A DNA stretch of 64,000 nucleotides from Polytrichum commune (taxonomy: Eukaryota; Streptophyta; Polytrichopsida; Polytrichales; Polytrichaceae), in contig OX485803.1 in the NCBI GenBank assembly GCA_950295325.1, positions 11,408,001 to 11,472,000 on the forward strand, read 5' to 3'. The translations under genes were made by a program, and so were the position numbers. This document shows, one piece after another, positions 1 through 64,000 of this stretch. Below the pieces are notes generated by a model. It had not been told where the DNA came from. It ran no database searches and was given only the letters and a program-made list of their open reading frames with translations. Within the stretch, counting starts at the first letter, position 1. Every line of letters starts with the position of its first letter.

Positions 1-70
1 TGTACCAGCACCAGGCGCCCAGACCGCCGCCATGGACGAGCACGAAATGCGTAGGCTTGGACACACCCAT
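1..70 (-). CDS. Alpha/beta hydrolase (methylesterase/hydroxynitrile-lyase type), first exon, cut by window edge
   Basis: Reading the minus strand from an ATG at 70-68 gives 23 residues before the window ends, including HFVLVHGGGLGAWCWY at residues 8-23. The strand followed by HGGG is the oxyanion-hole segment of alpha/beta hydrolases, and HFVLVHG(A/G)xxGAWCWY is the hallmark N-terminus of the plant methylesterase (MES)/hydroxynitrile-lyase family, which acts on small esters such as methyl salicylate or methyl jasmonate. The Met lies seven residues before the motif, as usual in that family, which supports this start. The catalytic Ser, Asp and His would lie beyond position 1 and cannot be seen, so neither substrate nor activity can be claimed. 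The gene's 5' leader and promoter would lie to the right, in 71-1000. Confidence 0.8.
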   Translation of the reverse strand, partial: MGVSKPTHFVLVHGGGLGAWCWY

Positions 71-1496
71 GGCTGGACAATCACAAACACAAACAATTAA
101 CTCCAGTCCTTACTCTTACTATGAAACAGCTCCGAACATCTGCAGACAATGCGAATGTGGAGACTCATCCTTGCAAGGGGCTAGCACCATCCTACTCGAA
201 TCCTGTGCCGAAAAACATGGATCGGAGAACTGGATCGGGTATAGGTATGATTCTGCCACCGAGTAACCTCAATTCACCCGACATAGCTCCATCAAAGCTA
301 CCGAAGATGGCTTGTGGGGAGAAAGTGGGAAGAATGGAATAATCCTGCTGACAGGGAACAGCATCAACTCTCTAAGAGATGATGCAAGCACTACTTCGGC
401 GAATGAGTCCACCACACAAATCTTCTTCGACATCATCATTCTAACCGATCATCCACCCAAAAGAGAGCAAGTCCTTCGTGGTGAAATCCTTTTCCAATTC
501 TCGACGCCATCCAGGCATCAGCATCAGCACTCTTCCCAACACTTTTTCACACAACCATTGCCTCCGGCCAAAGTAAGAGTGCGTGACCAGATCCAACCAG
601 TAACTGAACCCCCAGCCTGCAATCCTTGCTGAATCCCCAAAAAGTTGCATAAAACGCACTCCCCAGTACCATTACCCCCTCCCGCCATTTCAAAGGTGAT
701 TCAACTGCTGCGAGACTCGATGAAACGCTTGCTTACCTGGAATGTGAGCCGTTGATTCTTGGTGAGCTCCCCCCTCCAGACTGAAGAACCTCTCTGTGAG
801 TTTTAGTTCGAAGCTAACTTAGGTGATGAACTCCAACGTGCTGCAGGAATCCAGCTGGCGCTCGGAGAGAGAAGGATGGATGGATGGAAGGGTAATGGTG
901 GATCTGGAGAGGTCGAAGATGAGCTTTTGAGATGGTGGGAATGGTGGATCCGGAGAGGTGGAAGATGAGCTTTCGAGATGGTGGGAATGGTGGAATGAAT
1001 CAATGTACCTACATACTTAAACTCACATGCCTCCCAGAATGTTGTGCATCATGGCCCAGGGAACAAGTTTGGGTAGTCAGATGGGGATGGTGCTGGTGAG
1101 TTGGCCGATGACGCAGTCCGGCCGGCCGTGGCTGTCAGATCCATCTGGCCGGATCATGACCCAGCAACTCTTGTTACCGAATCTGCAGGGAAAGAGTTGA
1201 ATGCGAATCCTTCCGACCTCCGAAGGGCATTACTAGGTTTCACCCAATTACTAACTTATTGCAATATTGATGTTGTTTTAGGTAATTCAGTCTTGACGTT
1301 GTTGAATATGAATATGATGCTCTTGTTGTCGAGGCAGCCTAGGATCAGACGGCGACCAGGCCAGCCGGCAGAGGGTGACGATGCTCTCATGCTTTTTCCC
1401 AATTTATCTTCCTAGGGACTCCACTGACACACCGATAGTATGCACACTAAATATTGTAATTACTGTCACCAATTCCATTTCGTCTTGCTTCAATAC
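71..1496. other. Upstream region of the hydrolase gene; no other gene recognised
   Basis: Short open frames occur on both strands (for example 441-659 minus and 312-632 plus) but none has a recognisable domain or splice context. The region should contain the hydrolase 5' UTR and promoter. A 46-bp tandem duplication lies at 897-994. Confidence 0.5.
897..994. repeat. 46-bp tandem duplication
   Basis: Unit one is 897-942, unit two 943-988, followed by a 6-bp start of a third unit. The units begin GGTGGATCTGGAGAGG and GGTGGATCCGGAGAGG and differ at three positions. A short GGAT repeat (GGATGGATGGATGG) lies just before at about 874-887. Confidence 0.9.
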
Positions 1497-1499
1497 TAA

Positions 1500-2032
1500 G
1501 GGCCTCTTTACACTTAGAGGCCGGGCCAATTCATTGTGTAAGAGGCTTGAAATCCTCATTTGTGATTGGTCAAAAGGCTCAAATCGGCCCCAACCCCTTT
1601 ACATCTAGAGGCCGGGTCGATTTGGTGGTATGATTTTTTAAATTAAAAAATGTATGTTATGACACGGCCCGAGCTCGTTGAATTGGGTGCACCCAAAATG
1701 GAAGGCCAATTCTTGGCCTAGAGGCCAATGTCGTATTCCACTAAAAAAATCTTCTTAAATAAAGTATAATTTTTTAAAGTGAACTAGATCCATTGGATTA
1801 TGTGAAATCTAAAGGCTCTATCTTAGATTATGCTACATCCGTTGGATTAGGCTAATTTTTTTGAATCAGCTTGGCTTCTTGGCCCGAGGGCCTTTACATA
1901 TGGGAAAATTGGCCCCCGGTATAATCTTATTATAATGTGTAGTAGAGGCCGGCCTCCAACCCAAAAAAGGCTGAAATTTTGTGCAATCGGCCTCAAGGGA
2001 AATTGGCCCGGCCTCTAGGTGTAAAGCGGCCC
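1500..2032. mobile_element. PIF/Harbinger-like MITE, 533 bp, copy 1
   Basis: Terminal inverted repeats of about 32 bp start GGGCC(T/G)CTTTACACTTAGAG on the left; the right end reads as the complement. The element is flanked by the 3-bp direct repeat TAA (1497-1499 and 2033-2035), the TWA target preferred by PIF/Harbinger transposons. There is no open frame long enough for a transposase, so it is non-autonomous. The copy at 7910-8442 has the same length and about six mismatches. Confidence 0.88.
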
Positions 2033-2035
2033 TAA

Positions 2036-2449
2036 TTGTAAACTGCCCGCGTAGGGTCTCTAACACTAAATGTAAACCTAACATTATTTGTCATTCCTTT
2101 GTGAAACATTCCGGGCATTATAGACAAATAATGTTGCAATTACTATCACTTACTAAGTCATTTTCCGTCCACGTGTCAATCATCCATGACAACGTCTCGT
2201 TGCAGAAATGTAATGATGCAAAACATACCAAGAGTGAAAATAAGAGCGGGCTCTAGAAAATTATTATGACCCACAGTAATAGAACTATTTAGTGTACTAG
2301 AGCCACGCCCAAAGCCTTTATGTCAAGCATGTTAGCTTATATAGATGACTAACTTACTTGCCATAAGATTCAAACAAACAAAAAAATTGCAATAAAGTTT
2401 TTGCTACATCTCCAACCATGTGTTATGAAATATATATATATATATACAT
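2036..2449. other. No gene seen
   Basis: AT-rich sequence ending in a short (TA)n run near 2432-2446 followed by a GA run. No coding signal recognised. Confidence 0.5.
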
Positions 2450-2688
2450 AGAGAGAGAGGGAATGAGAAAAAGAAAGATGTAATTTCCAACATCGAAGCT
2501 TGACATGCTATAGGTTTGTTGCCAATTCATCTCAAATGACCTTGAGGAGACCAAGTCAGAGTCTTTAAACCAATTTTGGGTTGATTCAACTAAAAGCAAT
2601 AACCTCGGGATGCACAATTGTTTAGAGCCTTAGGTTCAATGAATGAGAGGTACACTCATATACGATAATTCACTCTCTCCCTCTTGTT
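2450..2688. repeat. Repeat family C, diverged copy
   Basis: It shares its right half with 2926-3285 and 8938-9184 (the motif GAATGAGAGGTACACTC followed by AATTC-CTCTC) and begins with GAGAGAGAGGGAATGAG, a degenerate form of the family's left end. Internal words such as CTATAGGTTTGTTG also recur. Confidence 0.6.
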
Positions 2689-2925
2689 TTCCTTTTCCAC
2701 TACTTGGTAAATGTTTGCTCATTTGGAAAGGTAAGTTTCCCTACATAGAAACCAACCATAACAAATTTCTACAAAGACAATCATCTACATCCTCTTGAAG
2801 GTTTGCATCATGATTGAAAAGGCTCACTTGGTCACAATTTCATTCTTGATCAATCCTACCCGACTGGGTAGACGTTACATCTCCAAAACTTCTTGGATCA
2901 TAACTTGCACAATCCATCGACCATG

Positions 2926-3285
2926 GAGAGAGGGAATTATCGTTATATCAACGTACCTCTCATCCATCCAACATAAAAACTTCACCTCCTATAGGTTGTT
3001 TTGCCTATTCCCCTTGATTGACCTCGGTACACTAATTCATGGTCTTTAAAATAAATTCCGCTATTGAATCAACTTAAAAAAAAGTAACACATGGGTTGCA
3101 CACTATGTTAGGGCTTTTATGCTAGATGAACTCAAGATGACATCGAGTAGACTAATTCAGGGTCTTTAAAACAAATTATGATGTCGAATGAACTCAAAAA
3201 ATAACTTCCGGATTGCATATTATTTCAAGGCTTTTATATTGGATGAATGAGAGGTACACTTGTATGCAATAATTCCCTCTCTCTC
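2926..3285. mobile_element. Repeat family C, MITE-like copy with inverted ends
   Basis: The left end GAGAGAGGGAATTATCG and the complement of the right end GAGAGAGGGAATTATTG match, and the match continues over about 45 bp (GTACCTCTCAT-CATCCAA-ATAAAA in both arms). No open frame of note. No clear target-site duplication, because the right end runs into a CT repeat, so the superfamily is unknown. Confidence 0.65.
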
Positions 3286-3314
3286 TCTCTATGAACCATG
3301 ACCAGATTGGTAAG

Positions 3315-3724
3315 CACGGGGGGTCACTCCATTGTCAAGTTGAACACCACGTGCGACCAAAAAAAATCTTCTTTTGGTAAGTTGCACCACCAAAATGGGT
3401 CAAAATTTTACCAATTTTTTTTCATGAGTAGATATACACAGTACCTATGACATAGTTAAAAGTGGTAACTAACTTTGATGATTTGTTTTTTTCATAAAAC
3501 ATACCATTTCTAACTAGAATGACACAGAATTGAACTTTAAAAATTACTAAAATAAAATAAAGATGACTAAAAATTTCAAAAAAATATACAAAAGATACTA
3601 TCAATGGTTATGTATATGTAGAAAAAATATCATAAATTTTAAAATTATATATGGCATGTAATATAGGGGTAGCAAACTTTGTCTGCACGTGGTGTCAACT
3701 TGACAATGAAGTGACTTCCCCGTG
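3315..3724. mobile_element. hAT-like MITE with CACGTG in both inverted ends, 410 bp
   Basis: It is flanked by a perfect 8-bp direct repeat TTGGTAAG (3307-3314 and 3725-3732), the duplication length of hAT transposons. The ends are inverted repeats: left CACGGGGGGTCACTCCATTG, right as complement CACGGGGAAGTCACTTCATT, continuing through CAAGTTGA-CACCACGTGC. The interior is very AT-rich and non-coding. A related element is at 54756-55158. Confidence 0.82.
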
Positions 3725-3732
3725 TTGGTAAG

Positions 3733-4329
3733 AAAACGGCATTATTTGGTTCCGGTATATTTCACAAGTTTGTTTTGACACAAGCAAAGTATTATTCATC
3801 TGCAAGACATTAAAGATACATGGTAACTTGCAACTTGGGAACCCAGAAGCTGGGGTGTTCAATGCACAAAGAAAGTTTCTTTTGCCAGATGGAATATATT
3901 GGATTTTAACAGATATATAAGGAAAATAGAAAGAATAATGATGCAAATGTAGTAACCTCATAATTGGCTATGGAGAATATACTTGGACAAATTGAGCCAG
4001 TGTTTCCATGAATGTGTCTCCAGATTGTTGCCTACTTCCCCATTTGACACCACTGAGCACAAGAATTTATAATGCGCCGAGGCATGTAAAGCCTTTTGTG
4101 GGCTCTAATTCCAACTCTACGCAAAATCTCTTGACAACAGTGTGACAAGCAATTCTATTGGATGTTGATGACAATTACCACCGTTTCAAGTTCCTGAACT
4201 GAAGTGATTAAAAAAAAATGCAGAAGGTTCATTAAGGGGTATTTTGAACTCCAAGTTTCTTGAACCAAGATCTCAATGTAAACTCGCCCCAATTATGTTG
4301 AGTAGTGTTGGATATTGAGGTATGCATGT
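3733..4329. other. No gene seen
   Basis: AT-rich sequence with only short, unconvincing frames on both strands. Confidence 0.5.
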
Positions 4330-5105
4330 GTGAATTAGTTATTTTTCTTAATCAAACCTCTAAATCTGATTGGTGTGTGGTTCAATGAGGATTAAAGAAC
4401 AAACATGGTAAAGTGGCATATTAAAAATAAATTGGACTACTTCTTCAAATTTTATCGACTACTCCACACTCAACAGTGAATACAATTGAGAGGACCTAAA
4501 ATTTAATAAGGAATTTGACAAACATACACTTTTGATAACCATGAACAAATGAAGGGAGGTCCGAGTTTTGTTGATGCTTCTTCATAGATTTGCTAATACC
4601 ACAAGAGTTTCATTAGGGTTATTTGTGAAGTAAAACAAATGAAATCATGGGTTTAGTCCCGAACCCTAAGTTCATATGAATCAACACAAAGTCACCCAAG
4701 TTTTCTTAATGCTTAAATCACCATACACAAAGAGTGGTGTCAAGCTATTAAACATTGGCTCTCTAGCTTGTCCTACTATGATGGGTGGGCCAAGCTTGCC
4801 TTGCATAGGCTGAATTGAGACTTAGGAAACAAATCCCATGCACACATCTTATTTTAGATCATGAAATCATCTCAAATGTTGAGAAGATGAAAAGAGAAAG
4901 TCCCAAATATTCCACCCAACTTTCAAAATAAGCTCCGACGCACGACGAGATAATGAGCTCTTAGTACAAAGCTCTTCTCAGAGAAGAATGAAACCCACGG
5001 TTTCATCGCTTGTTGAGGGACTTTACGGATAACGCTACTATGTAAAACTAATCGGTAGAAGCTGGAGAACATGAAAAAGAACCAAGTACTAACACCCACG
5101 TCATA
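4330..5105 (+). repeat. Repeat family A, copy 1 (longest)
   Basis: A decayed dispersed repeat. It carries the 5' block GATTGGTGTGTGGTTCAATG, the middle block GGGCCAAGCTTGCCTTGCAT and the 3' block GGTAGAAGCTGGAGAACATG, which recur in the same order at 7600-7905, 14560-14985, 17760-18315 and 42196-42620 (not every copy has every block). No open frame, terminal repeat or target duplication identified. It could be a derelict LTR element or an unclassified repeat. Confidence 0.65.
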
Positions 5106-7599
5106 CCTTAACTCATAGAGTTCAGCTCCGATCCTATCTTCTTCTATTTCTTCTTCTCCTTCTTTGTTGACTGTTTCTGGGTCCAGTTGGCATATATTAG
5201 CCTGTTTCTTTTCTCGGCTGCAAAAGCGTCTGCAATGCAACCACCCTCCAGGAACAGGTCATCAGTCCCTGCCCAAAAGCATGAGGAGTTCCACAAACTG
5301 TTCTCAGAAGCTTTGGGTCCCGTCACTTGTGGTGGCAGCCTGGTGAAATTGTGACGTTCTCTCATCTTTTGTATATGAAGGCCGCGGCATCTATAACCGA
5401 TACAATAAGAGAGTTTGCATTTGTTTAGGAGGAGGTATAGTGAGGAATTGTTGTTTTCTTGCAAAGAGAAACATGTTCTAAGGAGAGTGCAATTTTCAAA
5501 ACAAAAAAAAAAAACAAAATCAAAAACATGGAAATTGTTATAAATTTTGAAGCGGCAAAGTTTAGAGTAACACAAAGCCAATCTCTAGGTTGATTCATAA
5601 CTGCTCATTTGAAAGCTAATTCTTGGCTACAATAGTTGTCAAAACTCTTATGAGGATAATCAATCACAAGCTGCCATCACATAAATCTTAACTATGTTCG
5701 TTTGAAAAATGTAGATCTCATCCATGATGGCATGACATGACCCTAGTGAGCATGTAAATGGACTTGGTCGATTATGGATGCCTCGACCTTATATAAATGA
5801 CTCTTAAGTTAAGTTGATTTGGCTAGCATAATATTATTCAACAAAGTGACTAGGTTGGGAGGCGCCAAGAAGGTGCTAGAATTATGTCATCAAAGGTGCT
5901 AGAATTATCCCTTACGAGTGCTTGTCGGCAAGTAGATTGAGCTTGACAAACAAGTGAGATCCATTTAATTGTCACTAAATATTATTAGAATGAAATGTCT
6001 AATAGCTAAATAATGTTATGAGAAAGAGTGGCTTGAATTTGTGCAATGGTTTTGAAGAGATGGAGTAGATGAAAGATGAGGAAAATAAGTTGTTTCATGA
6101 TTATTATTCCCTTGTAGATAATTAGTTGATTTTTTTCAAAAGAGGCAATTAAATCAAACCCCTACTTGTACAATGGAGTCTCCCTAATTTGAGCATCAAA
6201 ATATATTACTATATGTACAAATGCACACAAAATGGTTAACTCAATGGCACCCAAAAGTGATTCCAAGAGGTGTGAAATAAGACATATCCAGCCAATTGTT
6301 GCATCCAACCTCTAACTACACTCTTTTTGAGCCACCACTTTTACAATTATCCAGTTGACGTGCACACAAGAATCATTCTTATTCCTAGTCTAGTGAACAA
6401 AGTGTTTGTCATTCATTATTTTATGTTTTTCTACCTTATGGGTGATGTCATGGATATAGAATAAAAGTAACATCATTGTTTTGTTTACATTGATGTGAAT
6501 GGGGAGCCCGTTCTCCTTTAACTTGACAACCCAAACGATGAATGATCTTTCTCCAAATGGTATTAGTTAGAACTTACTTTGTAAAAGGTTCAAGAGGCCC
6601 ATTGTTAGTTTCAAAACGTCGGATGGAGGTGCTTATTTTATTCTCATTGTTATTCCTAGATGAATATGTCAAAAGTGACCTCAATTAAATTTTGCACATT
6701 TATGAATTGCATTCTTGTTATGTATGACTATATTTTCACTTCCTCTTGTAGTAGGTCACGTTGAATGTGATTTCAATTAGTCACGTTGACTAAGTAGACT
6801 TTGGTTTTTTTGCCTCATATAGATTGTGTAGACCAAATTAGAATGTATATCAATGCCTCTATAAATCAATAAATATCCAAGATTGTCAACCCTGAAACAA
6901 AAATGCGACTTGCAACTCATGTTGTTGACTAAAGAAGTGAAAACACTACAAAGATCACGGTGAATGCAATAGGTTCGAATGCCTAAAATCTACCTCATAG
7001 TGTCAACGACCCATGATCCTTGTAGTGAATACGGTGAGTGAGTGTAGACTTCGTCGAGACTTATGAAGCTTATGCTTTTGTATCAAATAAAAAATGGTAG
7101 GCATCTGAGTTATGCCCTGCACCAAACTGCCAAGAACATCAACCGTTATAACAACGCAACGCGTGTTTATAATGGACTAGATTGGGAGGTTTGAATCGGA
7201 ATCTATCTTTTGGTTACTCTCTTGCAATTGAATTTTCAATTTGTGCCAAAAAAATAAAAATTGAATCGGAATCTATCCCTACTTTCAAGTATAACATGGT
7301 AAATTCGTTGCGGAGTTGAGTACAGTATTGTAGTCATAATGCACTCTTGGAATTTCAATGACATGTTCAACAACATTTTATCATGAGGATCTAATAATAC
7401 TAGTGCAATATGCAATATAATGTACCAGACTCCGAGTGTGTTTGCCAAAATTTACATGGTCTTCATGAATTGCAGTGTACATGAGGAAAACCTTTCAAGC
7501 TTGTGCATTACTTACTCTCACTAGTATATCATTTTTGAACATCCTAAGTGAACTTTACTCTTCGTTTCACTACAACGAAGTTGCCATAAGGTACGAGGG
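5106..7599. other. Gene-free AT-rich sequence
   Basis: I see no coding exon with splice signals and no structured repeat. Two overlapping minus frames at 4923-5581 have no recognisable motif and look random. Confidence 0.5.
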
Positions 7600-7905
7600 T
7601 GTTATGCGCAACTTTTCTCAATCGGACACCTGTATTTGAGTGGTGTGTGGTTAGGTGAGGAACAAAGGACAAAGACCGTAAAGACACATGTTTAAAAGAG
7701 TTTGTTTGAACTGCATCTTCAAATCAAGATTCAACAAATACGTCCTTCCGATAACTGGAAGTCAATCAAAGAAAGTCCAGTTGTTCAAACCGATTGTTGT
7801 TGATGCTTCATCGTAGATTTACGAATACGACACAAGTTTTGTTGTGTAAATCTAATTGGTAGAAGTTGGAGGATGTGAACAACGAAATGAATAACACCCA
7901 CATGC
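7600..7905 (+). repeat. Repeat family A, copy 2 (internally deleted)
   Basis: It contains the family's start block (GAGTGGTGTGTGGTTAGGTG) and end block (AATTGGTAGAAGTTGGAGGA, then AACACCCACATGCC) but lacks the long middle block seen at 4640-5040. Confidence 0.6.
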
Positions 7906-7909
7906 CTTA

Positions 7910-8442
7910 GGGCCGCTTTACACTTAGAGGCCGGGCCAATTCGTTGTGTAAGAGGCTTGAAATCCTCATTTGTGATTGGTCAAAAGGCTCAAATCGGCCC
8001 CAACCCCTTTACATCTAGAGGCCGGGCCGATTTGGTGGTATGATTTTTTAAATTAAAAAATGTATGTTATGACACGGCCCGAGCTCGTTGAATTGGGTGC
8101 ACCCAAAATGGAAGGCCAATTCTTGGCCTAGAGGCCAATGTCATATTCCACTAAAAAAATCTTCTTAAATAAAGTATAATTTTTTAAAGTGAACTAGATC
8201 CATTGGATTATGTGGAATCTAAAGGCTCTATCTTAGATTATGCTACATCCGTTGGATTAGGCTAATGTTTTTGAATCAGCTTGGCTTCTTGGCCCGAGGG
8301 CCTTTACATATGGGAAAATTGGCCCCCGGTATAATCTTATTATAATGTGTAGTAGAGGCCGGCCTCCAACCCAAAAAAGGCTGAAATTTTGTGCAATCGG
8401 CCTCAAGGGAAATTGGCCCGGCCTCTAGGTGTAAAGCGGCCC
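7910..8442. mobile_element. PIF/Harbinger-like MITE, 533 bp, copy 2
   Basis: Flanked by TTA on both sides (7907-7909 and 8443-8445). Inverted ends GGGCCGCTTTACACTTAGAG and, from the right, GGGCCGCTTTACACCTAGAG, one mismatch over about 32 bp. Same length as copy 1 at 1500-2032 with about 99% identity, so the family moved recently. It sits directly after the end of a family A repeat. Confidence 0.88.
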
Positions 8443-8659
8443 TTAATGGACTTATAGCCTCATGGATACTTTTCCGACGCTAGATCCTTCGCTAAACTTA
8501 CAAGATGTGGCAAATTTAAAGAGGCGGTCCATGAGAAAGATGCGGGTGCTGCAGAGCTGTCATTGTGTTGAAAGTGTCAATGTAGGACCTACAAATTATC
8601 AGCAAGGCCACCAAATGACAAGACTAGAAGGCGTACTCATCCAGCCGACCTGCAAGTAT

Positions 8660-8937
8660 GTTATTTGATTTGTACCAAAAAAAGGAACTGGCGTGGCCCC
8701 AACAAACGTTACCACGACTCCTTGCTTGGTTCATCCAAGCTCGGACACGGAAAAAATAATGCCTCCCCTTTCAATTCCAAAACTCATGAAAACGTAGGAG
8801 GTGCATAGTCACCTAGCTAGTTTTTTCGTCAAGTAGACAGAGGATTATGCAATTGGGAATCGAACCGTGAACCAGTCTCTTCGGTTTTGGATACCTCTCC
8901 ACTATCATCCGGTAGTTTAGGGTCATCTCGGACCTGG
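8660..8937 (-). mobile_element. Possible tRNA-derived SINE
   Basis: On the minus strand a perfect RNA polymerase III B box, GGTTCGATTCC, lies at 8866-8856, with an A-box-like TAGTGGAGAGGTAT about 30 bp upstream at 8904-8891. This spacing is that of a tRNA promoter, but no acceptor stem can be formed, so it is not a tRNA gene. The body downstream (to about 8660) and its ends are uncertain; no target duplication found. Confidence 0.4.
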
Positions 8938-9184
8938 CGAGAGGGAATTATTGTATACAAGCGTACCTTCACATCTATCTAACATACAAATTTGACCCCC
9001 CAAGTTATAGGTTTGTTGTTGATTCATGTCAAATATTGATGAGTGGACTTCTTTGGGGTCTTGTTAAAGTTGATTTTCATGTCAAATCAACTAGAAAAAG
9101 TAATCTTCATGTTGCATATTATTTCAGAGTTTTTATGTTGAATGAATGAGAGGTATGCTCGTATGCAAAAATTTCCTCTATCTG
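8938..9184. repeat. Repeat family C, copy 3
   Basis: Starts GAGAGGGAATTATTGTATAC and ends with the inverted counterpart (GAATGAGAGGTATGCTCGTATGC, then TTTCCTCT). Homologous to 2926-3285. Confidence 0.6.
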
Positions 9185-10657
9185 TAGAATTTAAGGATAC
9201 TTTAAACTATAGTCAAGGGTGGTGACCATCAAACTGTGAAGGTCGTTGATACTCAACTGAAGGTTGTATCATGGACAATTGAGTTTGAATTTAGCATGGT
9301 GACAGGCCTTCAAGTCTAGTGTAAAGGCATAATCGAATCCTCAACCAAATGTAATTTCGTCACTAACCATTCTATTTACGTGGGCCTTTCTACATAATAC
9401 TTATAAAAAATTCAAGCATTGTGAGATTTTGAAGCGTCATGGTCTTTTAATTTTGTGTTTGACACACCTCTTTGAGGTCATGGTATGTGGTTCGTGAGTC
9501 TTGCATCCGTCACCACTCCAATGTGGTGAAATCCGGTTTTATATTTATGTCAAGGGGGGGGGGGGGAGGGGAGGTCTCATGATCCTGACGATGAATATCC
9601 TTTGGAACATCAAAGAATGATGGGTCGATGGTCTCACCACCCCCACTGCCATCGTGTTGTCCGTTTTATATAGATTCCATTTGCTTTCCATATATACATA
9701 TATACATATATAAATGTATATATATACATACATATATATATAATTTAAAAGAAATTTGTAATTTAAATTGATCTTTGAGTTTGAAAGTCGTATAAGTTCA
9801 ACAAAGTTTGGGAAGAACCTATGTATTGTTTCCCTAAACGAGGGTGACATTCCATACACCAAAAACACAATACTCATGGGACACATGAACTTCCATGTTG
9901 GTGTTTCTCTCTATGTATCTTTTACCTCTCCATTAACTTTTTTGAGTGGGTGTTGCATTGATTTATTTTGTTCATGGACTTTTGATTTACATAAATCAGT
10001 CCGTCCTGGTGCGAATCTCATTGGCATTGCACGGATCCTTGAGTTGAAGTTTTCTCTTGGGTGTGATGTGTATTTTGAATACAATAAGAATGCATTTATT
10101 CAAGATGAAAATTTCAAGGTTCCAATTTTATGTAATCTAAACGCAACCAATGCGATTGATTGGGTGGTTGTCAAAATGTCAACTACACAAAATTATGGAG
10201 AAATTATCAATAAAGTAGTACTTGTCATAATTTGAAATTTTCAACTTTGTTAGAACATCTCAAATTTGAATTTAAATGGACAACATTTCTTCCTGCACAT
10301 CCTATACGGAAGTGGGCTCAAAACCCCTCAATACCAAGATTCAAGGGCCATCTATTTCAAATTTCAAGTTCATTGGAATGCACCCATATATGATAAGTGT
10401 CAAGATATTATTACACAATAACTTGTTTCAAGAAATATCTAATCTCCTCATACGCAATTGTGATTCTTAGTGGCATAATATTGCTACGTGCCTTATGCTC
10501 ACTTGTCTCGTTTTCAATTAGAAAAGATGCCATGGTCAATGGGACCTTGCCACGGCACTAAGACTTAGACCATCGTTTTTTGAGAATCACAACATGTTTG
10601 TTCCCAACCCTTGGTCACCTTATTCTTTTGTCTAGGGTAAGTGGCAAGTGGAAGTTA
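9185..10657. other. No convincing gene; G-tract and AT microsatellite
   Basis: A run of 13 G lies at 9554-9566 and a TATATACA-type microsatellite at about 9691-9745. The plus frame 9768-10235 (155 codons) is the longest here but has no domain, no recognisable homologue to me and poor amino-acid composition, so I do not call it a gene. Confidence 0.5.
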
Positions 10658-11463
10658 GGGCCGGTTCACACGGGGTCCCAAGTCCTAAGTCCCAAGTATG
10701 ACATGGATGCCTACATGGCAACACGTTTTGGAGGTGAGGCTTGGGACATGTTTTCCCGAGGTTTGGGTCAACCTAAACATTAGACCCAACTCCCAACCCA
10801 AGTCCCGCAAATATGTTTGCATAAAATAATCAAGATCCAACATTAATGATAATAGCCATATTTTAATGATTTCTTGAGGCTCAAAAGTTGGGACCCCGCC
10901 TCCACATCTATGCGATCATTTTACTATGGTATGGTCAATTTAAAAACTCCCTAAATATATGTAGTTGAATTATAGTCCAAACTCGCATAATTACATTAAG
11001 AGTAGATATACACTTTGAGATAAGAAAAAAGAGTTCATAGAAAATTGACAATTCCAATCAAAATAATACGAAGTTACTACATATAGGAATCTATCAACAA
11101 AGGGAAAACTTACTTCATTCTTGACTTTTTTAAATTCTTGTGAACAACCATCATTTTATATTGGAACCAATGCCATTGCCAAGAAAATTTCATGAGGAAC
11201 ACAATGATACCTATTGTGACCTTCCTAGCACCTTTCTTCTGGATGAATTTGCCTCCAAGAGTCATTCATAAGCCGAAAAATGGCCTCTCAGGAAGTTCAG
11301 GGTCAAGGAAGCTGAAAACTCAGTCTAAGGTTGTTATTAAAATTCTTGCATCATACATATAGGTAAGTTCATAGCACTTCTTAGAAGGAAAAAGCCACAA
11401 CTACCATGTTGGGACTTGCTAACATGGGATATGGGACTTGGGACCCTGTGTGAGAACCGGCCT
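10658..11463. mobile_element. PIF/Harbinger-like non-autonomous element, 806 bp
   Basis: Ends are inverted repeats: left GGGCCGGTTCACACGGGGTC, right as complement AGGCCGGTTCTCACACAGGG, then TCCCAAGTCC in both. TTA flanks it on both sides (10655-10657 and 11464-11466). The interior has no transposase. The ends resemble those of the other TTA-flanked elements in the window. Confidence 0.72.
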
Positions 11464-11599
11464 TTAGCAAATGTTATGAGCAATAAGCACCCCCATCTTA
11501 CTCTCTCTTTATTAAGAACAAAATCGAAAATGGACATCTTTTCCATTGCAAGCATTGGGCCTTTGCTTTTTGAATATCCAAAATAGCAACACTAATCAT

Positions 11600-11697
11600 A
11601 ACATTATTAAGATCCATGACAATGTTTTGTGGGATTGGCAATATTCCATGGAATATTGCCAATCCCACAAAACATTGTCATGGATCTTAATAATGTT
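11600..11697. repeat. 98-bp perfect palindrome
   Basis: Two 49-bp arms are exact reverse complements with no spacer, centred on CCATGG at 11646-11651. The arms run from AACATTATTAAGATCCATGA inward. Outside the perfect part the symmetry weakly continues (ACACTAA-TCATA on the left, the complement ACACTAAATATCATAAT on the right). Confidence 0.97.
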
Positions 11698-12623
11698 CAG
11701 ATTATGATATTTAGTGTCATATGGTATTTAATGGCACTGTGGTTACTATCCAGATGACACTTCTCATGAATAAGTTTGGTGTTGTCATGGTTGATGGATG
11801 AATTCATCCGTTGGCCAAAACCCTACCTTTTCTTGTCAGCAACTTGTGATGAAATATTATCATGAATGACTGAAATATGGATGAAACATCACTTGGTAAG
11901 TGACAGTAATTGCCACACTGTTAACTTATAATCCCCCCCCCCCCCAACAACTTACAAGGAGTGACACATAACGTTGGGTTAACAATTAGTATTGAGCAAG
12001 AGAGTTAGAATTGGTGACGCTAAATATCATATTTAGTGTAGTATGTGTTTGGAGACTCCCTCTACTTGTGAGCAAATTCCATAAACCGGGGCTTGATGAT
12101 AACTATCAGCTAAATGTACTTAATATACACAACCGGTCGAGTCAAAATAATGGTGGGAACCATGCCTTCAAAGCTCTTACAATCATCTTGAATTCTTTCA
12201 AATGGGAATTCAAACTTTTTATTCATTTATATATTTAGTACAAGAACAAACGCATGAATATAATTGTAGGGGTGACTTGGCCCAACAACGATTCCGGGCC
12301 ATTCCGACCATTGACACGGTCCGACACCGAAGGGGCCCCATTGGCCAATAAGGTGTTGTCCTTTGGTTGCAAATGACAATCGGGAGCCACCGGGGGGACC
12401 CACTGCCACCGTCCCATGTGGAGTCATATGTATTTATAAGCGGTTTCGTGCCATTCTATTCTTTGCTCTCTTTGCCTTTCTACTTTCAATTGGCCTTATC
12501 TTTCATTACAAACCATCCAATCGAATTTGTGGCTCATGTGCAACTAACATTGAAACTAACATTCTCACGAAAAACGTGATAATTCCAACAAACAACCGAG
12601 GATAAGAGGTTTTGTTAATTTAT
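11698..12623. other. No gene seen; C-tract
   Basis: A run of 13 C lies at 11933-11945. The GC-richer stretch 12260-12430 contains overlapping short frames on both strands with no recognisable product. Confidence 0.5.
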
Positions 12624-12780
12624 AGCCCGCCCACACTAACTAGTGTGGGTCACTAGTGAACGGTTTCTACCAGCACATGCCACTTTTAGAGTTGGTTTAG
12701 CCAGTGAGAACCACCGGATGCAACCAGTGCTGGTAGGAATTGTTCACTGGTGGTCTGCATCAATAAGTGTGGGTGGGCTG
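12624..12780. mobile_element. Short fold-back element (157 bp)
   Basis: The left part AGCCCGCCCACACTAACTAG and the complement of the right end CAGCCCACCCACACTTATTG match, as do further blocks (CTAGTGAACGGTTTCTACC against CCAGTGAACAATTCCTACC). The whole unit would fold as one imperfect hairpin. No clear target duplication. Confidence 0.6.
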
Positions 12781-14559
12781 TTGGATGACAAGAGGCACAT
12801 GATTCATGCAAGTACAACTCCCATTAATCCATTGAAAATGTCTATAACTTTTATGTTGCCCATAGATTATAAGTTTTGAAGTTTTTTTGACTTTGAGATT
12901 ACACTAAATAGTCATAATTTTCATGTGGGCCATAGTCCATCTCTAGAGACCACGTTGATTCGCATAATGAGAGTTAATGTGTGTGGATCATGTTAATTTT
13001 CAACCCACACTAAATCTCATCTTTAGAAATCGTGTGGGCCACATTAATTTTTTGTTTTTCCAAGGAGATTGATGTGGGTGAATATTGTAGTTTTACCTCC
13101 TTGATGTATCATGAGTTGTGACTTTTTTTCAATGTAAGGTGTTGGGTGGAAGTCTCAAGAAAGATTCAAGGGAGGGTCCGAGGTCTTGGACCCATATTAA
13201 TGCCATCCTTGGTAGACAATTATGGTGGCCCACTTTAACTACTTGTATGCTAATTTTCGACCCACACTAACAAACTAGTTAATGTGGCTTCAAAGACCCC
13301 AAACTAGTCTAGTGGGACTTAGAATGAATTAACTACAAAATATTGGGGACGTTCATTTTGATGTGGATGGATAAGAGGTACACTCATGTGCAATTCAATC
13401 CCTCTCATCATAGCAAGAAGATATTATATATTTTATTGACATATTAATACATTTGAGCGTACCTCCCAACAATCTCGGTGGGGGGGGGGGGTCCACTCTT
13501 TATACCATGTATAAACTAATTGGGGTTTCATGGTCAGACATGCACGCCATTTAAGCTTCAATGAAAATGCCTTGCAATTGTACATACCCACCTGTTTTTT
13601 GGGTTGGCCTCCCGTGATTCATCATTTGCCAAAAATTGAATATCGTATGTCAAGGGTTAAAGTCCAAAATCCTTATTCATATTGGATGAAAAATGTCATA
13701 TCAACCTCTAACTTCCTAAGCAACCCAATTTTTGGTTGATGAATTATTTATTTATGCATCAACCCAACGAACTCGTTTTCCACAGTAAAATTAACTACAA
13801 ATATTGAGCCAACCTAAATATCGACCTATAGATAGATGAGCTATGCAATTTGGAGATGACTATAATGTGATAAACAAAGTCAAATTATGAAGTGGTCATG
13901 TTTTTGTTGTGTTGTGAGTTGATGTGAGGGTGTTGACTCCAATTAATGGTTGCCACTCCAACACAAACTTTTGCAAGAACATCAATTATGCTTATTATAG
14001 GAAAAGTGATTAGTTTTCATGTTCATGTAATTATGCTTTTATTGCTCACATTGAGCATTCAAATTAACATTTGGACACTCTATAATTTTTAAGGAATTCT
14101 TTGCATACATGCGGTTAGAACTACGGGATAGTTTGCATAATCCAAATGCAAGGTGGCTAGCCTATTGTGGATTGCACATTTTGGCATGAGAATTTATGGA
14201 GGTAGTTGTTCCCATTTAGTGGATCACACAAGCATTCAGCTCATTTTCCAAGTGAATTTTATTGGTCAAAGATCTTTTTTAGGGATAAAATATGGCATTT
14301 TCTTATGCATACCTTCCTACATTTTTAAAATCTAAAGAATCCAAGGGTTGTTCATGCCAAAAATTTCCGTCAAATTAGTTCATCTCCCATGTTTCAAGAT
14401 CCTACATGTAAATCCCATTTCAACCTCAAACTTGTCCATGAAAATTACACAACCAACATTGAGTGAAACGTACTCAAAACAACCTTTTTCATAGGCTTGG
14501 GAAGTTAGGGGTTAAATAAATTGCTCCAAAAATGGTATACATTGTGGGCCACAATAGAG
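12781..14559. other. No gene seen; G-tract and repeat fragments
   Basis: Fragments of family C (about 13366-13405) and of family D (about 13480-13570, beginning in a 12-G run at 13480-13491 followed by TCCACTCTTTATACCATG). No exon recognised. Confidence 0.5.
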
Positions 14560-14985
14560 TTGATTGTAAAGTAAAGCTAATGAACCCCATGTTTAGTCCC
14601 AAACCATGAGTTTATAAGAATCAAACAAAAGTCACTCAAGTTTTCTTAATGTTGGATTTACCACACACAAATAATGGTGTTGAGCTATTGAACACTAGGA
14701 TCCAAGCTTGTCTACTACGATGAGTGGGCCAAGCTAGCCTTGCTCCAAGATTTAGGACAATGAGTCCCATGTGCATATCTTATTTTAGATCCTAAAATTC
14801 TCTCAAAGTTTGAGAGGTGGAAAGAGGAGGTCCCAAAAGTTTCACCCCAACTTTCGAAAAATAGTCTCCAATACATGAAAAGCTAACAAGCTTTTCATAG
14901 AAAGTTTTCTCAAAGAAGGATCAAACCCACATTTTTGTCCCACTTTGAGAGACTTTATGGGTAACTTTATTACATAAGATCATGT
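14560..14985 (+). repeat. Repeat family A, copy 3
   Basis: Holds the middle blocks of the family in order: TTTAGTCCCAAACCATGAG, GAGTGGGCCAAGCTAGCCTT and CTCAAAGAAGGATCAAACCC, ending TTTATGGGTAACTTTATTAC. Confidence 0.65.
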
Positions 14986-17759
14986 TTTTAGACTATAATT
15001 ATTGGAATAACATGTGAATGTGAAATTTTGACGAACTCACAACATTTCAAATAAGATTTTAATATTGTGACACACGGTCATTTTTCAATATTGAGTGTTG
15101 TGCATTACATATATTTCAATTATTTAAATATTTATTAAATATATAATATATCTCAATATGACATATAAATGTCATATTTATGGCAATTAAGACTATAAAT
15201 TATAGAGTCCTTTGAGAGTATACTTTCGTAGAATTCTACATAGGAATCCATGTAGGAATCCACGTAGGCAAGTTTTTATAGTCTTGGCCAAGATTGTAGG
15301 GTTTCTTCTAGACAACTCTTGAAGATAGGTTGGACGGAATATGCGATGGGCCCAGAGGACAACCCATGACAATTTTTAAAATGACATATTCAATACTATT
15401 TGTATTTAATTCATAATGTGACTCTTTTAGTTATTGTAGAAGGTTGCTTTATATGTAAATACTATGCAAAAATAAATAAAAATGTGCATTATCATTTAAT
15501 GTATGATAAATAAAATTGTGTAGTAGTTTTCAATTATTGATCTAACTATACCCTACAAATAGAGCTTTCAATACTCACAACTTGCTAAATTAACATATAC
15601 ATACACTAATACATTAATAAAGCTACAAACACTTCCTTTCTCTTTCCTCCACGATGCATTTTTATACCTAACTATGATATTGACTTTGTCCTGTCTTTGT
15701 AGGACTTAAATCTAGATATGTCTCAAACTAACTGCAACCAAGTAGGCAAGGTTTTCGTTTGCTTTATAGAAGAAAAAGAAAAGTAGAGTATACCATCATG
15801 AGTGAACATGCCCTTAGTGAATACGTGTGTGACCTACAAGTAACACCGCCCTTTTACTCCACTTAATATTTAGGGTGTTATGTGGCACAAAATCACCCAC
15901 CTAATCACCCCCCCAAATGTGAGTTGAAGGTTAGACAATTCTTGTGCTTTGGAAAACTCCACATGTTTAATGTGAGGCTCAAAAATCAGGTTTGTTGTTG
16001 CATCTTGCTTCACTTGAAACCACTCATTAATAGAAATCAATGCTTAAAGCTCAAGGAAGTTGGGGAAAGGGACACATTTTCCAAGCCTTCGGTGCATTTG
16101 CATATGATTGAGTAAGTTATGCTTTGCTAGGGAGGGAAAAAAGGGAAGAAGAAGAAGAAGAAGAATCATCAATTGATTGTTTTTAGGTATTGTTTGAGGA
16201 TGAACTTGATAAGTTTAGAGGAATAATAGTATAAATGGCATGAACATGAATTGTATCATTGTGACTTGTCTAAACCATACAAGTTTCACAAAATGGTAGA
16301 TATTTGACGTAAGCAAGGGTAGGATTTGAACATTTGTTCATCATTGCTTGCCTAGAGGGCTCACAATTGAAAACATCTATATTAACCCATGAGGTTTTGC
16401 TACACATTACAAAAGGTATATTTTTCAAAAGTACAATGTTTCAATGCAAAAATCATCACTTGTTTTGATGTAGATGGGATCTTTTTGAAGATCCTTGTAA
16501 TGTAGTGAACCTTATTGTGTATTGGGCTTGATTATGATTTCAAACCATAAACCCTAATTCCTAAAGTTTGTTTGTTTTTCTTGTTTTGTGTATTTTCATC
16601 TTGCAAGGCTTATAGTTAATCACACACTTTAAGGACTTCAAGAAATTGGGGGATTTCTTCTACATATAAGTATTATAGAGTACCGCTAAATTAGTCATTC
16701 AACTAAACTATGCATAGGTTGTCAATAATCACAACAATTTACCATTATTTTGAAAATTAGTATGCCTTATAGTCCATTCTAGTAGGTAAATGGCTCCCTA
16801 TAAGATACTATGTTATTGCACATGTACACCTTTTCTAAGAGGAAGTGACCTCCCTGAGTTTGGCCTCCCAACCTTCACTAGTTAAGGTAGAAAACCATGA
16901 AATGGGGTATGACCACTTCTGGTGCACTAGACTTAGAGGAGAGTGATTCTTGAGTGGACCCAAAATGGCTAATTATAAAAGTGGTGGCTTGAAAAAGATG
17001 TAGTGATAGGCCGGATGCAACGATGGAGCATATTAATCTTGTTTCACACCACTTGGGACCGCTTTTGGGTGCCTTTGAGTTAACCATTTTGTGTTGCATT
17101 TGTATGCATGTAGGATACGTTATTGCTTAGAAAGACTCTATTGTACAAGTAGGGGATCTGACTTACTTGCCTCTTTGGAATAATGTAACTAATATTTTTG
17201 CATGGATTTTGTTTTTGAAACAACTTGCATTTTTCATCATATCCTCTTCTCCATCTCTAAGACATATTTTACAAATATTCAAGCCACTCTTTCTGGCCAA
17301 TCAACTCATTTTCACCGTTCCGGTTTTTCTACCTTCCATAGCCCACAATTGGAGACCGAGGGGGTCCTTGTAGGCATGATGAAAGGCGGTTTTGGAACGC
17401 TTTCTTCAATTGAGAATCGAGCCAAAGAACACTTTGAATTTGATGCTCATGATATTCTCGTCGTGGATGGACTTCAAGTTGTTGTGGCATCTAGATTTTT
17501 AATTTTTTTAATTTTTCGGTTTGTGGAAATAGGGATTTAGCTTTGTGGATCTCCCGGTGGAGGCCACCGCATGATGTTTTGGTGGCTTAATACACCACCA
17601 CCAATTGACGTGCATGAATGGAGCTTTGGAAATATCTTGACACCGATGCCACAAACTTCACACAAACTTCTAAGTCGAGAGAGGTATGTGAACGATAAAG
17701 CAACATGGACGTAGGGTCCAAAATGGACATAGTTTTCTACAACATAGATAGATTCATTT
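14986..17759. other. Gene-free AT-rich sequence
   Basis: A (GAA)n run at about 16145-16165 is the only structured feature. The plus frames near 17167-17540 have no recognisable motif. Confidence 0.5.
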
Positions 17760-18315
17760 GTAAAGTGAAGGAGATGGAACCATGGGCTTAGTCCCAAACC
17801 ACGAGTTAATGAGATATAACACAAAGTCGCCCAAGTTTTTCAAAATTCTTAAATTATCATACACAAAACAGTGGCGGCGGACTACTAAAAATCAAAATTT
17901 TCCATCTTGTTTTACGAGGATGAGTGGGCCAAGCCAGCCTTGCATAGGCTGAATGCATGATTTAGTACAGCGTGTCCCATGCGCAGAAAACAAAAAATAG
18001 AAATGAACGCCCGTATCCAGGTACGAGCATGAATGTGAGCCCGTTAGCCGTATGGTGATCATGGTTAGTCATGATGCGACGTAGGATGTTATGCCTCCTT
18101 TCATGTCCCATGTGCATATTTTACTTTGAATCCTAAAATTCTATGAAACTTTGAGAGGTGAAAAGAGGAGGTCTCAAAAAGGTCCACCCAACTTTCAAAA
18201 TAGACTTCATTTACGATGAGCTAACAAGCTCTAAATGGAAAGTTTTTCTCAATGAAGGATCAAACCCATGGTGTTGACTCTCCGTGAGGGACTTTAAAGA
18301 TAACTCTAATGCGTA
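17760..18315 (+). repeat. Repeat family A, copy 4, with a 131-bp insertion
   Basis: Blocks GGCTTAGTCCCAAACCACG, GATGAGTGGGCCAAGCCAGC and CTCAATGAAGGATCAAACCC are in family order. The copy is interrupted: TGTCCCATGCGCA (17973-17985) and TGTCCCATGTGCA (18104-18116) flank sequence absent from the other copies. Confidence 0.65.
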
Positions 18316-18509
18316 TATTGTTTAAGAATACAAATCTAAGTCAATGGTGTAGAGTACACTCGTAACCACTTCATATTGCTAGGAATGTTCGTGTCAACAT
18401 AGTTGTCAATTAGCTCAACCCAAATGAGAAGCTTGACTCCTAGTGTACTTAATTAGAAACCTCAGTTACTTAGCTTACAGACCAAGTTGACTTAAGCTTG
18501 ACCCCCGAG

Positions 18510-19060
18510 GGGTCCACTCTTCATAGCACATAGAAATTAATATGAGTGTAAAAAAAGGGGTTTTTTGAGGCATTGGTGCACATAGCATACATGAGGGGAG
18601 GATTTTTAATATTTGAATATTTGAATTTTTTTTCCAATGTGTACAAATGAGAAGGGTCTTGTAACTTCAAAGAAGAGGTGGATGTACATAAGGGCCTTCT
18701 AAAGTTTAGAACAAAGATTGACATCATATATGTGGTAATGTAAAACTGCTATGAGTTACGTCTTATGGATGAAAATGCTTTCAATAAATTTCTCAAAGGA
18801 AACTGAAAGTGAATTGTATACATAACTTAAAAACTTATTTTTTTCGTGTTTTATATTTTTTGTATGTCACAGTGGAGGCATGTATCACTTTGAGTTTAAA
18901 ACATTAGTATGCATACATGAGTTTGTTATTTGATGTATCATTAGTATGTATGCCATAGTTTTGTGCAATACTTTTCTTGATTTTAGAAAGTTGTGTTTCA
19001 TAGTTACCCACGCATGTCATTTAGAGTTCCAATGAAAGAATGACCCCATGGGAGCTTGAC
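18510..19060 (+). repeat. Repeat family D, copy 1
   Basis: Starts GGGGTCCACTCTTCATAGCAC and ends around GTCATTTAGAGTTCCAA; the same start and end blocks bracket 57165-57690. Non-coding and AT-rich. Confidence 0.6.
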
Positions 19061-19590
19061 TCGACCCTTGATGTTGGTGACTTGAGAACTCATCACTGCT
19101 CCGATTCGTTGAAATCCTATAGATTGTGGTTTCCTATTGAACTTGATTCAATAACACTTAAGTAAGTGGGCCTAATTCAATTACTTCTCTTGATTGGACA
19201 CCTATATTTGTCAAAATTTGTTAATCATTCTAAGTTCAATATTCAATTTTTTTTGGTTTTGTGTGTGCGTGGGGGACTTATGTGATCATTAAATGAAGAG
19301 AATTGGTGAAATTGGAGTTGAGAAAGGCATAGATCTAAGCTCTGCAATCAAAGATTCTTTGCTTCCCATTGTGTTGTTATAAGGGGGGAACTCTTCCATT
19401 TGTTCAATGTTGGGCTATTAGGCTATTAGGCTCCACCCAACCTCATGCACAACCCTCTCAATCCCACCACAATTTCAGGAGTAACACTTATCTAAGCAAC
19501 TTCCTTCCCCAATTCCTCACCCCTTCCTCCTCTCTACACACTCTCAAAGCCAAAGCTATACTCACTCCCCAACCAACAACAACAATTGAT
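19061..19590. other. No gene seen; fragment of repeat family B
   Basis: A short piece at about 19185-19300 (GATTGGACACCTATATTTG, then TAAGTTCAAT) matches family B. No exon recognised. Confidence 0.45.
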
Positions 19591-19593
19591 TTA

Positions 19594-19988
19594 GGGTTGG
19601 TTTAGACTACAATGAAGAAGTGCACCGGCCCATCAAGAATTTCAACCCAAGACAAGGTTATTTGAGGCAACATGAGGTATTGCAAACAAGATGGAAAAAC
19701 AATCAAAAAAATACCTCGAGTTGGAGTTCTCAGGAGGCCAAGTTTCTTGTCCAAGGGTTTGAGGTTGCCCAAGAAACTTGAACTCCGGAGAACTCCCCTA
19801 GCAAAAAAATGTTGCCATGTTGGCAGCCATGTCATTTTTCTATCCATACTTGAACTTTTCCACTAGAGAAGTCTTGGCTGTAATGTAAACCTGGACTGGT
19901 GAAAAACCCATTTTGTAGCCAATTATATTGCTTCATTCCCCTAAAATTCTTGACCGGTGCACTTCTTCACCGTAGTCTAAACCGGCCC
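19594..19988. mobile_element. PIF/Harbinger-like MITE, 395 bp
   Basis: TTA on both sides (19591-19593 and 19989-19991). Inverted ends: left GGGTTGGTTTAGACTACAAT, right as complement GGGCCGGTTTAGACTACGGT, both continuing GAAGAAGTGCACCGG and CAAGAATTT. The interior (19720-19800) is homologous, in inverse orientation, to 54650-54738 of the nested element upstream of RPS26. Confidence 0.85.
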
Positions 19989-19991
19989 TTA

Positions 19992-20727
19992 GTCTCCACA
20001 TCCCTGTGCCTTCCTCCTCATGTGAACATTGTGAGATAGCACCACCCCCAAAGACCTTGTCTCCCCACCAACACCATGAGGTACTTAACTCACAACTACA
20101 CTAAGTAATCCTATTACTAAAGATGTCAACATGTAACCGGTTGTACTTGAAAACACTAGGATATCAACCAATTATGCCCAAAATTCTTCCCTTGACATGG
20201 AGAGGAGTATGAGCTAAGTCACAACCAACCCCCATTAATGTACTAGGGTGTTTGGTGGGGATTGGAAATATGTGACGCATCCCTCTACGGTAGTATAGCA
20301 TTACATCACTACCTGGCTGCGTTATGTGGGACCATGTATCACACGAACATGATTTTCCTTTGATTCCATGATTCCCAATATATGGGGAGCACTCACGTTG
20401 AATACTGTTAACTTTTTGACAAGCAACTCAAAATTACTAGAGTTTTTTAATCGCAACCTCTTTTCTTTAGAAAGAGACCATCATATAGTTGCTTAGTAAT
20501 ATTATGTGGCATGTGGTGGTTCCATTCATCAACAATGATTGCGTGTACCTATGATGCAAATTCCAACTTTGCAACGTGAAACGGTGGCAATTAATTAATT
20601 TTTGGATTGTAACATTTACGGTGGAGGACTTCAATACATTCTTGAATGCAACACAACCCAACCGATTGCTGTAGCTTATCACTTTGCCTGTCAAAGAGGA
20701 CGAACCTATGTATGATAACTTCTGGTA
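19992..20727. other. No gene seen
   Basis: AT-rich sequence up to the left target-site duplication of the LINE at 20728. Confidence 0.45.
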
Positions 20728-20740
20728 GTAGCCCATGTAA
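20728..20740. repeat. LINE target-site duplication (left)
   Basis: GTAGCCCATGTAA, repeated exactly at 23689-23701 on the other side of the LINE. Confidence 0.88.
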
Positions 20741-20959
20741 TAATAATAATAACAACAACTTCGGTCTCCGCAGGAGACTGACGTGAATTAAGTGTCTGTT
20801 CGATCTACCTTCAATCCCGAGCCCACAGGACAGAGGTATGAAGGAGAAGATCTACTCCTCCCTTTCGAGAGTAGACACTTTAGACACAAGAAACCAATAA
20901 TGTAGACTACACCTAATATAATACCCCGTGCCCTTTACCCCTAACTTTTAAGTTCTGAG

Positions 20960-22399
20960 TTATGGGGGGTCAGGATTGTGGGGGAGTGGTTGGTGGTTTT
21001 CAATTCTCCTTTTATGGAGGAGGATAGACATGGCATATTGTATTGCAATGGTGTTAATATTTTTGAAAGTAGTTTTGATGGAGGCCATGGGTATTTTGAA
21101 TTTGGACTCTAGTGCTTTCATAGATGGGATGTGGGCAGTCGCTCTGGCCCCAGCAGTGATGACAATGAGTGGGTCTATTTTCCATCCTCTGGAAGCAATG
21201 CTAGCAATTAGTGGGCTATATTTATTATTTTTTGCTTGAATTGCTTCTGGGGAGAATCTATCATTACAGTATGTGGATTCAATGAATTGTATGGTAAGGT
21301 TAGGGTCAACGTCGCTGGGGGGGACATTCTGATATGGCAATCCCTTAACACAAAGGATGTCAGGTCTAAATCTTGCGTTGTAGTGACATCTTTGTGTATT
21401 ACATGTGCAGGGGAGTAGCCAGTTGGGAATTGTGTTTTCTTGGGGGTTGTTATTGAAGGTGCCAGCATTCATGAGGGTAAAGCATCGGGATTTTTCTGAT
21501 GAGATTAGGAGCTTTCTAATTTCTCCAACTGCTTTGTTATGTCTTTTAACTCTGAGTGAGTGTATATGTTGGCATTTGCATTTAAGTAGTACATGTAGCC
21601 ATGTATCTGGTTTGTTTGTGTTGCATATGGGGCACGTAATAGTGGGATATCTTTGGTGACCAAAAAACAGTTGTTTCCTCGCATTACCCATGTAGGTTCC
21701 TGTGCGGAATTTGATGAGGCATGATTTTTGTTTGTCGGTGATAGCGGGATTTGCCCAAAAGTCGTTCGACAACTCGTTGTCTATATCTGTGTATTCTGTC
21801 CATTTACGTGTGTTGGGGGTTTGTGTGGCCATAATTGCTAGGTTCGTTTCCCTATCATATTTTTTAATTTGTTTTTCTAGGAATCTGACTGGGCCTTTGT
21901 CCGGAACTTTGTCCATGGAGGCCCATACATCTTTTTGGTAATAGTAAGGGGTGGCGTGGGCGTGTTCGTGTGAGTGAGTGGCAATTTTGTGCTCTAATTC
22001 TAATCCTTCTTTTGCTAGTTTGTCTGCTTTTTCATTTCCGTCAATGTTGACGTGTGCTCTAACTTTGTATAGAGTGATTGGTTGTGTCCTTGTTTGAAGA
22101 ATTTTTACCATGGAGGCTAGTGTGGTTTGGTCTGGGTGACTATTATGAAGTGTGGGGTGTTTAATTTGCGTGTTAAGCAGGTATAATACATTCAGACTGT
22201 CTATGAATATGAATGCGGGTTCGTTGGGGTATTGTGTGTTTATAATACTTAGCGCGTCGTGGATAGCAATCATTTCTGCTCGCAATATGTTTTGGTGTCC
22301 ATGTAATCTATTGGCGATGTTTAGCCCTTTGGGGCTGTAGATACTGTATCCAGCTCTTTCTCTTCTCCATTCCCCAGGGGCTATTTCTTTGGGTTTCAT
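20960..22399 (-). CDS. LINE ORF C-terminal half: RNase H, CCHC knuckle and PD-(D/E)xK-like endonuclease
   Basis: This 479-codon frame starts at an ATG that is not the true domain start: in the same frame just upstream lies NYYTDGSF, holding the first RNase H Asp. The other active-site residues follow: Glu in LRAEM, Asp in FIDSLN and Asp in GNEKADKLAKEG. So the DEDD set is complete and the enzyme would cut RNA in RNA/DNA hybrids. Next comes CPIC-x8-H-x4-C (CPICNTNKPDTWLHVLLKC), a zinc knuckle typical of LINE C-termini. Then RFRPDIL, IQFIESTYCND and AKNNKYSPLI are placed like the PD, E and K of the restriction-like nuclease that nicks target DNA in R2/Dong-type elements. The protein ends soon after, 219 bp before the element's 3' tail. 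It is a retroelement fragment, unlikely to be expressed by itself. Confidence 0.82.
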   Translation of the reverse strand: MKPKEIAPGEWRRERAGYSIYSPKGLNIANRLHGHQNILRAEMIAIHDALSIINTQYPNEPAFIFIDSLNVLYLLNTQIKHPTLHNSHPDQTTLASMVKILQTRTQPITLYKVRAHVNIDGNEKADKLAKEGLELEHKIATHSHEHAHATPYYYQKDVWASMDKVPDKGPVRFLEKQIKKYDRETNLAIMATQTPNTRKWTEYTDIDNELSNDFWANPAITDKQKSCLIKFRTGTYMGNARKQLFFGHQRYPTITCPICNTNKPDTWLHVLLKCKCQHIHSLRVKRHNKAVGEIRKLLISSEKSRCFTLMNAGTFNNNPQENTIPNWLLPCTCNTQRCHYNARFRPDILCVKGLPYQNVPPSDVDPNLTIQFIESTYCNDRFSPEAIQAKNNKYSPLIASIASRGWKIDPLIVITAGARATAHIPSMKALESKFKIPMASIKTTFKNINTIAIQYAMSILLHKRRIENHQPLPHNPDPP

Positions 22400-23688
22400 A
22401 AAGGAGCCATCAGTGTAGTAGTTGAATTGGGGTGGAATTTTAGAGGTAGATTTGTTTGATAGGGTGGGAGTTGTGGGGTGGGGATGTTATTGTTTGAGAG
22501 TATATTTGGGTAGTTTGATTTAGACCACTTTTTACTTGAATTCACTGTGATGTTTGAAGGAGTGGGTGGTGCAATTTGGGTGTGGCTTTGGAATATTTGG
22601 AGATTAGCTGCTATGTCTTTTAGTAATTTCATTTGTTCGGGGGTGCCTATGTTATTGTTTTGGTGGTGTACACAAAATATGTGTAGGGTAGACGGTTCTT
22701 TTTTTGTAATATTGAGTTCGGGAGGTATTGTGGGTTCTTCATATGCAATCGTATCAGCTGCAAAGTGGGCAATGACGTGTGTGTCCAGAAAAGGACCTAT
22801 GTGTGGGTTTGGATTTTTGTACCAGTCGGTATCCGGGGATATAATTATAGTGATTGTATATGGGTCATTGTGGGCTGTCATGCGAGCCCAGTGAATGGCT
22901 TGTTGTAAGTGAATTGCGGTGTGGGGGTGAGCGTAGCCTATTCCTTGCCATTTATGGTCAAACGCTTTTCCTAGGGATCCAAATATTATGTCACGCGAGA
23001 ATGGCGAGTAGAATTGGGAGAATTGCGTGGGGCATGTGACTGGGGATAAGAAGTATGAATGGGTGATATTGAATGTGGTTATTAGGAGATCTAATATTGG
23101 GGTCGGTAATGTGTATTAGGCACGTTTGAGTGGGTCATTCTTCGAGATTCGGTATTTGTACCTTTGATATAGCCAAACAATTTCAGTTTCGAAGGATTGT
23201 GTGGGTGGTTCTAAGTCATGTGTGGTATATTGTGCCAATTGGTATTGTTTCCATAACCACATTAGTCTGGTTTTCGGGATGGTGATGAGGTGCCGACCAT
23301 TGTCTTCGTATATGTGGGCGACGTCAAATTGTATTTGGATAGTATCGGAATTGGTTTCGATGTCATATTCTGGGTTACATTTATTAATGGAGATATGTGC
23401 TAGTGGGATTATTGTGGTAGGTGTGACATATCTCGTGTCTCTTTGTTGTTCTGTGGAGAAGCAAACATTAATAATGTTTGAGAAGTGTTTGTGTTGTTTT
23501 TCCGTGTAGTAGTGGGTAAGGAGGCCGGTGTTGTGGTTGCATGTGTTGGCATCGCAATAGGAATATAGGTCCCTTGGCGTTTGCCATTTGTTGTATGTGT
23601 GATTATTTGTTGTAGTCCATTGGCATAGGTATGATGTGATTGTTCTTTTTATTCCGTTATGGTCGGAAGATTGTTTTTGTTTGTGAGC
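22396..23688 (-). pseudogene. LINE ORF, upstream part (unassigned domain), broken by TAA and frameshift
   Basis: One reading frame runs from the LINE's 5' breakpoint (23688) to a TGA at 22398-22396, with a single in-frame TAA at 23118-23116. A Met-initiated frame beginning at 23796 is misleading: its first part, before 23688, is host flanking DNA fused in frame by chance. Downstream of the TAA come the segments TLPTPILDLL, FFSPVT-like FLSPVT, FGSLGKAFDHKW, GIGYAHPH, AIHWARM, TITIIISPDTDWY and DTHVIAHF. I cannot assign this about 250-residue region; its layout (TP, then W-x-G, then -HPH-, then a hydrophobic strand with SPxxxWY) loosely recalls phage Dam-type methyltransferases, but the DPPY/NPPY motif is absent. 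The frame moves by one phase relative to RNase H somewhere between 22396 and 22487. Confidence 0.7.
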
Positions 23689-23701
23689 GTAGCCCATGTA
23701 A
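23689..23701. repeat. LINE target-site duplication (right)
   Basis: GTAGCCCATGTAA, identical to 20728-20740. It marks the 5' truncation point of the LINE. Confidence 0.88.
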
Positions 23702-24387
23702 CTAATAGGGAGTTTCTTTAGTTTATTTGCCACGTCTTGGGGTTCATATACAAGTTGGCTCTCTCTCTCTCTCTTCACACACAAGTCTGAAGGCATGTGA
23801 CCATTGCAATCTAAGAGCTCTCATTGGTCGAAAGGGTGGAGACTATCCAAGTTCATTTCACACATGAAGGTGAAGGTCTAAATGTCCAAAGAAGACTTCA
23901 TGGATGAAAAGTCTACATGAAGTCCTACATGGCAGACTTTGGATAAAGTTTCATGGTCTCCTAGAATTTTCGTCATGCCCACTTCCAAGAGGTGGGCATG
24001 ACGCAAATTCCTAAAGACCATGACTTTAAAAAAAATAAAAAATAAAGTAGGACAAATTTCAAGACAAAATTCCAAAATAAATTTCAAGACATACAAACAC
24101 CACCAAGTAATTCTCTCAAATTGATAGAGTTTGAGACATATTTATATTAAACCAACTCCTCCCCTCTTTTTCCGACAATAAAACATACAATGGTCCCGCA
24201 AACACGGTCCATTCTCACTTCACACTATGCTTGAGGGCCCGTGACCACATAAAACGGCTTTCCCAACACCCATGGTACGGCCTTTGGATGAGAGTCTAAG
24301 GGTCCTCACCATTACAAGGTCATGGCTCTTGGCTCATGTGTGAAGTGGCCCTTATGTCTACTTTATGGACGAGGTTGTGATGGATGA
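23702..24387. other. Decayed MITE of the GGGCC family with an internal hairpin
   Basis: The right end GTGTGAAGTGGCCC stops at 24351 and is followed by TTA, matching the complement GGGCCACTTCACAC of the other TTA-flanked elements. The stretch 23890-23935 (complement GCCATGTAGGACTTCATG) matches 33345-33380. No intact left end found. A 32-nt-arm hairpin is at 23951-24023. A CT repeat lies at about 23761-23774. Confidence 0.5.
23951..24023. repeat. Imperfect long hairpin
   Basis: Arms 23951-23982 and 23992-24023 pair with five mismatches; the inner 12 bp (CGTCATGCCCAC / GTGGGCATGACG) are perfect around a 9-nt loop. It probably is the core of the decayed MITE, but the size and shape are also those of a small-RNA precursor. 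Confidence 0.75.
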
Positions 24388-24407
24388 GAAATATTTATGG
24401 AGTAATA
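24388..24407. repeat. SINE target-site duplication (left)
   Basis: GAAATATTTATGGAGTAATA, identical over 20 bp to 24772-24791. Confidence 0.93.
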
Positions 24408-24771
24408 GATAGAAACTCCAACCCCTTTCAAGCAAGGGGCCGGCGTGAATAAAGTGTCCGTTCGTAATGCCAATGACCCGATGCCCACTGGACAAGGGGA
24501 CATTGGGACAAATACTACTCTCCCCTTTCGAGGATGGACACTATAGTGACACACTATACAAGTTCCTAGCTAGCCACTAGTGCCTTGAAGATACCGGACA
24601 TGGTATCCCCCCAAAGGGCTTTGAGGTACCCATACAACAAGGTCCAAGGACCCCCCACCATAGTTGGGTGGACTAAGGTAGTGAGCACCACGCCGGCATG
24701 GGGAATAGAACCCACAACCTCCTCATTGGGGGTCATGAGCCCTAACCACCAAGCCAAGGCCCGTGGTGCCT
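24408..24771 (-). mobile_element. tRNA-derived SINE whose tail matches the nearby LINE
   Basis: The element is bounded by a perfect 20-bp direct repeat. On the minus strand its head carries an A-box-like TGGCTTGGTGGTTAGGG and a B-box-like GGTTCTATTCC (one mismatch to the consensus), the internal polymerase III promoter of a tRNA-derived SINE. Its 3' part (24530 to 24415) is homologous to the LINE 3' UTR: for example CGTGAATAAAGTGTCCGTTCG at 24444-24464 against CGTGAATTAAGTGTCTGTTCG at 20782-20802 (plus-strand reading), and CCTTTCGAGGATGGACACT against CCTTTCGAGAGTAGACACT. A stem-loop CCCCTT-TCAAGC-AAGGGG (24422-24439) takes the place of the LINE stem-loop. It is therefore probably copied by that LINE's machinery. 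Confidence 0.9.
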
Positions 24772-24791
24772 GAAATATTTATGGAGTAATA
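24772..24791. repeat. SINE target-site duplication (right)
   Basis: GAAATATTTATGGAGTAATA, marking the 5' end of the minus-strand SINE. Confidence 0.93.
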
Positions 24792-27700
24792 AAATGTGCA
24801 CCGGATAGACATTTGGTGACAACCTGCTGTGGGGATTTCGTGTAGTTGCACCTTGCTTATTTGTTTGTTGCATGTATTTCCAATTGGATGGCTTGTGATA
24901 TGCTAGAGGGGGGAATTGGCAAAGTGTTTCATGAGTTCGTTAGATTATTAGGTTCAATCTCATTTGGTTGGGAGTGTATTTGTCCCATATTGGTGTTTGT
25001 GGAGATTCTAGGGGTTTGGGGATTTTTTTCATAGGTACCTCAAAATTGTGTTTCCTAGGGGTGGTTGACAACTTTTTTAAAATTTTCTTTTAAAAAGAGA
25101 TTTAGGTTTGAAATCTTGTGAGGCCTCCTTGTGATTAGTGAGACAAGAGTGCATGATATTTTTTTCCTTCTCATACTGAGCATTTCACAACATTGCACTC
25201 ATTTGATTGTTGGAATTTTGTGGGGCTCATTAAGTTGATGATTTTCACATGGAGAAAGTCGTTTTAGAGAGTTATGAGTTGTGTTCTTTTCATGAATTTG
25301 TTTTGGTGTGTGTGTGTTCATCTTAGGTAAGAATGTCAATTTGAAGAGAACAATTCATTAGATTTAAAGTGCCAAAACTATTATCAAGGCCATGGGGGAA
25401 ACTCTCCCGCATATTAAGATATCATGTGAATTTGAGTCTTTTCACCTCTATATCATATGTTATAAATACATGGAAAAAACATAGAATTTCTACTACATCT
25501 ATAAAACATGACATCATAAATGTGGGTTCCCATATGGGGGGGAAGGGGGGGGGGGGGAGATATTGTATGCATTTGAAGGTGAGATTTGAAATTGTGTAGA
25601 GGATTATTGACTTTATTTAAAGTTATGAATCATGCATTATCATTTATTATTTTTGCCATTTGGCATATCACTCTCTGCGTATTACGATATCATGTGAATT
25701 TGAGTTTTCCCACCCCTATATCATGTACTATGAATATTTGGGAAGTTCATGAATTTTTTATTGGATCTAAAGAGCACAACATCATATTTTGTGGGATATT
25801 TTGTGAAACGTACATGACATCAAATTTTTATAGTCTTTTTTAAGTCAATTTCTATGTCATTTTAGTTAAAAGGGTAGGTTACATACAAAATAGTTTAACA
25901 AATTTTATGACTATACTTTGAATAGCATTATATACCATGGATATTTACTCAAGAAAAAAACGATGATTTATTATTATTAAATATTAAAAAACGTATAAGA
26001 AATAGTACTTCTTTAAATGTATGTGGTTTTGAAGTTGAGAAAAGAGTGACCACCCAGGGCCTTGGGCTGTGGAGGGGTGTCTACATGGGTTTATTGTCAT
26101 TTGAATTTGATATGGATGAGAAATGTAATATTTTTAGGGTTGTGTGTTGTAGATTGATCATGAGTAGTGTTTCTTACATATTTGTGAAGTTTGAGGTTGA
26201 GGAAGCATTTCATGCTTTCTTTGTGTATATTGTCTTTATTTCGTGTTATTATGATTTTGAAGAGCTGAAGTTACCAATTGAGGGCCAATGCACATTGGTT
26301 TTATGAATGTTATTTACTCATGTTCTCAAACATCATAAGTTACTTATAACATTCTTCATCACATTCTTAGGTACATATGTGTGATTATTTAATAAAATTT
26401 TCATTCCCGATGGGTTCTAGGGACCCTATATTTGATCATTGTTTGTAGTTTTGAAATTTGCAATCACAATGACCTTCTTTACATGGCATGTCATGTGCTC
26501 AATGTAAGATCAAGTCGGCACGCAAAGACATATATATATATATATATATTCTATAAAACAAAAATGAAACATATGAAGTGTGGTTCCTCCACACCACAAT
26601 AATGTGTACACTTCAATTCCTATAGATGCAATCTTTAGGTAAAAATTTATAACAATTCTCACTTCTAGAGAAGCAGCTTTAGAGAGAATGAGTTGGTCTT
26701 ACATGATGACACCTTTTGTAGACTAAGTTTTTTGGCCATAGCCGACCTAGAAGGGCATTTTTCAAGTTCATATGCTTTCTCATCCGGTGAATGATACTTA
26801 GGATCTCTTCCTTAGTGTGAGATTAGAAGGCTATCGCCACATCAATTTGGTTATGGCTTGTAATCATCTTCTCCTCCCTCGATGTGATAAGGAGAAGGTT
26901 GGCTAGCAAAGAGAAAGGTTGTTTTCTTGGTGTAGAATCCGGCATACTCTTAATATAGAAACAATAGGCTTTCTTGAAGGTTCAACACTCAATGATTGAG
27001 ATTGAATACTCGACATTAGTCAATTTCCAAGCAAGATGCTTGTAGATATAGAATTAGCTTGAAAGAGCCGAGTGATTCGGACTCTAATTTGTCTTGAAAT
27101 TCTAACATTGAGAGTAAAAGTTTGTTAAGTACAATTGTCTTGATGCCTTTGAAGTGGAACTTTGATTGTTGTCATGCTATACTTTGGGATGAAAGTGATG
27201 TCTTGAATGTTTAGTAGCAGTGGCTATGAACGTTAATTTGAGCTTTAATCAATAGCGTGAGTGAGATTGATTAAAGAGTGTAAAAGTCAAAGTTGATCAT
27301 AAGTAAATTATGGCTAGAGACCAACGAATAGAGCAACCGAATGTGAGTCAAAGAGAGAGGTAGGATATGTGTGAAATCCAATAGGCCATAAGCATGTAAG
27401 TTACTTCACTTACCTTGTGAGAGGGAGTAAATACTGTTTTCCAATATGAGGGCAATAATCTTATTCAGATTGTGTAAGTACATGACCAGTTGGAGGTCCA
27501 AAGACACATAATATTTGCATGAGAATAGAAGGCAAATAGCCGAGTGGAATAAATAACCATAAAGGAGATGATTGAAAACCTTAAGAAGGGTCATAGCCTG
27601 TATAAATGGGAGCAAATGAGTTGTGTAACTGAAGATTAAAAATTGACAAAGTTCAAAGAAAGAAAATAGCATGGAGATAGTGAATTGACTAAGAGGGCAT

Positions 27701-28205
27701 GCGATGGGCATAGTCATGAGCAATGAAAGAGGAAGGCTATAGCTGAGACTTGGTTGAAAGTTAACCAAGAGAGGTAAAGACTGAGAGGCTTGCGATGGGC
27801 ATAATCATGACTGTATAAGTTCAATAGGCCATAGCCAAGACTTAAATCATGAGATAGCCTAGTAAGTGGAAGGAATTACCTTGTGGTAAATATTGAAAGA
27901 AAATGGCCTAAATAAGTCTACTGCACCATAATGGAAGGATACAGAGAGACTGCATGCAAGCAATGATAACGAAGCCTAGTGATACTTTGTGTAAGCAATA
28001 GACTGCCAAGGACATTACCTTGAAAGGAGAATGACTTTACCTTACTGAAGAAAGTGGATAAATAATATAGGTGATTTGTGTCTACAAGATAGACTAAGAG
28101 CACATAAACAAAGGATATAGCCTATCTTGATGATGTGTTAATGTTAAGTTAACCTATGTGGTTGAAGCTTGAGATAAGTTGCTAGCTCCACCGAAGATGA
28201 AGGTG
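24792..28205. other. Gene-free sequence with a tandem duplication and G-tracts
   Basis: GATATCATGTGAATTTGAGT at 25419 recurs at 25686 and similarity extends over about 115 bp (to 25535 and 25805), a diverged duplication with a 267-bp offset. G7-AA-G13 lies at 25536-25557 and a (TA)n run at about 26530-26550. Frames such as 27406-27768 minus have no recognisable motif. Confidence 0.5.
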
Positions 28206-28215
28206 GTGATTACAG

Positions 28216-28809
28216 CAGCGACGCTATATTGTGAGCAGTGAGCGGCGAGCGGCGAGCGGCGAGCGGTGAGCAGAAAATTTGAAATTTTTGAAAAAAAATT
28301 GATTTAAAAAAAAAATCAGAATATTTGACTTAATTCTTACACCGAGTAGGACTCTTCGTATAGTTTCTTTACAAATAGGACTAAGGGTAGATGATACGTT
28401 TAACTGTGGATGGTGCCTATAACCGTGGAGTGGAAGAAATTATAAACTTTTGAAAAAACCATCCATAAAAAGAAACGGAAGAAAACAAAAAAAAAATTAG
28501 AAAAAAAACTTCCAAAATAATAGGGAACATAAAATAAGGGATAAGAATGTAAATTAAAATTTTAAGTATTTATCCACGAAAACTCAAAAAAAGGAAAACA
28601 GATAATAAAAAAAATGAATTTTTTTTGTCAAGGTCCTTTCGGATCCAAGACAAGAATATTCTATAGTCACAATTGAGAATAAAAAATAGAGAAAAATGGT
28701 CATAGGGTCTATATCATACATTTCATTGAAAATTTTGAAGAATAAAAATTCAAATTTTCTGCTCACGGCTCACTGCTCACCGCTCACCGCTCACAAGATA
28801 GCATTCCTG
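28216..28809. mobile_element. 594-bp inverted-repeat element with heptamer-repeat arms
   Basis: Flanked by an exact 10-bp direct repeat GTGATTACAG (28206-28215 and 28810-28819). The ends are inverted: left CAGCGACGCTATATTGTGAG, right as complement CAGGAATGCTATCTTGTGAG. Both arms then carry tandem 7-mers of the type GTGAGCR/GCGAGCG before a shared CAGAAAATTTGAA. The interior is A/T homopolymer-rich and non-coding. The 10-bp duplication would suit a Mutator-like element and the CAG ends a hAT; the class is open. Confidence 0.8.
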
Positions 28810-28819
28810 GTGATTACAG

Positions 28820-31800
28820 TTGTGAAGAGTTGCATGATGATTGTAAGTTGATTAAGTTAACATAATTTAAGATTATCGCAAGCATGATGCATGATAATTC
28901 AAGACTATGCAGTTACTCAAAAGACATTACCCCAGACTTTGTCTAGACTATTGGCCATAGATTTTTTGCCAAGCTCTTGAGCTTCACGACTGATTTAGAG
29001 GATGGAATTAAAGTGGTAGGAGTCCCCACACCAGGATTAAATCACACACGATTGAGAAAACACAATGACTCATAAATGTGGAGATTAAGCTTAATAAAGA
29101 AGGAATGAAGGAGTGAAATAACATAGATTGTTATTAGAATCCTTAATCCAACGTAACGTTAATCTTTATAAACAATAGCTTAGTCTTCCTTGAGACTTAA
29201 TTCTTTGGTTGTTTTCTTTGGGTTTAAGTGATAGCAAAAATGTTAACTACACCTTTGATGGAGGCCTAAGACATTCACGAACCTAACATGTAAATGTGAT
29301 GAACAAATTTTTTGTTCTACCCGAAAAACATATTGGTGGGTTTGTTCAACGTAGTGTGTTTTCTTGGCTCAAGCCCAATAATATCCTTCCATTTCTGGTG
29401 TCACCCAAGTCACGAAAAAAGGTTTCATCTCTTTCAAAGGGAAGTTGGGGAAAGGGCCAAGAATAGGCCTTAAAAAAAAAAAATTAGCATTCTTGACTTG
29501 AAATGTTTTTGGGCCTTTATGTATAGTGACCATCGTGTTCTTTAAGAAGGACCTTGGACCTTTAAAGGTTAAAGTTGTGAGTATGAAGGGGCTCGAGGAG
29601 CCTAGTAAGGAATGAACATGGGGCATTGATTACAAGTATTTGAAAGTGTCCACCTTTTAATGAAGGTAGTATGCAACTTGGAGAAAAACTCTATAATATA
29701 ATACTAATGTTGGTGAGCAAAGGCAAGAGTTTTTTGAGAACTTCAAGTACATTGTCAAAATGGCTTGTGTTGGACCACCTTGTTGTAGCATGACTAGCTT
29801 GCTCTTGTGTTTGCAATAGATGACATTGTTAGGGTTTGCAAGAGTAATATGTTTCAATATCCATTGCTTATCACAATGTGGTGACTTGCGCGGGGGGGGG
29901 GGGGGGGGGGCAAGAGTTAAGAGGGATCCCAAGAATAATACAATATGAAGTTTCAATGAGTGCATGAGATTTCCAAGCAGAAAATCACTGTGGGCATTTA
30001 ATCAGTCCGTGATTGGAGACACTTGTCATAAAGAGTGATGAATCTCATGTAGGGGAGCTATGCTAGGGGTTTAAAAATTTAAATAAAAAATAACATGATT
30101 GATTTCTCTAACATCCGAGAAACAAATTGAAAAGTCATGCTATGTCCATCATTCCTACAAGCCATTGCATATTTTAAAACCCTTTTTCAACATGTAATGA
30201 AATGCTTGAAATTTTCCAAATAAACCATGTAAAATGTTTTCATCTAGACACAAATCAACATTTCATCTTACTCCAAAGACAAACAACCTCAATCCTACAT
30301 CCACCAAAGATGACCCAACTCTCTCCACTTTGCCTCATTCCTTGGGACCTCATAAGACAAAAATTGATTTTACATAACTTCATATATCTTCCATGTTTTT
30401 ATAATTTATTTCCAAGATATATGAATTAACCCACTGGTCACATCGTATTAGGAAGTGCTTAACAAGATTGAAAGGAGGTTAGTTTTTGTTTTAACCTGAT
30501 TGCAACATATCCTAAACCTAGCATGCTTTAAATAAGTACCACAACCCCATAATGAGTTGTTTACATTTTGAAGTTATTGGATAGTACAAACACATAGTGC
30601 AGTAAGGTTGGTGCTTATTGTTCAAAGTTTGAAAGGGTTGTGCTTACTTGTGTGTGTAGAAAATAGTGGCAAAAGAACATGCGTGGCATTTGAATGCATG
30701 ACTTCTCTTTTACTTTGAAGCCTTTTTTCCTACAATAGGTTTATATGTAACAAGAATTATCATTGAGTCATGCTACATCTCACCTCATGTACGCTACTAA
30801 ACCTCATCTAGTTGGTTAGAGGCACATTGGACACATGTGAGACATGCTCTTCACATATTTGACACCAAATCATACTCACTCCTTTTTGTTTACATAAATG
30901 ATTGCACTTTCTTACTTCATAATTATGGTAACATGTGGACATAGCTTTCTATAATTGGATTTGTAAGATAACTTATAAGCATTACATGTTCAAGTTTCAT
31001 ATATGAACTTAGACGCTTGCATTGGTCCAATAAGTTGTGCCCTTTATAGAGGTTTAGGCTCCAAATTCTAAGTTTATTAGTACTTGATTGTTGTGAAGAA
31101 TTCATGCTATTACAAAATATGCTTGCTAAATTCTTATGTTGCTATGGGAGATATCCCACCCACCCACTCACTTTGAAATGGAAAGGAAATAGCCTTTTTA
31201 CAAAAGATGCATTGACACATAAGTGGTTTTGCATTTACTTGGCCAAGTTAAGGTTTAGGGAGTCTTTGTTTCTCATCTCTGTGAAATCTAAGCAACTAAC
31301 ACAACTTTTTAGTACTCAAAAGTAGGTCGCAGCACGCCCGCCTCCTTGGATATCTCAATGCTCTCCCTTACAAGAGATTTTTCCAAGATTTTGGGTTTGG
31401 CACATTCTTTCCAATGTTCTTCTCGTGTTTGAGTTTTTGCATTATCATGTTGTCCTTTCGATTGTGCCTATCATTGTCCAACCCCTTAGCCTTTATGTTA
31501 GCAATGTAGTTGTCTTTTTGGACAATCCTTGCTTTTGCATGCATGTTGTCAACATGAATGCCCACTTGGTACTCCCACATGCTTGTCCTCCAAAACATAT
31601 AATCCAAATTTGCATGTGATGGGTAAGTACCATACCTATCCATTAGTTTATCCTCCATTGAAATGCTTTTTTTTTCCAGAATTTCTTCAATCCTTTACAT
31701 AAATCCATTACTAAAGCTTGAGGATGTATCATGTATTCAAGTGAAATCCCAATGGTTTACAGAGGAGCCGAGGGAGATGAAGAATGTTTAAATTTACCGA

Positions 31801-33344
31801 CTGCATGTTGTTGAGATTTGTAATGTTTTAAGAATACGAGCTACAAATGATTCAAAGCATTTTCATTGTATGAGTTCATATCCAATAAATTCTTGTTGCT
31901 TTTCAAGGTCAAAGCCTCTAAATCCAGACCATGTTCATTGATCGTCACCATGTGTCACACTAACAGGCAAGAGGGAGTTGCTACATACGAGTGGACCTTT
32001 CATGCATTCAACAAACGCCCTAAAATTAGTATAAAACCCAAGGATATACAATTTAGATCTACTTGACAAATTAGTCTATAGAGATGAACCCAAATAGAGA
32101 TAAACTAACCACAAACCTATACACAAAGCAAGTTTCTAATGCATGGACGAGAGGTATGCTCGTACACAACAACATCCTCCTGCTCCAACACAAAAGAGAA
32201 ACTTGGCTTGGCAATTCCCCATCACGAAGAGAGAGTATGCTCTCCACCTCAATTTCTAAAAGCAACCACACGATGAACTCCATTCACATACATTCCTATG
32301 CTCCAGTACGATGTTCACAATACGTTTTTAAGTGGCTTCACATGCAGGCTGCTCAAAGATTTTTATTGCTTTCAGGGGTGAAATACTGGTGAGGCCAGTC
32401 ACCCGCCACTCCACCCAACAGGCAATTTTCCAACACAAAACTGGTGAACTTGCACCGAATTTTAGCACTCTGCTCGAGGTCCAACGCTCGCTGCTAACGG
32501 GTCACTGCTCGATGCACAGAAAGCTCCAAACGCTCCCAACAATTGTGAGCCCCGTGGCGTGGCAGCAGTGGGAGGAGAGCGTAAGCTCTCAAGTTATAAC
32601 TTACAGACAAAGTTATTTGCTCAATGTTGCACAGAACTGGCACACGCAGTGTTTGCTTCCCGCATTAATCTGCACATCACACTAGGCTGGAAAAATATTA
32701 AATTCTTGGTGGCAGGTGGACCCGAGGTCTCAGGTCCTGTTTCCAGGGAGATTTCTGGGCATAATGGGTCGAGATCCAAACAGTTACATGCATGTTGACA
32801 TCTTTTGGTGGTTGTTTTTTTGTGTTGAATTCAGGAAACTGTTCTTTAAATTGGTCTGAATGGATCTGTAAGTTTCTCGAAGTCTTCAATTTGAGCCGCT
32901 TGATTCTCAAACTCAGCCAGTTCATCTGCAACTAGCACAGTTGGTTCTCCCTGTTCATTGCTCAACTAACTTGAATAATTGGGGAGGGAGGGGGGGGGGG
33001 GGTGTGGATGAGAAGATGCCTACCTATGGGTCAGGGATGTTTTACACAAAGACCAAGAGTTGTGACCATGAGAATCTAACGGTCTTTGAAAATCATCCAA
33101 AGGTTGTATTGTGGAGAATTCGAATCTAATCTTGCAATGTATGGGTCTTCAAGGTTAGTGGGAAGTGAAAGTGGACCATGTTGAGGGACCACAACATGTT
33201 TTCAGGTTTGGTTCCCTACCATGTGTAATATAGTGTTTCTAGGAGCCAATGATAATTTAATTAATTACTACGGTTCCTCGTTTTACGTTAGATCCAGTAT
33301 TTTTATGGGTCTAATACAATATTTGGTAGACCGTGAAACAATAT
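28820..33344. other. No convincing gene; G-tracts
   Basis: G19 at 29892-29910 and G13 at 32990-33002. A locally GC-richer stretch at 32400-32950 has several overlapping frames. One minus segment at about 32850-32960 looks like old coding sequence and matches 40605-40715 (separate entry). Confidence 0.5.
32850..32960 (-). pseudogene. Degenerate coding fragment, copy 1
   Basis: In one minus frame it reads SNEQGEPTVLVADELAEFEN and on through QAAQIEDFEKLTDPFRPI to a stop. The DNA matches 40605-40715 (plus), for example AATGAACAGGGAGAAC and GAGTTTGAG-AAT-A-C. I do not recognise the protein; two decayed copies suggest an old transposable element or a dispersed gene fragment. Confidence 0.4.
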
Positions 33345-33519
33345 CCACTTGTTGCCATGTAGGATGTCATGTAGGATTTTTATCCATTCGAGTTTCTTTG
33401 GTTTTCAGGCCTTGAAGATCTATTGCAACATGAACTTGGACTGTCTTTGGCTTCTTAACCAATCACACAATTTGTATACCACAAGTCAAGGGCCCTCGAG
33501 CTCTAGTGTAAAGTGGCCC
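33345..33519. mobile_element. Fragment of GGGCC-type MITE (right end)
   Basis: It ends CTCTAGTGTAAAGTGGCCC at 33519, the complement of GGGCCACTTTACACTAGAG, and contains GCCATGTAGGATGTCATG as in the element near 23900. The left end was not found. Confidence 0.5.
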
Positions 33520-34494
33520 TCAACCTTGGATGCTACCTTAGAAGTTAGATGCTCCAATAAAGAAAGAAAAGAAAAATAAGCATCGGTGTTCTCACCAACG
33601 TGAATATGAATCCGTTAATCCTGTTCCGTTCAAGGAGTGCCCCATGCTACACACCAAGTTTCAAAAATAAAAATTATATAAGGCATATGACCTAATTGTG
33701 GGCCAGCTCATATTGAAGTCAAACTAGACATATTTAAAATATACAGAATTTTTAGTTGTCTCAACTTTATGGGCATGTCCATCAATCCACTTTCAATGTA
33801 TCTAATTTTTATGGGAGATTTGTGAATCCCCAATGATTGTTTGAAAGTGATGATATTAAAATACGATGAAGAACTGAATTATATTTCAATTTAATGTTAA
33901 ATTTATATCATCAATTGATAAATAGTGAATATCTAATTGAACCGATTTTTTATATTGAAGGGGTGCACATATAGTTGAAATTAGAAAATGGCATGTGTGT
34001 GTTGCCACGAAATTATTATTCCTATATGCAAATTTTTAGGCCACAAAAAGATATGCGTACAAATTTATAGGTGAGAAATAGACTAAAGTATGCACACACA
34101 AGTTATAAAAAATGGTAAACAATGAAATGCCTAATATGCATAGCCCCCAAAAACATGATGCCTATAATCCTCAATGTAGGCTTACAACCCTTATCAGGTT
34201 AGAAGTAGCCTAGTATATGTACAAAGTGAAGGAAATCAATACCCTACAATTGTGTGCAATGCGTATCCCTTACCTTCAAACAATACACCTTTTTGTGCAC
34301 CCATGTGGGTAGGTACAACCAATATTTTTATGTTATCATAATGATCTCTACATATTTTATTAAAGGATCACACCATACAAGTGAACGCATTGTAGTTTTG
34401 GAACATGCCCTTGTTTGGTTTCACTTAAATATGAGTCGGACACTTTCACCTCCCCAAACAATTTAAAATGTTGGATCGGATTGGAAATTGTTTC
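33520..34494. other. No gene seen
   Basis: Very AT-rich sequence without recognisable exons or repeat ends. Confidence 0.5.
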
Positions 34495-35010
34495 ATCCAG
34501 TTAGCAATTTTGATAATCTCTTAAATAGACGCCTATATTTGAGTGGTGTATGATAGATGTGGATACCAAAATGAACACCATAAGAACAAATTCTATCTAT
34601 CTAGATAGATAGATGGCTTTGGCTTTGGCTTTGGCTTTGGGCTTTGAGCACCAATGTGTTATATTTCTACATGAGTCTTTGATGCAATAAGTCGCCATTT
34701 GAATAAATAACAAATTAACAATTGCTAAGATTTTTATGCTCAATAGTGAACACAAACATGGAAGCAGACCTACATGATGAATTATGAAGAAAGATAATTT
34801 TTGCTTTGATAACAAATAAGATGTTCATACGAGCTACAAAAATTATGTGAAAATTGCTTAGGCCTTGGTTTGAATTTGCAATCATCTTGTGCAACTCACA
34901 TGTATAACACCCTAAGGAGAAATGGGCTAGCCATAAAAGGTGTCCATTTTTTGGTTGTTTTTAGGCCTACTTACCATGCAATTACCGTTCTAGGCGGAAA
35001 AGCCCCCAAC
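34495..35010 (+). repeat. Repeat family B, copy 1
   Basis: Shares the order AGACGCCTATATTTGAGTGG, CTCAATAGTGAACACA, GATAACAAATAAGATGTTCA and GGAGAAATGGGCTAGCC with 46685-47060 and, inverted, 36200-36700. It contains a perfect 22-bp palindrome near 34592-34613 (TCTATCTATCT / AGATAGATAGA) and a (GGCTTT)4 run just after it. Confidence 0.6.
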
Positions 35011-36199
35011 ATTATATTGGAACAACCATGACCGCTAGAGTACATCTACTAAAACTTAATACAATATTCCTAAAATGTGTAGGAGGATAACATGCATGTG
35101 TGCATATTAATAAAATATCCATAAAAATGTCAACAGTGCAATGCACAGAGTCATATGAAAGAGTACATATTAGCATTTGAAAGAACAAGGTATGACCAAA
35201 TTAGAGGACCCGCTATCCTATTACCTCAAAATGGAGGGTCTTCGGGGGGTCTTCTTTGTCATTGTCCCTCCAAAACTATGTTGGATGTTGTGGAGGGAGA
35301 TGGGGTGGGATGTGGTCATTATACATTTTCTCCCTTTGAAGTAGGACCAGAGAGAATGACAATTTTTGTGTGGTCAACATGCTCTTAAGGTGAAGGTTGC
35401 TTAAACCAACTGTTTGATGATTAGCCTAATTTTGAATTTAATTTATCTCATTGGTATGCATGATATGCTTTGTAAGTTGGCTTAGACATGATGAAAATGA
35501 AATTTAAATAAAATGCACCCCGTATGAATATACTACAAATTTTTTAAGTCACTTAACTCTAGTTTCCTAAATTTCTCCATACATGCACACCTTTTCCACT
35601 ACAAAGGACTCCCAAATTCATCCCAACACTCCTCCAAAATCGTCAGCGTTTTTCGTCCAAAACCAACTCTGCTTTCTTCTAAAATCGTCTCCAACCACCC
35701 GTGCACTAAAACCAACACTCCACCCAGTAGAAAAGTTGAGCCCGTATAACTTTTGCATATGGGATCTTTATAAAAACATATAACTAACCACCCCTATCTA
35801 CACCCCGACCCTTGCCCAAATGCAATCCCACTTTTGTTCAAAATTAATTGTGCATTCTGCCAGAACTCCCCCACTTTGCGCCAAGGACATTCGGATAGTT
35901 TAAGGTCTTCTCTAACTATGGGATTAGGAGGCATGCATAGGGGGATCCTTTTAAGAGGGAGTTGAACTTAGCACCCTCTACCTTACAGCATTAGAGTTAG
36001 TTACAAACTAAGTTCCACATAACGCACTCTACAAAAATGTTATAGTGGTTGTTCAATATTGTTGCTTCTACCAAAAGAAAGAAAGAAGAAGAAGAATTCA
36101 CAATTTGTCCTCCAGTAGTAGACACCAACAACCCTTTCAAGTTTTCATGCAACTCATTGTAAGCCTTATAAAAAAACATTAGAAAAATAATAAACATTT
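35011..36199. other. No gene seen
   Basis: AT-rich; a short GAA run at about 36080-36095. No exon recognised. Confidence 0.45.
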
Positions 36200-36700
36200 C
36201 TAAATACAATGACTTGAAAGGTCCTCCAACTTAACCCTATACAAAAATGCCTGAGTCTTTACTTTGATATGAATGAGATAGTCATACAAGTTCCAAATTT
36301 GTAAGGAGAATGGGTGTAGCGTCGATTTGGATTTGCTAAGGTGAATGGGTCTCAAATGGTTACTTTTTCCGAATAACCTACTTCTCCAAGGATTTGAAAC
36401 AAGTGAATAGTATGAGATGGTTAGCAAATCCAACTTGAGGTTGTGGTCACTTTCCTCATAATTTTCAGAGCTCATATGAATATCTTATTCATAGTAAAAG
36501 TGAATATTCTCACGTTCATTAAATTGTCATATACCCCTCCCCCCCCCCCCCCCAATTATGTTGACAACTGAACTTAGATTGGTTATTACATTTGAACACG
36601 TAATCCAATCTCTTTTAGAGACATGTCTTTTTGGTACCCAGCTTTGGAGCCACTCCTAACCACAAACCACTCAAACACAGGTGTCTGATTAAGATCAATA
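36200..36700 (-). repeat. Repeat family B, inverted copy with a C15 tract
   Basis: The minus-strand reading contains TGTGTTTGAGTGGTTTGTGG, then a G tract (plus-strand C15 at 36539-36553), GAATAAGATATTCATATGAG and GGAGAAGTAGGTTATTCG, in the order of family B. At the homologous site in the 46.8-kb copy there are only six G. Confidence 0.6.
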
Positions 36701-39700
36701 AGCGAATCAGGCATGTCTACCTTAGTCATCTCCTACTACTTTTACATTCGGTATAGATTAGGTGGAAAAGTAGGCGACGTAGAGTTAAAAGTGTGTATTT
36801 AACGTACACTCATTTGATGTGAGCTTTTGACGTGCATTTTGAGAAAAGGCCATGCTTGTAAGGTAATTCAATCTCTTAATCGGTTACACATGTACGACAC
36901 TCCTAGATTTGCATCCTAAAATGAAGAGATGCGCTACATTTCGTAGAAATTCTGACCACTTTACAATCGGTGTCCGTTTTGGCCTCACGTTTCTTGAGCC
37001 TCGAGAACACTGCAGCAGTGCTTTTTCAAGCTTGGTGCTCCCCTTTATGGGGGGTTTTGGTTCATCATGTTGTGGGGCGCCAACCCTAGCTACGCACCTT
37101 GAATTGTGGTGGGATGGAACTACACTCACAAGGTCATGTTGATAGAATATTTGTGGATCGAGTATATTATGAGGTCGCCGTACCATTGGTTGAATCCGAA
37201 ATTCGTGGGCCATGGGCCACCACAATGTTATACGAGAAAGTTTGTTGGGTGCTTAGTTTGACTAAGGTATGCAAGCCTATCGAAATGGACACCGATTGTA
37301 AAGCGGTAAAAAGTCGTCTAAAATGTACCATGTCCCTTCATTTTAAATACAAATCTAGAAACTTCGTACATTGAACACCGTTGAAGAAAAATGTATGTTT
37401 AGGCTCGAATACCCTAGCAACAAACTCAAGCGTACAACACACTCCATTACACTATCGTTCGGCGCTCTCTCTCTCTCTAGGTTAGAACTTAGTGTTGATT
37501 TGGCATCATCTTTCTTTAATACCACTTGGACCTATCTATAATGAGTACTTCGCATTCTTTTGATACCAATTGGGTATAGATAATTGACAATATATTGTTT
37601 TCGATAACTTTCAGGTCTACGTACCATGCGAGAACCTTCATATTTAAACAAAATTGTCCTAATATCAATTTGGTTTAAAATGGTCTTAACCCAAACTCGG
37701 ATAAATAAAGATTATCTTACCTTGACAAACCCATCATAAACTAATATTTGACTGGTATCACAATTTTGATAGCCATGGGTACTAGGTTCTTTGATACCAA
37801 TATTGGTAGATTATTGATACCATGTAGTCACCTACACACCATACCACACTGGGTTAGAACCCTTCACAACATCTAATGTGGAGATTTAAAGTTTGCAATC
37901 TAAATGAGGAACCAGAAAGCATTTAACGCCTAGTATCACATAGTTGCTATCTAGGAACATTGATTTGAAGGCATGACTATAAATTCTTGTTCAGGAACTG
38001 CTAAATTTGTATCAAATTTTGGGGAAATGGGTGTAAATAAATAGTCCTCCACGAATTGGATATGGTTCTCTTGCAAATCTTGGCAGCAAAATTGGTACCA
38101 GCTGACTGCTGCAGGAGCCAACTTTGCTGAGAAGGTAAACAAAACATTGAGTTCCCTGACAAGTGATATAATCCAGACGTTCTGTAGATGTTGTACATTA
38201 AGTTACAGATACAGTAAGTCCCAAACTTGACATTTTGTATACACGAGCCCAGGGGTGTGCCTTTCATAACACGTATGAGTATGCATGAGTGCACACTAGG
38301 GATATTACTTTGAAGTTTGCCACATTACGTATACATATGCTACACAATCTGTAACTCGTAGTTAAGTACATGCATGAATGATTTCTAAAAAGTGTACATC
38401 GTTTGTATTTGTGTGGTAGTGTCATGAGATTTCATGGGATAAGTATTTAGTATTGGTTGAAAGTAGGATGAATAAAATTGCCATTTCCTTATCTCAGTCA
38501 TGCATGTATGGAGGAGGCAGTATTGGGGTTTTGGAAGGGGCCGTGGAGTTGAAAACGAGGCCACTTCTTGCTTAGGGTTGTTGCAGGAGGAACATGCCGC
38601 GCTTCTTTGTGGAGGTTGATCAAAGGGGATGCAAGTGGTTGATACGGGAGGTTGATGCAGGTAGTGATTGCAAAGACCAACAAAAAGAATTTTGAAGTTG
38701 CTCAAAACTCCTTTTTTTCCTCATTTGTTTTGTGTGTTTCACATTGCCCCTACCTTCTCTTGGGTGCTCGTCACATTAGTGGTTTTGTGGATTTGATTGT
38801 GAAGGCAACAGTAGGTGTTTATAGATAAATTCCTTCATCAATTGAGTACTTGGTTTTGAATAGAGAGCAGAATGCTCGTCAAATCTCCGAATTGAGTTGT
38901 GGCTATCCTTAAAGCATGCATGGCATAAGCTTATTAACAGGTGGAATAAAATGGGTCAAGTAGTTGTTTTTTGTTCAAGATATTTTGGGTTTTGATGGCT
39001 ATCATAGCTACAAAATGCATGCCATGAAAGTCAAGACAAGAACACATCTAAAATTAGAATTGTCAAAAAAATGGTAGACCAAAAAACTCAGCTCCAATTA
39101 AGGTTTGGTTTGTTGGGAGGGTTTATAAGATGCGTAGAAAATTTGGTAATTGTTGGGTGGAGTATAGGGATCCAATTGACTTGATGGACCATCCATCAAA
39201 CATAGAGATTGTCTTATGTTGGTATCAAAAATGCCAACAACAAGTGGACTTATGATCTTACTAATCATTTTTTATGAAAAACTTCTTGTGATCTTACTGA
39301 TCTTTTGAAACAATAATTTCATGAGCTTTTATGACATATATTATAGACTTAGATGCTTATGAGTTACATCATGAGGATGGAAAAATCTTCGACGACTTTA
39401 TGATAAATGCTAGGATTTTGCATTTTACATATGATAAAGGTTGATTGTTACTCAAAAATATAATTATATACTTATGTTGATGACTATATATGAATGTAAT
39501 TTTTTTATGTATACATATTGGCACATGCATTTTTATCATTAGAATTGTATGTGTATTGCTTGATTTTACAAAGAAGAAGACTTGTATATAGGGGGTTTTT
39601 TAAATTTGTTGAAAACGCACATGGTTCCTAGTTTTTAATGAAAAGTGCACCCCCCAGGTACAAAATTCTAATGAATATAATAATATTACACAATCAAGTT

Positions 39701-39745
39701 CACATGACCATAGTCCCAGTCATCAGTTGCTGACTCTGTAGATCT
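36701..39745. other. No convincing gene
   Basis: The overlapping frames at 36884-37225 (minus) and 36909-37142 (plus) have a protein-like composition but no motif I recognise. The rest is AT-rich without structured repeats. Confidence 0.4.
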
Positions 39746-40099
39746 TCAGATTTCGCTGACGTGTAGTTTATATTTATGACTCAGCAAGAGTTCATTACAA
39801 GTTTTGCGTCCTGCTTGTATCATGATGTAATCTTTTTCTTTTAATGATAACATCATAACTCGCAATTTTATTGTTTTCATTGGATCTTCAAGTTCAAGCA
39901 ACGTTCGTCTGTTCTCTTGGAGCAAATTCGCATCAGGTAAATCGCAATCGGATTGTTTCCTCAGATCTTGAAGCATCGTTTTCATTTTCTCTTGGACCAA
40001 ACCTGCGTTAGCGACGACACCAAGACCGACCACACGACAAACAAAACATTCTTTGTAATTTCCAAGCATCGTCTGGCAGCACGCACAGAGTCCCATCAT
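39746..40099 (-). CDS. Possible gene fragment: N-terminal coiled-coil-like protein with a myristoylation/palmitoylation start
   Basis: The frame is 117 codons. If the second Met (40096) is used, the protein starts MGLCACCQ: Gly2 with Cys4, Cys6 and Cys7, the signature of an N-myristoylated and palmitoylated protein. The rest is rich in Leu, Lys and Glu with helix-like spacing (EKMKTMLQDLRKQSDCDLPD, then LELEDPMKTIKLRVMMLSLKEKD), unlike the random frames around it. Plant immune receptors of the coiled-coil type sometimes begin this way, but I see no NB-ARC motif and do not assign a function. The frame stops at TGA 39748-39746, after which it would stay open for about 17 codons, so this may be a truncated gene or a first exon. 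Confidence 0.38.
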   Translation of the reverse strand: MMGLCACCQTMLGNYKECFVCRVVGLGVVANAGLVQEKMKTMLQDLRKQSDCDLPDANLLQENRRTLLELEDPMKTIKLRVMMLSLKEKDYIMIQAGRKTCNELLLSHKYKLHVSEI

Positions 40100-42195
40100 T
40101 CATCCCCAGCCGACAATTAGTTGTTGAGAGTTTTTATTTTTTCCTCCCTCGCCAGAAGTGGGGTGTCCGCCAAAACCGGTCATAGCCAGAGGCTCCTCAA
40201 TTGGCTACACGCTAGTTATCCTTTTCTTGACCTTTTCAACAAAAAGGCATGCGAAATCTGCAACAACAATGGTTTGGAGCTCCAGGGTACTACTACTCAC
40301 TGCCTATTCCGGCCTTTTGAGATAAGGGCTCCAGTTGGCAATATTGGACTCTAATTAAGAACAAGGTGCAAGGGGACGCCTCCTCTATCCCATTGTTGTA
40401 CGAGGGTCATGTCGGTCATGTGTCTTTTGCTTATCGCAAGGACCACTTTTAACACTCGAATGCACAAGGGAGCATGGTACTGATGGGGGACTATTTGTCG
40501 GATTATTCACAAATGTTCTACACTTTGGATGGGGGTTGGTGATGACCCGGACAATTAATGAATGAAAAGGGAATTAAACCAGTTGCATGCAAATCAGTAC
40601 GGAATAGCAGCAGGCACCAATGAACAGGGAGAACTGACTGCTAGTTCCCAGATGAACCAGTTGAGTTTGAGTAATAACTGGTTGAAGTTCAAGACTTCAG
40701 GAAAATTACCCATTGTTTTACAAGAATCTATAGAATATACCTCAAATCTATAAAGAAAAACCGGAAGATGTCGACATGTAACGGGTTGGACTTGGAATTC
40801 CTAGGATCTTCACCAATTATGCCCAAAATTCTCCTAGACATCAACATGCACCATCTACCCTAATTAGTGAATTTTAATCTTTGATCATGCACAAAATAAT
40901 CATTCAATGGCAAATATAAATGTGTGTGTACGTACATATATATACATACATACATAAAACACCAACTTTATGAAGAGCAAGCATGAATGAAGAGCCTCTT
41001 TGCTTGTAGGTTACTAACCCTTTTAGGGTTGGATTCTATGCATGGTAACCAAGGATGATGTGGATTTGAATTTTACAATACTGTGTTTTTGGTATTTGAG
41101 TGCAATTCTTTTATCTTGAGCTAAGGGAGTGAAAAGACTAAGTTGTCTATGGTTGATGCAATTTTGAGATTTTGTTACATTTTAAAGGCAGGGCAGGACG
41201 GGGTGATGGTGAGAAGAGGTGTGTGGGTGACTTTGAATTGTCGTTTGTTGATATTAAAGTGGAGAGGGAGGTGAGGCCATTGATATGGAGATGTTTTCAA
41301 AAGGTTTGGATTTTGGTGCTGGGATGCTTGAGCTAGTTGGCAAGTTGTTGTAGGTTTTGTGAAAGTCCTCTGCTTTGTGGTCCGGCAAATATGAATGAAT
41401 GCAAAAGCCACTAAATGCTAGGTGCCCAGACGAACTGTAAAAGGTAAACCACTTCCGATGTAACTTAAATTAGAGTCTAACAAGTTTAGTCCACTTTATT
41501 AATCGTCAATGAAACCTGACTCATCAAAATCCATCATGGAAGAAATTTCTGGTAGACACCCAATTTGATTTTAAATGAAGAGAAATATCTCCACAACTTC
41601 GGAGTTGCTGAGCTGTTAGCCTGAGAGGCTCTGTGAAGGAAATTTTTGCAGCATATTTTCCTTTATGTGGTGGGATGTGACGTGATGTGATGGTGTTTCA
41701 ATCAGGGAATCATGCGCCATGAAAATCGTGTACATCTTTGACGAAGCTATGGCAAACGGACAAAATTCATGGCCACACCCGGATTATAGCTAACTTAACT
41801 ATTACATTATCTATATCTATGGAATAGGGATCGGTTGTGGATTTCAACATATGCTGCGGATTGGCCGCACACCCCAATGCTAAACCAAGTCGGTTGTGCG
41901 AGCTAACAGATCGAGTCCACTTTTAGGAATGTATATGTTGTAAATCCAAGACGCAGGGCACCTTCCATAGAAGAAAAAGTGATCAAATTAGAGTTTCCTA
42001 TCCACGTAGTGTGTGTATATATATACATATATATGGATGGGACACAGTCGTCACACTAGTAATAATCACACAGGCAGTTTCTATTAGCATTTGACAAAAT
42101 TAACATTTTGACTCTAAAATTTTAAGGTTTTGTTTGTTTTTTTGACAACTCACACTGAAACTCATTGGACAGGTCAAATTCCATCAAGATATAGG
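40100..42195. other. No convincing gene
   Basis: It contains the second copy of a degenerate coding fragment (40605-40715) and TATATACA microsatellites near 40930-40955 and 42015-42035. No exon structure recognised. Confidence 0.45.
40605..40715 (+). pseudogene. Degenerate coding fragment, copy 2
   Basis: Its frame begins TNEQGELTASSQMNQLSLSN; nucleotide similarity with 32850-32960 (complement) is clear over about 90 bp with small indels, and neither copy has an intact frame around it. Confidence 0.4.
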
Positions 42196-42620
42196 GATGT
42201 TGTTCGGTTACTTTTCTTAATCGGACGCCTATAATTGATTGGTGTGTGGCTTGCAGATGTTGTTCGGTTATTTTTTTTAATCGAACGCTTGTAATTGATT
42301 GGTGTGTGGCTTGGTGAGGATCAAAGAACAAACACCATAAAGACACACGTTTACAAAGAAATTGGACTACATTTTGAAATTTTGATAAATATCCCACACA
42401 CAATAGTGAAAACAACGGATGCCCTAGTATGTAGGTATTCAGCTAAGGATTCAACAAACACACACTTCCGATAGCCATATCTAGATAAGGGGGGAGGGCC
42501 AATTTTGCTGGCGCTTCATCATACATTCACTACTGCAACACACGTGTCGTTTGTGTGAATCCACTCGGTAGGAGTCGGAGAACATGAAACTCAAAGTGAA
42601 CAACACCCACGTACTTTACA
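42196..42620 (+). repeat. Repeat family A, copy 5, with a 60-bp tandem duplication at its start
   Basis: Units 42196-42255 and 42256-42315 repeat with an exact 60-bp period (GATGTTGTTCGGTTA then GTAATTGATTGGTGTGTGGC in the second). The copy runs to the family's end block CTCGGTAGGAGTCGGAGAAC and AACACCCACG. Confidence 0.68.
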
Positions 42621-42979
42621 ATCTCTGGACTACATCAATGGTCAAGTCTAGTTACAAAGGAGGAGTTGCTACAGTTCACGAATCTATATTATTCCCGTGC
42701 ATGCAAAGGGCTCAGGTACGGATGCAATACGTGTTGTGGGTGCAGCTTATGTGTTATTTCGTTACGATTTTTTTTGGGGGGGCCATGGCCTGCGGTGGGG
42801 GCCCTAACTTAGCTGTGGGCAATAATGAAGGAAAGGGCAAAGGTGTGGCCTGCATCAGGTTATCAATTTGTGGGGCTGCCAATTTGTGGGAGGTACCTGG
42901 AAAAAGGCCTCCCCCACCCCCCACCCCCCACCATAGCTAGACTTGTCTCTTCCTCCCCTCATTTCAGTCACTCCCAAGC

Positions 42980-43090
42980 TTAAGAAACATGTCTCCAGTG
43001 TGACTTAACACGCTCTTCGTCATCCTCTTTCTTCGGCTTCTGCTGCTGCTGGGCTTCCACCTCTATGTCTTCCACCACTTCTCTTCTTCT
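42980..43090 (-). CDS. Possible terminal exon of an unidentified minus-strand gene
   Basis: After an acceptor-like TGTGCACTTCAG (ending at 43091) an open frame of 36 codons plus TAA reads RRREVVEDIEVEAQQQQKPK and continues KEDDEERVKSHWRHVS. The acidic/basic and Gln-rich make-up is unlike shadow frames. No upstream exon could be fixed, so this is a weak call. Confidence 0.28.
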   Translation of the reverse strand, partial: RRREVVEDIEVEAQQQQKPKKEDDEERVKSHWRHVS

Positions 43091-43486
43091 CTGAAGTGCA
43101 CATCAGAGAGTCAAGATTGAATGCATAGGTCAGACAGAACTTGCACATCTCAATATTTTAATCTCCTTGGGTGCATGGTCAACAGTGCCAACCCCTTGAC
43201 GAAATTCAACCTGACCTCATGACATAACCCTTCTTCTTCAGATAACCCTTGTGTTCTACTTGTTTTTGTTCTTCTTTGCAGTTCAGGGGTAGTCTGAAAG
43301 GTTGGATTAGGCATCGCGCGAGCCGGGCTTGCACAAGGATCCTGCAATAAGTAGACAGGAAGAAAAGGTGCGGTGTTGGAGACAAGATTAGAGTCCGGGC
43401 CAATTGTCTAGAGATAGTTAGATTCCTATGGTTTTGATCGGAAATCAGGAGGTGAGGCAGGGTTCATCAAGTCAAGTATGAGGCAT

Positions 43487-43524
43487 CAGCAGTGCGGTGG
43501 TTTGTGGCACAAGCCGCACTGCTG
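43487..43524. repeat. Stem-loop with 11-bp perfect arms
   Basis: CAGCAGTGCGG (43487-43497) pairs with CCGCACTGCTG (43514-43524) around a 16-nt loop. It could be an RNA structure or chance. Confidence 0.75.
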
Positions 43525-44707
43525 CTTTGTAATTGAGGACTGGAAGTTTAGTAGTCAGCTTCTGTGAGGCGATTGACACTGAGACTTCAAGGTGGTTCGG
43601 AATATATTAAAGTTGGACCTTGGCAGCACAGTGCCTGGAGTACGTGTTGCAGTTTGAAACGAGTCCCTCCGAAATCGACCACAATGCCTGAGGTGTGCAA
43701 CTTCTCTGCAGCAGTTCCCTAGTGTACTTTTTGTGTTTGTGTACATGACTTTTTAGAGCATTTATGGTCTGCAATGTCAATACGGTGTGTCGGATCCGAT
43801 GGAAACCCCCAGATTCCTGTGAAACCTGACCAATTTGTTTAAAAAAAAACATATCGGACTGACCTTGTGTCCTGCTAATTAAATTGCTTCATGCTCATTC
43901 GTCTTCAAAGGGCATCGAACGAGTATGCTTGCATTGCTTGCTAAGGTCTCAATCTAGAATCGTATAGCGGTCGTTCCTTTTAAGAGTTTCTTCGAGCAGA
44001 TTCGTACTTCACACTTGCGAAGCCCAATTTGGGCCTAGCTAACCGCAGACTTTCAACTTTTCTGTTTGTCAGTATGCAACCAAGTTCAAGTTTCCATACT
44101 CGAGTCATGCCCCAACTATGTAGATAAGCGTACCTCAACCGATTATACATTTCGTCAGAGCTGCAATCTTGGACGCAGATTCTCCTATTCCTGCATTCCT
44201 CTTGAATCCTACATGGATCCAAGGTCAAAGTTCTAAGTTGTAAATTTCCCTCGTGAGTAGTGCACTATCGGATGCAACTCCTGCGCAGTCTGATTTTCAA
44301 GGTAATAAAGCAAGTCGAGTTCGAAGCTAGCCTTCTCCTCCCTAGGTTGATGGAATTCGTTTGACAATCCAATTGCTTAAAAGTCTAATTTTTGTCTGGT
44401 AAATAGGTTCCGGCACAACGCAAAGTCCATTCAAATTCAGGAATTTTTTTCATAAAGTTTCTGCACTACCCTGAAATCCCCAGCTGGTTCCACTTGGCAT
44501 ACACTCACACCACCTGTTGGTGGTCTAGAATTCTGTTTCCTTTTCCCTGCTGTAAATTATACAGAATTGGCCATTCCTAATTACCTAGTGGTTACACATT
44601 GAAGAACCACTAGACCTGCAAGAACTCCAAGTATGTCGTGCACTGTTTGATCACATGCTCCAGTCTATCTCAACCGGAAGCTATTAACCTCAGTGTTTGA
44701 CATAGGG

Positions 44708-45200
44708 CATAGGTGAAACGTAGCCTCATGCTCTAATTATTAGATGCCATCCCTAGGTGTTTGGCTCACATCTTGAGAAGATTAATATACAGTACTGGCA
44801 ATGTCAGGAGCCCAATCAGATGGCAATCCACGATTATCAAGCATCACAAAAACCCAGCACCTTGTTGGACGTTGATGTACACTTGTGTCAATGTACAGCA
44901 AGGCTCAAATATTCAGTTACAATGCGCATCTCACAAATAGGCACAGGTGAAGCCTAGCCTCTTTTCCTAATCGGATGTCATCCCTAGGTGTTTGGAAATT
45001 GGCTCGGATCTTGAGAAGTTTGTTGATTGTCGGTGACAGAGTTGCCCAATCAAATACTGGCAATCTGTGATTATCAGGCATCACAATTGCAACAACCCAG
45101 CAGCTAGTTGTTCATTGACACACACTAGGTGTCTGTGTATAGGATTCTTGTTGCTTAGTGTATAGGATTTGCGATAGCAGGGCTTAAAAAGTCAGTTCTT
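44708..45200. repeat. Diverged tandem duplication, about 231-bp period
   Basis: CATCCCTAGGTGTTTGG occurs at 44748 and 44979, and the order GGTGAA, GCCTC, CTCG/CACATCTTGAGAAG, CTGGCAAT, GATTATCA-GCATCACAA, AACCCAGCA is kept in both units. No coding function seen. Confidence 0.75.
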
Positions 45201-45477
45201 ATGCAAATTCTTCTCACAAGCCACAAGCGGATGGATGTCCAATTTCAAACTTCATACCGCAGCCTGATTATCAGACTGGAGCTATGAGTCTAATCAAAAC
45301 AATGATTTGGTTCCTGTACAAGATTAGGAGTGGTACAATAGCACCTACCCAGCAATTATAACCATAAGTATGTAACATATAATACTTTAGTTTTCTAAAG
45401 AGGGTCCGAATCGGAGCCTGGTACAAAGTTAGTCAAAAGTTATAGGCCTCGAGTCCTCAATGTCAATTGTCAAACTT

Positions 45478-45528
<51 letters not shown>

Positions 45529-46684
45529 ATAGAGAAGATGATGTCATGCATTGACTCATACCTTATTACATGTTACCCGATAGAGCCCACCCCTGGGCCA
45601 TGGCACATTCCACATGTATTAAAGTCATCCACTGTACGGTGTGGAAGTCATCCAATTTATTTGATCCCTCAAAAAGAGTGTGCAGGCCAGTGCTAGTTTA
45701 AAGACTTTGTCAAGGTCTGGAGATAAGCATTGATGGCCCTTCTCCCAACGTCCCCTCCTCCTAGAGTAACTTATGTGATGCACCAAGTTTCACAACAATG
45801 AGCTCATTAATGAATACCAGGTCAACCTCGCATTTAGTTCTTTTTGTTTTGGGCAGCCGGTAGGGCCCCAGTGGTGGGTCAGTCCAAGTCACGAGCTTTG
45901 TGCAGTAGGTACACGCAATTGCCACTTGTACTCCCAGACACCGGTCAGCTGTAGTGAATTTTCTGTTGGGCAGCTGGCCAGAGCCACTATAAGGACTTGT
46001 CCATCTTCATGAGAGCTGTCGCCTGCCCCTTCATGTGAGAAGTGTAAGGAAGGCAGATAAGGTGCTGGAGGATGTAAGCACTTATTACATCTTTGTCCTG
46101 TGCCGGTGACCACATTGTGCAAGCACTGGGCACTGGGAATCCTTTCCATGCCCAGTGTCCCTGCCTGCACCTTGCTCACAGTAGATTATGTACATCTAAT
46201 TATATGGTGACGCAAGTTGCCCATCCCCAACACCAAGGCTGCTATTACAATCATCTTGGCCAAGGAATGCGTCACATGCATTTACGAGCTGGAAACGAAG
46301 GATCAGTTGGGATTAGTTTGGGTAATTCTTCTTTGCATTGATTGATAGGGTCACCATGCCTGGGACATTAAGTGGCAGGATCCATCTTCTAAACATATAT
46401 TGCCAGTAGAAAATGTTTTCCTAGTGATACACACATCAAGGATACAGACCATCCATTAACTGGTTGCCGACCAAAGTATTGTGTCCATTGTTAAAAGTGG
46501 CAACCATGGTCAAGATGGTCAAGATGCAGACCTTCCATCCACCCCATGGATGCACCAAGTGACACATTTCTAGAAGTTTGGACAAGCACATGAGGCACTA
46601 TCATAAAGTCTGGGTCACATCAGGTTAGGTATTTAGATGTTCCTCACAGCAAACTAATGTTGCACTTGAGGTAGAGAACCCTCA
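45201..46684. other. No gene recognised; (TC)23 microsatellite
   Basis: A perfect TC repeat occupies 45483-45528. Overlapping frames at 45889-46341 on both strands have no recognisable motif. An upstream exon of the HMA gene could lie here but I cannot place it. Confidence 0.4.
45483..45528. repeat. (TC)23 microsatellite
   Basis: 46 bp of uninterrupted TC dinucleotides on the plus strand. Confidence 0.98.
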
Positions 46685-47060
46685 TTCGGTTACACTTCAT
46701 ATGAAGACACCTATATTTGAGTGATTTGTGGTTAGATGAGCATCCAAGGCGGAATTTTATTTATATTTTTTTTAATGCATGTTGAAAAGAGAAAGGACTA
46801 CATGCTCAAGATTTGCTAACCATTCTAGGTTCAATAGCAAACATAGTTGGGGGGACGTATATGATCATCTAATGAGCATGAGAATGTTCACTTTGATAAT
46901 GAATAAGATATTCAAGTGAGCTCCGAAAACTATAAGAAAAGTGGCTGTGGCCTCAATTTGAATTTGCTACCCAAATCATACTAATCGCATGTTACATATC
47001 CAAGGATAAGTGGGCTACTCGAAAAAAGTAGACATTTAAGGGCTGTCTACATTAAGTTAG
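46685..47060 (+). repeat. Repeat family B, copy 2
   Basis: Reads AGACACCTATATTTGAGTG, then TTGGGGGGACGTATATGATC, GATAATGAATAAGATATTCA and GGATAAGTGGGCTAC, the same order as 34495-35010. Confidence 0.6.
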
Positions 47061-47617
47061 TGGATCCATCATAACAGAGTGGAAACCATCTTTGATATAT
47101 GTTGCTCTTGCATGATTCACAACATTCTGACTGATGCACATTCCATTTAAATCACAGTTGTTTAGTGCATAGGGGTGTCAAAAGTTTGTGTTCAGGGCAG
47201 TCTTAAGACTCAAAAGTATACAAGTTATCCACAGATGTAAAGGACTAGTAGTTGTTTAGTCCCACATTCCATTTCATGCAAATTCATGGACAAGGAATGA
47301 ATGAATGCGCCAATGGGGCCACTTAATCTTTGTAAAAGTATCCTCTTAATAACATAAATAGCATTAACAGATTGGTGCTGGATGTAACCTCTCACCAAAT
47401 CTATTAAAATATCCACACCAAAACACTGCGCAGATACTTGAGAAAAAGGTCAGAGTAGGTACAAGGAAATGGTAGGATCAAGTTGGTTCTGGTCACGCTG
47501 ATTGTTGACAGGGGGAAATGAGCTCTGTTGGTGTATGAACTTCAGAAATAATTATAGCAAACCTTTTTGAGAATCACTAACCCAGCCCCCATTGACTGCA
47601 TTTGTGGACATGTCTAG
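47061..47617. other. Upstream region of the HMA gene; no exon fixed
   Basis: The sequence just before 47618 ends TGTCTAG, a possible splice acceptor, so this stretch may be the end of an intron. Nothing else recognised. Confidence 0.4.
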
Positions 47618-49667
47618 TTGGTGGAGGCGATTGTGATGATGCACTGTGAAGGGTGTGCGGCATCTGTGAAGAGGGCAGTCAAGAAGATACCAGGTACCAG
47701 CTCCATCTCTCCATGCGGTTTCGAATATTATTTACTGGAAGGAAACACGTAAGTCCAGAATGCTCCAAACATCTTCTCCATAACGGTTTAACTGTAATTT
47801 GTAATGTCCACAAATCTTCACTAACTATAACTATTGGTGGTGGTTTCAGATAAAATATATACACATTTTAACAGAATCTGTTGCATGAACATTTGCAAGT
47901 CACAAATTGGATTACCTAAACTGTGTATGTGTGCAGGTATAGAAGCATACAAGATTGACCTGGATGCACAGAAGGTAAGTGTGGAGGGAAATGTCGACCG
48001 CGAGGAAGTACTGAAACGAATCCTCAAATCAGGAAAGCGTGCCACATTGATACCCAAGCCTGAGCCCCCCAAAGAGGAACCCAAGAAGGAAGAAGAGAAA
48101 ACAGAGGAGCCAAAGAAGGAAGAGGAAGCGAAAGAGGAACCAAAAGCAGAGGAGGAGAAGAAGGAAGAACCAAAGGAGGAAGAGCCCAAGGCAGATGAAA
48201 AGAAAGAGGAGGAGGCCAAACCTGAAGAGACAAAAGAAGAACCAACACCCGCACCGGCACCTGAAGAGAAAAAAGAGGTACCCCTAAACCTTCAACCCTA
48301 AGCCCTAAACACTAAACTCTAAAACACTTGAATCTTGAGTATTCAAAGTTGGAACCAGAAATGCTAACGTACATTGAACACACCTTCCGCATCAGTGAGG
48401 TTGCAGGTGTAAAGTTGCTGTCTGGTGCATGTTGTGATGATAAGCTGTAGTTTCTGATTCTGACGTTCAAGCTGGAAAATGATCTCATTAACTGAACGTT
48501 CTCATGTTTCTTGTGTTTTGAGAAGTTTACTCCAACTGTGAGAGCGTCGACGCATTGGAAAATCCTCAGGCTCTGGAGATTTTGTATACCCCGGGTATGA
48601 TGCATGTTCTTCAACATTACAAACCTTACTTCCTGTTCATCTTACTGGCTGAAGAAGAGTAAATATGACAGTGACTGAATTCCCCTCCTCCCTTCCTTAC
48701 ATCGGCACTTCTATGGTCATGACTTTGGTAGATCACCTGTAGAATTCAGCAAGCTTTCTGTGATGCACCACAGAAAAATTTGATCAGATCCAGATGATAT
48801 AAGATGTGCATTAACCCTAAATGCCTAAGAAGCCAAAAAGTGGTTGCGAGCGTTTTTCAAAGATATCCTTCTCAAGATGAACTTTATTTTTACTTTTATT
48901 TCTTCCTTCCACTTTGAACTTATAAAGTTCTACACCATCTAGAGCAAACCGATAGAAACTATCTATTAACGACTCTAAGATATGAATCTTGAAGTGTTTG
49001 GAACCCTTAAAATTTTCTTTGTTACAAAATATATTATATGGAGAAAGTAACAAGATCAGTGACATGATTATTTTTGGTTTTTTCCAAACAACTTATGAAA
49101 CTCACACTTTAATCAATTGTATAAAACTTAAAGTGATTTTGATTCATCTTAGAACTTGTATTACTTTATGAAGGAAAATGTTTCTAAAATGATTTGTTGG
49201 AGATCAAGGATAACAATCTTCATCCCAACCGTATGAATGTGGTATAAAATGAGACCCCTAAAACTTTCTCTTGTATGCCAACTCAAAATAAGGCCTTTAA
49301 TTCAGATTCTATGATACATATTTCTTTGACTCAAGCTGAAACCCACAGGTTTTTTTAGGGGTTAAGCAGTCTCGTTACTTGGGTTGTGTTTCAGGAGACC
49401 AAAGTGCACATAAAGAAAGAAGAAAAGGTGGAGGAGAAGGTTGCCGAGAAGAGCGAAGACGAAGTCAAGGCTGATGAGTCAAAGAAACCTGAGGGCACAA
49501 AAGATGAGGTGAAATCTGAAGAGAAGACAGAGGAAATCCAAGAGGTGAAAACTGATGAACAGCAACCCGAACCAGAGAAGGAGCCTGAGCCTGAGCCTGA
49601 GTGGATGCCCACATTCATCAATGCCCCTGATTACACCCTCTCATATCGATACACCTTTGTGACATAG
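47618..49667 (+). CDS. Heavy-metal-associated (HMA) domain plant protein with Glu/Lys-rich tail, three exons
   Basis: Coding exons are 47618(or ATG 47636)-47693, 47937-48277 and 49395-49667; introns of 243 and 1117 bp begin GT and end AG, and the frame stays open across both junctions. From ATG 47636 the product has 223 residues. MMHCEGCAASVKRAVKKIPG carries the metal-binding CxxC (Cys4, Cys7), followed by IEAYKIDLDAQKVSVEGNVD and DREEVLKRILKSG, the rest of the ferredoxin-like HMA fold. Then comes a long Lys/Glu/Pro tail and the end YTLSYRYTFVT. The family (HPP/HIPP) binds Cu, Zn or Cd in the cytosol or at membranes. Many members end in a CaaX isoprenylation box; none is visible here. The first beta strand is short at ATG 47636; LVEAIV lies just upstream in frame after an AG, so an earlier exon may exist. 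Confidence 0.85.
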
Positions 49668-50939
49668 CATTCAGGATATGAACCCAGGAGTTACCCAACC
49701 AGAAAGCAGGTCTCCTTGACAAGGAAGATAGGACCTCTCTAAATTGGTTGGTTACAGCCTCAGAGAGTGGGTTCCGCCCTACTTCACATGCCTGGAGAAT
49801 AACTCATGTTGTTGCAAGCTGAGGCCACCTGCACTATGCGAAGACCCCTGATGACATATCAAATACCTTGAACAGCCTAAATTGACGCATGCGTGTCAAG
49901 ATGTCTTGACAGACTATGTATAGCAAGACCATTGTACATTAGAATTCTTGAACATCTTGCAGAAGTTACACATGTTTATCTGTTGCAACGTACTTTTAGC
50001 ACCCTTGCTAGCATTTGAGCCATGTTTGTGACTCAAGGATGTAATCAGCAATCTACGTCCTTGGTCTAACAGCACTGTGATAGGGACCAAAAGCTGCCCC
50101 TCAGGCCAAGGAAGCATTGGACAATCAATTGTATAGGGCCACCACGTATTGTATTTCATCATCTACATAACTTGATATAGAAGAACAGGAAGAGGGACAG
50201 AAGAATAGGCAAACAAAGGGCAGGTGCTGAATACGTATTATTTTACCGGCCATACATTTGAGTTGCTGAGGTTTACACATGTTACTGGAGAGGATAGAGC
50301 AGTCCATTTGATAGGATTAAGCAGAAGATCAATTATACCAGGTAGACTTTTGAAAAAAGATATTGGAATACATGAATGGCATTGACATCTGTGAGTTCTG
50401 TACACTAAGCTAACCAGGTATGCAGTTCTGGTAAAAGTGACTGATGTGTCATGAAACATTGCAGTCTCTTGCCACAAATTTTCAGTTTACTGGATTTTCC
50501 ACTGTATATGTCCAATTTTAAGCTTACTAGTTCCTCCACACTAGAGCTCGAGTTGAAAGCTTAAACTTGCACTTTCAGGACTTCAGAGGTTTTCATCCAA
50601 ATATATTCAGAGCTTGACCAATCTTCAACCATTTAATGGTTTCAGCAAGTGTATACTGGCCATCCTAAAATTTAGATATGACGAGGGAATGAGGATGATG
50701 GACTTCAGGCATCCTACACATCTGCAACTCAAAAACTGATGCATTAAACAAGGATATCCCCCATGAATAAACTACACGTCCTTCAATGGCTAACAAAACC
50801 TTGAAGAAGACACAAGCTTGTGCAAAATGACAATATTCAACAGTCTTGCAACATGATAGTCTTGTGCCAATATTTTTTGGTGACCATACTACACTAAGTA
50901 GGAAATTTAGTGTCACCAATTCTACTTGTCTTGCTCAAT
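49668..50939. other. 3' region of the HMA gene; no other gene seen
   Basis: This should hold the HMA 3' UTR. Short minus frames (for example 49914-50162 and 50665-50919) show no motif. Confidence 0.5.
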
Positions 50940-51590
50940 ACTACTGTTCTCCCTCTTTAGTATGACACATTTGGGAAACACAAAAAAAAGTCTTATTATC
51001 GAGGTGTCGTCTTCTCATTAATATGACAAATGGCATGAAGTTGACATATTATTAAGGAAATACAAAAACATAAGTAATATGAGCTTTAAAACATATACAA
51101 CGACTTTAAGCAATATAGATGGTATGAAATTATAACTAAAAACTCCAATCAAATACAAATACTCTCAAGAACTTTTGAAATAGGAGTCCAAAGATCTCTG
51201 GTGTTGCCTACCCATGTTAGCAACTATCATCTTATCCAAATTCCTTAACTTTTAAAAATATATGATTTCATTAACACTAAAATTTAAAGAGTTCTCTAAT
51301 AAGAAACCAAACAACAATGATGCATGATGTTTAGCATCACTAAGATTTTTTGTAGGTGGAGCGACATCATCCACATCTACTGAATAAAGATCAACATTAA
51401 GATCAAAGTCTTGTGTAGAATTGGTTCCCAAAGCATCATCCACCAACTCATCAATACTCAATTCTAGCTCAATAATCTCTTTCCCTTCCATCTGAAGGTA
51501 AGTCTTGATTGACATCTCATCATCACCCAATTGCAACTTTAAAATCAGAGCACCATGTCCATTCTTCACTAACCCTCAAAAATCCATTTG
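50940..51590 (-). mobile_element. pogo/Tigger-like DNA transposon remnant
   Basis: The plus-strand left part (CTCCCTCTTTAGTATGACAC, then TATTATCGAGGTGTCGTCTT) is shared with 55170-55575. On the minus strand it encodes the tail of a DDE transposase (next entry). It is truncated on the right, before the RPS26 3' end at 52084. Confidence 0.7.
51165..51569 (-). pseudogene. pogo/Tigger-like transposase C-terminus with PIP-box-like end
   Basis: The frame from 51569 reads through ELSIDELVDDALG, DFDLNVDLYSVDVDDVAPP and SDAKHHASLLFGFLLENSLN to NEIIYF, then meets a TAA at 51252 and continues KLRNLDKMIVANMGRQHQRS-LDSYFKSS to a TGA at 51165. The acidic linker followed by DAKHHASLL is typical of plant pogo/Tigger-type transposase tails. 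The end QRSLDSYF fits QxxLxx(Y/F)F, the PCNA-binding box known from pogo transposase. The same last residues are found in the copy at about 55405. The catalytic domain is missing. Confidence 0.68.
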
Positions 51591-52083
51591 AAAATCACAT
51601 AATGGTGACACATGTGAGCTATTTTAACTTTGAATCAAACTAATGAAGTTTTCTTTGACCATATACTGTTAAATTGTAATGTGATATCTCCCATACATAA
51701 ACAATCTAGATACAATAAGTTGCTGCTCATCACAAAACGTACTTCCGCAGCTAGACCTGTGAAGATTAGCAACCATTCAACTTATGAGCCCTACTCTCTT
51801 TAAGGATTTACGTAGGTCTGCCAGTGAATTAACTGCGTTTATTGAAACGCCAGCATATTGATGAAGATAGAATGAGGATAATTCAACCAGATTGGATGAA
51901 ACAAAGAACCTCCACTCAATAAACTCCAGAATTTTTACTTCGAAGTGGTGACAATTCCCTACAAAAAAGAGGGATAGATACATTCACATGAAAAGCTTTG
52001 AAAAACTCTGGAAATACATATGAAGTTACAAAGATAACTTCAAGGCTTCCATTCCAGAATCCTCAAAATCTTGCTGAAATTAT

Positions 52084-54139
52084 CTAAGATTGCTTTGGGC
52101 CTCCAGGTCCTCCGGCTGGACGAGCTCCAGGTGCTCCAGGTACTCGGGGCGGTCCATCCTCCTACACAAGTGAGAATAACACACCAATTAGTCCGATGTA
52201 TTTGTCTAGAATGAAGCACTCTATATGGTGTTCTATTTTTCAAAATGGATACTCAAGGCATAATCTGTCAAGATAACAAAATATGTAAAGAGAACCATCT
52301 TTCATGGTAGATGCATTATGCTTATATAAGAAAACAAATCACCTACAATCAAATCCTAGAACTAAATATTTGATTCACGTTCAGGAGAGAAGGCCCAATT
52401 CCATTTCTTGAATATGACCAGATAAGGGCCAAGCCAGAAAGACCCAAAAGAAAACAGGATTCCAAGAGACTGCCTGTGCATCACACATTCCTATGAAGTT
52501 CTGTTGCTCAATCTTGAAAGCAAAATTACCTTGCGCCTGTATCTCTGAGGAGGCTCACGGATGCGCCTGGCCTCACGGGACCTCACTCGCACCACATGTG
52601 AATGGATGGCACATGAGATGCAGTACTGCATCTTGGCATACAGCTTAGGTAGCACATACCCTGCAACATCAGATTCTTTCAGCATCTAAAATATATATGT
52701 AAAGCATGTTTAAGCTGATACCCACCTACATTTATTATGTAATATGGACATCAAATAAATCTTAAAATTCACAACAGGTCAGAAAACACATCATCAGACA
52801 TTAAGGAAAGATCCAAGAAGTGGACGCTGTGATTGCAGCAAACACAGCGGATCTTACCATCATAGACACATGCCTCCTGCACATCCCGAACAGCAGCCTG
52901 CTCGACAATGTTGCGGACTAGGAACCGCTTCACAGCCTTGTCCTGCACATTCACCAATATTTACTAATGCTCCTGGATTGCACTAGAATGTGTTCGTAAA
53001 CAATGGATGAGAATGCCACCAGAGAGTTCTAATAGATTTGTCTCAAGTGGGCACATCAGAGAGACACTTAAAGATACCTATGCCCCAATAGTGTGAATGT
53101 GAAGCAAGGCGTCAGATAGGAGCGAAAGACTAATTTCTGCAGTTATTCATAGCCCATTCGGCTCATTTGAACTATGCAAAACATCACCCGCCCGCTTCAC
53201 AATATCAAAGACTGAAACTGGGTTGCAAAATCGTAGTTCGTCGTAGTCTAACGAAAATCCTCATGTGGATCGGATTATTTCATTATGTCATCATCACTGA
53301 CATTGCAACCAGCCTACTTGCCCTGATCTTCCCCGCCCTTGACATCCCAAAAATTGTTCCAATGTGACAGTGCTAGATACAACTGTACTACCTCGAATTG
53401 ATCGTTTCAGAAATTTGCAATAGCAATACCTGGGCAAACACCAGAAGTTACCACTAAACCCTGATTGTCCACCAAACCCTAATATGCATGTGTTATGAAT
53501 TCTGAGCTTAGAAACATGGCAGTAAAGGAAAGATACCTTGGGTACACAACGCCCACAGTTAGAGCACCGAATCGGGTTAACATGGCCTCGCCCATGCTTG
53601 TTGCGGCCTCCACTTCGCCGCTTCACCGTCTACACATAAATGCAAGAAAAATTCTACTAAACACCTCAAACAAGCATGGTGAATGTTATCAAACACACTT
53701 TGCAAATTAGTGCACAACAGAAAAACCTCGCAATGATATTGCACCCAGACGTGAAAATTTCAAGGTTTTCGAACATCATCGAGCTGAAAAACCCTAAAGG
53801 CTCTAAGACTGAAAAAGCTTCTCTTAACACTTCGATCGGGTCTAATAGCGCCGAAACCCTAACAAGAGGACCAACAAGTGAACCAACGCGCACGTCATTT
53901 TGAGACCCCTGAAACTCTTGAGTCGATAAGAAAGGAAGCAGGCATCATCACATCGCGAGAACAGAGTGTGACTGATACCATGCGACATTCAGACAGCCAC
54001 CAAGACTTGAAACCCTAACCTAGGGTTCCGGAAGCAACCTATTAGGCAGGCGGTAAGGTCGCCACCCCAGGCAACGAAAGTTCCAGAAGTTTCAAAGGTT
54101 GTTGAAGCAAGAGAACGAGTTTGATGTCGGACTTACCAT
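52084..54139 (-). CDS. RPS26: 40S ribosomal protein S26 (eS26), five exons
   Basis: Coding exons on the minus strand are 54139-54137, 53629-53537, 52942-52858, 52660-52530 and 52161-52084. All introns are GT-AG and the joined frame gives 129 residues, the usual plant eS26 length. The first exon codes only Met; GTAAGT follows at once. Then [19 protein letters not shown] and [52 protein letters not shown] and [20 protein letters not shown] identify the family. Cys23, Cys26, Cys74 and Cys77 are the zinc ligands. The tail is Gly/Pro-rich ([18 protein letters not shown]). The protein lies at the mRNA exit of the small ribosomal subunit and contacts mRNA near the Kozak context. Telo-boxes (AAACCCTAA) in the promoter and intron 1 are typical of plant ribosomal genes. 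All key residues are present, so the gene looks functional. Confidence 0.96.
53787..54028. promoter_or_regulatory. Telo-box cluster in RPS26 intron 1
   Basis: AAACCCTA-type motifs occur near 53789, 53854-53862 and 54010-54018, the last followed by an inverted partner (AACCTAGGGTT). Telo-boxes in leaders and first introns of plant ribosomal protein genes are linked to expression in dividing cells. Confidence 0.6.
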
Positions 54140-54239
54140 GATTGCGAGAGCGCGAGAAGGTCGCTGTGACGACGGATGGCGAAGGCAAAAGAGTAGGTCC
54201 GGCGTTGGAGCACCTTCTTCAAGCCCCACGCAGAGCGCC

Positions 54240-54248
54240 AAACCCTAA
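54240..54248 (-). promoter_or_regulatory. Telo-box about 100 bp upstream of the RPS26 start codon
   Basis: AAACCCTAA on the plus strand (TTAGGGTTT in gene orientation). Its position is that of the promoter or 5' leader. Confidence 0.6.
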
Positions 54249-54755
54249 TTCATCCTGGTCCTATCCATTGGATGAATGCTCGCTCTCATCCATATGTTAA
54301 CAGAACGGGAATTACTACGTAATTCTTGTAATTCCAGTAGACTTAATAAAATATGCTTGTATTTCCTAATACTCGGTGATTGAAGTAGGTATTCCTTTCA
54401 TCCATAATGAAGATGTGGGAAGAAATATCTCTTAATTTCAACAAATTCAGAAACCTAACTTAGGGCCGCTTTACACTACGCTGGAGAAGTCCTCCAGTCA
54501 AGAATTCTAGGGGAATTCTGAAATTTGATTGCCCAAGAGTGACACTCTTGTCCGGTGGTGGTTTACACTGCGGCCAAGAGTCCTTTGGTGGAGAACTTTG
54601 TACATGGATAAAGTAATGACATGGTTAGCAACGTGGCCACACTTTTTTCCAAAGGGAGTTCTCTGGAGGTCAAGTGTCTTGGGCAACCTCAAAGCCTCGG
54701 ACAAGAAACTTGGCCTCCTGAGAACTCCAACTTCAATAAAATAAATAAATGAAAT

Positions 54756-55158
54756 CTCTCGGGGGGTGCACTCCATTGTCAAGTTGAACACCATGTGCGA
54801 TAAAACAAATCTACTTTTAACATATAGCATCACCAAAATGGGTCAAAATTTAATCAATTCTTTTTCATGAGTACACGGCATCTATTACATAGTAAAAAAT
54901 GGTAACAAAATTTGATTGTTTTTTTTTAAATAAAAATAAAACATACCGCTTCTAACTAGAATGACGCAAAATTGAATTGAAACAATTACTACAAAAATCA
55001 AGATGCCTAAAAATTTCAAAAAATATATACAAAAGATTTTATCAATGGTTATGCATATGTAGAAAAAATATCATAAATTTTAAAATTATACATGGCATAT
55101 AATATAGGGTAGCAAACTTTTATCGCACGTGGTTTAAGGGGGTGTGATGGCCCGAGAG
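54756..55158. mobile_element. Nested MITE related to 3315-3724
   Basis: The interior is homologous to the 410-bp element at 3315-3724 (ACTCCATTGTCAAGTTGAAC, CACCAAAATGGGTCAAAATTT, TCTAACTAGAATGAC, ATCAATGGTTATGCATATG). Ends are inverted: CTCTCGGGGGGTG on the left and CTCTCGGGCCATCAC from the right; AAAT flanks both sides (54752-54755 and 55159-55162). The right arm has CCACGTGCGATAAAA, the left arm a decayed CCATGTGCGATAAAA. Confidence 0.72.
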
Positions 55159-55169
55159 AAATCTTTGCA

Positions 55170-55945
55170 TTATTTTTCTCCCTCTTTAGTATGAAAATTT
55201 TAGGAAATACAAAAAAAGTCGTATTATCGAGTTGTCGTCTTCTCATTAATATGAAAAATGACGTGAAGTTGACATATTATTGAGGGAATATGAAAAAATA
55301 AGTAATATGAGCTTAAAATATATACAACAAAATTAAGCAATATAGATGGTATGAAATAATAACGAATAACTCCAAAAAATTGCAAATATTCTCAAGAACT
55401 CTTAAAATAAGAGTCCAAAGATCTTTGGTGTTGCCTACCCAAGCTAGCAATTGTCATCTTATCTAAATTCCAATCTAACTTTTGGAAACTAATAATTTCA
55501 TTAACATCAAAATATAAAGAGTTCTTTAATAAGAAACTAGACAACAATGATGCATGATGTTTAGCATCAAGATATTGGCACCTGATACTATATCACCCAT
55601 GTACAAGGCAACATAATAGGCAGGAGGCCACTCTCACCCTAACTATGTCCATTCTACACTAATAACCCTAGTTACCATTAAGTTCCCAACAATAAGTGAA
55701 GTCCCGAGTGGTTTCCAAGTGGAAATGGGTGTATTTTAGATGTACATTGTACATAGATGAAAGGAATTCTAGCATGAACTAGCTCTTTAATATGACAAAA
55801 TGGAGATTCTATATGTTGCATTATCAAGTGTTGTAGTCTTATAAAAGAGGGAGTTTTGAACTAAAAAGTTTGGTCTCGTAAAAATGTGTTGTAATATTGA
55901 GGGTGTCGTATAAACAAGTGTCGTATTAACGGGGTTGGACTATAC
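55170..55945 (-). mobile_element. pogo/Tigger-like remnant, internally deleted
   Basis: The left part is homologous to 50940-51345, including a minus-strand end QRSLDSYFKSS near 55430-55395. The right end, read from the minus strand, is AGTCCAACCCCGTTAATACG followed by ACACTTGTTTATACGACACC, the kind of end seen in pogo/Tigger elements. Most of the transposase is deleted. Confidence 0.6.
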
Positions 55946-56359
55946 CAACATGTAATTTCTTTAAAAATCAATACGAAGATAATGTTACCTACTTATTTAC
56001 CTTAATTTGGATGTATTATAGAGGTGGAACATTTTCAAATAAATTATTGTGATGAAAGAAGTTCTAAAACATTGCCATATATATTTTATTTTTTTATCAT
56101 AATTTTTTAAAATATCAATACAATGGTCATTTAGGGGGTAAGGTTTCTACTGTGGCCGGCTTTGACCGTTTTGTGAAGTAGTCCGGTGGACTTCTCCTCT
56201 AGGTGGTTACACTATGGCCGGTCAAGACTTCTTAAGGCATTATTTTATTGTCTTTTCATCTTCTCCGGCAGACCATCCCTCACCTCAAACAACCATGTCT
56301 TGAGCGAAAATTCTTGACCGACCGGTGCACTTCTCCACCGTAGTGTAAAGCAGCCCTCA

Positions 56360-56700
56360 GTGTCCAAGGAACTTCTTGGGCATAATAAGTCAATATCCTA
56401 GTGTTTTCAAGTTCCAACATGTTCACATATTTCATTTTTCTTTATTGAATTGGGGTATATTCTACACATTCCTCTTAAAATGATTGGTAATTTTTCAAAA
56501 GTCTTGAACTTCAACCAAATATTTCTCAAATTCAACCAATTCATGTGTAACTAGTGGTCGGTTCATCCCGTCCATTGGTCCAATAGTTGTATAGTTGAAG
56601 TTTTCAAATTGGGACAACTTAAAGAATTTTTATCTTTAAAAAAACACAAAAACCATATTGGATGATGGGATGAATGATGACCTTGGATAAAAGTATTCTC

Positions 56701-56742
<42 letters not shown>

Positions 56743-57164
56743 CCATCATGGTGGGAGATCCATGTGCATGCGGAACCCCTCGTTATGACCCCCCAAAAAA
56801 ACTATACATATAATTCATAGAGTTTTAAATAATAAAAGGAATGTCAGTGCTCTCATACACTTACGTGCAAAGTGCATTCACCGCCTACTCCTCATGTTCG
56901 CATGGCCAATTCATAGAATAAATAATAGTCTCATGTATGTATGTGGCAATTTTGAAGTTGTAGATTATATTGTCTCCATTATGTGTACAAAAAATAATAA
57001 TAAAACAAAGCAATTGTTGTATGTATGCTTATAAATCACTTATGTTGACAAAGTCATTGAAGTATGACATGGGGGATGACAAACATTTATTCATGGATGA
57101 ACTTTGGAGAATATAAAGTATATATGAATGAGGTAAATTCTCTTGTGAGATGCCTTCAGATCTA
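56360..57164. other. No gene seen; (GA)16 microsatellite
   Basis: An AT run followed by uninterrupted GA lies at 56701-56740. No exon recognised. Confidence 0.5.
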
Positions 57165-57690
57165 GGGGTCCACTCTTTATACCACATACAAACTAACATG
57201 AGCGTATGAAAAAGGGTTAGTTCTTGAGGTATTAGCATACATAATATGTGTAAGGGGGAGGTGTTGTATTTCTCTATTGCGTACAAATAAAAGGGTTGTT
57301 GAGGATGTTAAAGTAAGGCACATGTAAAAGAAAAAACGGCCCAAAGAAATGAGAATGATTGCATGTCATAGGGTCATATCATTATGAGTTACATAGTCAA
57401 GATGAAATAGTCTTTGGTGAAAGTTGATTGTACAAAAAAATATATATTCTTATTTTGTGTATGAGTGGAGCCATTAATCACATGAAAATTGAATACCTTT
57501 GTATAAATAATTAAGTCTATTGTCACGCCCATTATCAATATGTACACCTAATTTTTTTCCCTATATAAAATGCATGTGTATAAAGGGGGTTTGTTTCACA
57601 GTTGCCCACACACCGTCATTTAGAGTTCCAACACACAGTAAGGGTGGCTTGAACCAAGGCCTTAACATGATTCCCATGGGAACTCTGTTT
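57165..57690 (+). repeat. Repeat family D, copy 2
   Basis: Begins GGGGTCCACTCTTTATACCA and ends near GTCATTTAGAGTTCCAAC; collinear with 18510-19060. Confidence 0.6.
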
Positions 57691-60600
57691 AATCCACCTA
57701 AGGTTGGAATAGTACTTAGATGGGTGACCTTCTTAGCACTTGATTTATAGTGAACCCTACCACATATGATCCAACTAATTATAGCGGAGGTATCCAGGCG
57801 AACTAGATAATTTCAACCAACCATGTGGGAACCTAGGGGCTTGCCCTTGGGTGAGATAAGTGTCAGCCAGCTTGTCCGCACCCGTTCAAGGTGTTCACCT
57901 TTGGAATAAGGTAATAATCGTCCGGGGTTGTCTAATTCTCGTACTACTCATTTCGGGATTACATGTAACTTAGACCAACTAGAAACACCATACTTCATGC
58001 CAATGGCAACATCATAGTCGTCTTTCTTTCTTTCTTTCTCCAACAAAGAATGGACCCCTTGGGCCTTGTTTGAAGGGTGTGGGGCTTAGGCTACACTTAC
58101 CTCTCCTCAAAAGTTCATAATATTTATTTATTTCTACAAAACTATAGGGAACAATACTTATCCACGTGTATGATTTGTAAGCCCTATCCTCAATAAATAC
58201 CTTGTGTACATCCACATGATACCGTACATAGTACATTGAATTGCCTCGCCCAAGTGTAAAATGTTGAGAATTTGTGTATTTCATGTTTGGAGTTCATATG
58301 CACCCACTCTAAAGGATATCAAAGTTTGATGACTCAAGGATAAGTGCATTTTATCAAATCCCTTGCATTAAGCTTTAATGAGATTGTAATACTATCTTTG
58401 GAGCATGTTTGGTTTGTGGTGATGTTCAAATACTTGATGTTTATAGTAGGCAAATAAAACATGCTTCCTCCTTCAAGTACCAATTACCTTTTATAAGCAT
58501 CAAATGCACTTCAGGTCATCAATCACCATCAAAGTCAAAGTGAGTTGTACCATGAACTGCTCATGCTTATTTTGGAAACACATAAGATTTCCATGCAGAC
58601 TTTTTATTTGTTTTGGTGGTGGGGACAAATGATAGCATGAAATAGTGACCTAGGAAATAATAACGGAACCTTAATATCAAGAGGTGAACCCCTCCACTTA
58701 GTCACCATGGACAATTAAGTGTTAAACCCTTTATTGCCCCATCAAGCTCAAGGGATTTGCTCTCGAAGGGAAATAACTTTACACCTCCATCCTTCTTTAC
58801 TTGAGCAAAGAGACTATAGCGCGGTTGCAAAATAGGCATGTGCAAGTCTTGTAACATTTTGCTTTGACTTCAAAAAGACACATGCATCAAAGTGCATTTG
58901 CCGCTCGTGGAATGGCAATAAGACTTCCACAAGGAGGCAAGCCCCTTTGCTTATGGGTAGTGCCTGTTACAACTATTGACCATCATTTTGCAATATGGGC
59001 AACACTCAAACTGAACATGTTTCAAGGATAGCATTTGAGTCTAGTACTAGATACCATCTTACTTAAGCGACTTTGATGGTTTATTTCATTTTAAAAAACC
59101 CCAAATGACATAACTTTTTAAAAAGGAAAAACATGGGAAATGACAATTTCAAAAAAGGAATACAATGTTGAAATTGAATTAAGTATATGAATGAATTAGA
59201 TTTGAAACTACCGCAAAAGTAGACAATGTGGAGTCAAAGATTCACAAAGTTAGAGTGTCAGAGTGCAATAGTATGTGTGAGATAATTGTTAATATCAACA
59301 TTGTGATCAAGTTGAAGAGTTAGCAAGACTTGAGGCTTCTTTGCATTGCACTGTCTTGTGGAAGGAAAGAAAACATATTAGTCATGAAGTTGTAAAGGGA
59401 GCAATACAATTGTTATGTTATCCTAGGAGATTGGGACAAAATGGATTCTTCATAACCCAAATCAATGATAATCATCTTGAAAAAATCCATTACATATTAT
59501 ATATTGTTTTGGAGGGCAATCGAAGTGAAGGTTATGCAACTTCATGGGTGAACAATTGTAATCCTTTGACCAATCTGAAGCCAATTTGTGTGTGTGTGGG
59601 GTACAATTGGAGCATGAGAGGGTAGCCAAAGTGATAGGTATCCAAGTGAAACCATCCAATGTAAGGGTGCGTACATGGGTGGTGATGATGAATGTGATGA
59701 CAGGTTGGATGGGAAATTAATTGAATGGTGTATCTTTGACCATCTTTAGTTCGTGTTCAATCATCATTGTTTAATGCCAAGAGTTTAGATGAAAGAGCTA
59801 AGCCAACTATAATGGCATCATTCAACCTCCAATGCCAAGTTATGTTTACAATAATAAGAATTACCTTTGGTGTGCTCCTCCAAGTTGTGTCCTTCAACGC
59901 ACAAGTCTTGGGATTGGGGGGGGGGGGGGGGGCAGAGGTTATCCAATGACTTAATTACATTCAATCACACTTAATTAGTTTAAATGTGTATAGAAACTTT
60001 GTGAAAGTATAAGGTATTTACTAAAAGATTATAATATTTAACATACTAAATTTAAACCACTAATTTTAGTTCCATTTTAGAATGACAAAGACCCTTGCAA
60101 TGGCAAGTCACAAAAATCATAACCTCGGTGCTAATGAGGGTTTTATAATATTTTTGACTTCCTAGTTATTTACATGCTTTATTGGTGGTTTCTTTTTGAA
60201 ATGAAATCCCAGTCAATCGCTTATTTACTCAATGGAAGTGAACATATATATTGGATTTTGGACCTTGAAGGTGAAATGCACTCAATATGGGATTTGTGGA
60301 TAAGTGGTCTTCAAGAATGCAAGGGCAATGGTTTTTTTGAAGTCGGGCGGGCGGGCAACAGTTTTTAGTCGGGTCCAGAAAATCTAAAATTTTTGGGCGG
60401 ACGGCTGCCCCTGCCCGAATCTATCTCCCCTATAAGTTCGTTGGGGGAACTTTAACGTCCCCCCATTCCAATACCTTTTTGCAACCTACATTTGTCCAAC
60501 TATACTACGTACATAGCTCGAGGGTCGGTATCGATGTACGGGGAGTACTAAGGTTTAGATATGAGCAGTGTACATGGAGTACAAAGGTTTAATTACGAGC

Positions 60601-61244
60601 TAGCCGAATGTTTTTTGGAGATTTCCGAATGGGTTTGCAATGATTTGGATGAGGAACTGATGTAAAATCATCGAGGTTGGAAATCAACCAGTTCAAGGGA
60701 GAATAAAATGGCAATATGACCAATTGAGGCTTCATAATTTGGGATATTCACCAAGCCATTTTTTAAAAATTTTAGGCAAGTAGCCGAAGGGACTAGGGAT
60801 AGGGCGGAAATGTTACTAGGGTAATATTGTAGTCATGAATCATAAGGTCAAAAACCATGGAGGCTAATTTATGGTTGGTTCCGTTGTCACTAGGCTGATT
60901 AGGGTTTTGATGCTCTAAGTAGCCAAGGACCCTCTTTCACAAGTATAAGAAGAGTTTGAGCCCCATGGGCAAAGTACCTCACTCCTCCATTGGGATTTTC
61001 CTCTCTACCCCATTCATGCTCCAAGCTTCCGCTTCTCCTCTTCTGTTTTCAATTGATGTTTTCAAGCTCCATGTTCGGTTTCGACCTCAGTGGGTGGCTT
61101 CCATTCTTGCACCACTTGTTAATCTCGTTCAAGGATGCGTTGAATTAGGTGCTAAAATGTTGGTTTTCTCCTCATCTTTCCTTCTAGTTTTGTAATTGTG
61201 GGTAGCAATAATTATGTTGATTGGGGCCCTAGCTAGACAATTGA
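57691..61244. other. No convincing gene; G17 tract
   Basis: A 17-G run lies at 59916-59932 and a GGGC repeat at about 60345-60356. Small plus frames (59341-59625, 60956-61195) have no recognisable motif. Confidence 0.5.
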
Positions 61245-61640
61245 TCGATTGTAGGCCAAATGTTGTTGTTCGTGGATGCATGAAGGTACGAGGAACATTT
61301 ATGTTGGAATTTCATGTTGGTGGGTTGATTATAAGTTGTGGGTGCTTATGATGGTTAGGGGGGATCAAATTTGTGGTGTCAATTGTGAGTGATTCAAGGC
61401 CCAGTGGGTTCGATTTGCATCAGTGAACTTCGAGTCATTACAATGCCATTAGATTCGATTATGGAGGCAAATCAATTGCAGGCCAAGTCTTGTTGTTCAC
61501 GGATGCATGAAGGTTTGAGGAACATGTATGTTGGATTTTCATGTTGATGGGTTGATTGTAAGTTGTGGGTGCTTCTGGTGGTTTAGGGGATATAATTTGG
61601 GCGTTGGTTGCGAGTGATTTGAGGCATGGTGGGTTGGAAA
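61245..61640. repeat. Diverged tandem duplication, about 227-bp offset
   Basis: GGATGCATGAAGGT at 61274 and 61501 lie in two collinear blocks of about 165 bp sharing AGGCCAA-T-TTGTTGTTC, GGGTTGATT-TAAGTTGTGGGTGCTT and GCGAGTGAT/GTGAGTGAT. Confidence 0.75.
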
Positions 61641-62062
61641 CAAAAATTTGGAAGCTATGGTTAGAATTGCTTTGAAGGGGCCAGATGAGACCTTTGATAA
61701 TATCACTATAGAGGCAATTCCTTTGTGAGAAAATGGAACTAAGTACTACCGTAGCTTACAAGCAGCTTCCCGCATGCACCGGCGAATATTTAATTATTTT
61801 GGAAAAATGATGTTCGTCACCTCCAAAATGAATTTTTTTAAATCGATTTTTTTGAAAAATAAATACTCATAAGTTCGACTTTCATCCAGAATACTGTTCA
61901 TTTTTCATGGCCGTTTTATACAGTATGCATTAAAGACTAGTGGCTGCTCCTTCATTTAGCTTTCCCTAATGTTCACTTAACTTCCCTAATTTCATTAGGT
62001 GGCGAGTCTTATTGACAAGTTTGGTTATGGTTTAGGGTTGTGTGTGGAGAAAATGAGAGGCT
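61641..62062. other. 5' flank of the DDE transposase gene
   Basis: AT-rich; would hold the transposon's 5' part. I could not find a terminal inverted repeat because the other end lies outside the window. Confidence 0.45.
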
Positions 62063-63460
62063 ATGGCGAAGCAGAAGCTTTTAAGTAGTTTGTTTACTAC
62101 AATGAGTAAAGAAGAAATGGAGGTCAATATGGAGCGTGAGTTTGCAGCACTTAATTCGAAGTTGGAGCTGGAGAAAGCCATGAAGAAGCCTGAAGCTGAA
62201 AAGAGACATGTAGGGAGGCCCAAGAAGGAGATGGAGGTTGTTCTACTTCCAACAAAAGTGGAGACGCTTGTCAAATCATCATCAAAGTCATCAAGGAGCA
62301 GGGGAACATACATGAACTGGTTTGTGCCCTCCCTATGGGATCCTATTTTTGCAACTGTAAGCAAGCATAGGAATTTGAGGAGTGCGTTACGTTACTTGCA
62401 GCTGAAATATAGACGTCCAGGTGAAACTGTGAGTGTCTATGACAAATTAACCCCAAGCACTTTAAGAGAATGGTTCACTAGCACTGGAGAGTTGAAAGCG
62501 GGTACCAAACAATCTATTTTCAAAGAAACAGCCGCTTATACAGGGGGTGCACAACATGCTTATATCCTTGCCAATCATCCCGAATTGGAAGAGGATATCA
62601 TCACTTTACTCAAGAGCCATCGAGATGCCGGACAACCTTTGTACGCTTCATCTGCTCAAGGTATAATTAGGGGATTAATCCGCATGAGAAACCTTAATTT
62701 ACTTGACTACAACAACAAAACCGGATTTAGGGTTGGCTTGCATTGGACACGCGACTTCTTGAGAACAAACTTGAACTGGAATTTGAGAAAAGCAACAGGC
62801 GCTGCTCGAAAACTTCCAAGCGATTGGGAGCTGAAGGGTTTACAAATGGCTCAAAGGGCAACTTACTTGGTGAGAGCCCATTCAATAACTCCGGAGATGA
62901 TGGTTAACACAAATCAAACAGGAATCCACCTGGTACCAACAAGGGGGTCCAGAACTTGGGCAGAGAAAGGTACAAAACATGTTTTGGTCCATGGCATGGA
63001 GGACAAACGACAGATTACAGTCGCAGTATCCTCTGCAGCAGCATGTAACCTCCTACCATTCCAATTGATATTTACAGGAGCTACTCAAAGATGCCTACCT
63101 CGTATGAATGCTGGACGTCAACAATGTGAAGATGAAGGATGGCAGCTGACATGCACAAGTAACCATTGGAGCAATATGGAAACATGCAAGCAATTTGTAG
63201 AATGCATTCTACAACCATATAGGGAGAAACAGGTGAAGAAGATGGGTTTAGAGGAAGACTCGAAATTGATCTGGCTGTTGGATTGTTGGAGCGTCCACAT
63301 CTCAAAAGAGTTTGTAACATGGGTGAAAGTGACACATCCAAAGATCTTGCTCATTTTCGTCCCAGCAAATTGCACCAGTGTATTTCAGCCGGCAGATGTC
63401 ATTTTACAAAGACCATTTAAACACAGCTTCAGGCAGCAATTTGACAGTTACACGACATAA
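62063..63460 (+). CDS. pogo/jerky-like DDE transposase, with premature stop
   Basis: The frame codes 465 residues. GRPKK at 51-55 is an AT-hook-like DNA-binding motif; a helix-turn-helix-like region follows (about 105-250: STLREWFTS, YASSAQGIIRGLIRMRNLN, WTRDFLRTNLNW, as in CENP-B-type proteins). The DDE_1-type catalytic core then reads MVNTNQTGIHL, WLLDCWSVHISKEF and SVFQPADVILQRPFK. Asp407 and Asp445 are in place, but the first catalytic position is Asn284 (codon AAT) where the family has Asp (N-x-D-Q/E-T-G). The stop TAA at 63458-63460 falls just after the third catalytic block, while the same frame stays open downstream. This is a recent but probably inactive transposon gene. It starts at the first Met with no frame upstream. 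Confidence 0.85.
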   Translation: MAKQKLLSSLFTTMSKEEMEVNMEREFAALNSKLELEKAMKKPEAEKRHVGRPKKEMEVVLLPTKVETLVKSSSKSSRSRGTYMNWFVPSLWDPIFATVSKHRNLRSALRYLQLKYRRPGETVSVYDKLTPSTLREWFTSTGELKAGTKQSIFKETAAYTGGAQHAYILANHPELEEDIITLLKSHRDAGQPLYASSAQGIIRGLIRMRNLNLLDYNNKTGFRVGLHWTRDFLRTNLNWNLRKATGAARKLPSDWELKGLQMAQRATYLVRAHSITPEMMVNTNQTGIHLVPTRGSRTWAEKGTKHVLVHGMEDKRQITVAVSSAAACNLLPFQLIFTGATQRCLPRMNAGRQQCEDEGWQLTCTSNHWSNMETCKQFVECILQPYREKQVKKMGLEEDSKLIWLLDCWSVHISKEFVTWVKVTHPKILLIFVPANCTSVFQPADVILQRPFKHSFRQQFDSYTT

Positions 63461-64000
63461 AGTATTGAGAAGCAGATTGGCGAAAAAGAACTGAAAGATG
63501 TCAAGTTGGACACAAAGATGACCACTTTAAAGCCACATATATGCTCCTGGCTCCTGCAAGCATGGGGGTATGTGAACAAACCGAAAATGATAAGAAGAGG
63601 ATGGGAAATGTGTGGTCTGGACAGAACATTCAACCAGGTTTTTCAAACCAGCGCCATGGATGAGCACATGAAAAAATATTTGTTCAAGGATGAAGCATTT
63701 GAAGTTGAACCAGACTCAAAAGAAAATGACGAGGAAATAGATACAGACATCCCCATTGAAGCCATCATGGAACAAAGTCTACATCACGCTGCAGAAGTTG
63801 CAACAGCGAACCAACCTAAGGTCGCTTCTCTGAAAGAACTTGCACGCAAAAGGTACGTCCCTACCAATCCAAATAAACATTTTGTTTCAGGTCTGAAATG
63901 GTATGAGCTTTGGTTCTTAAGCATATTCATTAAATATTGTACCGAGGACATGCTCTACAATTCTCCGGATTTGAGGCTCAAACCCCATGTCCAACATTCG
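63461..64000 (+). pseudogene. Continuation of the DDE transposase frame after the TAA, cut by window edge
   Basis: From 63461 to 64000 all 180 codons of the same frame are open. The text is clearly coding: EKQIGEKELKDVKLDTKMTT, HICSWLLQAWGYVNKPKMI, RRGWEMCGLDRTFN and an acidic stretch DSKENDEEIDTDIP. It matches the usual C-terminal extension of jerky/pogo-type transposases. A single codon therefore separates this copy from a long uninterrupted frame. Confidence 0.8.

Follow-up and report, generated by a model that had tools for sequence, protein, structure and literature searches.

Detailed knowledge of how a LINE reverse transcriptase (RT) chooses its RNA, and of how a SINE follows it, exists for few systems. 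In the eel, the 3′ stem-loop of UnaL2 is recognized by the LINE enzyme and is used in trans by UnaSINE1; UnaL2 is a LINE of the L2 clade and its stem-loop is single and short. The structured 3′ UTR of R2 elements is likewise bound by the RT. UnaL2 and UnaSINE1 carry TGTAA repeats (PMC3747384). In maize and sorghum, LINE1-1_ZM has a 3′ hairpin in common with ZmSINE2 and ZmSINE3, with compensatory mutations and conserved flanking bases, and Entamoeba holds a LINE with a tail-sharing short partner, EhLINE1/EhLSINE1, named EhRLE1 (both as described in passages of PMC3747384). Also among the closest described systems is that of Chlamydomonas reinhardtii, where SINEX-1, -2, -4, -5 and -6 share the 3′ ends of RandI/Dualen LINEs. 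According to the relevant passages of PMC3747384, the 3′ repeats of these LINEs are (ATT)n or (CTATTT)n, and SINEX-5 and -6 are tRNA-headed. Dualen encodes both an APE-type endonuclease and a restriction-like endonuclease (RLE), and an RNase H is present in Dualen/RandI (as given in part of PMC4640811).

A comparable pair lies in Polytrichum commune, whose genome of 407.8 Mb was searched. The window, meaning the whole stretch of 64,000 nucleotides that was analyzed (OX485803.1, 11,408,001 to 11,472,000), contains one copy of each partner. They are read here, with a probability of about 0.8, as a stringent-type LINE/SINE system in which the SINE is copied in trans via a shared fold. The LINE and its parts are as follows:

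20728..20740, unstranded, first copy of the LINE target-site duplication, 13 bp, GTAGCCCATGTAA
20741..23688, minus strand, 5′-truncated LINE copy of 2.95 kb (from target duplication, frames, Pfam and relatives)
20741..20760, minus strand, LINE 3′ repeat AGTTGTTGTT(ATT)n (from 20 genomic ends; its length varies within the family)
20960..22486, minus strand, ORF with RNase H, CCHC finger and restriction-like endonuclease
22396..23115, minus strand, ORF fragment with a PCIF1-like methyltransferase domain, AHPH standing against the NPPF of PCIF1 (from Pfam and relatives)
23116..23688, minus strand, ORF fragment, N-terminal part of the PCIF1-like region (73% identity to P0121 residues 301-489)
23689..23701, unstranded, second copy of the LINE target-site duplication, 13 bp, GTAGCCCATGTAA

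In the window LINE, the PCIF1-like domain is followed by the RNase H (PF00075, 48.9 bits), the CCHC finger, the RLE, the 3′ UTR and the (ATT)n tail. The 23116..23688 fragment has no Pfam match of its own, and the reading frame is interrupted by one stop and one frame change. A single unbroken frame across all domains was not found among 12 longer host-genome LINE loci, which are places already among the 40 scored LINE 3′ ends. The window copy is truncated before the RT, which is known from a locus of the same genome (L050; RVT_1, 98.5 bits) and from relatives; 24 of the 313 proteins retrieved were covered by the Pfam domain search. Upstream of the RT, P0312 is the only relative whose APE domain exceeds its Pfam cutoff (Exo_endo_phos_2, 33.0 bits, cutoff 27.4). 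The domain scores below the cutoff in P0224 (19.5 bits) and P0256 (21.9 bits) and, as Exo_endo_phos, in L050 (15.6 bits, cutoff 24.5). The LINE C-terminus is a restriction-like endonuclease with an R2 fold, and the RT of P0224 has R2 as its nearest solved structure. The order in the lineage is APE-type nuclease, RT, degenerate PCIF1-like domain, RNase H, CCHC finger and restriction-like nuclease. The RT, the APE (in relatives), the RNase H, the C-terminal RLE and the (ATT)n 3′ repeat are all features of the RandI/Dualen type, and by domain layout and 3′ repeat the lineage has the RandI/Dualen-type layout.

Other assignments were tried and rejected. A plant L1 with RNase H does not fit the RLE found here, which L1 elements are not known to have, or the RT of P0224, to which R2 is the nearest solved structure. 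A Utopia-type LINE does not fit either, as the RNase H is downstream of the RT here and upstream in the oomycete Utopia, for which U2 snRNA targeting is also described (in part of PMC4640811). A genome-contig search for LINE relatives returned 6 loci, with similarity confined to the RNase H region. Viral contigs, searched by protein and by two DNA patterns, gave nothing useful. The pattern GACACTTWATTCACG was present in 14 viral contigs, of which the covariance model of the RNA domain described below matched only one (E 3.6).

The PCIF1-like domain (PF12237) reaches 29.7 bits in the window LINE, just below the cutoff of 31.1, and exceeds the cutoff in L045 and L050 of the same genome and in several relatives. 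Relative P0117 matched PCIF1 structures in the PDB (E 4e-6). The catalytic motif of PCIF1 is NPPF; in P0117, AHPP is aligned with NPP. A pattern located this site in 39 of the 313 proteins, every one AHP or AYP, and N[PI]P[FYW] near FGS occurred in none of the 313, many of which are without the domain. Within the LINE protein, the domain may serve to bind RNA. A limited search of the open-access literature found no LINE with a PCIF1-like domain.

The SINE lies beyond the LINE on the same strand:

24388..24407, unstranded, first copy of the SINE target-site duplication, 20/20 bp identical
24408..24771, minus strand, complete SINE of 364 bp (from target duplication and genome matches)
24408..24417, minus strand, SINE 3′ end AGTTTCTATC (from 30 genomic copies; others carry (TATC)1-4)
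24702..24756, minus strand, tRNA-like head (boxes by eye against the consensus)
24772..24791, unstranded, second copy of the SINE target-site duplication, 20/20 bp identical

Against the consensus of 30 genomic copies, of which it is one, the window SINE shows a single base difference. It was found to be short and present in many copies, with flank repeats and defined ends, as in tRNA-derived SINEs; flank repeats of at least 10 bp occur at 26 of 30 loci and the ends are consistent. Its head holds what we take, by eye against the consensus, to be an A-box-like TGGCTTGGTGG (24746-24756) and a B-box-like GGTTCTATTCC (24702-24712). ARAGORN called no tRNA in the head.

The sequence-only reading had proposed a search of the host genome with both 3′ ends and held that SINE copies lacking the tail would count against it. 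Both families proved to be multicopy. Among the best 40 of 448 first-look candidates, LINE 3′ ends are 93-100% identical, and the 20 genomic ends analyzed show the family inserted in many different flanks. Among the best 40 of 1773 first-look candidates, SINE matches span nt 1-3 to 364 at 98-100% identity and 40/40 keep the tail. These scored matches are biased to recent complete copies, because only the best 40 per family were scored. Locus sequences were analyzed for 20 of the 40 LINE and 30 of the 40 SINE matches, including the window’s own copies (L021, L053) and two same-flank pairs (L029/L032 and L079/L080).

The two 3′ ends have about 140 nt in common. Their homology, claimed at the outset for these positions, is borne out by blastn (159 columns, 107 identical, 67%, E 1e-12); the raw score is 43, whereas the LINE 3′ UTR, dinucleotide-shuffled 300 times and searched against the window, scored 24 at best. 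The similarity starts at SINE nt 219, upstream of which the sequences are unrelated. The initial figure was about 115 bp, and the shared part also holds helices beyond the one first noted:

20761..20880, minus strand, LINE shared 3′ RNA domain (from folding and covariation)
20873-20879 with 20791-20797, minus strand, LINE stem P1
20867-20871 with 20858-20862, minus strand, LINE hairpin P2
20839-20844 with 20808-20813, minus strand, LINE stem P3
20821-20831, minus strand, LINE hairpin P4
20782-20788, minus strand, LINE linker ATTCACG
20773-20781 with 20761-20769, minus strand, LINE hairpin P5
24418..24543, minus strand, SINE shared 3′ RNA domain (from folding and covariation)
24536-24542 with 24453-24459, minus strand, SINE stem P1
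24530-24534 with 24521-24525, minus strand, SINE hairpin P2
24501-24506 with 24470-24475, minus strand, SINE stem P3
24483-24493, minus strand, SINE hairpin P4
24444-24450, minus strand, SINE linker ATTCACG
24434-24443 with 24418-24427, minus strand, SINE hairpin P5

The multi-helix fold consists of a closing stem P1, a hairpin P2, a stem P3 with the triloop hairpin P4, the ATTCACG linker and the hairpin P5. P5 reads TCGGTCTCC-TTC-GGAGACCGA in the LINE consensus, built from 20 genomic ends; the window LINE departs from it by one A.C mismatch and an altered loop. In the SINE, P5 reads CCGGCCCCTT-GCTTGA-AAGGGGTTGG. A stem beside ATTCACG had been noted in both elements and is indeed there, but it starts directly after the linker and not 3-4 nt away, and in both it is longer than the six pairs first given. 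The stems do differ in sequence, yet the differences are compensated. The two hairpins are best read as homologous and not independently placed, because both begin right after ATTCACG and finish right before AGTT. A known RNA family was rejected: the LINE tail has no Rfam match up to E 5, and the 3 matches of the SINE stretch are all head-side and far below gathering scores.

Between the family consensuses, all 38 pairs hold: 23 are unchanged, 12 are double changes of the compensatory kind anticipated earlier, 3 are compatible single changes and none is broken. The Fisher test on this pairing gives 4e-7, for a structure chosen using both sequences. In the window copies, the RNAalifold energy is -47.0 (minimum of 1000 column shuffles, -32.2) and there are 11 double changes (maximum, 9). 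Fold z-scores are -8.9 and -9.7 with two kinds of 500 shuffles, and the covariation term alone is exceeded in 8/500 and 7/500. In a MAFFT alignment, 24/24 pairs hold, which 2/500 shuffles equal; slid versions of the alignment pair at most 56% of cells. Folded singly, both window copies have P1-P4 in their MFE structure, and one pair of a further helix is broken in the SINE. Two families, with three tails between them, underlie these covariation statistics.

The sequence-only reading held that the RT recognizes a structure and that the SINE is its parasite. The structural part stands, in the pairing and its compensatory changes, while RT binding, mobilization in trans and Pol III transcription are what we infer. 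The LINE RT most likely binds its own transcript at this folded 3′ domain (about 140 nt), and the short 3′ repeat would be where target-primed reverse transcription starts. The tRNA-like head should give Pol III transcription of the SINE, which, bearing a copy of the RNA domain, would be copied in trans by the LINE enzyme. The tails would have diverged by paired changes, with several loops and linkers unchanged, because stem shape counts more than letters. The covarying common fold suggests that the LINE enzyme accepts the short element as a template because this element keeps the shape.

With a tail identity of only about 62% (80/130 columns) and unlike 3′ repeats, (ATT)n against (TATC)n, the SINE may in fact be paired with a sister LINE subfamily. 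That sister would end in a (TATC)n-type repeat, and the two tails would be cousins; this is a variant of the preferred explanation, not exclusive of it, and is given an even chance. The covariance model also picked up, at L063, a SINE of the same body whose tail (551-690, minus strand) is similar in architecture but not in sequence and whose 3′ repeat is (TTC)n; aligned by hand, this tail retains P1, P4 and a P2 that has a GNRA loop. Several tail types therefore exist, in keeping with a sister partner, but none of the loci examined, which were chosen for containing these elements, showed a LINE that ends in a SINE-like tail. A more tentative proposal, somewhat short of even odds, is that the SINE body repeatedly swaps or co-evolves tails, each matching another dual-endonuclease LINE subfamily. 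Such pairs would be orthogonal locks and keys of one fold, with the PCIF1-like domain perhaps binding RNA.

It is unlikely that sequence homology alone is at work, with incidental pairing and recognition of linear motifs (ATTCACG, CGAAC, GTCC-GGGC). Unpaired linkers and loops are indeed among the most conserved blocks; the LINE family consensus MFE has a longer hairpin (CTACTC with GAGTAG) in place of P2, and in the window LINE the centroid fold contains P1 and P5 but lacks P2-P4. Against this stand the 12 double changes and the absence of broken pairs, the 0/1000 shuffles that reach either the energy or the double-change count, and a third tail that keeps P1, P2 and P4 with new letters.

The covariance model gave 70 matches. 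Of these, 62 are LINE or SINE ends, at 50 distinct places because 12 loci repeat other LINE ends; the others are one SINE end with a different tail and 7 weak matches (17-20 bits) on the reverse strand inside SINE tails or in a decayed tail preceding (ATT)n. That a small repeat or structured RNA of independent origin was inserted into both elements, as the defined block boundaries and unrelated upstream sequence might indicate, is highly improbable, since in each family the block occupies the 3′ end, ahead of the 3′ repeat and flank repeat, and 62/70 matches are such ends, albeit in a weak test because the loci were chosen for containing these elements.

The preferred reading, of a SINE copied through a shared fold, concerns a plant multicopy pair whose copies are nearly identical, with a large RNA domain, natural compensatory variants and a third tail. 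Such a pair would permit direct tests of structure recognition and partner switching. The LINE lineage, with two nuclease types, offers a route to the role of a cap-methyltransferase-like domain in a retrotransposon.

As in UnaL2/UnaSINE1, a 3′ RNA structure is common to LINE and SINE, whereas the eel structure is a single short stem-loop. The R2 elements of Bombyx and Taeniopygia resemble the present LINE in the RLE-type C-terminus with the R2 fold and in the RT, R2 being the nearest solved structure to that of P0224; R2, however, is site specific in rDNA, and the Polytrichum commune LINE occurs in many flanks and has extra domains. EhLINE1/EhLSINE1 is an RLE-type LINE with a SINE-like partner, as here, from a different clade; EhLINE1 is not known to have an RNase H or APE. 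LINE1-1_ZM belongs to the L1 clade and shares about 50 nt with one hairpin, and ZmSINE2-type SINEs end in (T)n (passages of PMC3747384). The likeness to RandI/SINEX lies in the SINEs with LINE 3′ ends, the (ATT)n repeat, the putative tRNA-type head (as in SINEX-5 and -6) and the combination of APE, RLE and RNase H. The differences are the host, probably the PCIF1-like domain between RT and RNase H (RandI being compared by description) and the covarying multi-helix tail, which the passages concerned in PMC3747384 and PMC4640811 do not describe. The pair had been expected to be of an unusual type; the kind is already known, because RandI LINEs and tail-sharing SINEs are described in Chlamydomonas (in part of PMC3747384). 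New, as far as searched, are the host, the large covarying RNA domain and the PCIF1-like domain.

The LINE and the SINE lie 0.7 kb apart on the minus strand. A stop and a frame change split the LINE coding region into three open fragments. The annotated features are as follows:

20741-23688, minus strand: LINE copy, 5'-truncated, flanked by a 13-bp target duplication
22396-23688, minus strand: PCIF1-like domain of the LINE protein, placed after RT and before RNase H (also in host-genome loci L045 and L050)
24408-24771, minus strand: SINE of 364 bp, flanked by a 20-bp target duplication
62057-63460, plus strand: 467-aa ORF scoring 34.0 bits for a DDE_1 transposase domain, presumably pogo/Tigger-like

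A-box-like and B-box-like words were seen by eye in the SINE head, by comparison with the box consensus; ARAGORN called no tRNA there.

The 3'-end homology claimed from sequence alone over about 115 bp is borne out by blastn, with 107 of 159 aligned columns identical and a score of 43 (maximum among 300 shuffles, 24). The MFE folds of both window tails show the same architecture:

P1: closing stem, AGTGTCY/RGACACT
P2: hairpin of five pairs with a GAAA loop
P3: stem, CCTTCA/TGAAGG in the LINE and CCAATG/CATTGG in the SINE
P4: triloop hairpin GTCC-NGT-GGGC, carried on P3
3' of P3/P4: linker ATTCACG, then hairpin P5

Fold z-scores for the two tails are -2.7 (equalled by 2 of 200 shuffles) and -3.7 (0 of 200). 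Counting against a common fold, the centroid fold of the window LINE retains P1 and P5 but lacks P2-P4, and the MFE of the LINE consensus has a longer hairpin in place of P2.

In a MAFFT alignment, 24 of 24 pairs are kept in both tails, seven with both sides changed; 2 of 500 shuffles equalled this, and slid versions had at most 56% of cells paired. When the arms of P5 were placed over each other in the alignment, the RNAalifold energy was -47.0 kcal/mol (lowest among 1000 column shuffles, -32.2) and double changes numbered 11 (highest among the shuffles, 9). Under two kinds of shuffle (500 each) the energy z was -8.9 and -9.7, and the covariation term alone was higher in 8 and 7 shuffles. A hand-set model of 31 pairs holds, for the window copies, 11 double changes, one single and one broken pair (A.C in the window LINE). 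Moving one gap creates an extra helix with two double changes, another of its pairs being broken in the SINE. The compensatory stem changes that the sequence-only reading proposed to look for are present between family consensuses (20 LINE ends, 30 SINE copies): among 38 pairs, 23 are unchanged, 12 doubly changed, three one-sided and none broken (Fisher 4e-7, for a structure picked with both sequences known). LINE/SINE identity is 51/78 in paired and 27/52 in unpaired columns.

Searching the host assembly (407.8 Mb in 64 contigs, the window included) with both 3' ends, as had been suggested, revealed multicopy families, with 448 first-look LINE and 1773 SINE candidates; family copy counts are lower bounds, biased toward recent copies. 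The best 40 LINE ends have 93-100% identity, and 20 loci end in AGTT(GTT)0-2(ATT)n with variable n. The best 40 SINE copies (98-100% identity) run from nt 1-3 to 364. Thirty SINE loci end in AGTTTC(TATC)1-4, and 26 of these have a flank-to-flank match of at least 10 bp (10-14 bp in 25). Seven contigs with retrieved loci measure 42 to 78 Mb each. Identical flanks occur on different contigs (loci L029/L032 on C36/C6, L079/L080 on C33/C7); part of the small-contig sequence may therefore duplicate the chromosomes.

A covariance model built from the two tails was run on 62 loci and gave 70 matches: 62 expected ends (50 distinct places), seven weak matches and one new one, at locus L063:559-680 (minus strand, 51.7 bits). 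Tail-less SINE copies had been named as a test; all 40 scored copies carry the complete 3' end, and L063 joins the main SINE body to a different tail. Its similarity to the main family starts at SINE nt 77 (93% identity over nt 77-261) and extends slightly into the tail. The rest of the tail differs in sequence and ends in (TTC)n; by hand alignment it keeps P1, P2 (GAGA loop) and P4 in new letters, with a P5-like hairpin of five pairs further 3'. A decayed tail followed by (ATT)n at L035:1811-1934 (minus strand, 19.4 bits) is perhaps an old LINE end. The SINE P3-P4 segment is nearly self-complementary; its reverse strand (24470-24506, plus strand) also scores against the model, at 16.2 bits.

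Most likely, the LINE reverse transcriptase would bind the tail in its folded form and begin copying at the terminal repeat, and the SINE would be copied by the same enzyme because it carries the same fold; both the binding and the trans-mobilisation are inferred here. The mechanism corresponds to established stringent LINE/SINE biology (PMC3747384, section 4.3 included). The immediate SINE partner may be a sister LINE, since tail identity is about 62% (80 of 130 columns, hand alignment) and the 3' repeats differ.

PCIF1 is a cap m6Am methyltransferase; no NPPF motif was found in the PCIF1-like domain of the LINE protein. The domain is present in many metagenome relatives. One family member, protein P0123, is filed under Candidatus Nitrosocosmicus and is probably eukaryotic contamination of a MAG.

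The literature searched, which excluded the primary Dualen and SINEX papers, yielded no PCIF1-like domain in any LINE, no covarying multi-helix tail for a RandI-type pair and no such pair outside green algae; "RandI-type" here denotes domain content. To that extent the pair may be unusual, as had been proposed for one from a LINE with RNase H and a restriction-like nuclease in a non-flowering plant. The kind itself has precedent. For Dualen/RandI, APE together with RLE has been described, as has RNase H (PMC4640811). According to Tables 1-3 of PMC3747384, Chlamydomonas SINEX-1, -2, -4, -5 and -6 have tails in common with RandI LINEs, several cases with (ATT)n. The Polytrichum pair resembles these in its tail sharing and in the (ATT)n of its LINE and, on these sources, is therefore of a kind already known.
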